This document shows, one piece after another, positions 1 through 64,000 of a stretch of 64,000 nucleotides of DNA. Each line of letters begins with the position of its first letter. Position 1 is the stretch's first letter. A program made the translations under genes and the position numbers. Source of the DNA: Lachnospiraceae bacterium (GTDB taxonomy: Bacteria; Bacillota; Clostridia; Lachnospirales; Lachnospiraceae); the NCBI GenBank assembly GCA_030524525.1, contig JAUNGI010000011.1, positions 1 through 64,000 on the forward strand, in the 5' to 3' direction. The notes below the pieces were generated by a model. That model searched no databases. It had not been told where the DNA came from and worked only from the letters and a program-made list of their open reading frames with translations.

Positions 1-300
1 CTGCTGCGCAGCCCGCCGCAGGCGGAGAATCTCGCAAGCGAGATTCTTTGTTCTTTCATAGAAAAGCGCGTCCTATGAAACAAAAAACGCTCCGCGGGGA
101 TCGCACTGCGGCGGAGAGGAAGGTGCTGCTGCGCAGCCCGCCGCAGGCGGAGAATCTCGCAGGCGAGATTCTTTGTTCTTTCATAGGAAAATGCGTCCTA
201 TGAAACAAAAAACGCTCCGCGGGGATCGCACTGCGGCGGAGAGGAACTGTGTTGCCGGAGCGACCCGTCACAGGCGGAGAATCCCGCAAATGAGATTCAA
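1..300 (+). repeat. Dispersed hairpin repeat, two tandem copies
   Basis: Two head-to-tail copies with a 125-bp period (the second starts at 126). Each holds a CCGCC-GCA-GGCGG hairpin, an AATCTCGC/GCGAGATT hairpin, a TTTCATAG/CTATGAAA hairpin and a GC-rich CTCCGC/GCGGAG block. Related copies lie at 20664-20709, 29437-29518, 41243-41366 and 63141-63308. Open frames across it on the minus strand are by-products of the repeat. The window edge cuts the first copy. Confidence 0.85.
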
Positions 301-374
301 TGCTCTAATTATGTTGATATAACGAAATGACGGATCGAAATATAGAGAAGAATAAAATGAAAAACGAAAATCTA

Positions 375-404
375 TTGACAAAAAGGGTGCTGACATGCTA
401 ATAT
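375..404 (+). promoter_or_regulatory. Predicted sigma-A promoter for the small protein/ABC/M50 cassette
   Basis: TTGACA at 375-380, an 18-bp spacer, and TAATAT at 399-404. It lies in AT-rich DNA about 55 bp before the first gene of the cassette. The next three genes follow with gaps or overlaps of under 20 bp, so this is probably the promoter of all four. Confidence 0.6.
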
Positions 405-457
405 CTTGTAAAATGAGTAGGCCAACTTGTTTGAATTTCATTATAAGGAGGTGAAAA

Positions 458-898
458 ATGAAAAATACATTTGCGTCAATAACGGCAGCGACTGTACTTG
501 GGATTTGTGGGATAATAGCAACGTTAATCGGCTGCGCCACGACAATTATACTTGCCAACGAGTCGGAAGCTATCATTGACTTTTCCTTTAACAACGATGA
601 CTGCCATGATTATGTTACGATTGACCCTAAAAGCGGAACCATTAAGTATAATCTTATCCAAACGCAAGTGCCGTCTCGTGAGATCAATACTGAGGTAAAG
701 TATCGGGTAGCATATAAGGCAGGATATCAGTCATCGTACACGTGGAAATCATACCGATACTTGACCGGTAATAACGACTCTACGGGGTATCGATCTCTTG
801 TTGATCAAGGCGGTTGGTGGAAATACGAGGTCAAATTCAAACGTTATACCAACATTGGAAACTCGAAGGGGACATTAAAACTTAAGGTCGTGAAGTAA
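458..898 (+). CDS. Small secreted protein of unknown function, first gene of the ABC/M50 cassette
   Basis: This 146-residue protein is not one I recognise. The start has a strong ribosome binding site (AAGGAGGTG, 446-454). Residues 8-34 are hydrophobic, followed by ANESEA, which resembles a signal peptidase site. The remaining ~110 residues are polar and rich in Tyr, Lys, Ser and Thr, with only one cysteine (about position 49), and read like a small beta-rich secreted domain. It lies 17 bp before a fused ABC transporter and shares an operon with a second ABC fusion and an M50-type protease. That context suggests a substrate of the exporter, such as a bacteriocin or signal protein, or else an accessory subunit. 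The predicted secretion signal argues against a cytosolic role. Its AT-rich composition contrasts with the GC-rich genes after 4.8 kb and suggests transfer. The role is inferred from neighbours only. Confidence 0.7.
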   Translation: MKNTFASITAATVLGICGIIATLIGCATTIILANESEAIIDFSFNNDDCHDYVTIDPKSGTIKYNLIQTQVPSREINTEVKYRVAYKAGYQSSYTWKSYRYLTGNNDSTGYRSLVDQGGWWKYEVKFKRYTNIGNSKGTLKLKVVK

Positions 899-915
899 AA
901 ATGGAGTAAAAGTGA

Positions 916-2790
916 ATGCGCATTCATCATATTTGTGTAAAAAATAAGGCGGTATGTATTTCAAACATATATATTGATTTAACTCAACCCGGAGTGTATC
1001 AGTTGACTGGTGAGAATGGGACCGGAAAAACGTCGCTTATAGAGAGTATTGTTTTTGAAGATAATGATGCGGTGTTTGACGATCCTAATGAGGAAATCCT
1101 TTACCGGGAAGAGAGGGAGCGTTTATTTGCCTATGTCCCACAGGACATTGTAAGCTATAATGTGTCGGTCTGGGAGTATATGCGAAAGGGCTCTAAAATA
1201 AAACCAGAAAAAATAGAGACTTTATGCAGACAGACAGGTTTGTATCAGCAAATTGATTTTAAGAAGTCATTTCATTCCCTAAGCGGCGGGGAAAAGGTGA
1301 AGGTTGCGTTGATTACGGCCTTGCTAAAGGATACGCCGTATCTTTTTTTGGACGAGCCTACCAACAACTTAGACGATGAGGGGGTAAGGTGGTTCGTTGA
1401 CACCATTAAAAGGAGTCATAATAAAAAAATTGTGATTGCGTCTCATGATCCGAGAATTTCCGCATTGGTAAACGTTCAATTGGATATTGCAAAGCTTCCC
1501 AAAGATGCAGAAAAACATATGGGCGCTATCAAATCGGAGCAAAAACTGAGTAAGACCGGAAAGCAGGCTGTTCGAGGCTTGGTACTTACAAGGTCTGCTT
1601 TTTTGTATGCAGCTCTTGCATTGGTTTATGTGTTGATATTAGGCTGGACGTTTTCTGAACTATACAGCTATTTTTTTTCCAAAGAATCTCTTATGGATCC
1701 GGATATCATAGTTGTCTATTGTGCAGATGATGAGTACGGCGCACTAAACCAGACCTATGTGGAATGGAAACATTTGTCGATTGATGAAAACAAATACGAA
1801 ACCATGATGCCGCTTGCAAGTCTTTCACGGCTATCTTCCTCTGATTTAATTAAAGAAATTTACATTCGTGATGTGTCCTATTATGATTGTTATTTGAGAT
1901 TGGAATCGGACGAGCTCGTGGAGCAAGCGTTGATCTTTTCAATTCCCGAAATCATTCAGAAGGATGAACGCTTAATAAATCAGATGTCTGCCGATGAATT
2001 TACTTATCTGAAAAGCGGCAGGCTTCCGAAAGATAACGCCAAGGAGATAGTAGTATCGGCGGAGCTCCTTGCGCGGAATTATGGGATGAGTAATGAAGAT
2101 GCAGAGAACGCTATAGGAGAAACCATATCGCTTTTAGGAACAGATTATGAAATTGTAGGTATTGGGCTATGTTCGGTTTATTTGGTTTCCTATGAAAAAG
2201 GATGCAACTATGGCATCTACTATTTTGACCAGAGGGATTTCGAAGAGTTTTATGGAAAACAAAAAAAGGCGTTTGAGAAAACTCTATATGAAAATACAAT
2301 GTTGGAGTCGCTGTTGATTGTGACAAGGGAAAACTGCGAGGAAAGGCTCCTCCGAGAGCTGATTACAGAGTATCCTGCCAGCAATTATATTTCCAGAGAC
2401 TTTATCCTTACTTATCGGAAATCCATCAATCAGAAATTTTACAAAATCTCTGGAGGTTTGGGCTTGGCCATGTCGCTCCTTTATGGTATTAGTTTATATT
2501 TGATCTTCTCGGGGTACATAAAACAGTCGAGAAACAGAGTGTGCGATCTGTCAAACTATTATGCCTCGAAGAAAATAATATCATGGTATTATGGCGGGTA
2601 TTTTGCATTAAATGCGGGGTTGCTTTTGGTGATGGCGGCCATTCTGGGGATAATGAATCAGCGCTTCCATATGGATAAGTCTATTTTGCTCTATGAAGGA
2701 ATTTTCTGCATCCTTATGTTAATTCCTTCGCTTTTGGGCCTTTGGGTACAGAAAAGAAAGGCTTTTGAGAGGTATTCCGGTGATTGTTAA
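916..2790 (+). CDS. ABC transporter, ATPase fused to FtsX-like permease (first of a pair)
   Basis: A 624-residue single-chain half transporter with the ATPase first. Walker A GENGTGKT lies at residues 32-39, the PQD Q-loop at about 75-77, signature LSGGE at 122-126, Walker B YLFLDEP at about 142-148 and the H-loop His at 177. A hydrophobic segment follows at about 228-247, then an extracellular domain of roughly 260 residues and three more membrane segments near 514-534, 561-580 and 596-612. One membrane helix, a large outside domain and three helices is the MacB/FtsX permease plan. The start has GGAG upstream (904-907). The gene overlaps the next, similar fusion by 11 bp, so the two probably form a heterodimer. 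In MacB-type systems such complexes move peptides or lipids out of the membrane rather than importing nutrients. The substrate is unknown; the small secreted protein upstream is the obvious candidate. Confidence 0.85.
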   Translation: MRIHHICVKNKAVCISNIYIDLTQPGVYQLTGENGTGKTSLIESIVFEDNDAVFDDPNEEILYREERERLFAYVPQDIVSYNVSVWEYMRKGSKIKPEKIETLCRQTGLYQQIDFKKSFHSLSGGEKVKVALITALLKDTPYLFLDEPTNNLDDEGVRWFVDTIKRSHNKKIVIASHDPRISALVNVQLDIAKLPKDAEKHMGAIKSEQKLSKTGKQAVRGLVLTRSAFLYAALALVYVLILGWTFSELYSYFFSKESLMDPDIIVVYCADDEYGALNQTYVEWKHLSIDENKYETMMPLASLSRLSSSDLIKEIYIRDVSYYDCYLRLESDELVEQALIFSIPEIIQKDERLINQMSADEFTYLKSGRLPKDNAKEIVVSAELLARNYGMSNEDAENAIGETISLLGTDYEIVGIGLCSVYLVSYEKGCNYGIYYFDQRDFEEFYGKQKKAFEKTLYENTMLESLLIVTRENCEERLLRELITEYPASNYISRDFILTYRKSINQKFYKISGGLGLAMSLLYGISLYLIFSGYIKQSRNRVCDLSNYYASKKIISWYYGGYFALNAGLLLVMAAILGIMNQRFHMDKSILLYEGIFCILMLIPSLLGLWVQKRKAFERYSGDC

Positions 2791-4372
2791 ATATAGCCAG
2801 ATTGATATCGCAAAAAAGATTTTGCTCCCGGCAGGAGAACTGGATGTTGGGAGGAGTGGGATAACGGTAATACATGGTGCAAACGGAACCGGGAAAACGC
2901 TGTTGACAAAAAGGGTTTTGGAATATTGCCAAGACAATGGTGTTCGTGTGGGCTATGTAGATCAGTCAAATCGGCTTATTCTGGAAAACCTTTCGGTTTT
3001 GGAAAATATTGCAATGTCTTCCGGCGCAGAGAAACAGCAGGAGGTTGCGCAGATACTGGAGCAATACGGCTTTAACGATTTGCTTGCCCGCGACAGCAGA
3101 AGGCTGAGCGGCGGTGAAAAACGGCTGGTTTGCTTGTTGCGGGAGTTATTGTTTGAAAATGACCTGTACATATTAGATGAACCAACGAACGACCTGTCAT
3201 ATGCTACGGTGGAGAAGCTGTTATATCTTATTTTGGGTGTATCTAATAGCAGACCTTTGGTGATTGTATCGCATGATGACCGTATTGCAAGATATGCCAA
3301 ACAGATTGTGACGTCAAAGAGAGGAACTGTGGAAGTCTGCCAAACAGAGCGGGTTTTTGCCGCCAATGAAATACAGCCTCTTAAGAAAGAATTGTCTTCC
3401 AAGTTTCTTCGAAAGAATTTTCCCGCCTTTTGGATGTTGCTGCTGTTTCTTCTGCTTCAGTTTTTATTGCTGGTGGGAGCGGGGTTGAGTCAAGAAGCGG
3501 ATACATCCGCGCGTCGGAAAATACAGAAGGATGATATGGAAATCTTTCTTCCCATATCGGAAAGCGGGAGGGAATATGCCGCTGACGCGGTGCCGATCGG
3601 TTTTGTGACTTTATTGTACAACGAATATACTGTTTGGGAGCTTATAGAGCTTTTTGAGGAGTTTGAGGAGAATTTTCAACGTGTAAGCACTGTGTTTGTA
3701 TTGGATGAACTTTATCAGAAGCTGCCCTGTGAAAAATATATTCGTGAGTTATATGACGCGGAAACTCAGACTTTCTTCTTTGATGCTTCCAACGAAGGAG
3801 GAACGCAAAGAATACAGGAGTTTCACAGCCAATTGCTGCAAAATCAAACTTCTCAGAGCTACATTTCCCATATAACGTTAACGGCCGATGACTGGCAAGA
3901 AGTGTATGCCATTCTGTGCGCAGATGAGTACAGGTATCGAAAGGTGTACGTATATTCTTCGGAGGTTGGGGAACTGGTTGAAAAAATAGAAGGCTTAATA
4001 CAACTGACCGTGTATGTAAAATATGAAGCGTTGGCTTTTTTGATAACGATTCTGAGCAGCCTGCTCATGGAGAAAAACTGGGCGAGAAGGAACAAGAATC
4101 GCGCAATGCTTTTTTATCAATACGGCTATAAAAAAGAAGAAGTCATTAGTAACTCCTTGAAGAAAAAGGATAACCTTCTGATTCTTGTTTCTTATTTTTG
4201 TGTGCTTCTTTTGTTTGGCTGCCTGTTCTGGTACGTTAAAAGGACAAGTCTGGAGCTGCTGCTTCCGTGGCTTTCTATTAGTATGGTGATGGCGCTTGCT
4301 GTTTATGCTATTCAGCGCAGGCTTCGTATCCATACGGTGCAGGGTGGAATGACTTGGAAATGGCGGGGATAA
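2780..4372 (+). CDS. ABC transporter, ATPase fused to FtsX-like permease (second of a pair)
   Basis: I chose the GTG at 2780, which has GAGAGG seven bases upstream and overlaps the end of the preceding gene; a TTG at 2765 is the alternative. The 530-residue product repeats its partner's plan. Walker A GANGTGKT is at 33-40, signature LSGGE at 109-113, Walker B LYILDEP at about 129-135 and the H-loop His at 165. A membrane segment follows near 215-235, then an outside domain and about three C-terminal helices. Sequence identity between the two fusions looks low outside the ATP-binding motifs, as expected for an old heterodimer. Both ATP sites look intact. Translation is probably coupled to the upstream fusion. 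Function is as a membrane exporter or extractor paired with the first fusion; the substrate cannot be read from sequence. Confidence 0.85.
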   Translation: MIVKYSQIDIAKKILLPAGELDVGRSGITVIHGANGTGKTLLTKRVLEYCQDNGVRVGYVDQSNRLILENLSVLENIAMSSGAEKQQEVAQILEQYGFNDLLARDSRRLSGGEKRLVCLLRELLFENDLYILDEPTNDLSYATVEKLLYLILGVSNSRPLVIVSHDDRIARYAKQIVTSKRGTVEVCQTERVFAANEIQPLKKELSSKFLRKNFPAFWMLLLFLLLQFLLLVGAGLSQEADTSARRKIQKDDMEIFLPISESGREYAADAVPIGFVTLLYNEYTVWELIELFEEFEENFQRVSTVFVLDELYQKLPCEKYIRELYDAETQTFFFDASNEGGTQRIQEFHSQLLQNQTSQSYISHITLTADDWQEVYAILCADEYRYRKVYVYSSEVGELVEKIEGLIQLTVYVKYEALAFLITILSSLLMEKNWARRNKNRAMLFYQYGYKKEEVISNSLKKKDNLLILVSYFCVLLLFGCLFWYVKRTSLELLLPWLSISMVMALAVYAIQRRLRIHTVQGGMTWKWRG

Positions 4373-4376
4373 AATC

Positions 4377-4787
4377 GTGAAGCTTATATTGCATTTGTAT
4401 TGTATTATTGCATTCTCCGTTGTTTTTCATGAGCTTGGGCATTTGCTGGCAGCCGTTGTGCTTCATGTCAAGGTTGAGAAGATTCATATTGGCACAGGGA
4501 ATGCTTGGGTGCACTGGAGAAAAATAGAAATCTCTCCGCTGATATTTAGCGCGTATGTTGTCTTTGAGGAGAAAAAGTTGTATTCTATATCCAAAAAGGG
4601 TATTTTGCTTATGGGGTTGTCTGGGGCGGCGGTTAATTTGTTGTTTCTTGCCATGGGGATATTTTTATTAAGGGGAATGGATGCAATATTCTGTACAGGA
4701 ACGCAGTTCGCTCTTTTGGTCGTAAATTTGCTTCCCTTTGAAAACACGGATATGGGGCGCATGATCCGGCTAGGGAGCAAAGAGTGA
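4377..4787 (+). CDS. Small M50-like (site-2 protease family) membrane metalloprotease
   Basis: This 136-residue membrane protein starts with GTG four bases after the second ABC fusion. HELGH at residues 18-22 lies inside the first hydrophobic segment, as in M50 intramembrane zinc proteases. Near residues 116-127 is NLLPFENTDMGR, which resembles the family's second motif (NxxPxxxxDG), with the Asp as third zinc ligand and Met in place of the usual context after it. It is much shorter than typical M50 enzymes and close to a minimal catalytic core. M50 proteins next to ABC transporters occur in peptide export and immunity loci, for example yydH beside yydIJ in Bacillus. The likely role is cleaving the exported protein or a leader within the membrane. 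Whether it is active is not certain, because the second motif departs from consensus. Confidence 0.75.
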   Translation: MKLILHLYCIIAFSVVFHELGHLLAAVVLHVKVEKIHIGTGNAWVHWRKIEISPLIFSAYVVFEEKKLYSISKKGILLMGLSGAAVNLLFLAMGIFLLRGMDAIFCTGTQFALLVVNLLPFENTDMGRMIRLGSKE

Positions 4788-4841
4788 AAATAAGTAATCG
4801 GAGATAGACCGAGAAAACTGTAAAAGCAATAAAGGGACAGT

Positions 4842-5741
4842 ATGGAAATGAACATACAAAAATGGCTAAGGGAAAACACCTCCTCTCTCGTCGGGAAAAC
4901 CGTCGCCGTGACCGGCACGACCGGCGGTCTTGGGCGCGAGCTGTGCCGTAATTTGGCGGGGCTTGGCGCGTCGCTGATCCTGCTCGATCGAAACCGGGAG
5001 CGCTCGGAAGCCTTTCGGACGGAGCTTATGCGGGATTTTCCGGGCGCGTCGGTTCGCTGCTTCCCGGTGGAGCTGGAGGACATCGAGTCGGTGCGCGAGG
5101 TTACGGAGCGGCTTCGCCGGGAGCCGCTTGACGTTCTGATCCACAATGCCGGGGCATACAGCATCCCCCGGCATACATGCACGACCGGGCTGGACAATGT
5201 ATTTCAGATCAATTTTGTATCGCCCTATTATATGACGCGGGAGCTGCTGCCGCTGCTTCGGGAGCGGGGCGGCAGGGTCGTCGCCGTGGGCAGCATCGCC
5301 CATACCTATTCCAAAAGCGACGCCCGGGACGTTGATTTTTCGGGGCGCAGGCAAGCCTCAAAGGTTTACGGAAATTCGAAGCGCTATCTGATGTTTGCTC
5401 TGTCGGAGCTGTTCCGCGAGGAAAAGCAGGCTCACGTCAGCATCGTGCATCCCGGCATCAGCTTCACGAATATTACCGCGCATTATCCGAAACCGATCTT
5501 TGCCGTGATCAAGCGCCCAATGAAGGTGATCTTTATGAAGCCGAAAAAGGCCTGCCTTTCGATCCTTTCCGGCGTGTTTGACTCCTGCGCGCCGTGCGAG
5601 TGGATCGGTCCGGCCGTTTTTAATGTTTGGGGCTTTCCGAAGAAAAAGAAGCTGACAACATGCGGCAGGGAGGAGCGGCTGCAGATCGCGGCACGCGCGG
5701 AACGGATCTACCGGGAATTGTCGGAGACGCAACATAAATAA
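4842..5741 (+). CDS. Short-chain dehydrogenase/reductase (SDR)
   Basis: A 299-residue classical-type SDR. The Rossmann motif TGTTGGLG (24-31) binds NAD(P), followed by HNAG (101-104), and the catalytic set is Ser151, Tyr176 and Lys180 (YGNSK). The C-terminal ~80 residues extend past the usual 250-residue length, as in retinol-dehydrogenase-like or WW-domain-oxidoreductase-like SDRs. The substrate cannot be told. GC content rises sharply here, which marks the right edge of the AT-rich cassette. GGGAC just before the start is a modest ribosome binding site; a Met two codons on is the alternative start. The next gene, glgP, has its own promoter region, so this is probably a single-gene unit. Confidence 0.85.
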   Translation: MEMNIQKWLRENTSSLVGKTVAVTGTTGGLGRELCRNLAGLGASLILLDRNRERSEAFRTELMRDFPGASVRCFPVELEDIESVREVTERLRREPLDVLIHNAGAYSIPRHTCTTGLDNVFQINFVSPYYMTRELLPLLRERGGRVVAVGSIAHTYSKSDARDVDFSGRRQASKVYGNSKRYLMFALSELFREEKQAHVSIVHPGISFTNITAHYPKPIFAVIKRPMKVIFMKPKKACLSILSGVFDSCAPCEWIGPAVFNVWGFPKKKKLTTCGREERLQIAARAERIYRELSETQHK

Positions 5742-5828
5742 CTTTGTTTTGCTGTTCAAATTGTTACACGGCTCGAACAAAAAAACGACTTTTTTGTAAC
5801 ATTTCCGTATGGAAGTTTCAGCCGCGCT

Positions 5829-6052
5829 ATGGTATAATGTGCTAAACGCGTTGCGTTTAGCACTTCTGAATTGAGGGTGCGCTAAAGCGCACGAGATCAT
5901 GGTATCATGTGCAAAATGCTTCGCATTTAGCACTTCTGAAACTAGTGTGCGCTAAAGCGCACGAAATCAGGGTATCATGTGCAAAACGCTGTGCGTTTAG
6001 CACTTCTGAATTAAGTGTGCGCTAAAGCGCACCAAGTTATGGTATAATGTGC
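5829..6052 (+). repeat. Tandem 70-bp array of hairpins and -10-like elements upstream of glgP
   Basis: Three full units (5829-5898, 5899-5968, 5969-6038) have exactly 70-bp spacing, and a fourth begins at 6039. Each unit starts with a -10-like box (TGGTATAAT, TGGTATCAT, GGGTATCAT, then TGGTATAAT again). Next comes an 11-bp hairpin (GTGCTAAACGC/GCGTTTAGCAC in unit 1), then a 6-bp hairpin GTGCGC-TAAA-GCGCAC. In unit 2 the first stem changes on both sides (ATGC/GCAT for ACGC/GCGT), a compensatory change that argues for selection on the hairpin. Units 2 and 3 each carry one mismatch in that stem. Confidence 0.9.
6040..6048 (+). promoter_or_regulatory. Extended -10 promoter element for glgP (last array unit)
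   Basis: TGGTATAAT is a perfect extended -10 (TGN-TATAAT) at the start of the incomplete fourth unit. I see no good -35 box, as is usual for extended -10 promoters. Transcription would start about 100 bp before glgP. The first array unit carries the same perfect box at 5830-5838, so several start sites are possible. Confidence 0.5.
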
Positions 6053-6158
6053 GAAAAGGAAAATAAGGCGTACAAAAACGTGCGCAGTTGAGGTATAGCA
6101 ATTTCGTATTGGGTAATTTTAGAAATGCGTGGAAATCGGCGCAGGAAATGAGGAAGAT

Positions 6159-8618
6159 ATGGTATTTAATAAGAAGGAATTCAAGAAAAATGTTCAGGAT
6201 TACCTGAAGACGTTTTACCGACGCACCGTGGAAGACGCTTCCCAGCAGCAGATCTATTCTGCCGTTGCGTTTGCGGTAAAGGATTATATCGTGGATCAGT
6301 GGGCGGCGAGCCAAAAGGCGTTTGAGCGGGAAGATGCGAAGACCGTGTACTATCTTTCCATGGAATTCTTGATGGGACGTGCGCTCGGCAACAATATCAT
6401 CAACCTGAAAGCGAATAAAGAGGTTCGGAAGGCGCTGGAGGAGCTGGGGCTTGATCTGGATGTGATCGAGGATCAGGAGCCTGATCCCGCGCTCGGCAAC
6501 GGCGGCTTGGGACGTCTGGCAGCCTGCTTTTTGGATTCGCTGGCAACGCTGGGCTATCCCGCATACGGCTGCGGCATCCGCTACAAATACGGTATGTTTA
6601 TGCAGCAGATCAAGGACGGTTTTCAGGTGGAGCGTCCCGACGACTGGCTCAAGGACGGCAACCCGTTTGAAATCAAGCGTTCCGAATATGCCTGCGAGGT
6701 CAAGTTCGGCGGCTATGTCCGTTATTCCAAGGATGCGGACGGCAGAGAGCATTTCACGCAGGAAAATTATCAGTCGGTTATGGCGATCCCTTACGATCTG
6801 CCGGTTGTGGGCTACGGCAACAACGTGGTCAACACGCTGCGTATCTGGGATGCGGAGGCGATCGACAATTTCAATCTGGAGTCCTTTGACCGGGGCGATT
6901 ATCATAAGGCGGTGGAGCAGCAGAATCTGGCAAGAACTATCTGCGAGGTGCTCTATCCGAACGATAATCACTATGCCGGCAAGGAGCTTCGCTTAAAGCA
7001 GCAGTATTTCTTCGTATCGGCAAGCGTCCAGCGTGCGGTTGCCAAGTACATGGAGAAGCACGACGATATACACGGGCTGGCGGACAAGGTCGTATTCCAG
7101 CTCAACGATACGCATCCGACCGTGACCGTGCCGGAGCTGATGCGTATTTTGATGGACGACTACTTCCTGTCTTGGGACGAGGCATGGGCGATCACGAGCA
7201 AGTGCTGCGCATACACCAACCATACGATCATGTCCGAGGCGCTCGAAAAGTGGCCGCTGGAGCTGTTCTCCCGTCTGCTGCCGCGCGTGTACCAGATCGT
7301 TGAGGAGATCAACCGCCGGTTCGTGGCGCAGATCCAAGAGAAATATCCGAACAATTACGAAAAGATCCAGAAGATGGCGATTTTGATGGACGGTCAGGTG
7401 CGGATGGCAAATCTGGCGATCGTTGCCGGATTCTCCGTAAACGGCGTTGCCCGTCTGCATACCGAGATCCTCAAAAAAGAGCAGCTTCGCGATTTCTACG
7501 AGCTGTGGCCGGAGAAGTTCAACAACAAGACCAACGGTATCACGCAGAGACGCTTCCTGCTTCACGGGAACCCGCTGCTGGCAAGCTGGGTGACCTCCAA
7601 GGTCGGCGACGAGTGGATCACCGATCTGCCGCGGATCAGCGGACTGGCGATCTATGCCGACGACGAGAAATGCCAGAAGGAATTCATGAACATCAAATAT
7701 CAGAATAAGCTGCGGCTGGCGGAGTATATCAAGGAGCATAACGGCATTGAGGTAGACCCGCGCTCGATCTTTGACGTACAGGTAAAGCGTCTGCACGAGT
7801 ACAAGAGACAGCTGCTGAACATTCTGCATGTTATGCATCTGTATAACGTGCTGAAAATGAATCCGGATATGGATTTCTATCCGAGAACCTTCATTTTCGG
7901 CGCAAAGGCAAGCGCCGGCTACCGCAGAGCAAAGCTGATCATCAAGCTGATCAACAACGTAGCGGATGTGATCAATCACGACGAGAGCATCAAGGGCAAG
8001 ATCAAGGTCGTTTTCATTGAGAATTACCGTGTGTCCAACGCCGAGTGGATCTTCGCGGCAGCCGATGTTTCCGAGCAGATCTCGACCGCCAGCAAGGAGG
8101 CCTCCGGTACCGGCAACATGAAGTTCATGCTGAACGGCGCGCTGACGCTGGGAACCATGGACGGAGCCAACGTGGAGATCGTGGAAGAGGTCGGAGAGGA
8201 GAACGCCTTTATTTTCGGACTCTCCTCCGATGAGGTCATCAATTACGAGAACAACGGCGGCTATGAGCCGAAGGAGATTTACAATACGGATCAGGATATC
8301 CGGATGGTGCTGACGCAGCTCATCAACGGCTTTTATTCTCCGGAGGACCCGGAGCTGTTCCGCGAGCTGTATAATTCGCTGCTTGAGAGAAACGGCGGCG
8401 AGCGCGCAGACCAGTATTTTATTCTGAAGGACTTCCGTTCGTACGAGGCGGCGCAGAAGCGCGTTGAGGCGGCATACCGCAACGAAGCGGCATGGGCAAA
8501 GAGCTGCATCCTGAACGTGGCAAAGAGCGGCAAGTTTACGTCCGACCGTACGATCGAGGAATATGTACGCGATATCTGGCACCTGAAAAAGGTTAAGGTA
8601 ACGCTGGACGACAAGTAA
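6159..8618 (+). CDS. glgP: Glycogen/starch phosphorylase
   Basis: This enzyme releases glucose 1-phosphate from alpha-1,4-glucan ends using phosphate and a pyridoxal phosphate cofactor. I chose the ATG at 6159, with GAGGA upstream, over a GTG at 6129; it gives 819 residues, normal for the family. Visible motifs are NGGLGRLAACFLDS, the RYKYGMF region, VKRLHEYKRQ, and EASGTGNMKFMLNGA, whose Lys holds the pyridoxal phosphate. No other glycogen gene is in the window. Upstream sits the unusual 70-bp hairpin/-10 array, suggesting control at transcription start or attenuation. A strong terminator follows. In anaerobes this enzyme mobilises stored glycogen or maltodextrins; substrate preference cannot be told by eye. 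Confidence 0.96.
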   Translation: MVFNKKEFKKNVQDYLKTFYRRTVEDASQQQIYSAVAFAVKDYIVDQWAASQKAFEREDAKTVYYLSMEFLMGRALGNNIINLKANKEVRKALEELGLDLDVIEDQEPDPALGNGGLGRLAACFLDSLATLGYPAYGCGIRYKYGMFMQQIKDGFQVERPDDWLKDGNPFEIKRSEYACEVKFGGYVRYSKDADGREHFTQENYQSVMAIPYDLPVVGYGNNVVNTLRIWDAEAIDNFNLESFDRGDYHKAVEQQNLARTICEVLYPNDNHYAGKELRLKQQYFFVSASVQRAVAKYMEKHDDIHGLADKVVFQLNDTHPTVTVPELMRILMDDYFLSWDEAWAITSKCCAYTNHTIMSEALEKWPLELFSRLLPRVYQIVEEINRRFVAQIQEKYPNNYEKIQKMAILMDGQVRMANLAIVAGFSVNGVARLHTEILKKEQLRDFYELWPEKFNNKTNGITQRRFLLHGNPLLASWVTSKVGDEWITDLPRISGLAIYADDEKCQKEFMNIKYQNKLRLAEYIKEHNGIEVDPRSIFDVQVKRLHEYKRQLLNILHVMHLYNVLKMNPDMDFYPRTFIFGAKASAGYRRAKLIIKLINNVADVINHDESIKGKIKVVFIENYRVSNAEWIFAAADVSEQISTASKEASGTGNMKFMLNGALTLGTMDGANVEIVEEVGEENAFIFGLSSDEVINYENNGGYEPKEIYNTDQDIRMVLTQLINGFYSPEDPELFRELYNSLLERNGGERADQYFILKDFRSYEAAQKRVEAAYRNEAAWAKSCILNVAKSGKFTSDRTIEEYVRDIWHLKKVKVTLDDK

Positions 8619-8654
8619 AAACGGCTCCTTAGGAAGCTAATGGAGAAAAGAAAG

Positions 8655-8686
8655 GCAGGTGCGGGAGCGTTCGCACCTGCTTTTTT
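8655..8686 (+). terminator. Rho-independent terminator of glgP
   Basis: GCAGGTGCG/CGCACCTGC stem with an 8-base loop followed by six T, 37 bp past the glgP stop. Confidence 0.9.
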
Positions 8687-8750
8687 CTTAAAAAAGAGGG
8701 AAAAAAGTCGTTTTTTACGTCGATTTTACGATAACGTGCAAGAAAACGTA

Positions 8751-8779
8751 TGGACAGAAATGGCATACTTTGTTAAAAT
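8751..8779 (+). promoter_or_regulatory. Predicted sigma-A promoter of the beta-helix surface protein
   Basis: TGGACA (8751-8756), a 17-bp spacer, and TAAAAT (8774-8779). The leader of about 75 bases contains a start-stop ATG-TAA at 8853-8858, four bases before the gene's own ATG. Confidence 0.55.
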
Positions 8780-8861
8780 GCAGAGGGCAGATTCCACACT
8801 TGGCGGAGAAGCTGCCGAACATACAAAAAAGAAAGACACTAAGGAAGGAACGATGTAACCA

Positions 8862-11800
8862 ATGAGAACGAGACACATGCCAAGAAAAATTCTCGCAGGT
8901 TTTTTGAGCGCGGCGATGCTGTTATCCATGCTGCCGATGACCGCGTTTGCAGCGGAGACGGAAACGCCTGCGGTTGATGCGCCGAGAGCGGCGATCAACA
9001 CGGCGTCGGAGGGAAGCGGCCATGCGACCTTGCAGGAGGCCATTGCGGAAGCCGAGTCCGGCGATACGATCACACTTTGGTCTGACCTCACGGAAAGCGT
9101 CACCATTCCTGCCGGACAGGAGATCATTCTTGATCTGAATGGCAAGACCTTGACAAACGAGGCGGGGAAGGACACCATTACCGTTTCGCTGGGCGCGAAG
9201 CTGACGGTGAACGGGGACGGTACGGTTGACAATGTATCGCACCAGATGGCGGCGCTTGTAAATAACGGCACCGTTGTTTTGAACGGAGGCAGCTATACGC
9301 GCAGTCAGGAGGCGAGCACGTCAACGGAGGACTCGAACGGGAACAGCTATTATAACATTCTCAATCACGGCGTCATGACCGTCAACGAGGGCGTTTCCGT
9401 GATTTCCACGGGCGCGTTTTCCAGCCTGATCGACAATGGCTATTATAATTATGCAAGTACAAATCCAAGGGTCGGATATGTCGAAGGGATCAACCAGCCG
9501 GCGCCGTCCCTGACGATTAACGGAGGCGTTTTCTCCGGAGGGATCAACACGATCAAGAACGATGACGCCGCGACGGCGGTTATTCTGGACGGCGTTTTTT
9601 CCAACGTAACGCATGCGGTCGTTTATAATGCCAACAAGGTTCTGATCAGCGGCGGCGCCTTCTATGCAAATGACAACTATGCGCTTTTCAACTGCAGCTA
9701 TAATACGGAGCCGAATGTGGTGGAAGCGGAAATTACGGACGGAACCTTTGAGGGCATCGTTTACAGCGGGGCGCTTGCAAAGATCGCGGTCTCCGGCGGT
9801 ACCTACTCCGAGCCGTTTCCGGAGTCTTACTGCGCGGAGGGCTTTATCCTTGTCGAGCAGGAGGACGGCGGCTACGGCATTGCTTCCGATGAGTATGTTG
9901 CGTCGGTCAAGGGCAGCGACGGCAGCATTACGCTTTATGAATCGCTGCAGGCGGCGATCGACGCTGCGGAGGCGGAGGCAGTCGTTAAATTGCTGGGCGA
10001 TGTGACCGAGAGCATTACGATCGCCAAGGGTCAGAGCATCGTCTTGGAGCTGAACGGCAAAACCCTGACCGGCGAAGCCAATTCCCATGGGATCAGCAAC
10101 AGCGGGACCCTGACCGTCAGAAACGGCAGCATTGTTCCGGGCAGCTACGGCAGCACGACGAAGTACGTCCTGTATTCCTACGGCGGGACTACCACCGTGG
10201 AAGATGTAACGATCGAAAATGCTCAGAACTATATGTTCTATCTTTCGAACAATGCCCAAATGACTATTCGGAGCGGTAAATTTACACAGAATGCACAGAA
10301 GTCCATGATCTATATTACCAGCACCTCAACGCTGGTGACGATCGACGGCGGTACCTTCACCCGGGCTGCGGACGACAATGTGAATGTGATGCTGAATCGG
10401 GGCTCCGGCGGAAAATATGTGATCACCGGGGGCGTTTTCGCGGACGGCAGCTCCCTGATCCTGAAGGACAGTACGTACTATACGGTTACCGGCGGCAGGT
10501 TTTCCTCGCCGGTCTATGCGGCGAATTGTCCTGCGGGCTATGGGCCTACGACCGAGCCGGACGGGAACGGCTACTATACCGTAACGGAGCTGGCGGAGGA
10601 TACCGCCGTGGTCGTTCTGACGTATCGGGACGAGACCGATCAAGAGGTGACTGCGTACTATACCGATCCGCAGGTGGCCCTGAACGATGCGCACTCGAAA
10701 AACGGCGCGGTCGTAACGATCAAAAAGGATGTGACGACCGGTTCGCTTTCCGCTTACTATGCGAAGCTGGTGGTTGATGAGGGGGTTGTTCTGACCTGCA
10801 CCACGCTTATGGTTTCCTCCGCCAGCACAGCGGGCGTGACGGTAGAAAATAACGGCACCATTATTGCCGAGAGCGTCGCCGGCACCAGCGGCGGCGGAAC
10901 CCTTGTAAACAACGGAACGATCTCCTGCGGTAAGTCGTTTAACGCTTCCACGGTCAGCGCCGACGGCACGGGCTGGGAAAACAACGGTACGATCGAGGTC
11001 GGCGGGACCGCAACGCTGAAAGCATTTGTCAACAACGGGACCGTTTCGGGGACCGCTGACGCCACCATGACGGTAGTGGAGGCTGCCGCTTCGGGCACCG
11101 GCGCCGCATATCAGGTGGGCTCCTACCGTTGGGACGAGGCACAGAACGCATGGGTATTATTGGATAACACTGCGCTGGTAATACGGGACAATGCGATCGT
11201 GGGCGGTTTTTCCACCCTTGCGGCGGCATACAGCTATGCCAAGGAGGGCGATATCGTTCAGCTGCAGAAGGACGTGACGCTCACCAGCCGCTTTGGCATC
11301 AGCAAGAGCATCACGTTGGATCTGAATAAATTTACCGTTACCGACAATACCACGAGCAACGGCATCTATATCAGCGGTCTGACCGCCATTGCGGTTACGA
11401 TCAAGAACGGTACGATCATTGCGAACAACAGCTACGCCGGGATCTATATTAATCGAAAAGCCAGCGTGACGGCGGAAAGTCTGACGATTGACACGAGCGC
11501 GTCCGGCGGCGGTTCCGGATATAAGGGGAATACCCCCGGCGTTTATCTGGAAAGCAGCAGCACCTTTACGCTGGACGCGGACAGCAAAATCCTGAGCAAT
11601 GAGGTGGGCATATTTACGCTTGGTCAATCCGTTGCCAACGTGTACGGAACGGTGGAAACCATCAGCGCTTACTGGGCGACAGATGATGTGGCGGGAGGTT
11701 ACGCGGCAATACAGGGCAACGGTACCGACAAGACGGCGCCCGGCACCACCATCAATATTTATCCGGGCGCGGTGGTCAAGTCGTCGGGCTTCGGAATGGG

Positions 11801-13220
11801 CATCTACCATCCGCAGGTCGGTACCCTGAACATTTACGGCGGGACGATTTCCGGCAACACCGGGATCGGCATCAAATCCGGCAATCTGAATATTACCGGC
11901 GGTACGATCGAGGGAACGCGCACGGGAGAATATCAGGAACCGGAATCCGCCACCAACGGCATCAGCAGCGACGGCTCCGCAATTCTGATCGATTCGTATA
12001 TCGGCTACGCGGGCTCCATGAATATCCATATCTCCGGTCAGGACACGACGCTCCGGAGCGCCAGCGGCTACGCGCTTCGTGAGATCGGCAATACGAGCGG
12101 CGAGACCAATGTGGTTACTTTGATCATTACCGAAGGTACGTTGGAGGGCGCATCCGACAAGGCGGCGGTTCTGGTGCGCGAGGAGACGGCGGAGACGGTT
12201 GACGTTTCCGGCGGAAACTTCTCCAGCAAGGTACCGGAGGAATACTGCGCAGACAGCTACGTTCCGACGGAATTGGATCCGGAGACCGGCATGTACACCG
12301 TCCTGCAGCCTACGATAAAGGTTTACAGCGCTACGCTGACGCTGGACGGCACCATCGGCGTGAACTTCTATGTGGATCTGTCCGACGTGGAGGAGGCGGA
12401 TCGAGCGGCTTACCGTATGCATTTTACGGTGAACGGTACCGAACTTGAGGCGGCGTACGACGCCGATGCCTACCGGATCTTCAACGGAAAGAAATACTAC
12501 CGCTTTACCTGTCCTGTGGCGGCAAAGCAGATGACGGATACCATTACGGCGCAGGTATTTGCGGAAAACGCCGTATCCAAACAGTATACCTATTCCGTAA
12601 AGAAGTACTGCGACCGTATGATCAATAACGCAAACAGCGACGAGAGTCTGAAAGCCTTGCTGAAGGCCATGCTGAATTACGGCGGCTATGCGCAGGAGGT
12701 GTTCGGTTACAATACGGGAAGTCTTGCAAACGCAGATCTGTATGCCGAAGGTGAGGATCCGGTAAACAGTGTGACCGCCGAGCAGCTTCAGGATTTTGCC
12801 TCCGTTGTGGAAGGCGAGCTGCCCGCCGGAATTACCCGGGTGAGTGCAACGCTGACACTGGAATCTGCCGCGATGATCCGGTTCTATATCTACACGGAAG
12901 GCGATATCAGTGAGTACCGGTTCTCCGTGAACGGAAAGGAATGCACGCCCGTACAGAACACGGGAACGGGCGCTGACACAAATTATTATATCGAGGTGCC
13001 GGATATTACGGCGCGGCAGCTCGGCAAGATTTATACGCTGTCGATCAGCAAGGACAGTCAGCAGTATTCGATTACTTACAGTGCTCTGACCTATGCATAT
13101 AATATGTTGGCAAGCACCGATGAAAAGATTTTAGGTAATACGGCATTGCAGAATGTGGTCAAGGCAATGTATCTGTATTATAAAGCCGCACAGGAATACG
13201 GCGGCTGGCTGGAAAACTAA
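8862..13220 (+). CDS. Large secreted right-handed beta-helix surface protein
   Basis: This 1452-residue protein has a clear signal peptide (RKILAGFLSAAMLLSMLPMTAFA, cut near residue 31). Three domains begin with a 'T-L-x-E-A-I-x-x-A-x-x-G-D-T-I-T-L' element (about 55-97, 355-400, 785-830) followed by a run of short beta repeats rich in NGT, NGG and GGTF, the look of a parallel beta-helix. The C-terminal ~300 residues carry two related modules (from about 1151 and 1326), each beginning SATLTL and ending in an AMxxYxxxAQE-type helix. I see no LPxTG motif or membrane anchor, so attachment to the cell is unexplained. Beta-helix proteins of this kind in gut Firmicutes bind or cut polysaccharides or act as adhesins; I see no catalytic signature. 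The Shine-Dalgarno (8841-8848) is 13 bases from the ATG and closer to the start-stop codon pair. Confidence 0.85.
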   Translation: MRTRHMPRKILAGFLSAAMLLSMLPMTAFAAETETPAVDAPRAAINTASEGSGHATLQEAIAEAESGDTITLWSDLTESVTIPAGQEIILDLNGKTLTNEAGKDTITVSLGAKLTVNGDGTVDNVSHQMAALVNNGTVVLNGGSYTRSQEASTSTEDSNGNSYYNILNHGVMTVNEGVSVISTGAFSSLIDNGYYNYASTNPRVGYVEGINQPAPSLTINGGVFSGGINTIKNDDAATAVILDGVFSNVTHAVVYNANKVLISGGAFYANDNYALFNCSYNTEPNVVEAEITDGTFEGIVYSGALAKIAVSGGTYSEPFPESYCAEGFILVEQEDGGYGIASDEYVASVKGSDGSITLYESLQAAIDAAEAEAVVKLLGDVTESITIAKGQSIVLELNGKTLTGEANSHGISNSGTLTVRNGSIVPGSYGSTTKYVLYSYGGTTTVEDVTIENAQNYMFYLSNNAQMTIRSGKFTQNAQKSMIYITSTSTLVTIDGGTFTRAADDNVNVMLNRGSGGKYVITGGVFADGSSLILKDSTYYTVTGGRFSSPVYAANCPAGYGPTTEPDGNGYYTVTELAEDTAVVVLTYRDETDQEVTAYYTDPQVALNDAHSKNGAVVTIKKDVTTGSLSAYYAKLVVDEGVVLTCTTLMVSSASTAGVTVENNGTIIAESVAGTSGGGTLVNNGTISCGKSFNASTVSADGTGWENNGTIEVGGTATLKAFVNNGTVSGTADATMTVVEAAASGTGAAYQVGSYRWDEAQNAWVLLDNTALVIRDNAIVGGFSTLAAAYSYAKEGDIVQLQKDVTLTSRFGISKSITLDLNKFTVTDNTTSNGIYISGLTAIAVTIKNGTIIANNSYAGIYINRKASVTAESLTIDTSASGGGSGYKGNTPGVYLESSSTFTLDADSKILSNEVGIFTLGQSVANVYGTVETISAYWATDDVAGGYAAIQGNGTDKTAPGTTINIYPGAVVKSSGFGMGIYHPQVGTLNIYGGTISGNTGIGIKSGNLNITGGTIEGTRTGEYQEPESATNGISSDGSAILIDSYIGYAGSMNIHISGQDTTLRSASGYALREIGNTSGETNVVTLIITEGTLEGASDKAAVLVREETAETVDVSGGNFSSKVPEEYCADSYVPTELDPETGMYTVLQPTIKVYSATLTLDGTIGVNFYVDLSDVEEADRAAYRMHFTVNGTELEAAYDADAYRIFNGKKYYRFTCPVAAKQMTDTITAQVFAENAVSKQYTYSVKKYCDRMINNANSDESLKALLKAMLNYGGYAQEVFGYNTGSLANADLYAEGEDPVNSVTAEQLQDFASVVEGELPAGITRVSATLTLESAAMIRFYIYTEGDISEYRFSVNGKECTPVQNTGTGADTNYYIEVPDITARQLGKIYTLSISKDSQQYSITYSALTYAYNMLASTDEKILGNTALQNVVKAMYLYYKAAQEYGGWLEN

Positions 13221-13238
13221 GAAAAGGAGGGGAAAAGA

Positions 13239-13337
13239 ATGGAGAAATATGTTACGCCGGAGATGGAAGTGATCTGCTTTGAGGTTGAGGACATCATTAC
13301 CTCGAGTAATGAATTGCCGCCGGATGTTTTTGACTGA
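13239..13337 (+). CDS. 32-residue peptide, possible RiPP-like precursor
   Basis: A short gene with a very strong ribosome binding site (AAAGGAGGGG), 18 bp after the surface protein. It encodes 32 residues beginning MEKYVTPEMEVICFEVED, then IITSSNELPPDVFD. The form, an acidic leader with the EVEDIIT motif and a short Ser/Pro tail, resembles tiny conserved Clostridia peptides that I have seen only as hypothetical proteins; that resemblance is from memory and needs a search. It has one cysteine and no membrane segment. Two genes downstream lies a SipW-like S26 peptidase, which could process an exported product. There is no radical SAM, LanM-like or PqqD gene beside it, so a modified-peptide role is speculative. 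Confidence 0.6.
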   Translation: MEKYVTPEMEVICFEVEDIITSSNELPPDVFD

Positions 13338-13438
13338 GTTAAAACCTTGAAACAGACGATCAAAGAAGCTGTACACGGAATGGCGGAGGCGGTATTTTGG
13401 GTATCGCCCCCGCCCTTCTGTTCAGAGGAGATACGCAG

Positions 13439-13966
13439 ATGAAGAAGCTGATTCTGGGAAGCGCTTGTTTTCTTGCGGTACTTCTGACTGCCGCGGCAGT
13501 AATGTGGCGGTTTTCCGGGGAAAAGCAGGAAGAAAGAAAAGAAGAGCATCCCGTCGCATCCGGGACGGCGGCCGCCCCTGCCGGGCAGGGAACGCCGGAC
13601 GACAAGGCTGACCCGAACCGGAAGGAAGCGTCCGATGGGCAGGCTGCCCCGGACATTCCGGCGGATCCCGACGGCGGTGCAGAGACCGCTTCGAAGGAGG
13701 AGCCGGTGGGGGCGACGGATTTTGGCGACGATACCCCGTCCGAGGGGACCGGGGAGGGTCCTGCCGATGTTATGGAAAGCGAGGGGACCGGGGAAGGTCC
13801 TGCCGATGTTTTGGAGAGCGAGGGGACCGGGAAGGTCCCTGACGATGGTACGGAAACCGAGGATGGCGGAGCTCTTGGCGGCGAGGCTGCCGGGAACAAC
13901 GGAGAGCAGACCGATGCGACGGAGCCGGATACAGGCAATGAGCTGCCTGTGGATTGGCTCAACTAA
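13439..13966 (+). CDS. Membrane-anchored low-complexity acidic protein
   Basis: I chose the ATG at 13439, with GAGGAG upstream; a longer frame from 13397 lacks a site. The 175-residue product has one N-terminal hydrophobic segment (about 3-23) ending in WRF, then a long Gly/Glu/Asp/Pro-rich outside region. Near the middle is a repeat of about 14 residues (ESEGTGEGPADV, three imperfect copies; 42-bp DNA repeat at about 13740-13860). No folded domain is apparent. It looks like a disordered surface spacer. It sits between the 32-residue peptide and the S26 peptidase and is probably co-transcribed with both. The repeat is a likely site of length variation between strains. Confidence 0.65.
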   Translation: MKKLILGSACFLAVLLTAAAVMWRFSGEKQEERKEEHPVASGTAAAPAGQGTPDDKADPNRKEASDGQAAPDIPADPDGGAETASKEEPVGATDFGDDTPSEGTGEGPADVMESEGTGEGPADVLESEGTGKVPDDGTETEDGGALGGEAAGNNGEQTDATEPDTGNELPVDWLN

Positions 13967-14018
13967 GGAAGCATGGGAGTGCGAGAGTGGAAAGCGGAAT
14001 GCCGGATGGGAGTTTGGA

Positions 14019-14468
14019 ATGAGCAGCGGAAAAACTTATGAGGAATATTTAGCCGAAAACGGGACGTTGACCTATACCTTTTCCGGAGTAAGCATGAATC
14101 CCATGCTGAAACAAGGACGCGATCTCTTTACGGTAAAGGCGAAAACGGCGGAGCGCTGCCGGAAATATGATGTGGTGCTGTACCGCCGTCCGCCCAGTCA
14201 CTACGTTCTGCATCGGGTCGTGAAGGTGCGGGAGCACGATTATGTGATCTTGGGAGACAACTGCATTGCAAAGGAATATGGAATCACCGACGACGATATT
14301 TTGGGCGTGCTGACGGAATTTGTGCGGGCGGGGAAACGGATCTCCGCAGAGAATCGGCTTTATCGGTTTTATGCACGCGTCTGGTATGCGTTCTATCCGC
14401 TCCGAATGCTGATAAAGAAGGGGAAAAGAAGAATGAAACGAGGAAACGATGCTGCGGAAAAAACATGA
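14019..14468 (+). CDS. S24/S26-type signal peptidase-like protein (Ser-His, SipW/Sec11 type)
   Basis: A 149-residue protein with a signal peptidase core. SGVSMNP contains the probable nucleophile Ser25, LHRVV contains His65 where Lys is found in ordinary bacterial enzymes, and ILGDNC (78-82) matches the family's third box. The Ser-His form is that of SipW/Sec11 enzymes, which process special substrates such as TasA in Bacillus. Unlike a true leader peptidase there is no N-terminal membrane anchor; a weakly hydrophobic stretch is near residues 115-130. I chose the ATG at 14019 with GGGAG upstream. Its neighbours (32-residue peptide, low-complexity protein, beta-helix protein) are candidate substrates. 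A weak terminator follows at 14531. The catalytic assignment is by motif only. Confidence 0.7.
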   Translation: MSSGKTYEEYLAENGTLTYTFSGVSMNPMLKQGRDLFTVKAKTAERCRKYDVVLYRRPPSHYVLHRVVKVREHDYVILGDNCIAKEYGITDDDILGVLTEFVRAGKRISAENRLYRFYARVWYAFYPLRMLIKKGKRRMKRGNDAAEKT

Positions 14469-14530
14469 GGCTGCGAAAAAGCACGGAGCGGTGATCGGTC
14501 AGCGCTTTTAGAAGTCGAAGGATATGTTTA

Positions 14531-14562
14531 GAGGCACGGAAGCTACAGCTCCGTGCCTCTTT
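14531..14562 (+). terminator. Probable terminator after the S26 peptidase gene
   Basis: GAGGCACGG/CCGTGCCTC stem with an inner AGCT/AGCT pairing, followed by a short TCTTT. The T-tract is poor. The stretch 14563-14736 is AT-rich and I see no gene in it. Confidence 0.55.
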
Positions 14563-14736
14563 GCGTGCAATGGAAAAGTAATGTAAGGCTTGGAATTAAA
14601 AAGTGATATGCTGTTTTGTATGATGACAAATGCCTTTTCTGCGGAAGAATTCGTGATAAAATGCGATTTGAAAGGAGGAAATAGAGATTCTGATATTAAA
14701 ATGGGGAATAAATTTCTGGATTCTTACGTTTTGGGG

Positions 14737-14765
14737 TTGACAATAGAAGAGTAATAGGATATATA
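14737..14765 (+). promoter_or_regulatory. Predicted sigma-A promoter for the 14.8-20.4 kb gene group
   Basis: TTGACA (14737-14742), a 17-bp spacer, and TATATA (14760-14765). The next start codon is at 14837, preceded by GAGGGGGAG. Confidence 0.65.
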
Positions 14766-14836
14766 TGTATTATACTTGCGTGTTGGGTATTCGTTGCGCA
14801 AAAAAGAATAAATATATCTACGAGGGGGAGTAAATC

Positions 14837-15763
14837 ATGTTGAGAAACAAATTGATCTGTCTAGGACTGGCGATTTTGGTCATTATCGGAATCTTTCCGG
14901 AAAAGGTGTGCGGAGAAGCAGAGGCGGCAAATGTTACATGGGTGGAGACGACGTATGATAGCGAGAGACGGATTAATGTGTGTACTACAAGCCACACTTA
15001 TTTCAATAATATAAAGCAGGGCACGAACTGCTGGACTGCGCATCGAATTGATAAAGGGACATGGATCGGTACGATCATTATGAGCGTAACCTCCAGCAGA
15101 ACGGAATCTGCGCTTTTGTATACCTATAACAACGGAACGAGCTATGGCAAAACATGGGGAAATTCCTATGATATTTTAATTACGATGCAGCCCCAGAGTT
15201 ATATTAAGGCAAAACCGTACATTGGATCGAGCTATAATATGACCGACGCGAAGGTCTGGGTTTCCGGCGTAATAAAAACGCTTTACCCGGCGAGCGAGGA
15301 CTTGGTTAATTGGTGCCGAACCCGTAATACAAAATCAACGGGCTTCTTGGAGGATTGGTCGCCAAGGTATCGAACCGATACAAGCGGATGGGACCATGTA
15401 GATATTTCTTTTGGAGTATCTGTGAAAGAAAAAACATTTAACGTTAGCTTGGGAAAGACGATCAGTGTAAAAGATGAATTTGTAAAGTCGTATGACAAGA
15501 CAGACTCCTCGACGGGGTGTTATAAAACGAGATATGATTACAAAAAATATAATAAATTGGGCTATTGTTCTTCGGATAGAAAGAAAAGGGTATTTGGAAA
15601 TACAACCGTTCATGATTCTGTCACATGGAGAAATTGCTTCAAGGAATTTAGCGGTTATGTGTATGCAACAGCAACCTTTACAGTATGCGACAGCAAAACA
15701 TGGCCAACGGAGCTGGTTACAGCGTCAGCAACCATTACAAGTGCAAAAATGATTATTAAATAG
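14837..15763 (+). CDS. Secreted protein of unknown function
   Basis: A 308-residue protein with a signal peptide (hydrophobic 6-21, probable cut after AEA near residue 32) and a strong ribosome binding site (GAGGGGGAG). The mature part is rich in Ser, Thr, Tyr, Trp and Lys with six or seven cysteines, no further membrane segment and no motif I recognise. It looks like an exported beta-sandwich-type domain, perhaps a bacteriocin-like or cell-surface protein. The next gene overlaps or abuts its stop, and three paralogous membrane proteins and an ABC protein follow on the same strand. That arrangement suggests a cassette in which this protein is exported or the membrane proteins protect against it. 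The stretch is AT-richer than its surroundings. Function is unknown. Confidence 0.7.
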   Translation: MLRNKLICLGLAILVIIGIFPEKVCGEAEAANVTWVETTYDSERRINVCTTSHTYFNNIKQGTNCWTAHRIDKGTWIGTIIMSVTSSRTESALLYTYNNGTSYGKTWGNSYDILITMQPQSYIKAKPYIGSSYNMTDAKVWVSGVIKTLYPASEDLVNWCRTRNTKSTGFLEDWSPRYRTDTSGWDHVDISFGVSVKEKTFNVSLGKTISVKDEFVKSYDKTDSSTGCYKTRYDYKKYNKLGYCSSDRKKRVFGNTTVHDSVTWRNCFKEFSGYVYATATFTVCDSKTWPTELVTASATITSAKMIIK

Positions 15764-15774
15764 TGAGGGTTAAT

Positions 15775-16380
15775 GTGAAAAAAATAGTTGGCATTATGGG
15801 CTGCGTTTGCCTCCTTGCGGGAATTCTTGCACTCTCTCTTTCTCTTTACAAAAACAGAGAAAAAGAGGAAAAGCCGCCCACCTCAAAATACCGCGACGAG
15901 GGCTGGTTCCCCGGCGAATATGCCGCCTATGCCGTGCGGGAAAAATATCCGACGGACATTCTGTGGATCGGGCCGTGGGAGGAATACGAGTGGGAGCTGC
16001 CGGTACGGTTTGCGGAAACCGTTGACCGTGAAACGCTGACGATGCGGGACGGCTTTCAGTATATGTATATTGTGGTCAATGATCTTGAGGGCAGCGTTAC
16101 GCTGACGGAGGAGGAGTATCGGCTGATCAATGCCTATGTGAAGTCGGATTCCCGATATCATTTTGTATACTTGGGAAAAGAGAAGCTTGCGGAAATTTGC
16201 GAGTATGGTTTTGGCGATAAGGAACAAGTCACTCCGGCGGATTATTCGGTCGGAATGTATCACTATGGGGAGCGCTTGGTTTCCAGTTGGGGCATTTACT
16301 CTCAAAACGATATTGACAATGAGCTGGGATTTTGTGAGTGTGTAATCGGAGGGTTAGAGAGTCATTTTCCTCAGGAATAG
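15775..16380 (+). CDS. Membrane-anchored protein of unknown function, paralogue 1 of 3
   Basis: I chose the GTG at 15775 (GAGGGT upstream), which aligns with the ATG of paralogue 2; a GTG at 15763 overlapping the previous stop is possible. The 201-residue product has one N-terminal hydrophobic segment (about 3-22), then a soluble domain beginning SKYRDEGWFPGEYAAY, with PTDILWIGPWEEYEW and YLGKEKLAEICEYGFGD later. It is probably a type II membrane protein with the domain outside. The DNA of the core (about 15885-16080) is almost identical to paralogues 2 and 3, while the ends differ, suggesting gene conversion. A distant relative lies at 30093-30740. Possible roles include immunity to the secreted protein at 14837, but nothing in the sequence proves it. 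Confidence 0.7.
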   Translation: MKKIVGIMGCVCLLAGILALSLSLYKNREKEEKPPTSKYRDEGWFPGEYAAYAVREKYPTDILWIGPWEEYEWELPVRFAETVDRETLTMRDGFQYMYIVVNDLEGSVTLTEEEYRLINAYVKSDSRYHFVYLGKEKLAEICEYGFGDKEQVTPADYSVGMYHYGERLVSSWGIYSQNDIDNELGFCECVIGGLESHFPQE

Positions 16381-16403
16381 CTATAAACGGAATGGTGAGG
16401 GGC

Positions 16404-16549
16404 ATTAGATTGAAAAATCACACCGATGTGCTGATTTTTCAATCGGCTATTTGTTTCTGAGCGAAAGCAAATAGCTTTGATGGCAGAAGAGAAATCGCCT
16501 TCGCGAATTTCTCTTCGCCTCTTCGCGACAGGGTCGCTCAGAAATGTGG
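16404..16549 (+). other. Structured element, copy 1 (possible pseudoknot RNA)
   Basis: A 13-bp hairpin (16408-16420 with 16432-16444) is followed by GCTATTTG/CAAATAGC (16446-16453 with 16468-16475). The loop of this second hairpin, TTTCTGAGCG (16454-16463), is perfectly complementary to CGCTCAGAAA (16535-16544), which makes a pseudoknot. Between them is a GAAGAGAAAT/ATTTCTCTTC hairpin. Copy 2 at 16550 keeps the same plan with different bases. Confidence 0.65.
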
Positions 16550-16654
16550 ATTAGATTGAAAAAACACACCGATGTGCTGATCTTTCAATCGGCTATTTGT
16601 GCCGGAGCATCACAAATAGCTTTGATGGTACCCCGTCGCTGGCGCTCCGGAATG
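16550..16654 (+). other. Structured element, copy 2 (possible pseudoknot RNA)
   Basis: A shorter relative of copy 1. GCTATTTGTG/CACAAATAGC pair at 16592-16601 and 16611-16620. The loop bases CCGGAGC (16602-16608) are complementary to GCTCCGG (16644-16650), so the loop-to-downstream pairing of copy 1 is kept with a wholly different sequence. The first hairpin is weaker here. Paralogue 2 begins 14 bp after the last pairing strand, so its ribosome binding site may be affected. Confidence 0.65.
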
Positions 16655-16663
16655 TGGATTAAT

Positions 16664-17269
16664 ATGAAAAAGATAATTGGAATTATGGGCTGCGTTTGTC
16701 TCCTTGCGGGAATTCTTGCGCTCCCTCTTTCTCTTTACAAAAACAGAGAAAAAGAGGAAAAGCCGCCCACCTCAAAATACCGCGACGAGGGCTGGTTCCC
16801 CGGCGAATATGCCGCCTATGCCGTGCGGGAAAAATATCCGACGGACATTCTGTGGATCGGGCCGTGGGAGGAATACGAGTGGGAGCTGCCGGTACGGTTT
16901 GCGGAAACCGTTGACCGTGAGACGCTGACGATGCGGGACGGCTTTCGGTATATGTACATTGTAGTTAACGACCTTGAGAGCAGCGTTACGCTGACGGAGG
17001 AGGAGTATCGACTGACCAATGCCTATGTGAAGTCGGATTCCCGCTATCATTTTTTGTATTTGGGGAAAGAGCGCTTAGCGGAAATTTGTGACTATGGCTT
17101 CGGGGATAAGGAGCAGATAACAAACATTGATTATTCGGTCGGAATGTACCATCGTGGAGAAAGATTAGTTTCTGTTTGGGGAGTTTATACGCAGTATGAG
17201 ATTGATTATGAGGCACGGCTCTGTGAGTATGTGATCGGCGGTTTGGAGTGCCGTCTTCCACAAGAGTAA
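16664..17269 (+). CDS. Membrane-anchored protein of unknown function, paralogue 2 of 3
   Basis: Starts at the ATG at 16664; an upstream extension to 16544 only runs through the structured element. The 201-residue product has an N-terminal membrane anchor and the same outside domain as paralogue 1. The two are nearly identical to about residue 120 and diverge after YLGKERLAEICDYGFGD. No Shine-Dalgarno is obvious (GTGGATTAAT precedes the ATG), and the pairing strand of the structured element ends only 14 bp upstream, so its translation may depend on that element's folding. I cannot assign a function. Confidence 0.7.
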   Translation: MKKIIGIMGCVCLLAGILALPLSLYKNREKEEKPPTSKYRDEGWFPGEYAAYAVREKYPTDILWIGPWEEYEWELPVRFAETVDRETLTMRDGFRYMYIVVNDLESSVTLTEEEYRLTNAYVKSDSRYHFLYLGKERLAEICDYGFGDKEQITNIDYSVGMYHRGERLVSVWGVYTQYEIDYEARLCEYVIGGLECRLPQE

Positions 17270-17279
17270 GGATAGGCTT

Positions 17280-17882
17280 ATGAAAAAAATGATCTGTGTT
17301 ATCGGTGGTCTTCTGCTTCTTTTCGGCTTGATCGCCGGATCGGTTCGCATTTATGAAAACAGAGGGCAGGAAGACGATTCCTTCTCGAAGTTCCGTGACG
17401 AAGGCTGGGGATTGGGCGAATACGACGCATATCTTGTCAGGGAAAAATATCCGACGGACATTCTGTGGATCGGGCCGTGGGAGGAATACGAGTGGGAGCT
17501 ACCGGTGCGGTTTGCGGAAACCGTTGACCGTGAAACGCTGACGATGCGGGACGGCTTTCAGAACATGTACATTGTGATCAACGATCTTGACGGCAGCGTG
17601 GGCTTGACGGAGGAGGAATACCGACTGATCCATTCGTATGTTAAATCCGATTCCCGCTATCATTTTCTGTACTTGGGAAAAGAGAAATTGCCGCAGATCT
17701 GTGAGTACGGTTTTGGCGATAAGGATATGATTTCAGAGATAGATTATTCTCTAGGACTATACCATTGCAATGAAAGACTAATTTCATCATGGGGTGTCTA
17801 TACGCAAAATGAGATAGATTACGAAGTTCGCCTTTGCGAGTATGTTATTGCAGGCTTGGCTGGGCTTTTGCCGCAGGACTAG
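17280..17882 (+). CDS. Membrane-anchored protein of unknown function, paralogue 3 of 3
   Basis: A 200-residue paralogue 10 bp after the previous gene, with AAGGA as a modest ribosome binding site. The N-terminal anchor and first ~55 residues differ clearly from the other two (SKFRDEGWGLGEYDAY). The central block from KYPTDILWIGPWEEYEW to TLTMRDGF is identical at protein level and almost identical in DNA, and the C-terminus diverges again. A conserved centre with diverged flanks fits local gene conversion or strong constraint on the central block. It lies about 100 bp before the ABC protein. The function is unknown, as for the other paralogues. Confidence 0.7.
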   Translation: MKKMICVIGGLLLLFGLIAGSVRIYENRGQEDDSFSKFRDEGWGLGEYDAYLVREKYPTDILWIGPWEEYEWELPVRFAETVDRETLTMRDGFQNMYIVINDLDGSVGLTEEEYRLIHSYVKSDSRYHFLYLGKEKLPQICEYGFGDKDMISEIDYSLGLYHCNERLISSWGVYTQNEIDYEVRLCEYVIAGLAGLLPQD

Positions 17883-17983
17883 GGGACAAGAGAGTCATTT
17901 CCCGCAGGAATAGAGCCCTCGGAAACAAAAAAACGCCGGCATTGCTTTGCCGAGGCACACCGTAAGAAAACAGGGGGAATAGG

Positions 17984-20374
17984 ATGCTTCGAACAGAGAA
18001 TCTTTCAAAGACTTATCGGATATCCAGAAAAAATAAGGTGGACGCCCTGAAAAATGTGAACCTGCGGTTCGGGGACGCCGGGCTGGTGGCGATCGTCGGG
18101 AAAAGCGGCTGCGGAAAGACCACGCTGCTGAATCTGCTTGGAACCCTTGATGTTCCCAGCAGTGGGAAGCTGTATGTTTCCGAGCGTTCGGGCGAGGACG
18201 AGATCTGTATCAGCGACGAGAAGGAGGCGGGTCTGAACGATTACCGCAACCGGTTTCTGGGAATGGTGTTTCAAAATTATAACCTGATCGACGAATGGAC
18301 GGTGGATCAAAACGTCCGGATCGGCTTGGAACAGCAGGACTGGAAGGATAAGAGCGAGGAAGGCGTACGCGCCCGCGTTGAGGAGGCGCTGCGCTTTGTG
18401 GAGCTGGAAGGCTTAGGCGGTCGGTATATCAAGGAGCTGTCCGGGGGACAGCAGCAGCGTGCGGCGATCGCGCGGGCGATCGTGAAGTCTCCGCGTCTGC
18501 TTTTGGCGGACGAGCCAACCGGGAATCTGGACAGCGAGAGCAGCGAGCATATTATGCGGGTGCTGCGCAAATGCGCGGAGCGGTGTCTGGTCGTCGTGGT
18601 GACACACGACGCCGCGCTTGCGGAGGAGTTCGCCGACCGGATCATTCGGATGCGCGACGGAGCGATCTTAGAAGATCGGGAAAACGAACCGCTTGAAAAA
18701 AGCGGGCAGGCGGAAGGTCTTGCCGCGCGGGAGCAGGTGGTCGGCAGACGGCTTTCCGCCGGGACGATCTGCCACTTGGCGGGCAGCGCGCTGAGGATCA
18801 AAAAAATCAAGCTCGCGCTATCGCTTTTGGTGCTGATTATGGTGGCCTGCATCGCGAAGCTTGCGGTGACGTTTCTGACAAACGATTTCGGCAAAGCGGT
18901 GGCGGAATATCTGGTGAAAAACGACGAGCAGTTTTTGCTGACCTATGAGGAGCAGACGTTCCGGTCGCGGGAGGGCTTTGAATATGCCCTCCGGATCAAA
19001 AATCGGACGGAGGTCAAAGAGCTGCTTTCCCAAACGTTCGGCGAGCGGAACTGCTATGCCGTGCTGGAGGGAGCGGAGCTGACCGTCAAGGACGCTATGG
19101 AGGACGAGGCCGTGGAAGGAAGGCTGGTGATCGGCGGCGTATGCACGGAGGGCTATGAGCTTCTGGGGGAGCTTCCCAAAGCGGGCAGCGAAATCCTCAT
19201 AACCGACTACATCGCATTTGCGCTTGCTCTGCCGGACGACTGTGTTGGCGAAACAATCCTTGTAAACGGTTTGGAAATGACGGTCTGCGGCGTTTTGCTT
19301 ATGAACAGCCGTGAAGTACTGCAAAACGGTTATGAGAGGGAGTATCGGGAGCGGTATGCGCAGATTGCGGAATTTGGGCCGAGACTGCTCGTGTCCGAGG
19401 ATTATCCGAACTATCTGCGGGAGCAGAGCAGTCTTCTGCTGCCGTTTGCCGCATTAACGGAAAATCATCTCTATGAGGAACCGGCTTGGAACAAGGCGCG
19501 TCTTTCCGGCAGCGCCTCCGTCGAGGCGTCCGGGCTGCTGTGGGGGCGTCTTCCGGAGAAGGATTCGGAGATCGTTCTCTCTCTGGACTATGCCGCCGCG
19601 AATCTGCTGGCGACATGGGACGGCGAGCTTTTGCAGGACGCGGTCTCCTTTTTTGATCTGCACGGGGCGGCGCAAAATGGCGCCTTCAACGGTTATCTCG
19701 CCCTGCGCGACTACATACCGGACGTTACGATCGTCGGGATTTTGGATCAGGAACCGTCCGCCGGCGACATCATCCTTTCGGACGCGTTGTTTGCACGGCT
19801 GAAGGAGGATTATTGCGACAGCTACTGTGCGGACGGCTATGAGGTCGCGCTGAATGAAAAGACGAGAAAAAACGAGGCGATTTACGACCGACTGGACGAA
19901 GCGGGGATTCTGCTGGATATGCAGGAAACGGAAGTTTTGTATGAGAGACGGGGCGAGCTGGAGCCCCATGCGTGGATCTTTCAGATCGCGGTCTGTTTTG
20001 CGCTCTTTTTGATGATTCTGCTGATGATTCTTTTCTTTTCCTTTAATGTCAAGGACAATCACGAAAAGATCGGGATTCTGCGGGCGCTTGGCGTGAGCTA
20101 TGCGGACGTGACGCGAATCTGGCTGACCGAAGCGATCTTGGTATGCGCTCTGACCGCCGTCGGTTCGTTCGCCGTCAACGGCGTCTTCTTCCTGCGCTAT
20201 AACGCCGCTTTCCGGGACCGATACGGCTTTCTGAGCGATTACATTCATCATAACCTCTGGGCGGAAGGGCTGGAGCTGGTGTGTCTGCTGGTGCTGACCG
20301 TTCTGACGGTGGCGGTTCCCGTCTGGATCATGTCCGACAAAAAGCCGATGGAGCTGATCCGGAGCCGGGAATGA
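17984..20374 (+). CDS. MacB-like ABC transporter, ATPase fused to FtsX permease
   Basis: A 796-residue fusion with a ribosome binding site GGGGGAATAGG. The ATPase comes first: Walker A GKSGCGKT (about 38-45), signature LSGGQQQ (about 148-154), Walker B LLLADEP (about 168-174) and H-loop THD. Its Q-loop segment MVFQNYNLIDEWTVDQN is typical of the LolD/MacB family. A membrane helix lies near 277-300, then a periplasm-like outer domain of about 350 residues, and three helices at the C-terminus (about 660-690, 715-740, 755-785). The whole permease looks intact. MacB-type pumps extrude peptides, siderophores or lipids or act as mechanotransmitters. Being last in the 14.8-20.4 kb group, it may handle the secreted protein or provide resistance together with the three paralogues. 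The partner, if any, is not in this window. Confidence 0.88.
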   Translation: MLRTENLSKTYRISRKNKVDALKNVNLRFGDAGLVAIVGKSGCGKTTLLNLLGTLDVPSSGKLYVSERSGEDEICISDEKEAGLNDYRNRFLGMVFQNYNLIDEWTVDQNVRIGLEQQDWKDKSEEGVRARVEEALRFVELEGLGGRYIKELSGGQQQRAAIARAIVKSPRLLLADEPTGNLDSESSEHIMRVLRKCAERCLVVVVTHDAALAEEFADRIIRMRDGAILEDRENEPLEKSGQAEGLAAREQVVGRRLSAGTICHLAGSALRIKKIKLALSLLVLIMVACIAKLAVTFLTNDFGKAVAEYLVKNDEQFLLTYEEQTFRSREGFEYALRIKNRTEVKELLSQTFGERNCYAVLEGAELTVKDAMEDEAVEGRLVIGGVCTEGYELLGELPKAGSEILITDYIAFALALPDDCVGETILVNGLEMTVCGVLLMNSREVLQNGYEREYRERYAQIAEFGPRLLVSEDYPNYLREQSSLLLPFAALTENHLYEEPAWNKARLSGSASVEASGLLWGRLPEKDSEIVLSLDYAAANLLATWDGELLQDAVSFFDLHGAAQNGAFNGYLALRDYIPDVTIVGILDQEPSAGDIILSDALFARLKEDYCDSYCADGYEVALNEKTRKNEAIYDRLDEAGILLDMQETEVLYERRGELEPHAWIFQIAVCFALFLMILLMILFFSFNVKDNHEKIGILRALGVSYADVTRIWLTEAILVCALTAVGSFAVNGVFFLRYNAAFRDRYGFLSDYIHHNLWAEGLELVCLLVLTVLTVAVPVWIMSDKKPMELIRSRE

Positions 20375-20482
20375 TACCTGATTTTCTGCACGATCCGGCG
20401 CGATCTGATCGGCGAGCAGCTTCTGGCGCGGGACGAAAGAGGCTATTGGCGCGTAAAACCGGAATGAACTGTAATTTTGCTC

Positions 20483-20510
20483 TTGATTTTTTCGGGGAAA
20501 TGGGTATAAT
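20483..20510 (+). promoter_or_regulatory. Predicted promoter of tRNA-Pro
   Basis: TTGATT (20483-20488), a 16-bp spacer, and a perfect TATAAT (20505-20510), 46 bp before the tRNA. Confidence 0.6.
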
Positions 20511-20556
20511 AAAACCTGTTGACTGAAAAGGCTGTATTTTCGGCTTTTTCGCCCGT

Positions 20557-20629
20557 CGGGGTGTGGCTCAGGTGGTAGAGCGCTACTTTAGGGAAGTAGA
20601 GGCCGCGTGTTCAAGTCACGTCACTCCGA
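20557..20629 (+). tRNA. tRNA-Pro, anticodon AGG
   Basis: All four arms fold. The acceptor is CGGGGTG/CACTCCG with one G-U, the D-stem GCTC/GAGC, the anticodon stem CTACT/AGTAG around TTAGGGA, the variable loop AGGCC, and the T-stem GCGTG/CACGT around TTCAAGT. The anticodon bases 20590-20592 read AGG, decoding CCU; G37 and the overall sequence match bacterial tRNA-Pro. CCA is not encoded. An unmodified or inosine A34 in a proline tRNA is uncommon in bacteria. Confidence 0.9.
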
Positions 20630-20634
20630 TAAAA

Positions 20635-20666
20635 AACCTCTTGTCCGTTTGGACAAGAGGTTTTTT
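20635..20666. terminator. Bidirectional terminator between tRNA-Pro and tldE
   Basis: AACCTCTTGTCC/GGACAAGAGGTT, a 12-bp perfect stem with a GTTT loop, T-run on the right and A-run on the left. It can therefore serve the tRNA and the minus-strand trp-tldDE unit. Confidence 0.92.
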
Positions 20667-20709
20667 GTTTCATAGGATTTAGGCGGAGAATCTCGCAGCG
20701 CGAGATTCC
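20664..20709 (+). repeat. Fragment of the dispersed hairpin repeat
   Basis: It starts with the repeat's TTTCATAGGA arm, fused to the tRNA terminator, and continues with AGGCGGAG and an AATCTCGC-AGC-GCGAGATT hairpin. The middle of the element is missing. Confidence 0.65.
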
Positions 20710-22059
20710 TTACTTCCCTGCCACGCTCACGTCGTTTACCACGATCGCCGGGGCGCCGTAGCGGCTGCTGCCGTCGATGGGCATAAATTCCACGTCGTCG
20801 CCGATCAGAGCGACCTGCTTCAGCAGCTCATAGAAGTTGCCGGAAACCGTAAAGTTCTTTACCGGCTTGCCGAGCTTGCCGTCGGTAATGAGAAAACCGG
20901 CGGAAGCAAGAGAAAAGTCGCCGCTGCTCGGATCGGCTCCCGCATGAAGACCGTTCAGTTCGGTGACGTAGATCCCGTTCCGCACGTTCTCAAACAGCGC
21001 TTCCTTGGAGCCTGCGCCGCCCGCTTCCAAATAAAAGTTATACGGGGAGATCCCGACCTTGGAGGCATAGTTCTCCTTACAGCCGTTTCCGGTGGAAGAA
21101 ACGCCCGCCTTGTGCGCCGTCGTCAGATTGTGCAGCAGCGTCGTAAGCGTTCCGTTTTCAACGACCTTTTTGCGGTAGGTGGCAACGCCCTCGCTGTCAA
21201 ACGGGATGCGCAGCAGGCTGTCCTGCGGGAACGGGTCGTCCACGATCGAAACGGACGGAGCCGCCACCTGCTCGCCCTCTTTGCCGCGAAAGAGCGAAAG
21301 CCCCCTTTGCGCCGCTTCTGCGGAAAAGGCGGAGAAGAAGGTCGCAAGTAGCGTCGCCGTCATTTTTCCGGAGAAGACGATGGGGTAGCTCCCGGTCGGA
21401 ACGGTGTCCGCGCCGATGCAGGACACCGCCTCATCGACCGCGGCGTTGGCGACGGCGTCGGCGGAAAGCTCGGTAAAATCTCCCGCCTTCAGCTCAAAGC
21501 CGTTGTACAGCTCGTCGTTCTCTTTGACCGAGGGGTAGCAGTAAAGCAGCGAATAGTCCGCGGTATGGCTCAGATCCAAGCCCTTGGAGTTGCTGATCGC
21601 CACGGTGCTGCGGCGAAAGGCAGCCGCCGTCTGGGTGCCGTCCACAATGCGCGCGTCCCGGCGGTACGCCGCCTCCTGTGTCGCCAAGACCAGCTGGCGG
21701 AGCTGCGCTGCCGAGGGTTCGCTCGTGGTCACGGGCACGATCTCTTCGTAAGCGTCTCCGGTCTCGTGGATCCAAGCGCTTTCCGCGCTTTCCGTTGCCT
21801 CCGCGTTTTGCATGGCAGCCTCTACGATGCGCTCCGCCTCGTCCGCGTCAAAACGCTCGGTTGCGGCGTAGCCGATCTTTCCCGCGTGGATGCAGCGGAA
21901 GCACGCGCCCGCCTGAATGCTTGTGGAAAAGGCGTTGATGTCATGCTGCAAAGCTTCCGTGCTGATGCCCTCGGACGCCTGATAGTACAATTCGTATTCT
22001 TCGAGCCGGTTTGCCTTGGCGGCAGCCATGACCAGCTCCTTAAAATCGTTATATAACAT
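20710..22059 (-). CDS. tldE: TldE/PmbA-like metallopeptidase subunit
   Basis: A 449-residue protein of the TldD/PmbA family, without the HExxxH zinc motif, which identifies it as the non-catalytic TldE/PmbA partner. Recognisable parts are GYAATERFD near 65, SNSKGLDLSH near 160 and STGNGC near 330 (the family's SxGxG region). In E. coli, TldD and TldE form a heterodimer that degrades unfolded peptides and matures microcin B17; in other bacteria they trim modified peptides. The start at 22059 has GAGGAGGG. The gene is 18 bp after tldD and is last in the minus-strand run that begins with the trp operon. A terminator lies about 45 bp beyond its stop. Confidence 0.9.
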   Translation of the reverse strand: MLYNDFKELVMAAAKANRLEEYELYYQASEGISTEALQHDINAFSTSIQAGACFRCIHAGKIGYAATERFDADEAERIVEAAMQNAEATESAESAWIHETGDAYEEIVPVTTSEPSAAQLRQLVLATQEAAYRRDARIVDGTQTAAAFRRSTVAISNSKGLDLSHTADYSLLYCYPSVKENDELYNGFELKAGDFTELSADAVANAAVDEAVSCIGADTVPTGSYPIVFSGKMTATLLATFFSAFSAEAAQRGLSLFRGKEGEQVAAPSVSIVDDPFPQDSLLRIPFDSEGVATYRKKVVENGTLTTLLHNLTTAHKAGVSSTGNGCKENYASKVGISPYNFYLEAGGAGSKEALFENVRNGIYVTELNGLHAGADPSSGDFSLASAGFLITDGKLGKPVKNFTVSGNFYELLKQVALIGDDVEFMPIDGSSRYGAPAIVVNDVSVAGK

Positions 22060-22077
22060 TCTGTTTCCCTCCTCGCT

Positions 22078-23472
22078 CTAACGTCCGCCGACCGTGATGG
22101 AGGAGACCCGGATCAGGGGCTGTCCCACGTCGGTAGGGATGCTGCCGCTCGACGCGCCGCACATGCCCTGCGCCGTTTCCAGATTCTGTCCCACCATGTC
22201 GATATTCATGAGGATGTCCGAGCCCTTGCCGATCAGACTTGCGCCTCGGACAGGCTCGCAGATTTTGCCGTTCCGGATGATATAGCCCTCTGCAACGGCA
22301 AAGTTGAAGGAGCCGTTTGCGGGATTTACCGAGCCGCCGCCCATTTTCTTGGCGTAGAGACCGTATTCGATGGAGGCGATAATGTCCTCGTTTTTGTCGG
22401 GACCGTTGGCAATGAAGGTGTTGGTCATGCGGGAGGTCGGGTCCCACTGGTAGCTCTGGCGGCGGCAGGAGCCGTTGCCCTCAAGCCCCATCCGGCGGCC
22501 GTTCAGCTTGTCCACCATGTACGTTTTCAAAATTCCGTTTTCGATCAGAACCTTGCGCTGCGCGGGCGTACCTTCGTCGTCGATGTTGATGGAGCCCCAT
22601 GCGTTCGGAATGGTGCCGTCGTCGAGGGCCGTGACCTTTTCGTTGGCGATCTGCTGCCCCAGCTTTCCGCAGAATTGGGACTGCCCGATGGAAACGCAGG
22701 ACGCCTCGAGAGAGTGGCCGCACGCTTCGTGGAAGATCACGCCGCCGAAGCCGTTTTCAATGGCGACCGGAATTTGACCGGCGGGGATGTAGCCGGCGTC
22801 CAGCATGACCGTCGCCTGTCTTGCCGCCTCGGTTCCGATGTCCTTGGGGCGGATCTGTTCGAACATCTCAAGCCCCATCCGGCGTCCCGGAGAGCAGATC
22901 CCGCTCTGGTTCTCGCCGTTTTTGCTGGCGACGGCGGACACCACCATGCGGGTGCGGATCTGCCGATCCTCGGTCAGAAGACCGTCGCTGTTTGCAATGA
23001 GAATGTTGTGATCCACGTCAAGCAGCTTGGCGCTTACCTGCGCGATGCCGGCGCTGTAGCCTCTCGCCGCTTCGTTGGCCTCCTTCAGGAGGTCGATCTT
23101 GGCGCCGTGCGCCGCGGTATGGGGAACGATGCGTACCGGGTGGATATCCCCGAAGATCCGCTCGGTCAGACGAACGGTCCGTCCGGCAGCCGCGCCCTCC
23201 CCGGAGGCGCCGTCGAGCGCGTCCGCGATCCGTCTTGCGCAGGCGAGAAGATCGCTTCGCTCCAGTGAGGTGCAGGAGCCGGTCACACAGCGCGTTCCCT
23301 TGAGAATGCGGATGCCGACGCCGGAAATCAGCCGGTCGGTGATCGCATCCACGCGGTCGTCGATCAGCAGGATCTGGTTTTCCAAGGTGCGTTCCGAAAA
23401 GACTTCCGCAAAATCCGCGCCCGTGGACATGGCGGTTTGCAGAATTTCGGTCAACAGTTTTCTAGATAACAT
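22078..23472 (-). CDS. tldD: TldD-like zinc metallopeptidase
   Basis: A 464-residue catalytic TldD. FHEACGHSLEA carries the HExxxH zinc motif (near residue 245), followed by GSINIDDEG, KTYMVDKLNGRRMG and NGSCRRQSYQ, all typical of the family. The C-terminus VRVSSITVGG-like end is also standard. It forms the active partner of TldE encoded immediately downstream. The start at 23472 has AAAGGA upstream and lies 33 bp after trpA, so the pair may be transcribed with tryptophan biosynthesis genes or from an unseen promoter in that gap. I see no modified-peptide precursor next to it. The link to trp is positional and probably not functional. Confidence 0.92.
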   Translation of the reverse strand: MLSRKLLTEILQTAMSTGADFAEVFSERTLENQILLIDDRVDAITDRLISGVGIRILKGTRCVTGSCTSLERSDLLACARRIADALDGASGEGAAAGRTVRLTERIFGDIHPVRIVPHTAAHGAKIDLLKEANEAARGYSAGIAQVSAKLLDVDHNILIANSDGLLTEDRQIRTRMVVSAVASKNGENQSGICSPGRRMGLEMFEQIRPKDIGTEAARQATVMLDAGYIPAGQIPVAIENGFGGVIFHEACGHSLEASCVSIGQSQFCGKLGQQIANEKVTALDDGTIPNAWGSINIDDEGTPAQRKVLIENGILKTYMVDKLNGRRMGLEGNGSCRRQSYQWDPTSRMTNTFIANGPDKNEDIIASIEYGLYAKKMGGGSVNPANGSFNFAVAEGYIIRNGKICEPVRGASLIGKGSDILMNIDMVGQNLETAQGMCGASSGSIPTDVGQPLIRVSSITVGGR

Positions 23473-23505
23473 AGAATCTGTCCTTTCTGTTGCAAATACA
23501 AAGCG

Positions 23506-24291
23506 TTATTCCGCGGAACGGTTTGCCGCCGCCCGCATACGCCGCACATAGTCCGCCACCGGTTCGACGGCGTCGGCTCCCAAGTCGCCGATCATCCGCA
23601 CAATGGCGCTTCCGACGATCACGCCGTCCGCATAGCCCGCCATTTCCTCCGCCTGCTCCGGCGTGGAAATGCCGAAGCCGATGGCGCAGGGGAGCTGCGG
23701 ATTGGCGGCGCGCGCCCGCCGGATCATGGCGTTCAGATCGGTGGTGATCCGGCTTCTTACGCCGGTCACGCCCATGGACGAGACGCAGTAGAGAAAGCCC
23801 TCCGCTTCCTTGGCGATCCGATCGATCCGTTCGTCGGACGTGGGAGCGATCATACTGATCAGCTCCAGACCGAAGCGGCGGCAGTCGCCGAGAAATTCGT
23901 CCTTTTCTTCAAAGGGAACGTCCGGCAGGATCAGCCCGTCGATACCGATTTCGGCGGCGGTTTTTACAAAACGCTCTGTTCCGTATGAGTATACCACATT
24001 TGCATAGGTCATGAAAACCATGGGAATCGAAATTTTTTTTCGCAGCCGCCGCACCATGGCAAAGATCTTGTCGGTCGTAGCGCCGCCCCGCAGAGCGCGT
24101 TCGCTTGCCGCCATGATGACCGGCCCCTCGGCGGTCGGATCGGAGAAGGGGATGCCAAGCTCGATCAGGTCGGCGCCCGCCTCCGCCATTGCGGAAACGA
24201 GCCGCTCGGTCGTTTCCAGATCGGGGTCTCCGCAGGTCAGAAAAGGGATAAATGCTTTTCCGTTTTGAAAAGCCTGTGCGATTCTACTCAT
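23506..24291 (-). CDS. trpA: Tryptophan synthase alpha chain
   Basis: A 261-residue alpha subunit that cleaves indole-3-glycerol phosphate to indole and glyceraldehyde 3-phosphate and passes indole to TrpB. The catalytic Glu44 (ELGIPFSDP) and Asp51 are present, and the phosphate-binding GFGIS and IVGSAIV loops are near the C-terminus. Length is normal. It overlaps the end of trpB by 8 bp, which indicates translational coupling and a 1:1 complex. It is the last biosynthetic gene of the operon. Confidence 0.96.
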
Positions 24292-25468
24292 AAATATCCT
24301 CCCCTCGGTAGCGGGCGATGGCGGCGCAGTCCTTGTCGCCCCGCCCGGAAATGTTGACGACGATGATCTTGTCCTTGGACAGCGTGGGCGCCAGCTTCAT
24401 GGCGTGGCTGACTGCGTGGGCGGATTCGATGGCGGGAATGATGCCCTCCGTGCGGCTCAGGTATTCAAAGGCGCACACCGCCTCCTCGTCGGTGACCGGA
24501 ACGTACTGTGCGCGCCCGGTGTCGTAGAGCCATGCGTGTTCCGGCCCGATGCCCGGATAGTCCAGCCCCGCCGAGATCGAGTAGACCGGCGCGATCTGCC
24601 CGTATTCGTCCTGACAGAAGTAGGACTTCATGCCGTGGAAGATGCCGAGCCGTCCCGTGGCGATGGTGGCGGCGGTCTCGGCGGTCGTTACTCCGCGTCC
24701 GGCGGCCTCGCAGCCGATCAGCTGCACATCCTTGTCCTCAATGAAATGGTAGAAAGCGCCCATCGCGTTTGAGCCCCCGCCCACGCAGGCAAGCACCGCG
24801 TCGGGAAGCCGTCCCTCCTTTTCCAGACACTGCTGCTTGATCTCCTTGGAGATCACCGACTGAAAATCGCGGACGATGGTCGGGAACGGGTGCGGCCCCA
24901 TAACCGAGCCGAGGCAGTAGTGGGTGTCGGAGATGCGCTTGCTCCATTCGCGCATCGTCTCGGAGACCGCGTCCTTGAGCGTTGCCGTGCCGCTTGTGAC
25001 CGGAACGACCTTGCTGCCGAGAAGCCGCATTCTGTAGACGTTGAGCGCCTGCCGCTTGGTGTCCTCCTCGCCCATAAAGACCACGCATTCCATGCCCATA
25101 AGGGCGGCGGCGGTGGCGGTTGCAACGCCGTGCTGACCGGCTCCGGTCTCGGCGATCAGGCGGGTCTTGCCCATTTTTTTCGCAAGCAGCGCTTGCCCCA
25201 GCACGTTGTTGATCTTGTGCGAGCCGGTGTGGTTCAGATCCTCCCGTTTCAGATAGATCTTTGCGCCGCCGAGATCGCGGGTCATTTTCTCGGCATAGTA
25301 GAGGCGCGACGGTCTTCCCGCGTAGTTATTGTACAGCTCCGTCAGCTCCGTTTGGAACTGCGGGTCGTTTTTGTAGTGCTCGTAGGCTTCCTCCAGTTCG
25401 AGGACGGCTTTCATCAGCGGCTCGGAAATGTATTGTCCGCCGTGAACGCCGAAACGTCCGTTAGACAT
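24284..25468 (-). CDS. trpB: Tryptophan synthase beta chain
   Basis: A 394-residue pyridoxal phosphate enzyme joining indole and serine to give tryptophan. HTGSHKINN contains the cofactor Lys85, GGGSNA the phosphate-binding loop, and [12 protein letters not shown] the conserved late motif; [10 protein letters not shown] is the substrate-binding stretch. It is TrpB1-type by length and motifs. It overlaps trpC upstream by 8 bp and trpA downstream by 8 bp. There is no trpF between trpC and trpB, where Gram-positive operons usually have it. Confidence 0.97.
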
Positions 25469-26273
25469 TGTTGTTCTCCTTTCCGGCAGCCTCTGCGGCC
25501 GCCTTTCGCATGGCGGTAAGCGCCGCCCGCGGGTCGGGGCTCCGCATCAGATATTCTCCGACCAGCACGGCGTCGGCGCCGACGGAACGAAGCGTTTTCG
25601 CATCCTCCGCCGAATTCACGCCCGATTCCGCCACAAACAGCGCCGTTTCCGGGATCTTTTCCCGCAGCCGGGCGGCGTTTCCGAAATCGACCGAAAAATT
25701 TTTCAGGTTCCGGTTGTTGACGCCGATCACTCTTGCGCCCGCCGAAACGGCGGAAGCGATCTCCGCTTCGTCGTGGGTCTCCACAAGCGCCGTCAGACCG
25801 AGCCGGTCGCAGATATCCAGATATTCGGCGATGGTCTCCGTGGGAAGCAGCGCGCAGATCAGCAGCACCGCGTCCGCGCCCAGAAGCTTGGCTTCGTAGA
25901 GCTGGTAGGCGTCCACCGTAAAATCCTTTCGGATCATCGGGCAGGACACCGTTTTTCGCACGTCGGCAAAGATCCGATCGGAACCAAGGAACCACTTCGG
26001 CTCGGTCAGAACCGAGATGCAGTCGGTTCCCGCCTCCTCGTAGGAGCGGGCGATTTCCGGATAGGGAAAATCCGGAGAGATAACGCCCTTTGACGGAGAC
26101 GCCTTTTTGATTTCGCAGATAAAGGAAAGACCGGGCCTTTTCAGCGCCTCCTCAAAGCGGAAATCGCCCTTCGGCAGGCTGAGCGCCCGCTCCCGAAGCG
26201 CTTCCGGCGGGCACTGTTCTTTTGCCGCCGCCACACGCTCCCTCGCGTGCGCGGCAAGTTCGTCTAATATCAT
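25461..26273 (-). CDS. trpC: Indole-3-glycerol phosphate synthase
   Basis: A 270-residue TIM barrel closing the indole ring. The start is followed by the catalytic [11 protein letters not shown] segment (about 53-63), the [12 protein letters not shown] and MIRKDFTVD strands with catalytic Lys, and [11 protein letters not shown] and [12 protein letters not shown] at the C-terminal phosphate site. The length fits a monofunctional enzyme; no fused phosphoribosylanthranilate isomerase (TrpF) follows. It lies 22 bp after trpD and overlaps trpB. Confidence 0.96.
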
Positions 26274-26295
26274 AATTACCTCCGATACCTTGTCG

Positions 26296-27306
26296 TTACC
26301 GGCTGCTCTTTACAACGTAATCCTCCAGCAATCGGGCGGCTTTTCCGCTGTCAACGGTCTCCGCTGCAAGCGCTACGCCCTCGGCGATCGTCGGGGCTTT
26401 TCCGCAGATATACAGCGCCGCGCCTGCATTCAGAACGATCGCCTGCCGCTTGGGGCCGCGTTCCTTCCCCAGAAGGATGTCGCGGATAATGGCGGCGTTT
26501 ACTGCCGGGGCGCCTCCTTCCAGATCGCTCTTTTGGCAGCGGGCAAAGCCGAAATCCTCCGGCTGTACCGTGTAGGTCGTTCGCCGGTTTCCGTGGAATT
26601 CGCAGACGGTCGTCGGCGCGCTCATGGAGATCTCGTCAAGCACATCCTGACCGAACACCACAAGACCGTCCGTTACGCCCAGCTTGGCAAGCACCTCCGC
26701 CATCGGCTCCAGAAGCGCTTCGGAGTATACGCCCAGCACCTGATAAGTCGGAGACGCCGGGTTGGTCAGCGGCCCCAGAAGGTTGAACACCGTGCGGATG
26801 CCCAGCTCCCGGCGGATGGGCCCCACATATTTCATCGAAGTGTGGTATTTCTGCGCGAAGAAGAAGCAGATGCCCAGCTCTTTCAGCAGCGCTTCGGCTT
26901 TTTCGGGCGGCTGGTCAAGGCTTACGCCGAGCGCCTCCAAGACGTCGGCGGCTCCGCAGTCCGAGGAAGCGGCGCGGTTGCCGTGCTTGGCGACGGGCTG
27001 TCCTGCTGCGGCAATGATGATCGCGGCGGCGGAGGAGATGTTGATGGAATGCGAATGGTCGCCCCCCGTTCCGACGATCTCCAGCACCGGCATCGCGGGC
27101 TTCACCGGTACGGCATGGTCCCGCATGGCGGCGGCGCAGCCGGCGATCTCCTCGTTGCTCTCTCCCTTCACGGACAGCGCGGCAAGAAACGCCGAGGTCT
27201 GAACCTGCGTCGTTTCCCCGCTCATGATCTCGTTCATGACCGCGTACGCCTCGTCATAGGTCAGGTCCTGCTTTGCGGCGATTTTTACAATGGCTTCTTT
27301 CATCAT
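26296..27306 (-). CDS. trpD: Anthranilate phosphoribosyltransferase
   Basis: A 336-residue enzyme that transfers the phosphoribosyl group from PRPP to anthranilate. The glycine-rich [18 protein letters not shown] motif (about 80-97) binds [25 protein letters not shown] follows, and [20 protein letters not shown] completes the anthranilate site. It overlaps the end of trpG by 4 bp. There is no sign of fusion with trpG, unlike the enteric arrangement. Confidence 0.96.
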
Positions 27307-27878
27307 GGCTTGATTCCTCCCAAGAAATTTTTTAACATTTTTTCTCCGTCCGGCGTCAATATGGATTCCGGATGGAACTGCATTCCGTAAACGGGAAATT
27401 CCCGGTGCGCGACCGCCATGATCTCGCCGTCCTCGGTACGGGCGGTGATCTTAAGGCAGTCGGGCATGGTGGCTTCCAGCGCCGCCAGCGAGTGGTACCG
27501 GGCGACCGGAACGACCTCCGGCAGCCCCGAAAACAGGGGGCAGAAGACGTCGAGCCGGACGTCCGACTGCTTGCCGTGCATCAGCTCCTTGGCATAGGAG
27601 ACGGACGCGCCGTAGGCTTCGCAGATCGCCTGATGTCCGAGACACACGCCGAGGATCGGGATTCTGCCGCCGAGCGTCCGGATCGCTTCGATGCAGCGTC
27701 CCGCGTCGGCGGGGCGGCCGGGCCCCGGAGAGATCACGATCGCCTGCGGCTCCAGCGCCTCCATCTCCGCAACGGTCAGCGCGTCGTTCCGGATGACCCG
27801 GATATTCGGCTCCAGCGTGCCGATGAGCTGATATAGGTTATAGGAAAAACTGTCGTAATTATCAATCAATAGAATCAT
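27303..27878 (-). CDS. trpG: Anthranilate synthase glutamine amidotransferase component
   Basis: I chose the ATG at 27878, with GAGGTG eight bases upstream, over a GTG at 27890; it gives 191 residues. This class I amidotransferase has [13 protein letters not shown] at the N-terminus, the oxyanion segment SPGPGRP, the nucleophile elbow GVCLGHQ, and the His-Glu pair in GMQFHPES. It supplies ammonia from glutamine to TrpE. It could also serve folate synthesis (PabA role), as in Bacillus; no pab genes are in the window. Confidence 0.95.
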
Positions 27879-27891
27879 TGTGATCGGCACC

Positions 27892-29361
27892 TCATTCCAT
27901 AGTTTCCGCCAGCTTTAAGGCGTTCATTGTCGCCGCCGCTTTGTTGATGCATTCCTGATATTCGTTTTCCGGAACCGAGTCGGCGACGATGCCGGCTCCG
28001 GAGCGGACGAAGACCTTCCCGTTTTTCTTAAAGACGAGGCGGATGGCGATGCAGGTGTCCAGATTTCCGGTGAAGTCAAGATAGCCGATCGCGCCGCCGT
28101 AAATGCCGCGCTTGTTGTTTTCGAGCCGGTTAATGATCTCGCAGGCGCGCAGCTTCGGAGCGCCCGAAAGGGTCCCGGCGGGAAGCACCGCGTGAATGGC
28201 GTCGATGGCGCTGTGATCCTCCCGAAGCTCGCCCCGCACCGTGGAGCCGAGGTGCATAACGTGGGAGAACCGTTCCACGGAGAGATACTTTTCCACGGAG
28301 ACGCTTCCGAAGCGGCTGATCTTTCCGAGGTCGTTGCGTCCGAGGTCAACGAGCATGTTGTGTTCCGCCAGCTCCTTGGGGTCGGCAAGCAGCTCCGCCT
28401 CCAGCGCCCTGTCCTCCTCCTCCGTCTTTCCACGCGGTCTGGTTCCCGCCAAGGGGAACGTATGCAGCACGCCGTCCTCCAGCTTTACCAGCGTCTCCGG
28501 AGAGGCTCCGGCGATCTCCGCAGTATCCGAGGAGAAGTAGAACATATACGGGGACGGGTTCGTGGTGCGGAGCACGCGGTAGGCGTTCAGCAGGCTGCCC
28601 TCGTAGGAAGCCTCCAGCCGGTTCGACAGCACCACCTGAAAGATGTCTCCCTCGCGGATGTGGCGTTTGGCCTGCTCCACCATGCGGCAATAGGCTTCTT
28701 TGTCGAACAGCGCGTGCATTTCCGAGGTCATGCGTCCCGGCGTGTCGGGGCAGGGCGTTCCGGTGCGGATCAGCTCCGCCATTTCCCGAAGCTCCCTTTC
28801 GGCTTTTGCATATTCTGCTTCCACCGAGTCCAGCCGGGCGTTTACGATCAGGACGATCTTCTGACGGAAGTTGTCAAACGCAATGACCCGGTCGAACAGC
28901 ATCAGATCCACGTCCTTGAAGTGTTCCCTGTCTTCCGCGTCAAGCTTTAGGCTGGGCTCGGCATACTGGATGTAGTCGTAGGAAAAGTAGCCCACAAGTC
29001 CGCCGGTAAAGGGCGGCAGCCCGGCGATCCGGGGGCTTTTATGTTCTTCCAGCAGTTTGCGGATATAGCTGCCGGGGTCGCGGGTCTCGGTCTGCGTCAC
29101 CGTATCGGTCGTTACGGTCAGGACGCCGCCGGCGCAGGTAAGCTCCAGCGTCGGCCGGTAGCCGAGGAACGTATACCGTCCCCATTTTTCGTTGTCTTCA
29201 ATGCTCTCCAGCAAATAGCAGTGACGGCTTGCGTTTTTCAGGATGCGCAGTACCTCGATGGGGGTGCGCACATCCGAGTAGATCTCGCAGGCAATCGGGA
29301 GCATGCGATAGGTTCCGGAAGCGGCATAGGCTTTTGCTTCCTCCAGAGTAGGATAGATCAT
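27892..29361 (-). CDS. trpE: Anthranilate synthase component I
   Basis: A 489-residue chorismate-using enzyme, first gene of the operon. The tryptophan feedback site LLES is at residues 50-53. The catalytic part contains LVDLGRNDLGKIS, HLGSTVRGEL, TLSGAPKLRA and AIRLVFKKNGKVFVRSGAG. It converts chorismate and ammonia (from TrpG) to anthranilate. The ribosome binding site is GAGGT with a 9-base gap. The leader carries a T-box with a UGG specifier and then a hairpin repeat, so expression should rise when tRNA-Trp is uncharged. Confidence 0.96.
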   Translation of the reverse strand: MIYPTLEEAKAYAASGTYRMLPIACEIYSDVRTPIEVLRILKNASRHCYLLESIEDNEKWGRYTFLGYRPTLELTCAGGVLTVTTDTVTQTETRDPGSYIRKLLEEHKSPRIAGLPPFTGGLVGYFSYDYIQYAEPSLKLDAEDREHFKDVDLMLFDRVIAFDNFRQKIVLIVNARLDSVEAEYAKAERELREMAELIRTGTPCPDTPGRMTSEMHALFDKEAYCRMVEQAKRHIREGDIFQVVLSNRLEASYEGSLLNAYRVLRTTNPSPYMFYFSSDTAEIAGASPETLVKLEDGVLHTFPLAGTRPRGKTEEEDRALEAELLADPKELAEHNMLVDLGRNDLGKISRFGSVSVEKYLSVERFSHVMHLGSTVRGELREDHSAIDAIHAVLPAGTLSGAPKLRACEIINRLENNKRGIYGGAIGYLDFTGNLDTCIAIRLVFKKNGKVFVRSGAGIVADSVPENEYQECINKAAATMNALKLAETME

Positions 29362-29436
29362 GTCGTTTTTACCTCACATTCGCTTTCTGGCTTTCAATCC
29401 GTCGGGGATGGGCGGGACGGCGGCGCCGCCTACCAA

Positions 29437-29518
29437 GCCGCCGCAGTGCGATCCGGCGCAGTGCGATCCGGCGGAGCCTTTTATTGTATCGGGAACAAAG
29501 TTCCCGATACAATAAAAA
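29437..29518 (-). repeat. Diverged copy of the hairpin repeat in the trpE leader
   Basis: On the minus strand this is a perfect 18-bp hairpin (29479-29496 with 29500-29517) followed by GGCTCCGCCGGATCGCACTGCG, with GATCGCACTGCG present twice. The block after the hairpin matches the CTCCGC-GGATCGCACTGCGGCGGAG part of the other copies, but the hairpin arms have a different sequence. It lies between the T-box terminator and trpE. Confidence 0.6.
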
Positions 29519-29776
29519 AAACCCATCCTCGATAAAACATCAAGGACGAGTTTGTACCCGCGGTGCCACCTTGTTTTGCGGAAGAAATATCCGCACACTT
29601 TTCGGAATTCCAACAAATTCCTGACAACTGACGTATGTCTTACGTCGCAGAATACTCGGCTTACGCCTTTGACTGCGCCCTCCGCGGTCCATTTATATGC
29701 TTGCGTTCTGCCCGTTCTCAGCTTTCCGGACTCTCTGTGAGTGCACTGCATATGTTATCTCCGCATCAACGGTTTA
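29519..29776 (-). promoter_or_regulatory. T-box riboswitch of the trp operon, UGG specifier
   Basis: The antiterminator T-box AAGGTGGCACCGCGGG is at 29557-29572 (minus strand). The specifier TGG followed by A is at 29689-29691, matching tRNA-Trp. The terminator hairpin (29521-29553 region) ends in a run of eight T. Upstream are the AGAGAGTCCGGA and GAGAACGGGC parts of stem I. Uncharged tRNA-Trp should stabilise the antiterminator. Confidence 0.9.
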
Positions 29777-29780
29777 GCAT

Positions 29781-29809
29781 AGTATAGCAGCAGGAGCGGG
29801 GAATGTCAA
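29781..29809 (-). promoter_or_regulatory. Promoter of the trp operon
   Basis: On the minus strand, TTGACA (29804-29809), a 17-bp spacer, and TATACT (29781-29786), just before the T-box leader. Confidence 0.8.
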
Positions 29810-29901
29810 CCGGAAATTTCGAAAATTTTTCGTGCAAGGAAAGCAAAAGAGCGGGGAGGGAAAGCCGTCACATTTTGTGCAAAAACCTGCATGGGAAAAG
29901 T

Positions 29902-29930
29902 GTTGACGGCAAAAGGGAATTGTGATAAGT
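29902..29930 (+). promoter_or_regulatory. Predicted promoter of the 30093 gene
   Basis: TTGACG (29902-29907), a 17-bp spacer, and TAAGTT (29925-29930). The leader of about 155 bases is AT-rich and I see no clear structure or gene in it. Confidence 0.5.
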
Positions 29931-30092
29931 TTAAGACACCTATCAAATTGAAATTGTTTAATATGGAGAAGAAAGTTGCTGTATATAAACAAGAAAAATT
30001 GTAGTCGAAGGTGAAAGCATATAGTTGAAGCGTTACTATATGCATCTATATTTGATATATAACTTCCGGTTATTAGGCTTGAGGAGGGAACG

Positions 30093-30740
30093 ATGTTCAA
30101 GAAAAAAAACGGCGTGATCGTTGCTGCTGCTGCATTGCTTTTACTCTTGGCGATAGTTTATCTTGCGGGAGTTATTCTCGGATTCTTCCATGTTCCGAAA
30201 TTTCTCAAAAAGGAGAAGAAGCTGAATTCCGTGGAAGCGGCAATAAAAGCCATTGAAGAATCTTTTCCTACCGATGTGGTAATTCTTGGGGATAAAATAG
30301 AATTTGAATACGATTTCTCTGTAAGATATGTGGAAGAAATAAATGAAGAAAGCGTGGGCGATAAGGGGGCGTATCGATATCAGGCAATCATTATAAACGA
30401 TTTAAGTAATGATGTCTATTTGCAGGAGAGCGAGGTCGAATATTTGGATCAATTGATTCACCATGAGGGTTACGTTCTTCTGTATTTAGGAGAAAAGTAT
30501 GGCAGCATGTGGGAAGAACCGTCGGACAATAATATTTTCATTGAGGGGAATTTGTCTTCTATTTTCTACAAATATGGCAGCGGCATTAAAGAATGTATCG
30601 GTTCATGGAGAAAAAGTGACCTAGAAGAATCAGAGGAATATCCGTTTCTATTGGGGGAGATCATCATATATGACATTCAGGACTATATTGAAGAGATGAA
30701 CCAAAATGAAGCGGTGTTAAACCGGATATTCAAAAAGTAG
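30093..30740 (+). CDS. Membrane-anchored protein of unknown function, distant relative of the 15.8-17.9 kb paralogues
   Basis: A 215-residue protein with GAGGAGG before the start, an N-terminal membrane segment (about 8-31) and a soluble outside domain. By eye it aligns with the three paralogues at 15775-17882. SFPTDVVILGDKIEFEYDFSVRYVE matches their KYPTDILWIGPWEEYEWELPVRFAE, and IIINDLSNDVYL, then VLLYLGEKYGSMWEE, match IVVNDLEGSVTL and FVYLGKEKLAEICE. It lacks the conserved GEYAAY stretch and has a longer C-terminus. It stands alone between the trp leader and a toxin-antitoxin-like locus in AT-rich DNA. A dispersed fourth member suggests that the family is mobile or widely duplicated in this genome. 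Function unknown. Confidence 0.7.
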   Translation: MFKKKNGVIVAAAALLLLLAIVYLAGVILGFFHVPKFLKKEKKLNSVEAAIKAIEESFPTDVVILGDKIEFEYDFSVRYVEEINEESVGDKGAYRYQAIIINDLSNDVYLQESEVEYLDQLIHHEGYVLLYLGEKYGSMWEEPSDNNIFIEGNLSSIFYKYGSGIKECIGSWRKSDLEESEEYPFLLGEIIIYDIQDYIEEMNQNEAVLNRIFKK

Positions 30741-30774
30741 TCTGATAGAAAAGCGCCGGGGGACGCAAACCTGG

Positions 30775-30803
30775 TTGCGGAGTTTGGTCGGATATGATAG
30801 ACT
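30775..30803 (+). promoter_or_regulatory. Predicted promoter of the small toxin
   Basis: TTGCGG (30775-30780), a 17-bp spacer, and TAGACT (30798-30803). The predicted transcript starts near 30810 with GGAACAA, the same sequence as the start of the antisense transcript from 31078-31106. Confidence 0.5.
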
Positions 30804-30874
30804 AAAAACAGGAACAATCGTGTTGCAGGGTGGGCTGACCTCTATTCTATCTACATAGGATGGAGGTGATGCTT

Positions 30875-30964
30875 ATGAAGAACAAATTCAGTTTCAATGA
30901 TCTGATGCAGTTCGGACTATTTCTTGTAGCATTGCTGACATTCATTTACCTGATTTGTCACTAG
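30875..30964 (+). CDS. Small hydrophobic Hol-Tox type toxin
   Basis: A 29-residue peptide beginning MKNKFSFNDLMQFGLFLVA and ending LLTFIYLICH. A charged N-terminus, the DLMQFGLFL motif and a single membrane helix match the putative holin-like toxin family of Firmicutes, members of which behave as type I toxins. The strong ribosome binding site GGAGGTG (30862-30868) fits the ATG at 30875; an in-frame ATG at 30869 is too close to it. The leader is about 65 bases. A convergent promoter at 31078-31106 would make an RNA running into the 3' end of the toxin message, the usual type I antitoxin plan. The peptide would insert in the cell membrane. Toxicity is inferred from the family. Confidence 0.8.
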   Translation: MKNKFSFNDLMQFGLFLVALLTFIYLICH

Positions 30965-30976
30965 TGCACTAATACA

Positions 30977-31072
30977 TAGAAAAACCACCCCAAAACTTTG
31001 GCCGAGTATGAAGGGTGGTATTTCTACTTTTTCCTTTAGGTCAACCCACCTTGTGGGCGGTTGTTCCTCTTA
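30977..31072 (-). ncRNA. Predicted antisense RNA (type I antitoxin)
   Basis: The ends are set by the promoter at 31078-31106 and the terminator at 30979-31024 and are approximate. The RNA is about 95 bases, with a CCCAC-AAG-GTGGG hairpin and the terminator stem. It is complementary to the 3' untranslated part of the toxin message if that reads past its weak terminator. Its 5' ~30 bases copy the toxin leader rather than complementing it. Confidence 0.55.
30979..31024. terminator. Hairpin shared by toxin mRNA and antisense RNA
   Basis: ACCACCC (30984-30990) pairs with GGGTGGT (31013-31019). In the minus direction it is followed by a five-T run, a good terminator for the antisense RNA. In the plus direction the tail ATTTCTACTTTTT is weaker, so toxin transcripts may read through. 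Confidence 0.65.
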
Positions 31073-31077
31073 TCTAA

Positions 31078-31106
31078 AGTGTAGCACAAAAAAAGAGCAA
31101 TTACAA
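31078..31106 (-). promoter_or_regulatory. Predicted promoter of the antisense RNA
   Basis: On the minus strand, TTGTAA (31101-31106), a 17-bp spacer, and TACACT (31078-31083). Confidence 0.6.
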
Positions 31107-31173
31107 TAGCCATAGAATGAATTATTTTCGCAGAAGGGAGCCGACGGCAGCGCCCCGCTTCGACGTTAGGCTT

Positions 31174-32589
<1,416 letters not shown>

Positions 32590-34632
32590 TTATTCGCGTC
32601 CTCCCTTTAAGGTCATAAATGCTTTTTTCTCCACCGCGTCTCCTGCGGCCGCCTCCAGCCCGGCATAGTCCCTGTGGTTGATAACGACGACGGAGGTGGT
32701 CGTATCATAGCCCTCGGCTCTGAGCTTCTCCAAGTCAAATTCGATCAGCGGCTGTCCGGTCGCAACCCGGTCCCCGTCCTTTGCCATCGGCTTGAAATGT
32801 CTGCCCTTGAGCTTTACGGTGTCGATGCCGATGTGGATCAGCAGCTCCGCGCCGCCGTCGGTCGTCAGGCTGACGGCGTGACCGGTTTCGAACATTGTGT
32901 CAACGGTGGCGTCGGCGGGGGACACGAGCAGTCCCGTTTCCGGCACGATCGCCGCGCCGTCGCCGAGAATCTTTTCGGCAAACGTGGGATCGGCGACCTC
33001 CTCCAACGGAATGATCCTTCCCTTGATCGGCGCGCAGAGCACCTCGCTTTTTCCGCGAGCATGCGCTGCCGAACCGCCGTTCCCCATGCCGCGCGCCGTG
33101 GAGCTGCCGTCTGCCTTGCCGTGCGCTGCCGAATCGCCGTTCCCCATGCCGCGCGCCGTGGAGCTACCGTCTGCCCCGCCGTGCGCTGCCGAACCGCCGT
33201 CTGCCGAACTGTGCGCTACCGAGCCGCTGTCCGCCGTACCATCCGCTGCCCCGCCGTCGTCCGCCTCCGCCGGGTCGTCAAAGCCCAGCACAAGCGTTGC
33301 AAAAAAGGCGACCGCAAGCGCGATGACGCTGCCGATCACGGCGTTCGTGATGTTCGTAAAACCTTCGGTGCCGATATAGCCCGGCAGCGCCAGAAGTCCG
33401 GGCGAGCCGGAGGTGTAGCGGCCCACGCCGGTGATGCCCAGATAGAGCCCGGAGACCGCACCGCCGATGCTCGCCGCGATCAGCGGCTTTTTCAGTTTCA
33501 GGTTCACGCCGTAAAGCGCGGGCTCGGTAATGCCGCAGACCGCCGTGATTCCGGAGGAATACGCCTCCTGCTTCATGGTCTTGTTTTTGGTTTTCAGCGC
33601 CACGGCAAACGCCGCGCCGCCCTGCGCGATGTTGGAGCCCAGCATTCCGGGACCGACGATCGTGTCGAAGCCCGCGGTCGCGATGTTGTTGATTCCGATG
33701 GGGATCAGACCGTAGTGCGTGCCCGTCATGACCAGATACGGCGAAGCCGCGCCGATGATGAGCGGAACGAGCCAGCTTGCGTAGCGGTTCAGGAACGAAA
33801 TGCCGTCGGCAATACCGTCGCCGATGATCGTTCCCAGCGGTCCCAAAAGCGTAATGGCGATCGTGCCGGTCACCACAAGGGTGATCAGCGGCTTCGTAAA
33901 AAATTTAACGGGCTTCGGCGATATTTTATCGGCGATCGGCTCCACGTAGGACATCAGCCAGATCGCCAGAATGATCGGAATGACCGACGACGAATAGGTC
34001 GCGGGCGTGACCGGAAGCCCGAAAAAGCGCAGGGAAGCGCCCGGCTCCTTCGCCGCGCCGAGAAGCGAAATAAAATCCGGGTGCAGCAGGATCCCGGCGA
34101 TCGACATTGCCATGACCGGATTGCAGTTCAGCTTCCGGGCGGCGGAGTAGGCGATCAGAAACGGCAGAAAATAAAACGCCGCATCCGAAAATACAACTAA
34201 AATACCGTAGGTCTGAGACGCGGTGTCGATCCAGCCGAACGCCACCAGAAGCGCCATAAACGCCTTTAGAATACCGGCGCCGGTAATGGCGGGGATGATG
34301 GGCGTAAAAATGCCCGCGAGCGTATCCAGAAAGCGGCTCACGACGCCCCGTTCGTCCTTCTCTTTTTTCCCGCCTCCGGCGTCCGCGAATTTGCCCATTT
34401 GGTTCAGCTCGCGGTAGACGTTTGGCACGTCGCTGCCGATAACGACCTGAAACTGGCCCCCTTTGTTGACGACGCCCATAACGCCCCGCGTTTCCTCCAG
34501 ATGCTTTCGGTTCACTTTGCCGTCGTCCTTCAGATTAAAACGCAGACGCGTGGCGCAGTGGGTAAACGATACGACGTTATCCTCGCCGCCCACGTCGGTC
34601 AAAATGGTTTTTGCCAATGCTTTATAGTCCAT
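32590..34632 (-). CDS. bglP: PTS beta-glucoside transporter, EIIBCA
   Basis: I chose the ATG at 34632 (GGAGGT upstream); a start at 34662 lacks a site. The 680-residue product has EIIB first with phosphocysteine Cys26 (FTHCATRLRF), then EIIC with about ten membrane helices (about 105-465), then EIIA at the C-terminus, whose LIHIGIDTVKL motif holds the phosphohistidine. It imports and phosphorylates beta-glucosides for the GH1 enzyme downstream. The linker between EIIC and EIIA (about residues 480-550) is unusual: it is expanded by a 60-bp in-frame repeat (33061-33240) rich in Gly, Ala, Ser, His and Asp. I see no BglG/LicT antiterminator gene or ribonucleic antiterminator site nearby, so control is unclear. 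Confidence 0.93.
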   Translation of the reverse strand: MDYKALAKTILTDVGGEDNVVSFTHCATRLRFNLKDDGKVNRKHLEETRGVMGVVNKGGQFQVVIGSDVPNVYRELNQMGKFADAGGGKKEKDERGVVSRFLDTLAGIFTPIIPAITGAGILKAFMALLVAFGWIDTASQTYGILVVFSDAAFYFLPFLIAYSAARKLNCNPVMAMSIAGILLHPDFISLLGAAKEPGASLRFFGLPVTPATYSSSVIPIILAIWLMSYVEPIADKISPKPVKFFTKPLITLVVTGTIAITLLGPLGTIIGDGIADGISFLNRYASWLVPLIIGAASPYLVMTGTHYGLIPIGINNIATAGFDTIVGPGMLGSNIAQGGAAFAVALKTKNKTMKQEAYSSGITAVCGITEPALYGVNLKLKKPLIAASIGGAVSGLYLGITGVGRYTSGSPGLLALPGYIGTEGFTNITNAVIGSVIALAVAFFATLVLGFDDPAEADDGGAADGTADSGSVAHSSADGGSAAHGGADGSSTARGMGNGDSAAHGKADGSSTARGMGNGGSAAHARGKSEVLCAPIKGRIIPLEEVADPTFAEKILGDGAAIVPETGLLVSPADATVDTMFETGHAVSLTTDGGAELLIHIGIDTVKLKGRHFKPMAKDGDRVATGQPLIEFDLEKLRAEGYDTTTSVVVINHRDYAGLEAAAGDAVEKKAFMTLKGGRE
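33061..33240 (-). repeat. 60-bp tandem repeat in the bglP linker
   Basis: Two nearly identical 60-bp units at 33061-33120 and 33121-33180, then shorter, decayed copies to about 33240. The period is a multiple of three, so it codes for repeated 20-residue blocks (GSSTARGMGNG type) between EIIC and EIIA. Confidence 0.9.
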
Positions 34633-34807
34633 ACATACCTCCGATTCTGCCTCTCTCTCCATGTATTTTCTTCGGAGCCTAGTATCGGCGCGGACGGGAA
34701 ATTTTATGCAGCCGTTCCGTGGCGGAGAGGATATTTCCGGAAAAACGCCGCATACTAACCGAAAATTTGCGGACGAAGCGGCGCCCGCGGTTGTTTGGAG
34801 GAACGAT

Positions 34808-35968
34808 ATGCTTTGGATTGGGAACGGAAAGGTTCTGACGATGGACGGGGAGCTGTGCTATGACTTGGGCTATGTCGGCGTTCGCGGGGGGAAGATCGAC
34901 TATGTGGGCGAGGAGTGCGGAGCGCAGGAGGGCGATACGGTGCTGGACGCCCACGGCGGCTGGATTTTGCCGGGGCTTGTGGAGGCCCATTGTCACATCG
35001 GCATTCAGGAGGATAAAAAGGGAGCCGAGGGGGACGACTGCAACGAGGGGACGAACCCCGTCACGCCGTGGCTTCGGGCGATCGACGGTATCAATCCGAT
35101 GGACCCGGCGTTTCACTGTGCGATCAAAGCCGGGATCACCTCGGTCATGGTGGGCCCCGGCAGCGCAAACGTCGTCGGCGGGCAGTTCGTATTTATGAAG
35201 ACCCACGGCCGCACGATGGAGGACATGATCGTGAAGTTTCCGGCGGCGATGAAGGTGGCGTTCGGGGAAAATCCGAAGACGCTTTACGGCGGCGATAATG
35301 CGATGCCCGCGACCCGCATGGCGATCGCCGGAATGCTGCGGCAGGAGCTTTCCCGGGCGGTGCGGTACCGGAAGGAGAAGGAAGCGGGGGGCGAGGATTT
35401 TGCCGAGGATTTTGCCCTTGAACCGTGGCTTCCGGTGCTTTCGGGGGAGATCCCGTTAAAGGCCCACGCCCACCGGGCGGACGATATCCTGACCGCCATC
35501 CGCATCGCGCGGGAGTTCGGCGTGTCCATGACGCTCGACCACTGCACCGAGGGGCATCTGATCGCCGAGGAGATCAGGGAGAGCGGATTCCCGGTGATCT
35601 GCGGGCCCCATTTGGCGAACCGGAACAAGCTGGAAATTCAGAATTCGGATTTCAAAACGCCGGGCATTTTGGCAAAGAAGGGCATTCTGACCGCGATCAT
35701 GACCGACCATCCGGTATCGATGATCCAGTACCTTCCGATCTGCGCCGCATACGCGGTCAAAAACGGAATGGACGAAGCGGAGGCGCTGCGCGCGATCACG
35801 GCAAACGCGGCGAAGATCTGCGGGGCGGAGGAGCGGGTCGGAAGGCTGAAAAAAGGTCTGGACGCCGACGTCGCCGTATTTGACGGCAACCCGATGTTCG
35901 TCCAGACCGAGACGCTGTATACGATCATTGGCGGTCAGATCGTCTATGACTGGCAGAAGGACGACTGA
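34808..35968 (+). CDS. Amidohydrolase family metal-dependent hydrolase
   Basis: I chose the ATG at 34808 with GGAGGA upstream; a longer frame from 34661 runs through the divergent bglP leader. The 386-residue product has the amidohydrolase metal motif EAHCHIG (HxH, about residues 60-66), KAHAHRADD with another His pair, LDHCTEGH, and the catalytic Asp of MTDHP. It is close to imidazolonepropionase- and prolidase-like members such as the Zn-dependent dipeptidases. The active site looks complete. The substrate cannot be inferred. It is divergent from bglP and convergent with the ALDH gene, and I see no operon partner. Confidence 0.88.
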   Translation: MLWIGNGKVLTMDGELCYDLGYVGVRGGKIDYVGEECGAQEGDTVLDAHGGWILPGLVEAHCHIGIQEDKKGAEGDDCNEGTNPVTPWLRAIDGINPMDPAFHCAIKAGITSVMVGPGSANVVGGQFVFMKTHGRTMEDMIVKFPAAMKVAFGENPKTLYGGDNAMPATRMAIAGMLRQELSRAVRYRKEKEAGGEDFAEDFALEPWLPVLSGEIPLKAHAHRADDILTAIRIAREFGVSMTLDHCTEGHLIAEEIRESGFPVICGPHLANRNKLEIQNSDFKTPGILAKKGILTAIMTDHPVSMIQYLPICAAYAVKNGMDEAEALRAITANAAKICGAEERVGRLKKGLDADVAVFDGNPMFVQTETLYTIIGGQIVYDWQKDD

Positions 35969-36005
35969 CGCGCCTCTGCCGGCGCTTTGGAAGGCGCGCG
36001 ATTTT

Positions 36006-37385
36006 TCAGCGCAGGAACAGGCGCAGCAGGCGTTCGTAGAGCTTTTGATACGGCTGATAGCGCATCGGCAGGTCAAGCCACGTTTTCTTGTCCACAATGC
36101 TCTTTTTGTGGGAAAACGTATCGAAGCCGACCTTTCCGTGGTAAGCGCCCATGCCGCTTTCGCCCAAGCCGCCAAAGCCCATGTTCGAGGTCGCAAGATG
36201 GATGATCGTGTCGTTGATGCAGCCGCCGCCGAAGCCGACGCGGCTCGTTACGAGCGAAGCCGTTTTCTTGTCCTGCGTGAACAGATATAGGGCAAGCGGG
36301 CGCGGGCCCTGCTGTAATTTGGCGACCGCCTCGTCGATGCTGCGGAACGTAACGACGGGCAGCAGCGGGCCGAAGATCTCCTCCTGCATGACCGCATCGT
36401 CCCACGTGGCGTTTTTCATGACCGTGGGGGCGATCCGCAGGGTATCGGGACGGCTCTCGCCGCCGCAGACCACCTTCTTAGGAGCGATCAGACCGAGCAG
36501 CCGGAAAAAGTGCTTTTCGTTGATGATTTTTCCGTAGTCGGGGTTGTCAAGCGGCTGTTCGCCGAACTGCCGCGCGATCTCCCGGCGGATCTCCGCGATC
36601 AGCTCGTCGGCAATGCTTTCGTCGCAGTAGATGTAATCGGGCGCGACGCAGGTCTGGCCGCAGTTCAGGAATTTGCCGAAGACGATGCGGCGGGCGGCTA
36701 AGCGCAGCTTTGCCGTCCGGTCAACGACGCAGGGGCTCTTTCCGCCCAGCTCCAGCGTGATCGGCGTCAAATGCTCGGCGGCGCGGCGCATGACCTCCTT
36801 TCCGACGGACTGGCTGCCGGTAAAGAAGATGTAGTCGAATTTCTGCGAGAGCAGGCGCTGGTTCTCGGCGCGGCCGCCGGTAACGACCGCCACATATTCG
36901 GGCGGGAAGCACTCCTCAAGCAGCTCCTTGACCACCCGGCTCGTGGCGGGCGAATAGGCGCTGGGCTTTACGACCACGGTATTGCCCGCCGCCAGCGCGT
37001 CGATCAGCGGATCGAGCGTCAGCAGGAACGGATAGTTCCACGGGCTCATGACAAGAACCGTGCCGTAGGGACTTCGCTTTACAAAGCTTCGGGAGGCAAA
37101 CTGCGCCAGCGGCGTGGCGACGCGCCGGTCCTTGGCGTAGCTTGGCAGGTGCCGGAGCATATGAGACAGCTCGCTCTGCACCATGCCGATCTCGCACATA
37201 TAGCTCTCAAACGCGCTCTTGCCCAAGTCCTCCCGGAGCGCCGCGGCGATGTCCGCTTCTCTTTGCCGGATCTTCTTTTGCAGCAGCGCAAGCTGTTCCG
37301 TGCGGAACGCGACGGGCAGCGTTTTACCGCTTTGAAAAAAACGGTTTTGCTTTTCGATGACGGTGATGATTTCCGATTCGTTCAT
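36006..37385 (-). CDS. Aldehyde dehydrogenase (NAD(P)-dependent, class 3-like)
   Basis: A 459-residue enzyme oxidising aldehydes to acids. NYPF and GNTVVVKPS line the cofactor site, FFTGSQSVGK is the nucleotide loop, LELGGKSP holds the general base Glu, and FLNCGQTCVAPDY the catalytic Cys. Its short length and hydrophobic C-terminus resemble the fatty aldehyde/class 3 group (YwdH-like). The gene overlaps the iron-dependent alcohol dehydrogenase by 4 bp, so the pair is translated together and may interconvert an alcohol, an aldehyde and an acid. The promoter faces a BlaI-like repressor gene. Confidence 0.93.
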   Translation of the reverse strand: MNESEIITVIEKQNRFFQSGKTLPVAFRTEQLALLQKKIRQREADIAAALREDLGKSAFESYMCEIGMVQSELSHMLRHLPSYAKDRRVATPLAQFASRSFVKRSPYGTVLVMSPWNYPFLLTLDPLIDALAAGNTVVVKPSAYSPATSRVVKELLEECFPPEYVAVVTGGRAENQRLLSQKFDYIFFTGSQSVGKEVMRRAAEHLTPITLELGGKSPCVVDRTAKLRLAARRIVFGKFLNCGQTCVAPDYIYCDESIADELIAEIRREIARQFGEQPLDNPDYGKIINEKHFFRLLGLIAPKKVVCGGESRPDTLRIAPTVMKNATWDDAVMQEEIFGPLLPVVTFRSIDEAVAKLQQGPRPLALYLFTQDKKTASLVTSRVGFGGGCINDTIIHLATSNMGFGGLGESGMGAYHGKVGFDTFSHKKSIVDKKTWLDLPMRYQPYQKLYERLLRLFLR

Positions 37386-38635
37386 AAAGATCCCCTTTCC
37401 GGAGCGTTTACGCGACGGGGCGGACGGCTCCCTGCCGTTTCCATGACGGCGTAATAAAATTTTTCCAGCTCCTTGGCGGTCATCAGCACAGGAACCGGAT
37501 AGAGCGGGTTGCCCTCCTTGGCGGCGAGCTTTGCGAGTCTCGGAACGTCCTCCCGGACAATGCCGGAGAGCTTGTTCCCGATATGGAATTCCTCCTGCAT
37601 GGCTTTGACGGCGTCCAGAAACTTGCGGGACGCCTCCGCCTCCGAGTCGCTCCGGTCCGCCACGCCTGCGGCGACCGCCAGAACGCGGAGCTTGGGATAG
37701 ACGACGTCGCCGTAGCTCTCCAAGACGTAGGGCAGCAGCACCGCGTTGGCAAGCCCGTGGGGAATGTTGTACTTGCCGCCCAGCGAGTGCGCCACGGCGT
37801 GGACGTAGCCGACGTAGGACTTGCTGAACGCGCTTCCGGCGAGATATGCCGCCTGCAGCATCTTCCTTCTGGCGACCATGTCGTCGCCGTTGTGATAAGC
37901 CCGGCGCAGATAGCGGAAGATCAGGTATACCGCCTGCAAAGCGTCCCGGCGGGTCTCGGCGGTCGTGGAGCGGCCGATATAGGCCTCCACGGCGTGGGTC
38001 AGAGCGTCCATCCCCGTGGTGGCGGTCAGCGACGCGGGAAGCGTGCGCGTGGTTTCCGGGTCAAGCACCGCGTAGCGGGGGATCAGCGGGAAATCGTTGA
38101 TCGGATATTTGTGACGGCTCTCGGCGTCGGTAATGACCGCGGCAAGCGTGGTTTCGCTGCCGGTTCCCGCGGTGGTCGGGATCGCCACCAGAAGCGGCAG
38201 CCGTTTATGTACGCGCAGGATCCCCTTCATTTGTTCCAGCGACTGCTTGGGCTTTGCGACGCGGGCGCCCACCGCCTTGGCGCAGTCGATGGACGAGCCG
38301 CCGCCGAAGCCGATCAACGCCTGACAGCGGTTGGCAAGATAGCGCTCTCGGGCATCCTCCACGTTGACGGTCGTAGGATTGGCGACCGTTTCGTCGTAAA
38401 CGGTACAGGCGATCCCGGCGTCGGAAAGCAGCCGCTCCAGCGGGCGCGTGATGCCGTGAAAGCGGATGCTCTTATCGGTAATGAGCATGACGGACGTGAT
38501 CTTCTTCTGTCGGAAAAGAGACGGAAGCTCCCGGATGCTTTCGAGCTGCGTCGGTTTTCGATAGGGCAGAAACGGAAGCGCCAGACGCAGGACGCATTGA
38601 TAGGTTCTGCAATAAGCTTTTTGAAAAGGATTCAT
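37382..38635 (-). CDS. Iron-containing alcohol dehydrogenase
   Basis: I chose the ATG at 38635 (GAGGT upstream) over one at 38689; it gives 417 residues. GFGGGSSIDCAKAV is the NAD(P) motif of the iron-dependent family. The metal ligands lie in DALTHAVEAYIG and HAVAHSLGGKYNIPHG. The N-terminal ~30 residues are slightly longer than in most members. It forms an operon with the aldehyde dehydrogenase downstream. It probably reduces aldehydes to alcohols or the reverse; the substrate cannot be read from the sequence. Confidence 0.92.
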   Translation of the reverse strand: MNPFQKAYCRTYQCVLRLALPFLPYRKPTQLESIRELPSLFRQKKITSVMLITDKSIRFHGITRPLERLLSDAGIACTVYDETVANPTTVNVEDARERYLANRCQALIGFGGGSSIDCAKAVGARVAKPKQSLEQMKGILRVHKRLPLLVAIPTTAGTGSETTLAAVITDAESRHKYPINDFPLIPRYAVLDPETTRTLPASLTATTGMDALTHAVEAYIGRSTTAETRRDALQAVYLIFRYLRRAYHNGDDMVARRKMLQAAYLAGSAFSKSYVGYVHAVAHSLGGKYNIPHGLANAVLLPYVLESYGDVVYPKLRVLAVAAGVADRSDSEAEASRKFLDAVKAMQEEFHIGNKLSGIVREDVPRLAKLAAKEGNPLYPVPVLMTAKELEKFYYAVMETAGSRPPRRVNAPERGSL

Positions 38636-38692
38636 AAGTACCTCATAAAGCGAAGAATTTTTTTTATCATAAAGAAACTTTAGACCCAAACT

Positions 38693-38721
38693 ATCTTACC
38701 AGCGGCGGCGGGGAATGTCAA
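38693..38721 (-). promoter_or_regulatory. Promoter of the ADH/ALDH operon
   Basis: On the minus strand, TTGACA (38716-38721), a 17-bp spacer, and TAAGAT (38693-38698). Its -35 lies 23 bp from that of the divergent BlaI-like gene. Confidence 0.65.
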
Positions 38722-38743
38722 TTCCCGTTTGACGAAAAACATA

Positions 38744-38772
38744 TTGCATTGCCAAATGCCGCATGGTATACT
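38744..38772 (+). promoter_or_regulatory. Promoter of the BlaI-like regulator, with palindrome in spacer
   Basis: TTGCAT (38744-38749), a 17-bp spacer, and TATACT (38767-38772). GCATT-GCCA-AATGC overlaps the -35 and spacer (about 38746-38759) and is a possible operator for autoregulation. It does not match the TACA-N2-TGTA BlaI operator I remember. Confidence 0.55.
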
Positions 38773-38805
38773 TTTAACATCATAGAGCTAACAGGAGAAA
38801 ATGAC

Positions 38806-39135
38806 ATGCTGTTTTCAAACATCACGGATTCCGAGATGCTGGTTCTGAAAGTAATTATGGACGGCAGGGAACCGCTCTCTCTGGTGGAGATCCAGACGGT
38901 ATTGAAAGAGAAATATAAAAAAGAGTGGAAGCGTTCCACCATCTGCACGTTCATCCTGCACTTGTCGGACAAGGGCTATGTGGAATCGTACCGTCAGGGC
39001 AGGTCGTTTTATTATCGCTCAAAGCTCGACAAGAACGCTTTTGTTCGGCAGCGTCTGGAAACCTTTTCCGACTTTTATTTTGACGGCGACAAACAAAAGC
39101 TGCTGGACTGCTTAAAGGGCGGAAAGGTATTTTGA
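38806..39135 (+). CDS. BlaI/MecI/CopY family transcriptional repressor
   Basis: A 109-residue regulator starting at the ATG with AGGAG upstream. It has the winged-helix plan of the family: LFSNITDSEMLVLKVI (helix 1), SLVEIQTVL, and the recognition stretch KRSTICTFILHLSDKGYVESYRQGRSFYYRSKL, followed by a C-terminal dimer helix. Classical members are cleaved by a BlaR/MecR sensor protease; none is beside it. Its divergence from the ADH/ALDH operon suggests that it controls that operon. The PflX-like gene lies 24 bp downstream and may be in the same transcript. Confidence 0.88.
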   Translation: MLFSNITDSEMLVLKVIMDGREPLSLVEIQTVLKEKYKKEWKRSTICTFILHLSDKGYVESYRQGRSFYYRSKLDKNAFVRQRLETFSDFYFDGDKQKLLDCLKGGKVF

Positions 39136-39159
39136 CAAAGGAACGCGCGGGGGAGCGAA

Positions 39160-40059
39160 ATGGACGGAAAACAAGGAAAGGAACGGGGCTGCCGGCTGTG
39201 CCCAAGAGCCTGCGGAGCCGACCGGGAGGCGGGAAGCGGCGGCGTCTGCGGCTGCGACGCACAGGTGAGGGCGGCGCGGATCGCCCTGCATTATTGGGAG
39301 GAGCCGTGCATCAGCGGGGACGCGGGTTCGGGAGCGGTATTTTTCTCCGGCTGCCCGCTGCACTGTATTTTCTGCCAGAACCGGAAAATTTCCGGCGGCG
39401 CGGGAAAGCGGCTCACGGTGGAGGAGCTTGCGGAGGCGTTCCTCTCCTTGGCGGCTCAGGGAGCGGCAAACTGGAACCTCGTCACGCCGACGCACTTTGT
39501 TCCCCAGATCTGCGAGGCGCTTTCGCTTGCGCGGGCGAGGGGAGTATCGCTGCCGGTGGTTTACAACAGCAGCGGCTACGAGCTGCCGGAGACGCTGGAG
39601 CTGCTCCGGGGGTATGCGGACGTCTACCTGCCCGATCTGAAATACCTCGATCCGGAGCTTGCGCTTCGCTATTCCCATGCGGCGGACTATCCCGAGGTCG
39701 CAAAGGCGGCGATCGCCAAAATGGTGGAGCAGGCGGGGCCTCCGGTCTTTGACGACGCGGGAATGCTGCGGCGGGGCGTGATCGTCCGGCATCTGGCGCT
39801 TCCGGGACACGGCAGGGATTCCCGGAACGTGCTCCGCTATCTTTGGGAAACCTACGGGAACCGCATTTACATCAGCCTTATGAATCAATACACGCCGCCC
39901 GCAGAGCCGCTGCCCTATCCGAATCTGAACCGGAGGCTTTCCGAAAAGGCGTATGAGCGGCTTGTGGACTACGCCCTTTCTTTGGGGATCGAAAACGGCT
40001 TTATTCAGGAGGGAGAAACGGCGGAGGAAAGCTTTATTCCGGACTTTGATTTGCTTTGA
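39160..40059 (+). CDS. PflX-like radical SAM protein
   Basis: A 299-residue radical SAM enzyme. CPLHCIFC (Cys65, Cys69, Cys72) is the CxxxCxxC cluster motif. An N-terminal cysteine set (CRLCPRAC at 11-18 and CGC near 30) could hold an extra iron-sulfur site, as in the PflX/YfmB-like COG1313 group. These proteins are related to the pyruvate formate-lyase activase family but have no proven substrate. It follows the BlaI-like gene by 24 bp with GGGGGAG as ribosome binding site. The glycyl radical enzyme that an activase would need is not in this window, so a different role is possible. Confidence 0.88.
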   Translation: MDGKQGKERGCRLCPRACGADREAGSGGVCGCDAQVRAARIALHYWEEPCISGDAGSGAVFFSGCPLHCIFCQNRKISGGAGKRLTVEELAEAFLSLAAQGAANWNLVTPTHFVPQICEALSLARARGVSLPVVYNSSGYELPETLELLRGYADVYLPDLKYLDPELALRYSHAADYPEVAKAAIAKMVEQAGPPVFDDAGMLRRGVIVRHLALPGHGRDSRNVLRYLWETYGNRIYISLMNQYTPPAEPLPYPNLNRRLSEKAYERLVDYALSLGIENGFIQEGETAEESFIPDFDLL

Positions 40060-40139
40060 ATTGCTGTAAAAAGGGGCTTTTCTTTCCGGACTATCCGTGC
40101 TAAAATAAGACTAATCTATTTCTAAAGGAGCGTTCAGCT

Positions 40140-41186
40140 ATGAGTATTGAGAACCGACTGGCTGCGAAAAAGAGAAGCCAGAAAGCCAGACAGAGAGCGA
40201 CGGTGAAAAAAGTCGTGAAGATCGTTTTGGCGGTTTTGATTCCGGTTATAATCATCGGTGCCGTTGTGGGCATTTATTTGAATTATCAGTCCAAGAAAAT
40301 CGAGTACAGCAAGTATGTTACCGCAGACGGCTCGATCGAAGACGTAAATGCAAAGGATTATCTGTCGGAGCTTGCGGATTATAAGAACATGGGCATCAAG
40401 CTTTCCGATTATGAACCCAGCGAGGAGGATATTGAGAAGGAGCTCAAGAGCCTGTACGACGCGGTGGAAAAGACCGATACCGACGCGGCGACGAGCACCA
40501 GCTCGGAAGCGGAGGACGACGCAAAGGACGACAGCGCAGATACCGCAGAAGGCGATGACTCCAAGGACGACAGCGCAGATACCGCAGAGGGCGACGACGC
40601 AAAGGACGACTCCAAGGAGGAGACCTCCGACGATATTATGGATAAGATCACGGACGAGTGGGTCGAGAAAAATTACAAGGACAAGCTCGGCGAGGATTAT
40701 GACCATACGAAGGAAGGCTTTGTAAAGTACACTACCGACAAGCTCCGCGACAGCAATCTTGCCAAGCTGCGTTCGGATATCAGCACATGGCTGAACGACA
40801 ACAGCACGGTCAAGGAGTATCCGAAGAAATACACGAAGAATATGATCCAGATCTACACCAACGAGGAGAAGGAAGCCTTCGAGCAGTACGCGACGTTCTA
40901 TGCACAGTATAATTACAATACCGTATATGACGTTTACGGCGGCAAGGACAAGTTCAAAGAGCGGATGGAGTCGAACGCGAAATCCGAGGTGAAGACGACG
41001 CTGATCTGTCTGGCGATCTATGAGGAGCTGGGGCTTACGACAAGCGACGCCGACGTGGAGAAGTATTATACGGAGGATCAGGGGCAGGATTACAGCAAGC
41101 TGGTCGATAAGTATGGGAAGGCATATCTGAAGCTGCAGTGCAAATGCGCGCAGGTACTGGATTATCTGGAGGACAGCGTTCAGTAA
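40140..41186 (+). CDS. Membrane-anchored trigger-factor-like protein
   Basis: A 348-residue protein with AAAGGAGC before the start. The N-terminus is basic, then comes one membrane helix (about 29-48). The outside part looks like the C-terminal and linker parts of trigger factor or SurA-like chaperones: helical, Lys/Glu-rich, with YSKYVTADGSIEDV and YTTDKLRDSNLAKLRSDIS segments. An acidic repeat (DDSADTAEGDDSK, DDSADTAEGDDAK) is inserted at about 125-165. Such proteins are frequent in Clostridia and may be extracytoplasmic folding factors. The related but smaller protein at 43178 shares the start ELADY and the overall plan. There is no peptidyl-prolyl isomerase domain that I can see. Confidence 0.75.
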   Translation: MSIENRLAAKKRSQKARQRATVKKVVKIVLAVLIPVIIIGAVVGIYLNYQSKKIEYSKYVTADGSIEDVNAKDYLSELADYKNMGIKLSDYEPSEEDIEKELKSLYDAVEKTDTDAATSTSSEAEDDAKDDSADTAEGDDSKDDSADTAEGDDAKDDSKEETSDDIMDKITDEWVEKNYKDKLGEDYDHTKEGFVKYTTDKLRDSNLAKLRSDISTWLNDNSTVKEYPKKYTKNMIQIYTNEEKEAFEQYATFYAQYNYNTVYDVYGGKDKFKERMESNAKSEVKTTLICLAIYEELGLTTSDADVEKYYTEDQGQDYSKLVDKYGKAYLKLQCKCAQVLDYLEDSVQ

Positions 41187-41211
41187 ACAGGTAAAACAGG
41201 AACAACGAAGG

Positions 41212-41242
41212 ATGCGGGCGGCTTGGGCTGTCCGCATTTTTA
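41212..41242 (+). terminator. Terminator of the trigger-factor-like gene
   Basis: ATGCGG/CCGCAT stem with an interrupted inner pairing, followed by TTTTTAG. The dispersed repeat begins right after it. Confidence 0.7.
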
Positions 41243-41366
41243 GTTTCATAGGAAAGAGCATCCTATGAAACAAAAAACGCTCCGCAGGGATCGCACTGCG
41301 GCGGAGAGGAATTGTGTCGCCGGAGCGACCCGCCGCAGGCGGAGAATCTCGCAAGCGAGATTCTTT
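41243..41366 (+). repeat. Dispersed hairpin repeat, full copy
   Basis: TTTCATAGGA/TCCTATGAAA hairpin, then ACGCTCCGC-GGATCGCACTGCGGCGGAG, then a CCGCAGGCGGAG and AATCTCGC-AAG-CGAGATT block. It is the most complete single copy in the window and lies in an intergenic region between two plus-strand genes. Confidence 0.88.
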
Positions 41367-41417
41367 TTGTTGTACAGGAGACTTTATTTATATTTTCCGG
41401 AATACAGGGGGTAGATT

Positions 41418-42227
41418 ATGCCGGCAGGATATGCGCATAAAAAATTTGGAGCCCATGTCTTTCAGAGCTTGGACGCAGATACCAGAGGACTGATCCGTCG
41501 GCATCTGCCGTACTATCTGATCGGACTGCACGGGCCGGACATTCTGTTTTTTTATTATCCGGAGGCGAACGGCTCGCTGGCGGCATACGCCCGTATTCTG
41601 CACCACAGCCCGTTCGGCGAATTTCTGACGCATGCGAAAGCGGTGCTGAAGCGGCAGCCGGACGACGAGAAGCTGGTCTATCTTTACGGCGTGCTCTGTC
41701 ATCTGTATCTGGACGCATTCTGCCACCCTTATGTGGAGCAGGCGGCGGAGAAATACGGCGTGACCCACGGGAAGCTGGAAATGGAGCTGGAGCGTTACCT
41801 GCTGGAGCAGGACGGCTGGAATCCGCTGACCTTCCCGACGACGGCGCACATCGGGATCTCTCGGCAGTACGCCCATCATATCGCTCCGTTTTATGAGGGC
41901 GTAAGCGAGCGGCAGATCGTACGGTGCCTGTTGGGCTATCGGTTGGTGAGTACGGCGACGAGGCGCTCCGATCCGCTCTCGCGAAAAGCGGTCTGCGGTT
42001 TGATGTCCGCGCTCGGCTGGGAACACAAGGTGGCAAGCGTGGTGATGAGCAAACAGCCCAGCAGTTTGTGCCGGCCGGCGGTAAAGGAACTGGTCCGCCT
42101 GTTTACGGCGGCGCAGGAACCGGCGCGCGAAGCGGTTGCGCAGCTTTCCCGCACGCTGTTTGCGGAGGAGCCGCCGGAATATGCGGCATATACGTTTTAC
42201 GGTACGGATACGAGGTGGGAACTATGA
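41418..42227 (+). CDS. Zinc-dependent phospholipase C family protein
   Basis: A 269-residue protein with the family plan: the start MPAGYAHKKFGAHVF carries a His, GLHGPDILFFYY holds the Asp ligand, HLYLDAFCHPYVEQAAE adds His and Asp, and further His residues follow (HHSPFGEF, HIAPF). It matches the short Clostridia group annotated as zinc-dependent phospholipase C, which lacks the lipid-binding C2 domain. There is no signal peptide, so it may act inside the cell and not be a toxin. It overlaps the sugar kinase gene by 4 bp (ATGA) and is probably co-translated. The substrate is unknown. Confidence 0.78.
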   Translation: MPAGYAHKKFGAHVFQSLDADTRGLIRRHLPYYLIGLHGPDILFFYYPEANGSLAAYARILHHSPFGEFLTHAKAVLKRQPDDEKLVYLYGVLCHLYLDAFCHPYVEQAAEKYGVTHGKLEMELERYLLEQDGWNPLTFPTTAHIGISRQYAHHIAPFYEGVSERQIVRCLLGYRLVSTATRRSDPLSRKAVCGLMSALGWEHKVASVVMSKQPSSLCRPAVKELVRLFTAAQEPAREAVAQLSRTLFAEEPPEYAAYTFYGTDTRWEL

Positions 42228-43162
42228 TTTTTACGGTAACGTTAAATCCGGCGATCGACAAAACCGCGATCGTTGACGATTTTGTTTTGGGCGGCGTGAA
42301 CCAGCTGAAGGGCTGTATCGTGGACGCCGGCGGCAAGGGCGTTAACGTATCGAAAACCCTTCGCGTTTTGAATAAGCCGAATATGGCGATCGGTTTTATC
42401 GGCGGCTCTTCGGGGGAGCAGATCCGGCAGGAGCTGCAGAAAAAAATGATCATGTCGGATTTTGTGACGGTGCAGGGGGAGACGCGCTGCAATCTGAAAG
42501 TGAATTCCGTGTTCGGAATGACCGAGTTCAACGAGCCGGGGCCGAAGATCCGTCCCGAGGAAATGGCGCAGCTTATGGTCCGTTTGGAGCAGCACGCCAA
42601 GCCGAACCATTTGTTTATCCTGAGCGGCAGCGTGCCGGAGGGCGTTTCCGAGGACATTTACAAGCAGTTGATCGAGATGCTGCACCGGAAGGGGTGCCGG
42701 GTCTTTCTCGACACGAGCGGCGAGCTGCTGCGGATCGGAATGGAGGCGCAGCCGGAGTATCTCAAGCCCAATCTGCGGGAGCTGCTTGCGCTCTATCATA
42801 AGCAGAAAACCGATTTCGAAAGCGACGAAGCGCTGATCGAGTGGGTAAAGGAACGGGCGAAGGAGCTGCACAGGAACGGCGCGAGGCTGGTGGCGGTATC
42901 GCTGGGCGAGCTTGGCGCGGTATTTACGGACGGACTGGATACCATCCATGCGCCCGCAAAGGACGTTCCCGTGCTGTCGCCGGTCGGAGCCGGAGACGCC
43001 ATGACCGCGGCGATCGCCTATGGCGTGGATTCGGAATTGCCTTTTCGGGAAGTGGTGCGCTATGCGATGGCGGTATCGGCGGGAGCCTGCATGACCGAAG
43101 GAACAAAGCCGCCGAGCAAGGAGGATATTCTGAAGCTGCTGCGGCAGACGGAACCGTACTAG
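42224..43162 (+). CDS. 1-phosphofructokinase/tagatose-6-phosphate kinase family (PfkB)
   Basis: I chose the ATG at 42224 (GAGGTGGGA upstream), which gives 312 residues; a frame open from 41924 is only overlap. The PfkB fold is clear. TLNPAID (substrate loop) begins the protein, GGKGVNVSKTL follows at about 37-47, and GAGDAM with catalytic Asp258 is at 255-260. The C-terminal GACMTEG supports the 1-phosphofructokinase/LacC group. It phosphorylates a sugar phosphate, probably fructose 1-phosphate or tagatose 6-phosphate, with ATP. No fructose PTS gene is next to it; it overlaps the phospholipase-like gene by 4 bp, an odd partner. Confidence 0.9.
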   Translation: MIFTVTLNPAIDKTAIVDDFVLGGVNQLKGCIVDAGGKGVNVSKTLRVLNKPNMAIGFIGGSSGEQIRQELQKKMIMSDFVTVQGETRCNLKVNSVFGMTEFNEPGPKIRPEEMAQLMVRLEQHAKPNHLFILSGSVPEGVSEDIYKQLIEMLHRKGCRVFLDTSGELLRIGMEAQPEYLKPNLRELLALYHKQKTDFESDEALIEWVKERAKELHRNGARLVAVSLGELGAVFTDGLDTIHAPAKDVPVLSPVGAGDAMTAAIAYGVDSELPFREVVRYAMAVSAGACMTEGTKPPSKEDILKLLRQTEPY

Positions 43163-43177
43163 GAGAGAGCAGGGGCC

Positions 43178-43768
43178 GTGAAAACGAGAAAGAAAAAAAT
43201 CATCCTTGGAGCAGTCGGGCTGCTTCTGCTTGCCGGAGCGCTGGCGTTGGCGGTCTGGCTCGACTGGCGGAACGACCGCGTCGTTTTGGAGCTGGCGGAT
43301 TATCGGCGGCTTACCTGCGAGGCGGCCAATCCGGAGGAGCTGACCGAGCAGATCTTGGAGGCGCTTGTGGAAAACAGCCGCTTTGGCGGCGGCCTTGACG
43401 AGCGGACGGAGGAAAACTATCGCGAGACGATGGACTACTTTACGCAGGAGGCGGAGTATTTTTCGCTTTCGCTTTCCGAGTATCTGGAGCGTTTTTACGA
43501 TACCACGGAGGCGGAATTCCGCGAGTCGGTTCGGGAAAGCGCCGAGCAGGCGGCAAAGGAAGAAGCGGTGCTGGAGGCCGTTGCGGACGAGGAGGGCATT
43601 GCCCTGACCGACGAGGAATTTGAGGCGATGCTTCCCGATTATATGGAGAGCTACGGCTATACGGATGAGGCGAAATTTCTGCGGGAGCATGACGAAAACG
43701 AGCTCCGCGAGGCCATGCGCAGAGAACGGGCGCTCGACCGAATCATCGAGTATCTGAAACAGAAGTAA
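43178..43768 (+). CDS. Membrane-anchored trigger-factor/SurA-like helical protein
   Basis: A 196-residue protein starting with GTG (GGAGAGAGCAGGGG upstream). It has one N-terminal membrane helix (about 8-28), then ELADYRRLTCEAANPEELTEQIL and a helical, Glu-rich domain with DEEFEAMLPDYMESYGYTDEAKFLREH, the type of sequence found in the C-terminal part of trigger factor. It resembles the outside domain of the 40140 gene in size order and plan. It is likely an extracytoplasmic chaperone-like protein. It sits 15 bp after the sugar kinase and before the methyltransferase, with no functional link evident. Confidence 0.7.
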   Translation: MKTRKKKIILGAVGLLLLAGALALAVWLDWRNDRVVLELADYRRLTCEAANPEELTEQILEALVENSRFGGGLDERTEENYRETMDYFTQEAEYFSLSLSEYLERFYDTTEAEFRESVRESAEQAAKEEAVLEAVADEEGIALTDEEFEAMLPDYMESYGYTDEAKFLREHDENELREAMRRERALDRIIEYLKQK

Positions 43769-43815
43769 CAGGGAATTATGGCAGCACGCCGTTGGGCGCG
43801 GAATGGAAGAACGTC

Positions 43816-45195
43816 ATGGGAAAGAAATATACGGTAAGATGCAGGGAATTGGACAGCGAGGGAAGGGGAATTGTCGAATTTAATCAATCGACGTTTTCCG
43901 TCCCTTATTTGTTGCCCGGAGAAAAGGCGGAAATTTCCTTGGTGTACGGAAGGAATAAAACGGGCGCGAAGCTGGAAAGCGTGCAGACGCCCTCGCCGGA
44001 GCGCGTGGAGCCGCTCTGCCCAATGTACCGCCGCTGCGGCGGCTGCACGCTGATGCACCTGAATTACGAGGGGCAGCTCCGTTGGAAGCAAAGCGTCGTG
44101 GAGCGCGCCGTCGCCGGGATCGCTTTGCAGAAAGGACAGAAGAAGGCGGCGCTCGATCCGCCGAAGATCCTGCCGATCCTCGGCATGGAGGGCGATCCGC
44201 TTTATTACCGCAACAAGATCCACAGCACCTTTGCCAAAAACCCTCGGAACGAGGCGGTGATCGGTCTGTACGAGGAAGCCACGCACCACGTGGTTCCGGT
44301 CAAGCTCTGCGCCATTGAGCAGCCCGTCGCCGCCCGCATCCGAAAGACCGTGCTTCGCTTCGCAAGGGAGCAGAACATCCCGATCTACAACGAAGATACC
44401 GGGCGGGGCGTTTTGCGGCATCTGATGTTCCGCGTGGCGAAGAACGGCGGCGTTATGGTGGTCATTGTGGTCGGTCAGGGCATTTTCCGGGAAAAGAGCC
44501 TGCTTGCGGACGCCATCGTCAAGCAGCATCCGGAGGTGAAGACCGTCGTACTCAATTACAATCCCAAAAAGACCACGATGGTGCTTGGGAACCGGGAGGA
44601 AACGCTGTACGGCAACGGCTATCTGGAGGACGTTGTGGGCGGCTGCACGTTCCGGCTTTCCCCCCGCTCGTTTTATCAGGTCAACGCGCCCCAAATGGAG
44701 CGCCTGTACAGGGTCGCCGTGGAATTCGCCGCCCTTCGCCCCTCCGAGAACGTGGTGGACGCCTACTGCGGCATCGGCACGATCACGCTGCTGCTCGCCA
44801 AGTCACAGCCCAAGGCGGAGATCGCCGGAGTGGAGCTGAATCCGGAGGCGGTGGCGGACGCGGGCAACAACGCGAAGCGCAACCGCTTGCAGAACGTGAC
44901 CTTTACCTGCGCCGACGCCGGAGATTACCTCAAGGGCATGGCGGCGCTCGGCTGCAAGCTGTCGGTGCTCGTCCTCGACCCGCCCCGGGGCGGCTGCTCG
45001 GACGATTTCCTCAAGGCGTGTCTTGCGCTGCGCCCGGAGCGCGTGGTTTACATCTCCTGCAATCCGGAAACCTTTGCCCGCGACTGCCGCGCGCTGGAAG
45101 CCGCCTATCATCTGACGCGGGTGCAGCCCGTGGACATGTTCCCGCAGACCGCCAAGGTGGAGCTTGTGGCGAGGCTGGAGCGGCGGAGCTTTTGA
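43816..45195 (+). CDS. rlmD: 23S rRNA/tRNA uracil-5-methyltransferase (RlmD/TrmA family)
   Basis: I chose the ATG at 43816 (GGAAG upstream) over a TTG at 43792; it gives 459 residues. A TRAM domain (about 1-55) comes first, then an iron-sulfur cysteine set (Cys68, Cys74, Cys77, CPMYRRCGGC). The methyltransferase has DAYCGIGTITLLLA for SAM, VLDPPRGG, and VYISCNPETFARD with the catalytic Cys. It methylates a uracil in 23S rRNA or tRNA with SAM. Whether it is RlmD-, RlmCD- or TrmA-like cannot be told from motifs, so the symbol is a family label. A terminator shared with the convergent XRE gene follows. Confidence 0.9.
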   Translation: MGKKYTVRCRELDSEGRGIVEFNQSTFSVPYLLPGEKAEISLVYGRNKTGAKLESVQTPSPERVEPLCPMYRRCGGCTLMHLNYEGQLRWKQSVVERAVAGIALQKGQKKAALDPPKILPILGMEGDPLYYRNKIHSTFAKNPRNEAVIGLYEEATHHVVPVKLCAIEQPVAARIRKTVLRFAREQNIPIYNEDTGRGVLRHLMFRVAKNGGVMVVIVVGQGIFREKSLLADAIVKQHPEVKTVVLNYNPKKTTMVLGNREETLYGNGYLEDVVGGCTFRLSPRSFYQVNAPQMERLYRVAVEFAALRPSENVVDAYCGIGTITLLLAKSQPKAEIAGVELNPEAVADAGNNAKRNRLQNVTFTCADAGDYLKGMAALGCKLSVLVLDPPRGGCSDDFLKACLALRPERVVYISCNPETFARDCRALEAAYHLTRVQPVDMFPQTAKVELVARLERRSF

Positions 45196-45249
45196 AGCGG
45201 GGGAAAAGCCGGTGTTATTGCGGAGATGGGTCATTTGGAAAAGAAAAAT

Positions 45250-45284
45250 CAACTCCCCGACCATTGAAGGCCGGGGAGTTTTGT
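45250..45284. terminator. Bidirectional terminator between rlmD and the XRE gene
   Basis: AACTCCCCG/CGGGGAGTT, a 9-bp perfect stem (45251-45259 with 45272-45280) and TTTTG, with A-rich sequence on the other side. Confidence 0.8.
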
Positions 45285-45289
45285 ATGCC

Positions 45290-45511
45290 CTATTTCCCTC
45301 TTGGGTAGGGGCTGCGTTCATCGGTCAGTCCGAGAATATAATCCACACTTGTTTCATGAAACTCCGCCAAGCGAATCAGAATGTTTGTGGGGACGTCGTT
45401 TTCTCCCGTTTCGTATTTGGAATAACCCGTTTGGGACATGCCCAAAATCTTGGCAAGCTTTGTCTGAGAAAGGTCTTTATCTTCTCGTAAATCTCGTATT
45501 CTACGGTACAT
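45290..45511 (-). CDS. XRE-family helix-turn-helix regulator
   Basis: I chose the ATG at 45511 (GGAGG eight bases upstream), giving 73 residues; upstream starts to 45562 lack a site. The single Cro/C1-type domain has MYRRIRDLREDKDLSQTKLA (helix 1-2), KILGMSQTGYSKYETGEN (recognition helix) and a leucine-rich end. It has no effector domain. The palindrome TTAACCTG-AAA-CAGGTTAA at 45628-45646 lies about 120 bp upstream in the divergent promoter and is a good operator candidate. It may regulate the zinc-ribbon genes or the surface gene cluster that follow. Confidence 0.85.
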   Translation of the reverse strand: MYRRIRDLREDKDLSQTKLAKILGMSQTGYSKYETGENDVPTNILIRLAEFHETSVDYILGLTDERSPYPRGK

Positions 45512-45620
45512 AGTTTTGTCCTCCATCAGTGCATAGTGAACAATCATGTTAAATAAAAACAATAGATTGTATTATGAAGCAACGTAGTGAAATCAGTATA
45601 TGCGAACCTGAATTAGATTA

Positions 45621-45649
45621 TTGACAATTAACCTGAAACAGGTTAAAAT
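45621..45649 (+). promoter_or_regulatory. Promoter with an XRE-type operator in the spacer
   Basis: TTGACA (45621-45626), a 17-bp spacer, and TAAAAT (45644-45649). The perfect palindrome TTAACCTG-AAA-CAGGTTAA (45628-45646) fills the spacer and overlaps the -10; a half site AACCTGAA is at about 45604-45611. The position would block RNA polymerase when occupied. The intergenic DNA here (45512-45680) has no other gene that I see. Confidence 0.7.
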
Positions 45650-45680
45650 GTGGAAAAACAGAAGAGGGGGGGAATGGGCT

Positions 45681-45770
45681 ATGGTTTGTCCAAAATGCGG
45701 ATATGCAGAATGTCAGCTGATCAATGAAACGACGACAAAGGGAAAGGATTACTCTGCCGGAAAGGGCTGA
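45681..45770 (+). CDS. Short CxxC zinc-ribbon remnant peptide
   Basis: A 29-residue frame (MVCPKCGYAECQLINETTT, then KGKDYSAGKG) with GGGGGGG-type upstream purines. The start copies a two-cysteine zinc-ribbon knuckle of small Firmicutes proteins (MVCPKCG...), but the usual following membrane or second-knuckle part is absent. It is either a functional peptide or the truncated stump of such a gene. It lies directly behind the promoter with the XRE palindrome and before a fuller zinc-ribbon gene. Confidence 0.4.
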   Translation: MVCPKCGYAECQLINETTTKGKDYSAGKG

Positions 45771-45838
45771 TGAAGGGTGGGGGCACTAAGGGGGATCGTT
45801 CAAAATGACATGAATTTGTCTGACACAAGGAGAAAATC

Positions 45839-46309
45839 ATGTTTTGCATAGAATGCGGAACTCAAATTAAAGAAGGTGCAGAACGTTGTCCGTGTTGCGG
45901 AAAAGTGAGATTAACAAAGTGCAAAGTCTGTGACCATGCGTTGAGCGTGGAGGCGGAGAACTGCCCCGGTTGTGGTCAGAAAACCGATTGGGGCTGGGAA
46001 AGAGAACGTCGGACGGAGGCGCTGCGGAAAACGGAGAGAAAAAAGGCTGAGATATCTAGAGAGTTAAGTGTTCGTAAAACGCTTATGCTCATTGTACTTC
46101 TTCTCTGTATTATTGAGTTTGCTGTTGGGTATTGCCTGTTGTTTGAGGAATACCAGTTACTCCGCAGGGGAGCTGTGACTTCGCGGGCAGCGTTAGGTAT
46201 TTTTCTGATGATATCCGCCTTTGGGTTTAGCTCTTTTGAGGTGGCGCACCATGTAGTCAGGAAATGTAAATTGGAAGAGGAACTAGATATCTTGCAGGAA
46301 TACGAGTGA
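45839..46309 (+). CDS. Zinc-ribbon membrane protein of unknown function
   Basis: A 156-residue protein with AAGGAG before the start. Two zinc-ribbon-like knuckle pairs (CIECG...CPCCG, CKVC...CPGCG) fill the first ~50 residues. A charged helical linker follows, then two membrane helices (about 80-102 and 115-137) and a charged tail with HHVVRKCKLEEEL. Such zinc-ribbon/two-helix proteins are widespread in Clostridia and are poorly characterised. It is co-directional with the large surface gene but separated by about 150 bp. It may be controlled by the XRE operator at 45621. Confidence 0.7.
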   Translation: MFCIECGTQIKEGAERCPCCGKVRLTKCKVCDHALSVEAENCPGCGQKTDWGWERERRTEALRKTERKKAEISRELSVRKTLMLIVLLLCIIEFAVGYCLLFEEYQLLRRGAVTSRAALGIFLMISAFGFSSFEVAHHVVRKCKLEEELDILQEYE

Positions 46310-46462
46310 AAAGATGGCATGTGTGGCGGTTGTAAAGGCAGCGGTATATAAACTTGACCCCGTGAAATAGCGGGGAGGAAGCGCAGATCATTCCCTCTTT
46401 GGACGGTGGAAGCTGAAAGAAGGGTGCAGTGATAAAGGATTTTTGGCACGAGGAGGAAGAAT

Positions 46463-49400
46463 ATGAAAGTAAAACAAAACGTAAAAAAAGGAATTGCTTT
46501 CTGCATGTGTGCAATGTTTTTGCTAAATCTATTGCCAATAGCAGATGTGTGTACGGATGGCGCTTTAGGTATCGTGAATGAAGCTGAAGCGGCGGTAACA
46601 TCTATTGATTCTGATACATATAACGAAAAAATGAATAGCTTTATAAACGATAGCAGGTATAAGGCAGGCGTTGCCTGTACAAATTGTTATACTTACGCAG
46701 AGTGGTTTACTCAGTATATGTTTGGAAGAAGTCCGAGAGGAGGCGATTCCTTTTCTAATCCATCAGAAATTCGCGCCGGAGATATACTTCATTTCTATCA
46801 TTCATGGAGTAGCGGTTCATCTCAGCATTGGATTGTCGTTTTAGCAAGAAATGGTAACTCTTTGTATACGGCAGAGGGGAATGTTAGCGGCGGCAAGGTA
46901 CGCATCTCGAATAATCAATACTGGATTGAAGGAAACCAGTTAAAAGAAAAAGGGTGTACGATAACCAGTTTTGACTGTGGGTATCATCATGCGAGTATAT
47001 CTTCGTCTGTTTCTGGGGAGTACCTTGGTACAGATTTTTATGCCTATATAGTTAACGTGAAACCATGGAAGCATCTCGCCAATCAGAATGGAAATGTAGT
47101 TACTTATGATATCAAAGGCGACGCAAATGATATTTGGAAATTTGATTGGCAGGGGGACGGCTCTTATATCATCACAAATGTAGCTAACGGCAAGGTTTTG
47201 GATGTATATGGTGCAAATTCCGCAAATGGGACAAATGTTCAGACATGGGAGTTAAATAGGGGCGACTCGCAGAAATGGTGTTTTATAAAGTCAGGAAATA
47301 ATTATGTTATTGTATCGCGCTGTGGAGGTAAGGTTCTTAATATTGACGAGAATTCAAATGCAATCATATGGGACAAGCATGGCGGTGACAATCAAATTTT
47401 TTCGGTGCGCCGTTTGACCAATGATATGGGGGGATATCTTCCCTTAAAGAGCCATGTAAATTCGAACGCGAAGGTTCCGTTGTATAGTGCAGCCAATGAT
47501 AATTCGAAAACGCAATACTATATCTACCCTGAAGATAATTGTACGATCAAAAAGTTTGAGGGGGATTGGGTGTACGTTAATGTACCATGGAGCGGAGGAG
47601 GAAGCCGCGATTATTGGACAAAATTAACCTATTTTATGTGGACACGCAGTACCGCTATTACAAAAACAGTTGCTTCGACTGCGGTATATTGGCGCTACGA
47701 TCGGCAAAACCAAATGGGAACAATTCCAGCGGGAACAGAATTGCGGGTAGTGAATTGGGGGAATACAAATAATGATGATAACAACCTGTCTTCACAAGTA
47801 ATCTACAAGACTTCATCAGGCTGGCAGATGGGCTGGGTAAAAACCTCAAATATTACCTATTACAACGTAATTTTTAACGCGAATGGCGGGACAGGAGCTC
47901 CGGGAACGCAGGTAAAGACAAAGAACATAGACCTGACGCTCAGCAGTACGGTTCCGACGCGAACCGGATATACGTTTACCGGCTGGAACACAAAGGCGGA
48001 TGGAACGGGAACGAGCTATGCCAAGGGGGCAAAGTATACTGCCAATGCAAGTGTTACCTTGTACGCTCAGTGGAAATCAAAAGAATATACATTAACAATT
48101 AATCCAAATGGCGGCACGATAAAGACAGAGGATGGAAAGACAGATACTACAAAACCTGTAAGTTATAATACAAAGCTTGTTTATGATAAGTCGAATTGGT
48201 GGAAAGTGCCGGTTTGTAAAAGGCTGGGGTACACATTGAATGGACTCTATACCGCGCCAAGTGCCGGAACAAAGGTTTATCTTGCGAATGGTGAATGCGT
48301 CAATGATGGTAAGTACTTCAAGGAGAAGAAGTATGTATATGCTGGAGATTTGAGCGTTTATGCGCAATGGATTCCTAATACATATACTGTAGTTTATAAC
48401 AGTAACGGAGCAACCTCTGGCACGACTGCTAGCTCATTGCATACATATGATACAGCAAAAACACTAACTGCTAATGGATTTTCAAAAAATGGATATACCT
48501 TTACAGGATGGAACACAAAAGCAGATGGAACAGGAACCGCTTATGGGAATAATCAATCTGTGAAAAACTTGACGGCTACAAACCAAGGGAAAGTTACCTT
48601 GTACGCTCAGTGGAGTATTAACAAGTACACCATAAGTTATAACGCCAATGGAGGTACGGGGGCGCCGGGAAATCAAACGAAGACCTATGGAAGTGACCTG
48701 ACGCTTAGCAGTACGGTTCCGACGCGAACCGGATATACGTTTACCGGCTGGAACACAAAAGCAGACGGAACGGGAACGAGCTATGCCAAGGGGGCAAAGT
48801 ATACTGCCAATGCAAGTGTTACCTTGTACGCTCAGTGGAAATCAAAAGAATATACATTAACAATTAATCCAAATGGCGGCACGATAAAGACAGAGGATGG
48901 AAAGACAGATACTACAAAACCTGTAAGTTATAATACAAAGCTTGTTTATGATAAGTCGAATTGGTGGAAAGTGCCGGTTTGTAAAAGGCTGGGGTACACA
49001 TTGAATGGACTCTATACCGCGCCAAGTGCCGGAACAAAGGTTTATCTTGCGAATGGTGAATGCGTCAATGATGGTAAGTACTTCAAGGAGAAGAAGTATG
49101 TATATGCTGGAGATTTGAGCGTTTATGCGCAATGGATTCCTAATACATATACTGTAGTTTATAACAGTAACGGAGCAACCTCTGGCACGACTGCTAGCTC
49201 ATTGCATACATATGATACAGCAAAAACACTAACTGCTAATGGATTTTCAAAAAATGGATATACCTTTACAGGATGGAACACAAAAGCAGATGGAACAGGA
49301 ACCGCTTATGGGAATAATCAATCTGTGAAAAACTTGACGGCAACAAACCAAGGGACAGTTACCTTGTATGCTCAGTGGAAAATAGAGAGTGTTTATAAGC

Positions 49401-49960
49401 TGCGCGTGGAAGGCTCCACGGTGCGCCAAGGAGAACAGGTTGCAGTTCCGGTGTATGTGGAAGGGACTGCAATAGGAAGTATACAAATAAAGGTTACATA
49501 TGACAGCACAAAATTAATGTATGTTGGAAACTCCTATTCGGCATTTGAGTCTACTGTTGTTAATGATGATGAAAAAGGCATTCTCTTTATTGCTGCTATG
49601 AATGAAGCAAACGGGAGTACGGGAAAGCTTTTTGTTCTAGACTTTAAGGCGATTGCAGATAAAACCTCTGAAACATCTATTGGTGTTACGGTAGAAGAAA
49701 GTGTAAACGAGCAGGAAAAAAATGTACCGTTGTCCGTTCAGGACGCAGTAATTAAAATCAGCAGTTTCTTGTTGGGGGATGTCAACGGAGACGGAAAGAT
49801 TACTGCACTGGATGCCCGCTGGGTGTTGCAAGCGGCGGCTGGAAAGAGGAATCTGGGTGAATACGAGCAAGCAGGTGATGTCAATGGGGACGGAAAGATC
49901 ACGGCACTTGACGCCCGCTGGATCTTGCAGGCGGCGGCTGGAAAAAGAAAATTGCAGTAA
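46463..49960 (+). CDS. Secreted cysteine-peptidase/lectin/InlB-repeat/cohesin/dockerin protein
   Basis: A 1165-residue secreted protein with a signal peptide (cut near 45, after EAEA) and GAGGAGG before the start. Domains in order: a papain-like cysteine peptidase/amidase (about 50-175, probable Cys75 and His122); a ricin-type beta-trefoil lectin (about 205-316); an SH3-like stretch (about 325-465); InlB/Listeria-Bacteroides repeats (about 468-975, ending TLYAQW); a cohesin-like domain (about 976-1095); and a dockerin (about 1104-1163) with two DVNGDGKITALDAR calcium loops. A cohesin and a dockerin in one chain is unusual, and the next gene encodes a wall-anchored cohesin protein. The repeats include an almost exact 765-bp duplication. 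The likely role is a cell-wall or host-glycan active enzyme displayed through cohesin-dockerin binding. Confidence 0.85.
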   Translation: MKVKQNVKKGIAFCMCAMFLLNLLPIADVCTDGALGIVNEAEAAVTSIDSDTYNEKMNSFINDSRYKAGVACTNCYTYAEWFTQYMFGRSPRGGDSFSNPSEIRAGDILHFYHSWSSGSSQHWIVVLARNGNSLYTAEGNVSGGKVRISNNQYWIEGNQLKEKGCTITSFDCGYHHASISSSVSGEYLGTDFYAYIVNVKPWKHLANQNGNVVTYDIKGDANDIWKFDWQGDGSYIITNVANGKVLDVYGANSANGTNVQTWELNRGDSQKWCFIKSGNNYVIVSRCGGKVLNIDENSNAIIWDKHGGDNQIFSVRRLTNDMGGYLPLKSHVNSNAKVPLYSAANDNSKTQYYIYPEDNCTIKKFEGDWVYVNVPWSGGGSRDYWTKLTYFMWTRSTAITKTVASTAVYWRYDRQNQMGTIPAGTELRVVNWGNTNNDDNNLSSQVIYKTSSGWQMGWVKTSNITYYNVIFNANGGTGAPGTQVKTKNIDLTLSSTVPTRTGYTFTGWNTKADGTGTSYAKGAKYTANASVTLYAQWKSKEYTLTINPNGGTIKTEDGKTDTTKPVSYNTKLVYDKSNWWKVPVCKRLGYTLNGLYTAPSAGTKVYLANGECVNDGKYFKEKKYVYAGDLSVYAQWIPNTYTVVYNSNGATSGTTASSLHTYDTAKTLTANGFSKNGYTFTGWNTKADGTGTAYGNNQSVKNLTATNQGKVTLYAQWSINKYTISYNANGGTGAPGNQTKTYGSDLTLSSTVPTRTGYTFTGWNTKADGTGTSYAKGAKYTANASVTLYAQWKSKEYTLTINPNGGTIKTEDGKTDTTKPVSYNTKLVYDKSNWWKVPVCKRLGYTLNGLYTAPSAGTKVYLANGECVNDGKYFKEKKYVYAGDLSVYAQWIPNTYTVVYNSNGATSGTTASSLHTYDTAKTLTANGFSKNGYTFTGWNTKADGTGTAYGNNQSVKNLTATNQGTVTLYAQWKIESVYKLRVEGSTVRQGEQVAVPVYVEGTAIGSIQIKVTYDSTKLMYVGNSYSAFESTVVNDDEKGILFIAAMNEANGSTGKLFVLDFKAIADKTSETSIGVTVEESVNEQEKNVPLSVQDAVIKISSFLLGDVNGDGKITALDARWVLQAAAGKRNLGEYEQAGDVNGDGKITALDARWILQAAAGKRKLQ
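47932..49385 (+). repeat. 765-bp tandem duplication inside the InlB-repeat region
   Basis: The segment from about 47932 to 48620 recurs at about 48697 to 49385, shifted by 765 bp (255 codons). Long blocks are identical, so that even the non-coding-strand frames at 48092-48367 and 48857-49132 encode the same 91 residues. This implies a recent duplication or ongoing recombination. Bounds are approximate. Confidence 0.85.
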
Positions 49961-50017
49961 AGATGTATTCTACAGGCATTATAGATCTGAAGAATAAAGT
50001 ATAAAGGAGAGAACGCA

Positions 50018-51310
50018 ATGAAAAAAATAAGATTAGCAGTGATTGCGGTATTATTGTTGATAGTAATAAGTCTTCCTACCGTCATGGCTGAACAGGCTGA
50101 ACGCAAGGTAGTGCTTACCGTAACCAGTTCAAAAGAAAAAGTGGATGTGGGCGACACGGTAGAGGTTAAGGTGTCGATATCAGAAAATTCGGATATCGCT
50201 GCTCTGCAATTCATTTTATCCTATGATGCAGAGGCTGTAGAACTTGTATCGGACCCTGTCGCAGACCATTCGGAATTGATTTCTGTAATAAATGCAGACA
50301 CAAGCGGTGAGGTAATGGTTTCAGCAATGGCAAATGATACGGGGAAGGGGATTCGCACAGGAGGAACTCTGCTTACAGCATCCTTTAAGGTGTTGAAGCC
50401 TAACGCTATTTTCTTAATCTCCGAACTTCAGGAAGCATATGACTCTTTTGACAACGAAATAAGCGAAAACTTTGAAACGACAGAAGCAACTATTTCCTGT
50501 GCACATTCTTACAAAGAAACAACGGTAAAGACGGAAGCAGGATGTGAATCTACTGGCGTTCAAGTCATTGTATGCACGGTTTGTGACGAAGTGCTTGAAG
50601 AGGAAGAGATCCCCGCGACGGGTCATACGCAGGGCGAATGGAAGATCGTAGAAGAAGCGACCTGTACGGAGCCGGGCTATAAGGAAGCGTATTGTATAGT
50701 CTGCGGAGAAAAGGTTGCCGAGGAAGAAATTCCTGCAATTGGTCATACGCAGGGCGAATGGAAGATCGTAGAAGAAGCGACCTGTACGGAGCCGGGCTAT
50801 AAGGAAGCATATTGTACGAGCTGCGGAGAAAAGGTTGCCGAGGAAGAGATTCCTGCGACGGGTCACGTACCGGGTGAGTGGGCAGTTGTAGAGAAAGCAA
50901 CCTGTACGGAGCCGGGCTATCAGGAAGCGTATTGCACGGTTTGCGGAGAGAAGGTTGCCGAGGAAGAAACTCCTGCCAAGGGACACAGCTTTGGCGAATG
51001 GGTCGTAGTGGTGGAAGCAACTGCGGAAGAGAATGGTCAAGAAGAAAGAGTTTGCGCGGTCTGCGGGGAAAAAGAGGTGAGAAGTACGGAAAAATTAACA
51101 CCGGAAGCAACGCCATCTCCGGAGCCGACGAAAGAGCCGGAGGAAACTCCTTCCATAATGCCGACGGATGCGCCGAGCGCAACTCCGGCAACGGGAGACA
51201 ATAACGTGCCGACAACCGGGGAGAGTACGCCGATCGGTTTCTTGGCTATGGTGATGATTGCAATGGCGGCAGTGATAAGTGTCGCTGTCTGGAAGAAAAA
51301 AGAGGCGTAA
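50018..51310 (+). CDS. Wall-anchored cohesin protein with zinc-like CxxC repeats
   Basis: A 430-residue protein 57 bp after the dockerin protein, with AAAGGAGAG before the start. It has a signal peptide (cut near 24, VMA), a cohesin-like domain (about 30-155, VDVGDTVEVKVSIS, LQFILSYD, GTLLTASFKVL) and four or five 40-residue repeats (GEWKIVEEATCTEPGYKEAY) each with two CxxC-type cysteines and GHT at the start. The tail is a Pro/Thr spacer, then VPTTG (about 397-401), a membrane helix and KKKEA, a sortase signal with Val in place of Leu. This is the plan of a surface scaffoldin: it would hold a dockerin-bearing partner, here most simply the protein of the preceding gene. Which cohesin binds which dockerin needs binding tests. 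Confidence 0.8.
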   Translation: MKKIRLAVIAVLLLIVISLPTVMAEQAERKVVLTVTSSKEKVDVGDTVEVKVSISENSDIAALQFILSYDAEAVELVSDPVADHSELISVINADTSGEVMVSAMANDTGKGIRTGGTLLTASFKVLKPNAIFLISELQEAYDSFDNEISENFETTEATISCAHSYKETTVKTEAGCESTGVQVIVCTVCDEVLEEEEIPATGHTQGEWKIVEEATCTEPGYKEAYCIVCGEKVAEEEIPAIGHTQGEWKIVEEATCTEPGYKEAYCTSCGEKVAEEEIPATGHVPGEWAVVEKATCTEPGYQEAYCTVCGEKVAEEETPAKGHSFGEWVVVVEATAEENGQEERVCAVCGEKEVRSTEKLTPEATPSPEPTKEPEETPSIMPTDAPSATPATGDNNVPTTGESTPIGFLAMVMIAMAAVISVAVWKKKEA

Positions 51311-51359
51311 AGTGACAATGGTATAGTGCATACCGTTTCAGCTGCATATAATTTCGCAG

Positions 51360-51400
51360 GAAGCCCCGGTGCCCGCGCAGATGAGCATTGGGGCTTCTTG
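51360..51400 (+). terminator. Terminator of the cohesin gene
   Basis: GAAGCCCCGGTGC pairs with GCATTGGGGCTTC, with a 12-base loop and TTGTTA; the T-tract is short. Confidence 0.65.
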
Positions 51401-51493
51401 TTACATCTCAAAGCGTATTCTCCGTCTGGACTTTCCGTGCGATCTGCCTTATAATTTTGTTTGAAATTTTTCCGGAAACAGGAGCCTGACCGC

Positions 51494-53071
51494 ATGAACC
51501 GACTGCCATACAAAAAGACCATATATTTCCTGCTTTCGCTCGCCCTTTGGCTTCTGCTTTGGGAGCTGGCGGCTGTCCGTATGGACGAGCCGATCTTCCT
51601 GCCGCGCCCGTGGAGCGTGTTGGAGGCGGCGGGGCGGATCGTGCGGAGCGAAGCCTTTGGAACGGTGCTGTCCGGAAGTCTTCTGCGCATTGCCGCAGGC
51701 TTTGTTTTGGGGACGGCGGCAGGCGTTCTCTGCGCCGCGCTTTCCAGCCGCAGCGAGCTTCTGGCGGCGCTTCTGCGCCCGCCGCTCAAGCTGATAAAAA
51801 CCGTTCCGGTCGCCTCCTTTGTTATCTTGCTGCTGCTGTGGGTGGACGCGTCGGAGCTGTCCATGGTCATTTCCCTTTTGATCGTCATTCCCATCGTATT
51901 TGAGAACGTGAGCAAGGGGATCGGGGAGATCGACCCCCAAATGCGCGAAGCGGCATATGTATTTCACTGGAAACCGCTTCAACGGCTTCGCTATCTTGTT
52001 CTGCCTGCGGCAGCGCCTTATTTTCTTGCGGCGTGCCGCGCGGGGCTTGGCATGTGCTGGAAGGCGGGCGTGGCGGCGGAGATCATCGGACATGCCCGGA
52101 ATTCCATCGGCATTCAGTTGTATAACGCAAAGCTGACGCTCGATACGGAGGCGTTGTTTGCGTGGACGCTGCTTCTGCTCTTGGCAAGCGCCGTCTTTGC
52201 ATACGGAACGCTTACCCTGCTGCGTTTCTTCGAGCTGTGTCTGGTCGATCCCACCGAAAGGTATGATAAGCGGCGGGCAGTCGCCCGGATCTTAGGCATG
52301 CCGACTGCCGCAGGATCGCTTGTTTCCCGCGGAGAATCCGCCGCAGAAGCGCAGTCTGTCCCCGTTGAGCATTCCGTCAGCGGAAAGCAGCCTGTCCCCC
52401 AGCCGCCTGTCCCCGGTACGGCGGCAGCCTCCGTCTCTGCGATCACCAAAAGCTATTACGGAAGGATCGTTGTGCCGCCGGTCAGCGCCGAATTCGCCGT
52501 GGGAACGATCACGATTCTGCAAGGGCCTTCGGGCTGCGGGAAGACGACGCTGCTGCGGCTGCTTTTGGGGCTCGAAAAGCCGGACGGCGGAAGCGTGCGG
52601 CGCGCCGAGACGGTCGGCGTTTGCTTTCAGGAGAACCGTCTCTGCGAATGGGCGTCCGCATGGAAAAACGTGAAGCTCGGAGGAACCGGGCGGAGCAGGG
52701 AGGAGATCTGCCGGGCGCTGACGGCGTGCGGCATCCGTGAGACGGAGCGTCAGCCGGTTCGCGAGTTCTCCGGGGGAATGAAGCGACGGGTGGCGCTTTT
52801 GCGCGCGCTGATGAATCCGGGCAGCCTTTGCGTGCTGGACGAACCGTTCCACGGGCTTGATGAAGAAAGAAAAGCGCAGCTTGCGGCGTGGGTAAGGCAG
52901 AAGGCGAGGGCTGCGGCGGTGGTGCTTGTAACGCACGACGCGTCGGAGATCGCGTTCTTTGCGCAGGAGAACCTTCCCATGCAGCTGCTTCGCTGGAACG
53001 AAGCAGGGGAGATTTCCGTGGAAGCAGAGTTGAATTCAGATAACAGGAACGAAAAGTGGGACAAAATATAG
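51494..53071 (+). CDS. ABC importer, SsuC-like permease fused to SsuB-like ATPase
   Basis: I chose the ATG at 51494 (AGGAG upstream) over a TTG at 51461; it gives 525 residues. The N-terminal half is a six-helix permease of the nitrate/sulfonate/taurine type (about 10-245), with the EAA-type loop PQMREAAYVFHWKPLQRLRYLVLP. The C-terminal half is an ATPase: Walker A GPSGCGKT (about 345-352), signature EFSGGM, Walker B LCVLDEP, H-loop VTHD. Between them is a Pro/Ala/Ser-rich linker (about 270-320). In most bacteria these are two genes, so fusion is unusual. The substrate-binding lipoprotein is not next to it. It probably imports a sulfonate, pyrimidine precursor (ThiXYZ-like) or similar organic molecule. 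Confidence 0.85.
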   Translation: MNRLPYKKTIYFLLSLALWLLLWELAAVRMDEPIFLPRPWSVLEAAGRIVRSEAFGTVLSGSLLRIAAGFVLGTAAGVLCAALSSRSELLAALLRPPLKLIKTVPVASFVILLLLWVDASELSMVISLLIVIPIVFENVSKGIGEIDPQMREAAYVFHWKPLQRLRYLVLPAAAPYFLAACRAGLGMCWKAGVAAEIIGHARNSIGIQLYNAKLTLDTEALFAWTLLLLLASAVFAYGTLTLLRFFELCLVDPTERYDKRRAVARILGMPTAAGSLVSRGESAAEAQSVPVEHSVSGKQPVPQPPVPGTAAASVSAITKSYYGRIVVPPVSAEFAVGTITILQGPSGCGKTTLLRLLLGLEKPDGGSVRRAETVGVCFQENRLCEWASAWKNVKLGGTGRSREEICRALTACGIRETERQPVREFSGGMKRRVALLRALMNPGSLCVLDEPFHGLDEERKAQLAAWVRQKARAAAVVLVTHDASEIAFFAQENLPMQLLRWNEAGEISVEAELNSDNRNEKWDKI

Positions 53072-53149
53072 AGAGATACACAAATAGTCAGAAAATACAG
53101 AAAGATTAGAAAAGCAGTGAAAAAACTTAGAAAAAATGCAAAAAAGTGA

Positions 53150-53178
53150 TTGACAATTCCTTTGGCATGTGGTAAAGT
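53150..53178 (+). promoter_or_regulatory. Promoter of the mini-ORF array
   Basis: TTGACA (53150-53155), a 17-bp spacer, and TAAAGT (53173-53178). Transcription would start near 53185, about 45 bp before the first motif copy. Confidence 0.7.
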
Positions 53179-53184
53179 TAAGAC

Positions 53185-53662
53185 AACAAAAAGAGAGACG
53201 ACAACAACAAACCATAGAAAAGAAAAAGAAAGGCAGGTACGGTCCAATGAAAATGTAAAGCTTTCATCGGAAACCCAAACCAGAAAAGGAAGGTACGGTC
53301 CAATGGGAAAGTAAAAACCATCTGAATCAAAACCAAAGAATCGAACATCGAACATCGAACATCGAAAAACAAATCTAAGACTTGAGATTTCAAAAAGAAC
53401 GAAAAAGGAAGGTACAGTCCAATGGGACGTTAGATTGAATAACGAACCAAAACCAGACGAAAGTATTTGATAGAGAGGTATCGTCCGATGTACACATAAA
53501 TTTAACGATCTTCATCTTATGAAAGGCAGGTACGGTCCAAAGGAAATTTAACGTGTATCACCTCAAAAAACAAATTTTCGAAAGGTAGGTACAGTCCACC
53601 GAACTCAGAATAAAGCAATAAATCAAAAATACGCAGGGAGGAGCGCTCGCTCCTCCCTTTGA
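53185..53662 (+). ncRNA. Predicted non-coding transcript with an array of Shine-Dalgarno/mini-ORF motifs
   Basis: About 480 bases of purine- and A/C-rich DNA with no long plus-strand frame, bounded by a good promoter and a GGGAGGAGCG/CGCTCCTCCC hairpin (about 53637-53658). The hairpin's T-tract is only TTT. Inside are six copies of AAAGGNAGGTACRGTCCA at intervals of 52-119 bp, all in the same direction. The ends are inferred. Confidence 0.55.
53229..53613 (+). repeat. Six-copy motif AAAGGNAGGTACRGTCCA, four with ATG-NNN-NNN-stop
   Basis: GGTAC lies at 53236, 53292, 53411, 53477 (GGTAT), 53529 and 53588. Copies 1-4 continue to ATG at 53247, 53303, 53422 and 53488, each followed by exactly two codons and a stop (AAA-ATG-TAA, GGA-AAG-TAA, GGA-CGT-TAG, TAC-ACA-TAA). 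Copy 5 has AAG at the start position but keeps TAA at the same distance. Copy 6 has CCG and a TAA one codon later. A 7-bp TCGAACA repeat sits in the wide gap between copies 2 and 3. Confidence 0.85.
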
Positions 53663-53712
53663 TCTGTCCGAAAGCTTTTCGGGAATTTCCCAAGAAAATT
53701 CCGTCGGAGCGC

Positions 53713-53741
53713 TTGACATCTGGGGCTGTGGATGCTAATAT
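53713..53741 (+). promoter_or_regulatory. Promoter of mntP
   Basis: TTGACA (53713-53718), a 17-bp spacer, and TAATAT (53736-53741). Confidence 0.8.
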
Positions 53742-53777
53742 TTTTCGAAAGAAAATCCGTTGGGAAGGTTGAATTTA

Positions 53778-53816
53778 CTCGGGCACTGCATCGCTGCTCC
53801 CGGGTTTTCTTTTTCT
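53778..53816 (+). terminator. Terminator-like hairpin in the mntP leader
   Basis: CTCGGG (53778-53783) can pair with CCCGGG (53799-53804), followed by TTTTCTTTTTC, 26 bp before the mntP start. It may be an attenuator. I could not match the leader to the yybP-ykoY manganese riboswitch that often precedes mntP. Confidence 0.5.
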
Positions 53817-53841
53817 CAAAGGAGTTGTGTGCGAGGTAAAT

Positions 53842-54408
53842 ATGGGTCTGGTTGAACTTTTTCTTTTGGCTGTGGGGCTTTCCATGGATGCGTTTGCGGT
53901 CTCCGTCTGTAAGGGGCTGGCGATGGAGCGGTGCAGCCTTCGAAACGCCGCGATTTGCGGTCTCTGGTTCGGCGGCTTTCAGGCGTTGATGCCGACGATC
54001 GGCTATTTTCTGGGCTATCGCTTCCGGGAGTACATAACGGCGGTCGATCACTGGATCGCCTTTGCGCTGCTGCTGCTGATCGGCGGCAACATGGTTCGCG
54101 AGGCGGTCGGTAAGGGTGAGGACGAAGAGGCGGACGATTCGCTGGACGTGAAGACGATGCTTCTTTTGGCGATCGCAACGAGCATCGACGCGCTGGCGGT
54201 GGGCGTCACCTTCGCTTTTCTGCCCGATACGAACGTTCCGGCAGCCGTCCTCTTTATCGGAACCGTGACGTTCGCACTGTCCATGATCGGTGTGAAGGTC
54301 GGCAACGCATTTGGAAGCAAATACAAGGCGCGGGCGGAGATACTGGGCGGCGTCATTCTGATCCTGCTTGGGATCAAAATATTGGTTGAGCACTTAGGGC
54401 TTATTTAA
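53842..54408 (+). CDS. mntP: Manganese efflux pump MntP
   Basis: I chose the ATG at 53842 (GAGGT five bases upstream), giving 188 residues. Six membrane helices fit the two-repeat family plan. [14 protein letters not shown] (helix 1) and [14 protein letters not shown] (helix 4) are the paired Asp motifs that bind manganese, and [16 protein letters not shown] follows the first repeat. It exports Mn2+ across the membrane to prevent poisoning. A cytosolic acidic loop (EDEEADD) lies between the halves. It has its own promoter and a leader hairpin that may respond to metal or another signal. The kinase-like gene begins 14 bp downstream. Confidence 0.95.
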
Positions 54409-54422
54409 GAAACGGAGGACAT

Positions 54423-55181
54423 ATGCACATTACATTGACCGGAAATCTTGGCAGCGGCAAATCCACAGTCTGTAAGCTGCTGGAGCAGAAATACGGCTAT
54501 GAGATCTTTTCCACCGGAAAGATCATTCGTCAGATCGCGGATGAGCTGGGCGTTTCGGTATTGGAAATGAACGAGCTGATGAGTCGGGATCACAAGTACG
54601 ATAAAATGATCGACGAAGCGTCGGGACGGATCAGCAGGGAAAATCCGGACAAGAATATCCTGTTCGATTCCCGGCTGGCTTGGAATTTTGTGGAGCGTTC
54701 CTTTAAGGTCTTTTTATCGGTCGATCTGTCCGTGGCAGCCGAGCGGGTCTATAACGACGCCGCCAGAGGCAAGGTGGAGCGCTATGCAAGCGTTGCCGAT
54801 GCCCGCGAGCAGCTTCGGGAACGGGCGGCGAACGAGGATCGGCGCTATGAGGGGCTTTACGGCATTCACTACTTTGACTATATGAACTACGATCTGGTTC
54901 TTGACAGCAGCTATGCGCCGCCGGAGCTGGTGGCTCAGGCCTTATTTTCCGAGGCGAAGCGGGGCGCGGAGAGCGCCGAGACCGGCAGAATGCTGCTTTC
55001 GCCCAAGCGTCTGGGCTATGCTTGGACATGCCCGCTGCGGACGGAGGCGCCGTTTTATCCGGAAGCGGAGATCGTTGTCGCTCCGGAAGGGGACGGCTTC
55101 CGGATCTGCGGCGGGGAGGATATCGTCAAAAAAGCGGCTGCGGACGGTATGCCTTACGTTGCGGCGCGCCTTGCAAAGTGA
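54423..55181 (+). CDS. Cytidylate kinase-like P-loop protein with C-terminal extension
   Basis: A 252-residue protein 14 bp after mntP. GNLGSGKST (7-15) is a P-loop of the nucleoside-monophosphate kinase type, and YGYEIFSTGKIIRQIADELG follows as in the cytidylate kinase-like family (AAA, PF13189 type). DSRLAWNF and the Arg-rich RAANEDRRY lid-like stretch support a kinase. The C-terminal ~70 residues (from about 185) are extra, with IVVAPEGDGFRICGGEDI and AAADGMPYVAARL, which remind me of a ParB/Srx-like fold; this is a guess. It may phosphorylate a (deoxy)nucleotide or another small molecule. The start has GGAGG upstream. Confidence 0.7.
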   Translation: MHITLTGNLGSGKSTVCKLLEQKYGYEIFSTGKIIRQIADELGVSVLEMNELMSRDHKYDKMIDEASGRISRENPDKNILFDSRLAWNFVERSFKVFLSVDLSVAAERVYNDAARGKVERYASVADAREQLRERAANEDRRYEGLYGIHYFDYMNYDLVLDSSYAPPELVAQALFSEAKRGAESAETGRMLLSPKRLGYAWTCPLRTEAPFYPEAEIVVAPEGDGFRICGGEDIVKKAAADGMPYVAARLAK

Positions 55182-55243
55182 AAAAATAATTGATGGAAAG
55201 GACTTCTTCTGCACATACTGCACCTGAGAACAACAGGGCGGGG

Positions 55244-56335
55244 ATGGACATGAGAAGTCTTTTTGGATATGAAAAAAAACAGCTGCTGCGGGCAGCCTAT
55301 CTGGCGGGCGTGATCGGGGCGGTATATCTGGGCTTTCGGTATTTGCTGCCGCTTGTCTGGCCGTTCGTGCTGGCGTATCTGGCGGCGGGGCTTTTGCGTC
55401 CGGCAGCCGCTTTTCTTGCAAAGCGGGTAAAAATGCCGCCGGGGATCAGCAGCATTCTGACGGCGGCGGCGTTTTTTCTGCTTCTCGGAACCGGCGGCTA
55501 TTATTTGGGCAAGCTCGGCGTCCGGCAGCTGGGCGCGCTGCTTTCCAATTTGGAGGAGTATCTGCGGCTCGCCGAGGGAACGTTCTGCGGCATGTGCGAG
55601 CAGGCGGATCGGCTGCTTTCGCTGGAGCGCGGAACGGTTCTGCGGACCGTGGAAAAATGCATGGAGCAGCTGGGGGACGGCTTCGGGAGCAATATGCTTG
55701 GGAACCTGTCCGGACACGGCGCGAAAATGCTCGGTTTTCTTGGGAAGCTTGTGACCTTTCTGCTTGTGTTTTTTATCGGAACCGTGCTGATCCTGCGGGA
55801 CATGCTCTGCGAGCGGGACGCGTCGGGCTGCGGCGAATGCGAGGCGTGCGGGGGCGGCAGGCTCTGCGTCGGGCGGCTTGCCGCAAAGCTTTCCAAGGTA
55901 AAGGAGGAGCTGACGCAGGCGGGGCTTGCCTATCTGAAAACACAGGCGATCCTGCTGTGCATTATCGGCGCCATATGCAGCGTCGGCTTTTTGCTGCTCG
56001 GCAATCGCTACGCGCTTGTGGCGGGCATGGGCATCGGTCTGCTGGATGCGTTTCCCGCGCTTGGAAGCGGAATGATCCTGCTTCCGTGGGCGCTGATCCG
56101 CCTGCTTTCCGGCGACTATCGCTATGGCGTGGGGCTGCTGGTGATCTATGCCGTCTGTCAGGTCACGCGGGAGCTGCTGGAACCGAAGCTGCTGGGAAAC
56201 CGGATCGGCATTCGCCCGATCTATACGCTGCTGTCCATGTATCTGGGCTTAAAGCTGTTCGGCGTGATCGGTTTTTTGCTGGGACCGCTTGGATTGGTGC
56301 TGATTTTGGCGCTGGCGCAGCAAAATCCGTTCTGA
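55244..56335 (+). CDS. AI-2E family/YtvI-like membrane protein
   Basis: I chose the ATG at 55244 (GGCGGGG upstream), giving 363 residues; the frame is open from 55190. About eight membrane helices follow the family plan: two close helices, a soluble helical part with a cysteine cluster (about 200-225), and a C-terminal bundle with GLLDAFPALGSGMILLPWAL and EPKLLGNRIGIRPIYTLLSMYLGLKLFG, the conserved end of the AI-2E/PerM group. The group includes TqsA and the sporulation protein YtvI; the latter fits Clostridia. The substrate is unknown. The response regulator starts 15 bp later. Confidence 0.82.
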   Translation: MDMRSLFGYEKKQLLRAAYLAGVIGAVYLGFRYLLPLVWPFVLAYLAAGLLRPAAAFLAKRVKMPPGISSILTAAAFFLLLGTGGYYLGKLGVRQLGALLSNLEEYLRLAEGTFCGMCEQADRLLSLERGTVLRTVEKCMEQLGDGFGSNMLGNLSGHGAKMLGFLGKLVTFLLVFFIGTVLILRDMLCERDASGCGECEACGGGRLCVGRLAAKLSKVKEELTQAGLAYLKTQAILLCIIGAICSVGFLLLGNRYALVAGMGIGLLDAFPALGSGMILLPWALIRLLSGDYRYGVGLLVIYAVCQVTRELLEPKLLGNRIGIRPIYTLLSMYLGLKLFGVIGFLLGPLGLVLILALAQQNPF

Positions 56336-56350
56336 CGGGGGGAGATGTTT

Positions 56351-57061
56351 ATGAACAAACAGAAAATTTTGATCGTGGACGACGACAGGGATCTGTCCGG
56401 GCTGCTCTGCGACATGCTGGAGGACGAGGGCTATGAGGTGACGACGGCTCGCGATCTTGAGGAGGCGTACGCCCTCTTGGAGACGAAACAGGTGCATCTG
56501 ATCCTCTTGGACATCAACCTTCCGGACGGCACCGGCTTTGAGCTGTGCCGGGAGCTGCGGGCAAACTGTACGGTGCCGGTGCTTTTTGCGAGCGCCAGAA
56601 CCAGCGAGAACGACAAGCTCGTGGGCTTGGAGCTGGGCGGGGACGACTATCTGGAAAAGCCGTTTTCGCTGAAAATTCTGCTGGCAAAGATCCGCTCGCT
56701 GCTCCGACGGGCATACGGCTTTGAAAAGGATGCGCCGGTCCATACGCTGCAGGCCGGAGCGGACAACCTCGTCTGCATTGATACCGCAAGGCGCGAGGTG
56801 AAACGGAACGGAGAGTCGGTGCCGCTTGCCGGGCGGGAGTACGACCTGCTTTTGTATCTTGCCGAGCACAGGGGCGAGGCGCTGAAAAAGGAGACGCTTG
56901 TCAATTCGGTCTGGGGGGCGTTTTCGCAGGTGGAGCCCCAGACCCTGACGGTACATATTCGGTGGCTGAGAGAGAAGCTGGAAAAGGATCCGTCGCATCC
57001 GGTTTTTATTAAAACGGTCTGGGGCGTGGGATATTTGTTGGAGGAATCGGGGAGAGCATGA
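56351..57061 (+). CDS. OmpR-family response regulator
   Basis: I chose the second ATG (56351) because GGGGGAG lies eight bases before it; the ATG at 56345 is too close. The 236-residue product has a receiver domain with phospho-Asp54 (ILLDINLPDGTGFE), Asp9-Asp11 acid pocket (VDDD) and Lys-containing YLEKPFS, then a winged-helix DNA-binding domain with LAGREYDLLLYLAEH and a C-terminal VWGVGYLLEE. It partners with the histidine kinase whose ATG overlaps its stop. With the ABC pair downstream this is the layout of systems that sense and expel antimicrobial peptides (BceRS-AB-like), but no direct proof is visible. Confidence 0.93.
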   Translation: MNKQKILIVDDDRDLSGLLCDMLEDEGYEVTTARDLEEAYALLETKQVHLILLDINLPDGTGFELCRELRANCTVPVLFASARTSENDKLVGLELGGDDYLEKPFSLKILLAKIRSLLRRAYGFEKDAPVHTLQAGADNLVCIDTARREVKRNGESVPLAGREYDLLLYLAEHRGEALKKETLVNSVWGAFSQVEPQTLTVHIRWLREKLEKDPSHPVFIKTVWGVGYLLEESGRA

Positions 57062-58233
57062 AAAAACAGACTTCGGGAAACACCGTCAAACGAAAGCTTT
57101 TGGGCGCGGGGGCGCTCTGCCTTGTGCTGCTTACGCTTGCGTTTGCCGCCTGCCTTTCGGGTCGGCTTGCGCGGGAGCGGGAGGCGGCGAACAACGGGAA
57201 CGGAGAGCAGATCGTCCGGCTGAACGAGATCCGCAGTCTGCTGTCGGAGGACGCCGACCCGGCGGCGAGGGAACGGCTTGACGGCATGATCCGCGAGCTG
57301 CAGGCGGCGCCTGCGGCGAAAAACGAGTCCGCCGTCCGGTGGCTTACGGCGTTTTACGCGTTCTGCGTCCTGCTTCTGGCAGGAATTTTTTTCTTTGTCT
57401 ATCGCTATGTTCTGCGGCCGTTTGACCGGCTGGAGCGGTTTGCGGGCGAAATCGCCGCGGGCAATCTGGACGGGGAACTGCCGGTGGAGCGGATCGACCT
57501 GTTCGGGCAATTCACATGGGCGTTCGATCATATGCGGCGGGAGCTTCGGAAGGCGAGACGCTGCGAGGCGGAGGCGATCGAAAACAACAAGACGGTCATC
57601 GCCACGCTTTCGCACGACATCAAAACGCCCATCGCCTCCATCCGCGCCTATGCCGAGGGCTTGCAGGAGAATCTGGACCGGACGCCGGAGCGCCGGGAAC
57701 GCTACCTGCAGGTCATCCTCCGCAAATGCGACGAGGTGGCAAAAATTACGAACGATCTGTTCCTGCACTCCCTTCACGATCTGGAACGGCTGACGATCAA
57801 AAAAGAACCGGTGGTCATTCACGAGCTGCTGCGGGAGACCGTGGTTTCCATGCAGGGCGGCAGCGGGGATCTGCGGCTGCGGGAGCCGCTTTGTGAAGCG
57901 GAGCTTGCCGACGTGGATGCGGGGCGCATCGCGCAGGCGATCGAAAACCTGATCCACAACGCCAGAAAATACGCGCCCGGCTCGCCCGTCGATATCTGGA
58001 CGGAGCAGGGGCGGGGCTATGAGATCCATATCCGCGACCACGGGCAGGGCATCCCGCCGGAGGATATGCCGTTTGTGTTTGACAAATTTTACCGCGGCCA
58101 CAACTGCCAAGCGGCGGAGGGCGCGGGGCTGGGGCTGTTTATCGTCCGGTATGTGATGGAGCGGATGAACGGCGAGGTTCGGCTGTATAATCACGCGGAC
58201 GGTCTGGAGGCGGTCTTGGCGTTTGGCTCTTAA
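57058..58233 (+). CDS. Sensor histidine kinase
   Basis: A 391-residue kinase overlapping the regulator by 4 bp. Two membrane helices (about 13-35 and 94-116) flank a short outside domain of about 60 residues, then a HAMP-like segment (117-165), the phospho-His186 in LSHDIKTP, and an ATPase domain with NLIHNARKYAP (N box), DHGQGIP (G1) and GAGLGLFIVRYV (G2). The small sensor domain with no obvious ligand pocket is like that of intramembrane-sensing kinases that detect the flux of their partner transporter. It phosphorylates the regulator encoded upstream. The ABC gene begins about 107 bp later. Confidence 0.93.
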   Translation: MKKQTSGNTVKRKLLGAGALCLVLLTLAFAACLSGRLAREREAANNGNGEQIVRLNEIRSLLSEDADPAARERLDGMIRELQAAPAAKNESAVRWLTAFYAFCVLLLAGIFFFVYRYVLRPFDRLERFAGEIAAGNLDGELPVERIDLFGQFTWAFDHMRRELRKARRCEAEAIENNKTVIATLSHDIKTPIASIRAYAEGLQENLDRTPERRERYLQVILRKCDEVAKITNDLFLHSLHDLERLTIKKEPVVIHELLRETVVSMQGGSGDLRLREPLCEAELADVDAGRIAQAIENLIHNARKYAPGSPVDIWTEQGRGYEIHIRDHGQGIPPEDMPFVFDKFYRGHNCQAAEGAGLGLFIVRYVMERMNGEVRLYNHADGLEAVLAFGS

Positions 58234-58339
58234 GGATTTCTTAATCTTTTCTGCGCTATCCTATGGGCAAAGAAGGGCGCGTTTGTGCGGGGCGGGAGCC
58301 GATTCCACAAAAGCGCCGTCGGAAAAGGGAGAGGAAAAT

Positions 58340-59134
58340 ATGAGCAATTCGGAAAAAGACTGGCTTCTTCGTACGGAGGGGCTTTGCAAAAGCTTTGCCC
58401 ACGAGGGAAACCAGAACCATGTGTTGGATCGGATCGACATGTCGCTCTATGCGGGCGATTTTACCGTGGTCATGGGGTCGTCCGGCAGCGGCAAATCGAC
58501 GCTGCTCTATTGCCTGAGCGGAATGGATCGTCCTACGTCGGGCAAGGTGTTTTATCGTACCGAAAAAAAACCGGAGACGGAGCTTACGGCGCTGAAGGAA
58601 AAGGAGCTGGCTGCGTTTCGGGTCTATGAATTCGGCTTTATCTTTCAGAAAGTCCATTTGGTCGGCAACCTGACGCTTTGGGAAAACGTTCTGGTTCCCG
58701 GCTATCTGCATTCCGGACGGAGCGCCGCCGAGGTCAAGGCGTACGCCGGGAAGCTGCTTGCCGACATGGGGATCGCGGAGGCGAAGGACCGTCTGCCGTC
58801 GCAGGTCTCCGGAGGCGAGGCGCAGCGCGCCGCCATTGCCCGCGCCGTGATCAATTCCCCCGGTATCCTGTTTGCCGACGAGCCCACCGGAGCGCTGAAC
58901 CGCAGAAGCACCGAGGAGGTACTCGATCTTTTGAGCGCGCTCAATCAGGCGGGGCAGACCGTGCTGATGGTGACGCACGACGTCCGTGCGGCGCTTCGGG
59001 CGAACCGCATTCTCTATTTGGAGGACGGAAACATCGGCGGCGAGCTTTCTCTTTCGCCTTATTTGCAGGAAGAACGCCCGCTGTGCGATCGGGAGACCCA
59101 GATCCACGCATGGCTTTCGTCCATGCATTGGTAG
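58340..59134 (+). CDS. ABC transporter ATP-binding protein (LolD/MacB-like)
   Basis: I chose the ATG at 58340 (GAGAGGAAAAT upstream); an upstream frame from 58223 overlaps the kinase. The 264-residue product has Walker A GSSGSGKST (about 43-51), signature VSGGEAQR, Walker B ILFADEP, then TGALNRRSTEEV and H-loop VTHDVR. The Q-loop IFQKVHLVGNLT is typical of export ATPases beside FtsX permeases. It powers the permease encoded next, whose start is 12 bp downstream. Together with the two-component system this suggests resistance or stress-induced export. Confidence 0.92.
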   Translation: MSNSEKDWLLRTEGLCKSFAHEGNQNHVLDRIDMSLYAGDFTVVMGSSGSGKSTLLYCLSGMDRPTSGKVFYRTEKKPETELTALKEKELAAFRVYEFGFIFQKVHLVGNLTLWENVLVPGYLHSGRSAAEVKAYAGKLLADMGIAEAKDRLPSQVSGGEAQRAAIARAVINSPGILFADEPTGALNRRSTEEVLDLLSALNQAGQTVLMVTHDVRAALRANRILYLEDGNIGGELSLSPYLQEERPLCDRETQIHAWLSSMHW

Positions 59135-59146
59135 GAGGTGCCGGAA

Positions 59147-61537
59147 ATGAAAGCAATCTTGATTATGCTTCGCGGCAGCCTGCGAAAAAATAAGGGCGCT
59201 TACATCAGCGTTTTTGCGCTTATGCTGATCGTCTCGCTTTCGCTTGCCGCCGTTCTGACGCTTCTTGGAAGTTCGCGGGAGCGGGACGAGGAGCTTGTAA
59301 AGAGCTGCGGCTTTGGAAATCTGATGGCGTTCATCAATATCGGAGCCATGGAGGAGCAGGGAGAAAGCCCGGAACGGCTCGCGGAAAAGCTTCGGGAGTG
59401 CGCCGACCTTGTGGAGCGCGTGGACGAAGTTCCGGCGCTCTATATGAACCTGCACGCCCTGAACGGCACCGGAAACAGCAGCAGCAGCGTCACGCTGCTG
59501 GAGGCTTCGTCGCCCTATGTGCAGTACGGCGTTTACGACGACCGGAATCGGCGCATTGAGACGCCTGAGCTGAAACCGGGGGAAATCATTGCGCCGGTCT
59601 GCTTCCGGACGCTGTACTCCTGCGAGCTGGGGGATACGCTGTATTTGGGAGGCGCAAAGACGAACTATCCGTTTACGGTCGTCGCGTGGTTTGAGGACCC
59701 CTATATGGGCAGCGCGATAATGGGGGTCAAGACGCTGCTGATTTCCTCCGCCGACCGGGAACGGCTGCTTGCGGAGAGCGCGGCGGAAGCCTCGGAAACG
59801 AAGGAGGACGACGGAAGCGTTATAAAGAACGGCTGCGTGATCAGCGTCTTTAAGAAAAGCTCCTGCGGACTCAGCGACGTGGAGCTGGAACGGGAGCTGA
59901 ACCGCCGCACTTCCTATACGGGCTATTCGTGGATCAACCTTTCGCGTTCCCAAGCAGTGTCCTATATGCTGATGTTTACCAACATTTTCTCCGGCATTGT
60001 CATGGTGTTCATTGCCCTTCTCGTTGTGATCACGCTGATCGTGCTGAGCCGCAGCATTGGCAGCAGCTTGGAGCTTTCCTATGAGGACTACGGCGCTTTG
60101 AAGGCGATCGGCGTTCCGCAGAGCTATCTGAAGCGTGCGCTGCTTCTGGCATATCTTGGAAGCTGCGTGCTGGGCGTGCTGTTGGGCATGGGGCTGGCGC
60201 TGCCGACGGTGGCATGGCTCAACGGGGTGCTGCGCCCAATCACCGGACTGTATTTGGAAACGAAGCTGGCGCTGCTTCCGGTGCTTCTTTCGCTCGGCGT
60301 ACTCCTGCTGCTGATGGGCGTGTTCCTTTCCGTAAAGCTGCGGAAGCTTCGCCGCATCACGCCGGTACAGGCGCTGCGTCAGGCAAGCGGGGACGTGTAT
60401 TTTTCGAGTGTTCTCCGGCTTCCGATCGGAAAACGCCTGCTGTCCGTTTCTCTGGCGTGGCGGCAGTTCGTCAGCGCAAAAAGGCAGTATCTCGGCTCGA
60501 TCGTCATTACGGCGCTGCTTGGCTTTTTCCTTGTCATGGTCAGCGGGATGTATTTGTGGATCACGGACAGCAGGGCGCTTACGGAGGTATTTTCGTGCGA
60601 GGATTATCATTTGGCGTGCTCCTATGCCGACAGCGAGATCCAAGCGGAGATCGAGGCGCTGATCGGGGAACGGACGGACTATGTCTCTTACCGTTCGGGC
60701 AGCAGATATGTGCTGTTGAACGACGCGCAGCTTTACTGTTACGTCAGCGACGCGCCGGAGCATTTTACAACCGTATATGAGGGGCGTACCTGCACCTATG
60801 ATAACGAGGTCGTGATGACGCCGTTTGTGGCGGAGGGCTTCGGTCTTTCGATCGGCGACAGTGTGGAGCTTTCGCTGAACGGTCGGAGCGCCGAATTTAT
60901 TGTCAGCGGCTTATATCAGAGCGCAAACGACGCCGGAAAGACCATCGCCGTCAGCGCCGAGGGCTATCGGAGGCTGACCGGGGAGGACTTTCCGTTTAAC
61001 GGTCTGCGCTATACGCTTGCCGATCCCGACGCCGCCGCGGAGCTGGGGGAGCTGATCACGGAGCGCTATCCGGAAGACAAGGCGGCGGCGAAGGGCTATC
61101 GGATCATGGATGAGATGGACTACGTTGTAGACGCGGTCGCTGCGGTCACGGTGCTGGTCTACGGCATTACGGGGATCTTTGTTATGGTCACCGTGCTTTT
61201 GATCTGCGGCAGGATGTTTGCCGGAGAGCAGCGGGATTACGGGATCTATAAGTCGGTGGGCTTTACGCAGCTTCGGCTGCGCAGCCAGTTTGCGATCCGC
61301 TTTTTGCTGGTGTCGCTGCTTGGCTCCGCACTTGGGATCGTGCTGACGGCTCTGTTCGGCGATCTGTTTGTCGGAGCGATCTTTTCCAACTTTGGACTGA
61401 GCAACGTGCGGCTGGAGACGGAGCTTGGCGCGCTTTTGGCGCCCGTCGTCTTTACCGCCGCGCTGTACTACCTGTTTTCGTTCTGGGTGTCGCGGAAGAT
61501 CCGCAGGGTGCAGCCGCGAATTCTGATCGTGGAGTAG
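59147..61537 (+). CDS. FtsX-like ABC permease
   Basis: I chose the ATG at 59147 (AGGAGGTG upstream; the GTG at 59138 lies inside that site), giving 796 residues. It has one N-terminal helix (about 18-40), a large outside domain (about 45-280), three helices (about 285-310, 330-350, 375-395), another near 460-480, a second outside domain, and three C-terminal helices (about 665-690, 720-740, 760-785). Two FtsX-type halves in one chain match the 8-10-helix permeases of the BceB or LolCE-like type. I see no missing part. It acts with the ATPase upstream and is probably regulated by the two-component system in the same direction. Confidence 0.9.
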   Translation: MKAILIMLRGSLRKNKGAYISVFALMLIVSLSLAAVLTLLGSSRERDEELVKSCGFGNLMAFINIGAMEEQGESPERLAEKLRECADLVERVDEVPALYMNLHALNGTGNSSSSVTLLEASSPYVQYGVYDDRNRRIETPELKPGEIIAPVCFRTLYSCELGDTLYLGGAKTNYPFTVVAWFEDPYMGSAIMGVKTLLISSADRERLLAESAAEASETKEDDGSVIKNGCVISVFKKSSCGLSDVELERELNRRTSYTGYSWINLSRSQAVSYMLMFTNIFSGIVMVFIALLVVITLIVLSRSIGSSLELSYEDYGALKAIGVPQSYLKRALLLAYLGSCVLGVLLGMGLALPTVAWLNGVLRPITGLYLETKLALLPVLLSLGVLLLLMGVFLSVKLRKLRRITPVQALRQASGDVYFSSVLRLPIGKRLLSVSLAWRQFVSAKRQYLGSIVITALLGFFLVMVSGMYLWITDSRALTEVFSCEDYHLACSYADSEIQAEIEALIGERTDYVSYRSGSRYVLLNDAQLYCYVSDAPEHFTTVYEGRTCTYDNEVVMTPFVAEGFGLSIGDSVELSLNGRSAEFIVSGLYQSANDAGKTIAVSAEGYRRLTGEDFPFNGLRYTLADPDAAAELGELITERYPEDKAAAKGYRIMDEMDYVVDAVAAVTVLVYGITGIFVMVTVLLICGRMFAGEQRDYGIYKSVGFTQLRLRSQFAIRFLLVSLLGSALGIVLTALFGDLFVGAIFSNFGLSNVRLETELGALLAPVVFTAALYYLFSFWVSRKIRRVQPRILIVE

Positions 61538-61611
61538 AGGAGCGTTTTCCCGGAAACGAAGAAGCTCGCGCTGCGAGCTTCTCCCCCTGCGGCGGCTGCG
61601 TCAGCGGTGTC

Positions 61612-61643
61612 AAAAAAAGCCTGCGGCAATGTCTGCCGCAGGC
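61612..61643 (-). terminator. Terminator of proS
   Basis: On the minus strand, GCCTGCGGCA/TGCCGCAGGC, a 10-bp stem with a 5-base loop, followed by seven T. Confidence 0.92.
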
Positions 61644-61658
61644 GGGGGAACCTCTTTT

Positions 61659-63086
61659 TTAATATGCCTTGCCCCAGTAGACAAGCGTCTTCGCTTTCTT
61701 ACCGCAGCAGACGCAGGTCTCGCTAAGGGTCTCCTGCGCAAAGGGCATGCAGCGGGACGAAAGCCCGGCTTCTTCCTTGATCTGCTCCTCGCATGCCACG
61801 TCGCCGCACCACATCGCCTTTACGAAGCCCGGCTTCGTGTTCGCGATCTCCTTTAACTCCTCCATGGTGGTCGCGGTGTAGGTGTGCGCGTCGCGGTGCG
61901 CTCTTGCGCGCTCCAGCATCTCCTTCTGCATGAGCGGGATCAGCTCGGCAATTTTGGCTTCCAGCTCGTCAAGGGAAACGACGAGCTTTTCTCTTGTGTC
62001 GCGGCGGACGATGACCGCCTGATTGTTGGCAATGTCCTTCGGGCCGATCTCCACGCGCATGGGAATGCCGCGCATCTCCTGCTCCGCAAACTTAAAGCCG
62101 GGGCTCTTTTCGGTATCGTCCACCTTTACGCGGAAGGCGGAAAGCTTCTCCTTGAGTTCGTATGCTTTTTCCAGAACGCCCTCCTTCTTCTGCTGGATCG
62201 GGATGATGACCACCTGTGTGGGCGCCAGCAGCGGAGGCAGCACAAGACCGCTGTTGTCGCCGTGGACCATGATGACCGCGCCGATCAGACGGGTCGTCAT
62301 GCCCCAGCTCGTCTGGTGAACGTACTGCAGCTTATTTTCCTTGTCGGTGTACTGGATGCCGAACGCCTTTGCGAAGCCGTCGCCGAAGTTGTGGCTCGTG
62401 CCGGACTGCAGCGCCTTGCCGTCGTGCATCAGCGCCTCGATCGTATAGGTCGCCTCGGCTCCCGCGAACTTCTCCTTGTCGGTCTTGCGTCCGCGAACCA
62501 TGGGGATGGCAAGAAATTCCTCGCAGAAATCCGCGTAGAGATTCAGCATCTGGATGGTTCTTTCCTCGGCTTCCTCGGCGGTGGCGTGGGCGGTATGGCC
62601 CTCCTGCCACAGAAATTCCATCGAACGCAGGAACGGACGCGTCGTCTTTTCCCAGCGGACAACGGAGCACCACTGATTATAGACCTTGGGCAGATCCCGG
62701 TACGACTGGATGATGTGGGAGTAAAAGTCGCAGAACAGCGTTTCCGAGGTCGGACGAACGCACAGGCGTTCCTGAAGGGGCTCGCTGCCGCCGTGGGTCA
62801 CCCATGCCACCTCCGGCGCAAAGCCCGCCACATGATCCTTTTCCTTGTTCAAAAGGCTTTCCGGAATGAACATCGGAAGGTAGCAGTTCTCGACGCCGGT
62901 CTCCTTAAAGCGGCGGTCAAGCTCCTTCTGGATGTTTTCCCAGATCGCATAGCCGGCGGGCCGGATGACCATGCAGCCCTTAATGCCGGAATAGTCCACA
63001 AGCTCCGCTTTTTTTACGATGTCGGTATACCACTGGGCGAAATCGTCTTCCATGTTGGTAATGGATTCAACAAAATTGTTTGCCAT
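61659..63086 (-). CDS. proS: Prolyl-tRNA synthetase, archaeal/eukaryotic-type
   Basis: A 475-residue class II synthetase charging tRNA-Pro with proline. The order of motifs is that of the short archaeal-type ProS, without the bacterial editing insertion: motif 1 around [16 protein letters not shown], motif 2 with [20 protein letters not shown], motif 3 with [19 protein letters not shown]-terminal zinc cysteine set ([10 protein letters not shown], then CVCCGKK) ends the protein. Length is normal for this type. It is preceded by a T-box and a hairpin repeat, so expression should rise when tRNA-Pro is uncharged. Confidence 0.95.
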
Positions 63087-63140
63087 AGGTCGTTCTCCTT
63101 TTTTGCGGTTTTGTTTTTCGGCGGGGGACGGAGGAACAAG

Positions 63141-63308
63141 TTTTTTGTTTCATAGGACGCATTTTCCTATGAAACAAAGAACAAAGAATCTCGCTTGCGA
63201 GATTCTCCGCCTGCGGCGGGTCGCTCTAGCGGCACCTTCCTTTCCGCCGCAGTGCGATCCCCGCGGAGCGTTTTTTGATTCTATAGGAAACGCAGTTTCC
63301 TATAGAAC
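63141..63308 (-). repeat. Dispersed hairpin repeat in the proS leader
   Basis: On the minus strand it reads TTCTATAGGAAAC/GTTTCCTATAGAA, then CTCCGCGGGGATCGCACTGCGGCGG, then CCGCAGGCGGAGAATCTCGC and a final TTTCATAGGA/TCCTATGAAA hairpin. The first hairpin arms differ from those of other copies on both sides. It lies between the T-box terminator and proS. Confidence 0.85.
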
Positions 63309-63540
63309 AAAAAAAGCCCCCGACACCGGAGATCCCGATGTCAAGGGGCCGAAAGGTCGGCGGTACCACCCTGTATTTGATGCTGCATCCTCGTTTGCGT
63401 TAACGCCTGCTACGCTGCGGTTTGCCGCAGGGCTCCAAGGTGGGTTCCGAAAGCCTTGCGTAAGATGCTCGCACCGTTTCATCTCTCTCTGCCACGCCGG
63501 TCCTTCCGTACTGTTCCTCTTCCTCACCGTTTTTTCAAAT
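63309..63540 (-). promoter_or_regulatory. T-box riboswitch of proS, CCC specifier
   Basis: The antiterminator box CAGGGTGGTACCGCCG is at 63358-63373 (minus strand). The terminator hairpin at about 63315-63347 ends in seven T. The likely specifier is CCC (63442-63444), followed by A in the same context (GAA-CCC-A) as the UGG of the trp T-box (AAA-UGG-A). Stem I shows the GAGGAACAGTACGGAAGG motif. Confidence 0.88.
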
Positions 63541-63551
63541 TGTTATTCTTG

Positions 63552-63580
63552 ATGATAGCCAGTTTTCCGGGGAATGTCAA
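63552..63580 (-). promoter_or_regulatory. Promoter of proS
   Basis: On the minus strand, TTGACA (63575-63580), a 17-bp spacer, and TATCAT (63552-63557). Confidence 0.8.
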
Positions 63581-63623
63581 GCGGAAAATTTCTTTACAAA
63601 GACTTTACATTGCCTCCGAAAAT

Positions 63624-63652
63624 TTGACAAACATTTCACATCTCCTTGATAA
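63624..63652 (+). promoter_or_regulatory. Predicted promoter of the Na/Pi cotransporter
   Basis: TTGACA (63624-63629), a 17-bp spacer, and TGATAA (63647-63652). The -10 is a weak match. Confidence 0.4.
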
Positions 63653-63748
63653 CGCATTTAACCGTCGCTTTGTTATGCTAAGAGAAAAAAAGGAAATACT
63701 AATTTGTGCAGGAGCGTCATGAATCGGCGTTCCGGAATGAGGGATGTT

Positions 63749-64000
63749 ATGGATATTTTTTCTGTCATCGGTCTGTTGGGCGGGCTCGCCTTCTTTCTGT
63801 TCGGTATGAACACCATGTCGCAGGGCTTGGAAAAGCTTGCCGGAGGCCGATTGGAGGGAATTCTCAGTAAAATGACCTCCAACCGCTTTAAGGGGCTGCT
63901 GCTGGGCGTGGGAGTAACGGCGGTCATTCAGTCGTCGTCCGCGGTGACGGTCATGCTGGTGGGACTGGTCAATTCGGGTATCATGAAGATCGGTCAAACC
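63749..64000 (+). CDS. Na/Pi cotransporter family protein (cut by window end)
   Basis: The first 84 codons of a membrane protein that continues beyond the window. I chose the ATG at 63749 (GAGGG five bases upstream), since MDIFSVIGLLGGLAFFLFGMN is the usual start of the family; ATGs at 63719 and 63737 are possible. Two membrane helices are seen, and VIQSSSAVTVMLVGLVNSG is the QSSS motif of the NptA/YjbB sodium-phosphate cotransporters. It probably moves phosphate with sodium, and many members also have a C-terminal PhoU domain, not visible here. Confidence 0.9.
   Translation, partial: MDIFSVIGLLGGLAFFLFGMNTMSQGLEKLAGGRLEGILSKMTSNRFKGLLLGVGVTAVIQSSSAVTVMLVGLVNSGIMKIGQT

Follow-up and report, generated by a model that had tools for sequence, protein, structure and literature searches.

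Shine-Dalgarno units with immediate stop codons in a putative stand-alone RNA of Clostridia and phages, arrayed in one Lachnospiraceae lineage

The window analysed here, by which we mean the whole stretch of 64,000 nucleotides from a Lachnospiraceae bacterium, contains a putative RNA gene between an ABC transporter permease-ATPase gene (51461–53071, + strand, read by eye) and mntP. The transporter gene is preceded by two repeat-rich, probably secreted proteins (46463–49960 and 50018–51310), in which duplicated blocks and CxxC-type repeats can be seen by eye. Directly 5' of mntP, at 53713–53812, a second promoter-like sequence (TTGACA-17-TAATAT) has a GC-rich hairpin and then a T-rich tract behind it; this element looks like an attenuator leader and had no Rfam match above the gathering cut-off.

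The RNA gene itself carries six Shine-Dalgarno (SD)-like units on the + strand. Five of them contain exact copies of AAAGGNAGGTACRGTCCA, starting at 53229, 53285, 53404, 53522 and 53581, and the fourth, at 53470, has the degenerate copy ATAGAGAGGTATCGTCCG. At up to three mismatches, AAAGGNAGGTACRGTCCA has five matches in the window against 0.12 expected, a number reached in none of 100 shuffles, and the 12-base core AGGTACRGTCCA occurs in the window's genome in five exact copies, all inside the array, with seven one-mismatch matches scattered elsewhere. In units 1 to 4 the motif leads into a start codon, two codons and a stop: unit 1 (53229–53258) has its motif at 53229–53246 and the mini-ORF ATG AAA ATG TAA at 53247–53258, with a predicted 16S rRNA duplex of −20.6 kcal/mol; unit 2 (53285–53314) its motif at 53285–53302 and ATG GGA AAG TAA at 53303–53314 (−16.8 kcal/mol); unit 3 (53404–53433) its motif at 53404–53421 and ATG GGA CGT TAG at 53422–53433 (−14.6 kcal/mol); and unit 4 (53470–53499) its degenerate motif at 53470–53487 and ATG TAC ACA TAA at 53488–53499 (−14.7 kcal/mol). 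Unit 5 (53522–53551; motif 53522–53539) has AAG in place of ATG, giving AAG GAA ATT TAA (predicted duplex −19.9 kcal/mol), and unit 6 (53581–53613; motif 53581–53598), also without a start, reads CCG AAC TCA GAA TAA (−18.2 kcal/mol), its in-frame stop coming one codon later than in units 1 to 5. The common orientation and the spacing of 56, 119, 66, 52 and 59 bp that a preliminary description of this DNA had given were confirmed, and we read copies 1 to 4, as well as the AAG and in-register TAA of copy 5, exactly as it did.

A sigma-70 type promoter precedes the array (53150–53178, + strand; TTGACA-17-TAAAGT, with TG ahead of the second hexamer). The earlier assessment of this promoter as good holds for the match to the consensus, but the match is weak when taken alone, since the region contains three promoter-like sites against 1.2 in shuffles. 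Genus relatives with a promoter call likewise have a TTGACA promoter 5' of the first unit. The hairpin that had been noticed behind the array is present, a GC-rich stem at 53635–53658 (+ strand) that we take as the RNA end, but its + strand U-tract (TTTGATCT) is weak and the terminator scan made a call there on the − strand only. At the sister locus L064 a similar hairpin is followed by TTTTG, and in relatives hairpins 3' of the last unit are visible by eye. The RNA of the array (53186–53628) folds like shuffled sequence (z −0.19; 38 of 100 shuffles equally good), which fits the description of its spacers as unstructured.

Two features of the motif were considered and discarded. A pairing of AGGTA-GGTC with a downstream GATC-TACCT, possible in start-less units of the genus, is weak, reaching the 5% level against shuffled downstream sequence in 11 of 50 start-less and 6 of 65 ATG units. 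A translated peptide repeat, G-R/W-Y-x-P, was rejected because most units lack a preceding start and in many the flanking frame is interrupted immediately 5'; since the motif finder required this peptide, the invariance of GGTA and CC is partly a selection effect.

The motif should pair strongly with the 3' tail of 16S rRNA, as proposed before, if the assumed tail GGAUCACCUCCUUUCU, which may not be the host's, is correct. This sequence was not found, at one mismatch allowed, in the 15 same-genus assemblies searched; three other genomes of the order carry it with one mismatch. The median predicted pairing to the assumed tail is −16.8 kcal/mol for 216 ATG units and −17.8 kcal/mol for 183 others, against about −6 kcal/mol for shuffled sequences. 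For comparison, the 94 long ORFs of the window, some of them spurious, have best ribosome-binding sites with a median of −9.3 kcal/mol; the tenth percentile is −14.0 and the lowest value −17.5 kcal/mol. The conserved block behind the SD, UACRGWCC, is explained by 16S pairing in part only, the R/W variants breaking pairs; as these variable positions ignore it, an additional GGUCC:GGAUC pairing across a two-base bulge is only possible.

We scanned 61 genomes with a 16-base pattern, allowing one mismatch, and found matches in 27. The window's genus accounts for 20 of these, out of its 22 genomes, and there the matches cluster on a single strand; the other seven lie beyond the genus and have isolated matches, some of which are real homologues. 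Both genomes of the genus that the pattern missed (G016, G020) are assemblies 80–82% complete. The 20 genus loci contain 5–12 units each by one count and 4–11, with a total of 141, by a stricter one, some arrays being cut by contig ends, and the units within each array share one strand, which is that of the promoter. In two of the longer arrays (L060, L063), about 230 bases without units, alike by eye, lie between an MGTTE unit and the first MK unit; this stretch may be a separate domain.

The upstream ABC transporter gene (cluster C1) is present in 17 of 20 compared loci, and in two of the remaining three the array stands at the contig start. The downstream gene is variable: by eye, it is mntP in the window and one sister, pyrophosphatase-like in several loci and others elsewhere, so that we rejected the idea of an mntP leader. 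Across 78 loci, 37 downstream genes are on the same strand, 36 are on the opposite one and 5 loci have none, the largest downstream cluster counting five. With no recurrent same-strand downstream gene among these 78 loci, the RNA does not appear to be a cis-acting leader.

Beyond the genus, we searched with a sequence-only model (R1) built on 38 units, of which the genus supplied 33 and three other genera five. It matched 162 of 299 Lachnospiraceae genomes (E≤0.05) and 29 of 391 genomes of the class (E≤0.003), 20 of the latter outside Lachnospiraceae, at least one of these 20 (L174) being by eye the ribosome-binding site of an ordinary gene. The loci we read are built alike: behind a promoter of its own the RNA carries at least one unit close to the 5' end, then a middle that varies in length, and often another SD that leads into a mini-ORF directly ahead of the terminator or within it. 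The 5' unit is either an SD with a start-stop mini-ORF or an SD without a start, and many relatives have one or two units only. Of 57 loci, 49 had a promoter call; in these the first unit lies 49–314 nt from the promoter, and less than 165 nt from it in 43; in other Clostridia the first unit starts, by eye, a few nucleotides past the expected transcription start. One locus (L118) carries the RNA gene twice, in tandem, at about 2098–2540 and 2854–3110 in reverse-complement coordinates, each by eye with a separate promoter and terminator. Many of the genomes are metagenome assemblies, the pattern scans catch close matches only, the counts given here disregard kinship, and gene identities in bacterial contexts are mostly by eye. 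Judged from its sequence, the element is a putative stand-alone RNA of many gut and rumen Clostridia and some phages, and the window holds a multiplied form of it from one lineage.

Because R1 includes the ATG and stop columns, its matches are not neutral on whether starts and stops keep register. The cleanest test is a scan of species genomes whose pattern stops at the ATG, which gave 84 distinct matches from 80 of 100 matching stretches. A stop follows after exactly two codons in 52 of these, within two in 57 and within ten in 76, kinship being ignored, whereas in the other frames a stop within two codons occurs in 10 (+1) and 9 (+2). One of the 57 early-stop matches lies in Algoriphagus and is taken as chance. 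The scan also picked up a unit (locus L201) in Blautia sp. MSJ-9, a cultured Lachnospiraceae. The eight matches without a stop within ten codons are from Psychrobacter (3), Flavobacteriales, an Acidobacteria bacterium and three clostridial loci, L196 (at a contig end), L197 and L232; in the last two the unit is present and lacks an early stop. Further peaks at four (11 matches), five (4) and seven codons (4) resemble by eye the 3' mini-ORFs described below.

For Clostridia outside the family we assembled 38 complete RNAs, 15 from the stop-containing model and 23 from the pattern without a stop, from 42 loci picked by eye minus four without a terminator call (L187, L210, L197, L232). Their 5' mini-ORF consists of ATG, two codons and a stop in 34 and of ATG, one codon and a stop in four; an equally early stop occurs in none of the 38 in either other frame. 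A broader collection of 410 distinct units, in which part of the loci had been fetched by an ATG-requiring pattern and kinship is ignored, comprises 220 with and 190 without ATG. The former stop within two codons in 149 cases, against 8% in each of the other frames, and roughly one third of them have four or more codons. The latter have AAG (103), CCA/CCG (47), ACA (19), TTG/GTG (6) or other codons (15) in place of the start, and 131 of the 190 stop after exactly two codons, a register that could be inherited. Within the genus, four ATG units of the sister genome G006 hold the ATG-stop register despite changed codons in two and a changed stop in one, and in some start-less units the stop position drifts.

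The register thus appears conserved in ATG-bearing units, in homologues that were in part picked blind to the stop. This supports an element acting at the RNA level, and the conservation of ATG, two codons and stop that had been predicted holds for these units, but 190 of 410 have no ATG. The homologous arrays whose absence, like free drift of the register, was to count against the idea do exist; it is start-less genus units, some of them, that drift. The 190 units without ATG speak against a pure start-stop design, as does the window RNA, which has no second mini-ORF at its 3' end, unlike many relatives.

This second mini-ORF is the other recurrent feature of the RNA. All 38 complete RNAs from outside the family have one behind the last SD, mostly MLDIKSEQK-like, starting with ATG in 36 and with TTG and GTG in one each, where the finder took only these three starts and the alignment had been chosen by the SD, not the start. 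Lengths vary by whole codons, and in these other Clostridia the stop codon lies in or adjoins the terminator stem. Within the family, the mini-ORFs read MDSIV, MDNEI, MIEPAM and similar. A terminator was called behind a unit in 47 of 57 family loci, and 25 of these 47 terminators have an SD with a mini-ORF ending at the stem; among the 206 further terminators of these loci 6 do. The strict SD rule misses mini-ORFs seen by eye (L087, L088, L137), and some of those called look accidental (L085, L092). The 25 family mini-ORFs start with ATG (16), TTG (7) or GTG (2).

A second model (R2), restricted to the 3' element, had matches in 23 of 391 class genomes (E≤0.01) and in one of 299 phylum genomes (E≤0.001; locus L307), with weak class matches also in G414, G416 and G564. 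Eight R2 loci were inspected and six have a 5' unit, L288, L289 and L293 not being independent of earlier matches. The loci L281, L287 and L301, which were outside R2 training, show a start-stop unit upstream by eye, that of L287 being degenerate (profile score 0.4). In L307 and the weak class match L296 no 5' unit was seen, and both were dismissed as chance.

Between the two ends, RNAs from outside the family have a structured middle. A hairpin loop G-R-C-G can pair with a downstream CGY; among 31 distinct sequences, 29 have R and Y in agreement (uncorrected Fisher p 1.5e-7). Of 41 loci, 27, with 26 distinct sequences, were recognized as having this pseudoknot by a regular expression and five more by eye, the rest being without it or diverged. 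A helix of the type GCCUUUUGC/GCAAAAGGU, in which compensating changes are visible by eye, is a candidate long-range pairing: by raw count, a run of at least six pairs occurs in 35 of 38 loci, at differing positions. The structured middle suggests further functions of the RNA in these families. Taken together, the array of the window would be the expanded form, particular to one lineage, of a more widespread RNA, whose 3' end in many relatives is a second mini-ORF at the terminator.

A pattern scan of IMG/VR yielded 30 matches on 29 viral contigs. A stop within two codons ends 29 of them, and the remaining one (L322) opens a longer ORF; after deduplication 20 of 21 have such a stop, the alternative frames giving 7 (+1) and 1 (+2), so the contrast is poorer for frame +1. 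The 25 viral rows with a promoter and a unit share one layout, in which TTGACA...TATAATATAATTG is followed by an ATG unit of one or two codons and, after about 30–50 nt, by a second unit that mostly begins ATG-GAC-. Of 21 rows, 19 gave a call for the second mini-ORF (MDNVA, MDSVA, MDTVA, MDNVN, MDRIA and others) and L324 shows it by eye; one row is not the element. By eye, a terminator-like hairpin with a T-run comes next. This compact RNA, of less than about 200 nt, contains little besides two units and a terminator. One viral contig (L336) has two copies of it. Among the neighbours of the RNA in three scanned contigs are genes of replication: those for a Pol III alpha-like polymerase, a Dda-like helicase and NrdD in L316, and for a DnaB-like helicase and a primase in L330 and L334. 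BLAST of one phage RNA against annotated phages gave no match; a second hit 71 records, none with 80% query coverage, and the 20 listed covered 11–19%, mostly of an A/T-rich end, and are taken as chance.

With strong 16S complementarity and an immediate stop, each unit should be a site where ribosomes dock or idle. An ATG unit would load a ribosome, which would terminate almost at once and reload on the same strong SD, and a start-less unit would dock a 30S subunit; the RNA would in this way park or idle ribosomes along its own length, and the window's lineage would have raised the number of sites to 5–12. Roles in the cell could be the titration or storage of ribosomes, the sensing of initiation capacity or the protection of this RNA. 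We count the lack of a shared downstream neighbour, the 3' mini-ORF, the register, the 16S pairing, the sparse phage versions and the start-stop units upstream of the 3' element in L281, L287 and L301 in favour of this explanation, together with the published behaviour of strong SDs and minigenes described below, and would put the chances about even that the array is a multiplied stand-alone RNA whose SD and start-stop units hold ribosomes. An RNA that captures ribosomes was among the original proposals and is the one we tentatively favour over stabilisation or another role; as a whole, the preliminary description is partly supported.

The nearest precedents for such units are minigenes, which are generally single elements in leaders and to which lambda bar belongs. 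The minigenes axe-txe mg2 and EHEC LEE1 share with the present units an SD, an ATG, one or a few codons and a stop; according to PMC8708949, the ribosome can cycle on the strong SD and re-initiates without dissociation, and these minigenes are single leader elements, whereas here they would make up most of a conserved stand-alone RNA, at two positions and in arrays. The succession of SD, start, one or two codons and in-frame stop is conserved among our sequences and seen in four of the six window units, translation itself being putative.

The best of the alternatives, which we nevertheless regard as unlikely, is that the units serve to stabilise the RNA from its 5' side: by docking or idling near the 5' end, a ribosome would block 5'-to-3' decay of the RNase J type, and the function would reside in the middle or 3' part of the RNA. 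The STAB-SD elements of Bacilli are such stabilisers and generally occur in single copy. In our sequences, too, an SD-like motif is found near the 5' end with the start codon dispensable, and stabilisation by it is putative. Strong SDs of this kind, also start-less and near the RNA 5' end, stabilise RNA in Bacilli (cryIIIA, hbs), with ribosome holding expected, according to PMC3997798. The position of the first unit in other Clostridia, a few nucleotides past the expected transcription start, agrees with this, as do the covarying pseudoknot and the candidate long-range helix in the middle of the non-family RNAs. STAB-SDs sit in leaders of protein genes, whereas the new RNA is without a long ORF and has several units, start-stop mini-ORFs and often a 3' mini-ORF; this last element a stabiliser leaves unexplained. 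A single unit should moreover do, yet the genus carries 5–12, and titration fits this number better than stabilisation does. The phage versions, finally, are almost without a middle; as their RNA has little else to offer, we would argue that the ribosome sites are the function.

Somewhat more improbable is a sponge, in which the units would be decoys, drawing a base-pairing RNA or an RNA-binding protein away from the translation starts that it normally targets. Sponge RNAs of the CsrB/RsmZ type have many copies of a short motif in a stand-alone RNA, and the arrays with their 5–12 copies and unstructured spacers resemble them in this; the conserved bases beyond the SD and the frequency of non-ATG units would suit a decoy as well. 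However, the ATG-stop register and the open 3' mini-ORF are needless for a decoy, and no partner is known. CsrA sites are GGA motifs in hairpin loops, whereas here the array folds like shuffles, unit hairpins are weak and the motif is GGUAYRGWCC; stops in register with starts, the 16S complementarity and the lack of an Rfam match are further differences.

We consider it quite improbable that the RNA is a translation-controlled terminator or sensor, in which ribosomes ending the 3' mini-ORF melt the stem, so that RNA length or read-through reports initiation capacity. This would account for stops in or adjoining the stem in other Clostridia and at the stem in 25 of 47 family loci, and ribosomes of E. 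coli do repress terminators near stop codons, according to PMC4824070. Against it, the downstream genes lie on mixed strands and have no member in common, the window RNA lacks the 3' mini-ORF, and in phages the stop lies, by eye, roughly 15–25 nt before the stem.

Plasmid iterons are repeats beside a replication gene without a coding signature, and an array of iterons or other binding sites in DNA, to which the spaced direct repeats with their imperfect GG...CC core might point and which had been named as the main alternative to an RNA, is highly improbable, given that by eye no replication gene stands beside the array in the window, that the array units are all on the promoter strand, and that in-frame stops in codon register, a promoter and terminator, and RNA covariation in relatives accompany it.

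If ribosomes are indeed held on these units, the RNA would be of a new kind, acting directly on the translation machinery, or reporting it, in one of the major bacterial groups of gut and rumen. Going further, one could see in it an RNA class whose product is ribosome occupancy, Clostridia-wide, arrayed in one lineage and present in large phages in a compact two-mini-ORF form that may interfere with or tune host translation; this broader proposal is tentative, and we think it less likely than not. The phage-borne version hints that host translation could be tuned during infection.

As far as tested by Rfam 15 and the open-access literature, the RNA as a whole lies outside described families, in keeping with the earlier remark that no family of this design is known. 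At the gathering cut-off, Rfam 15 had no match for the RNA in the window and 20 family loci, and at relaxed thresholds (E≤5 for parts of L063 and the window, E≤0.5 for 14 class loci) no family covers it; a likeness to T-boxes was discarded for want of an Rfam match. In the open-access literature searched we found no RNA composed of little more than ribosome landing sites with immediate stops. Near the loci, the only matches above gathering were to rRNA, tRNA, Gut-1 and Clostridiales-1, those below it being taken as chance. The last two are known small RNAs that adjoin the new one, Clostridiales-1 at L120 (2486–2640) and Gut-1 at L155 (2099–2173).
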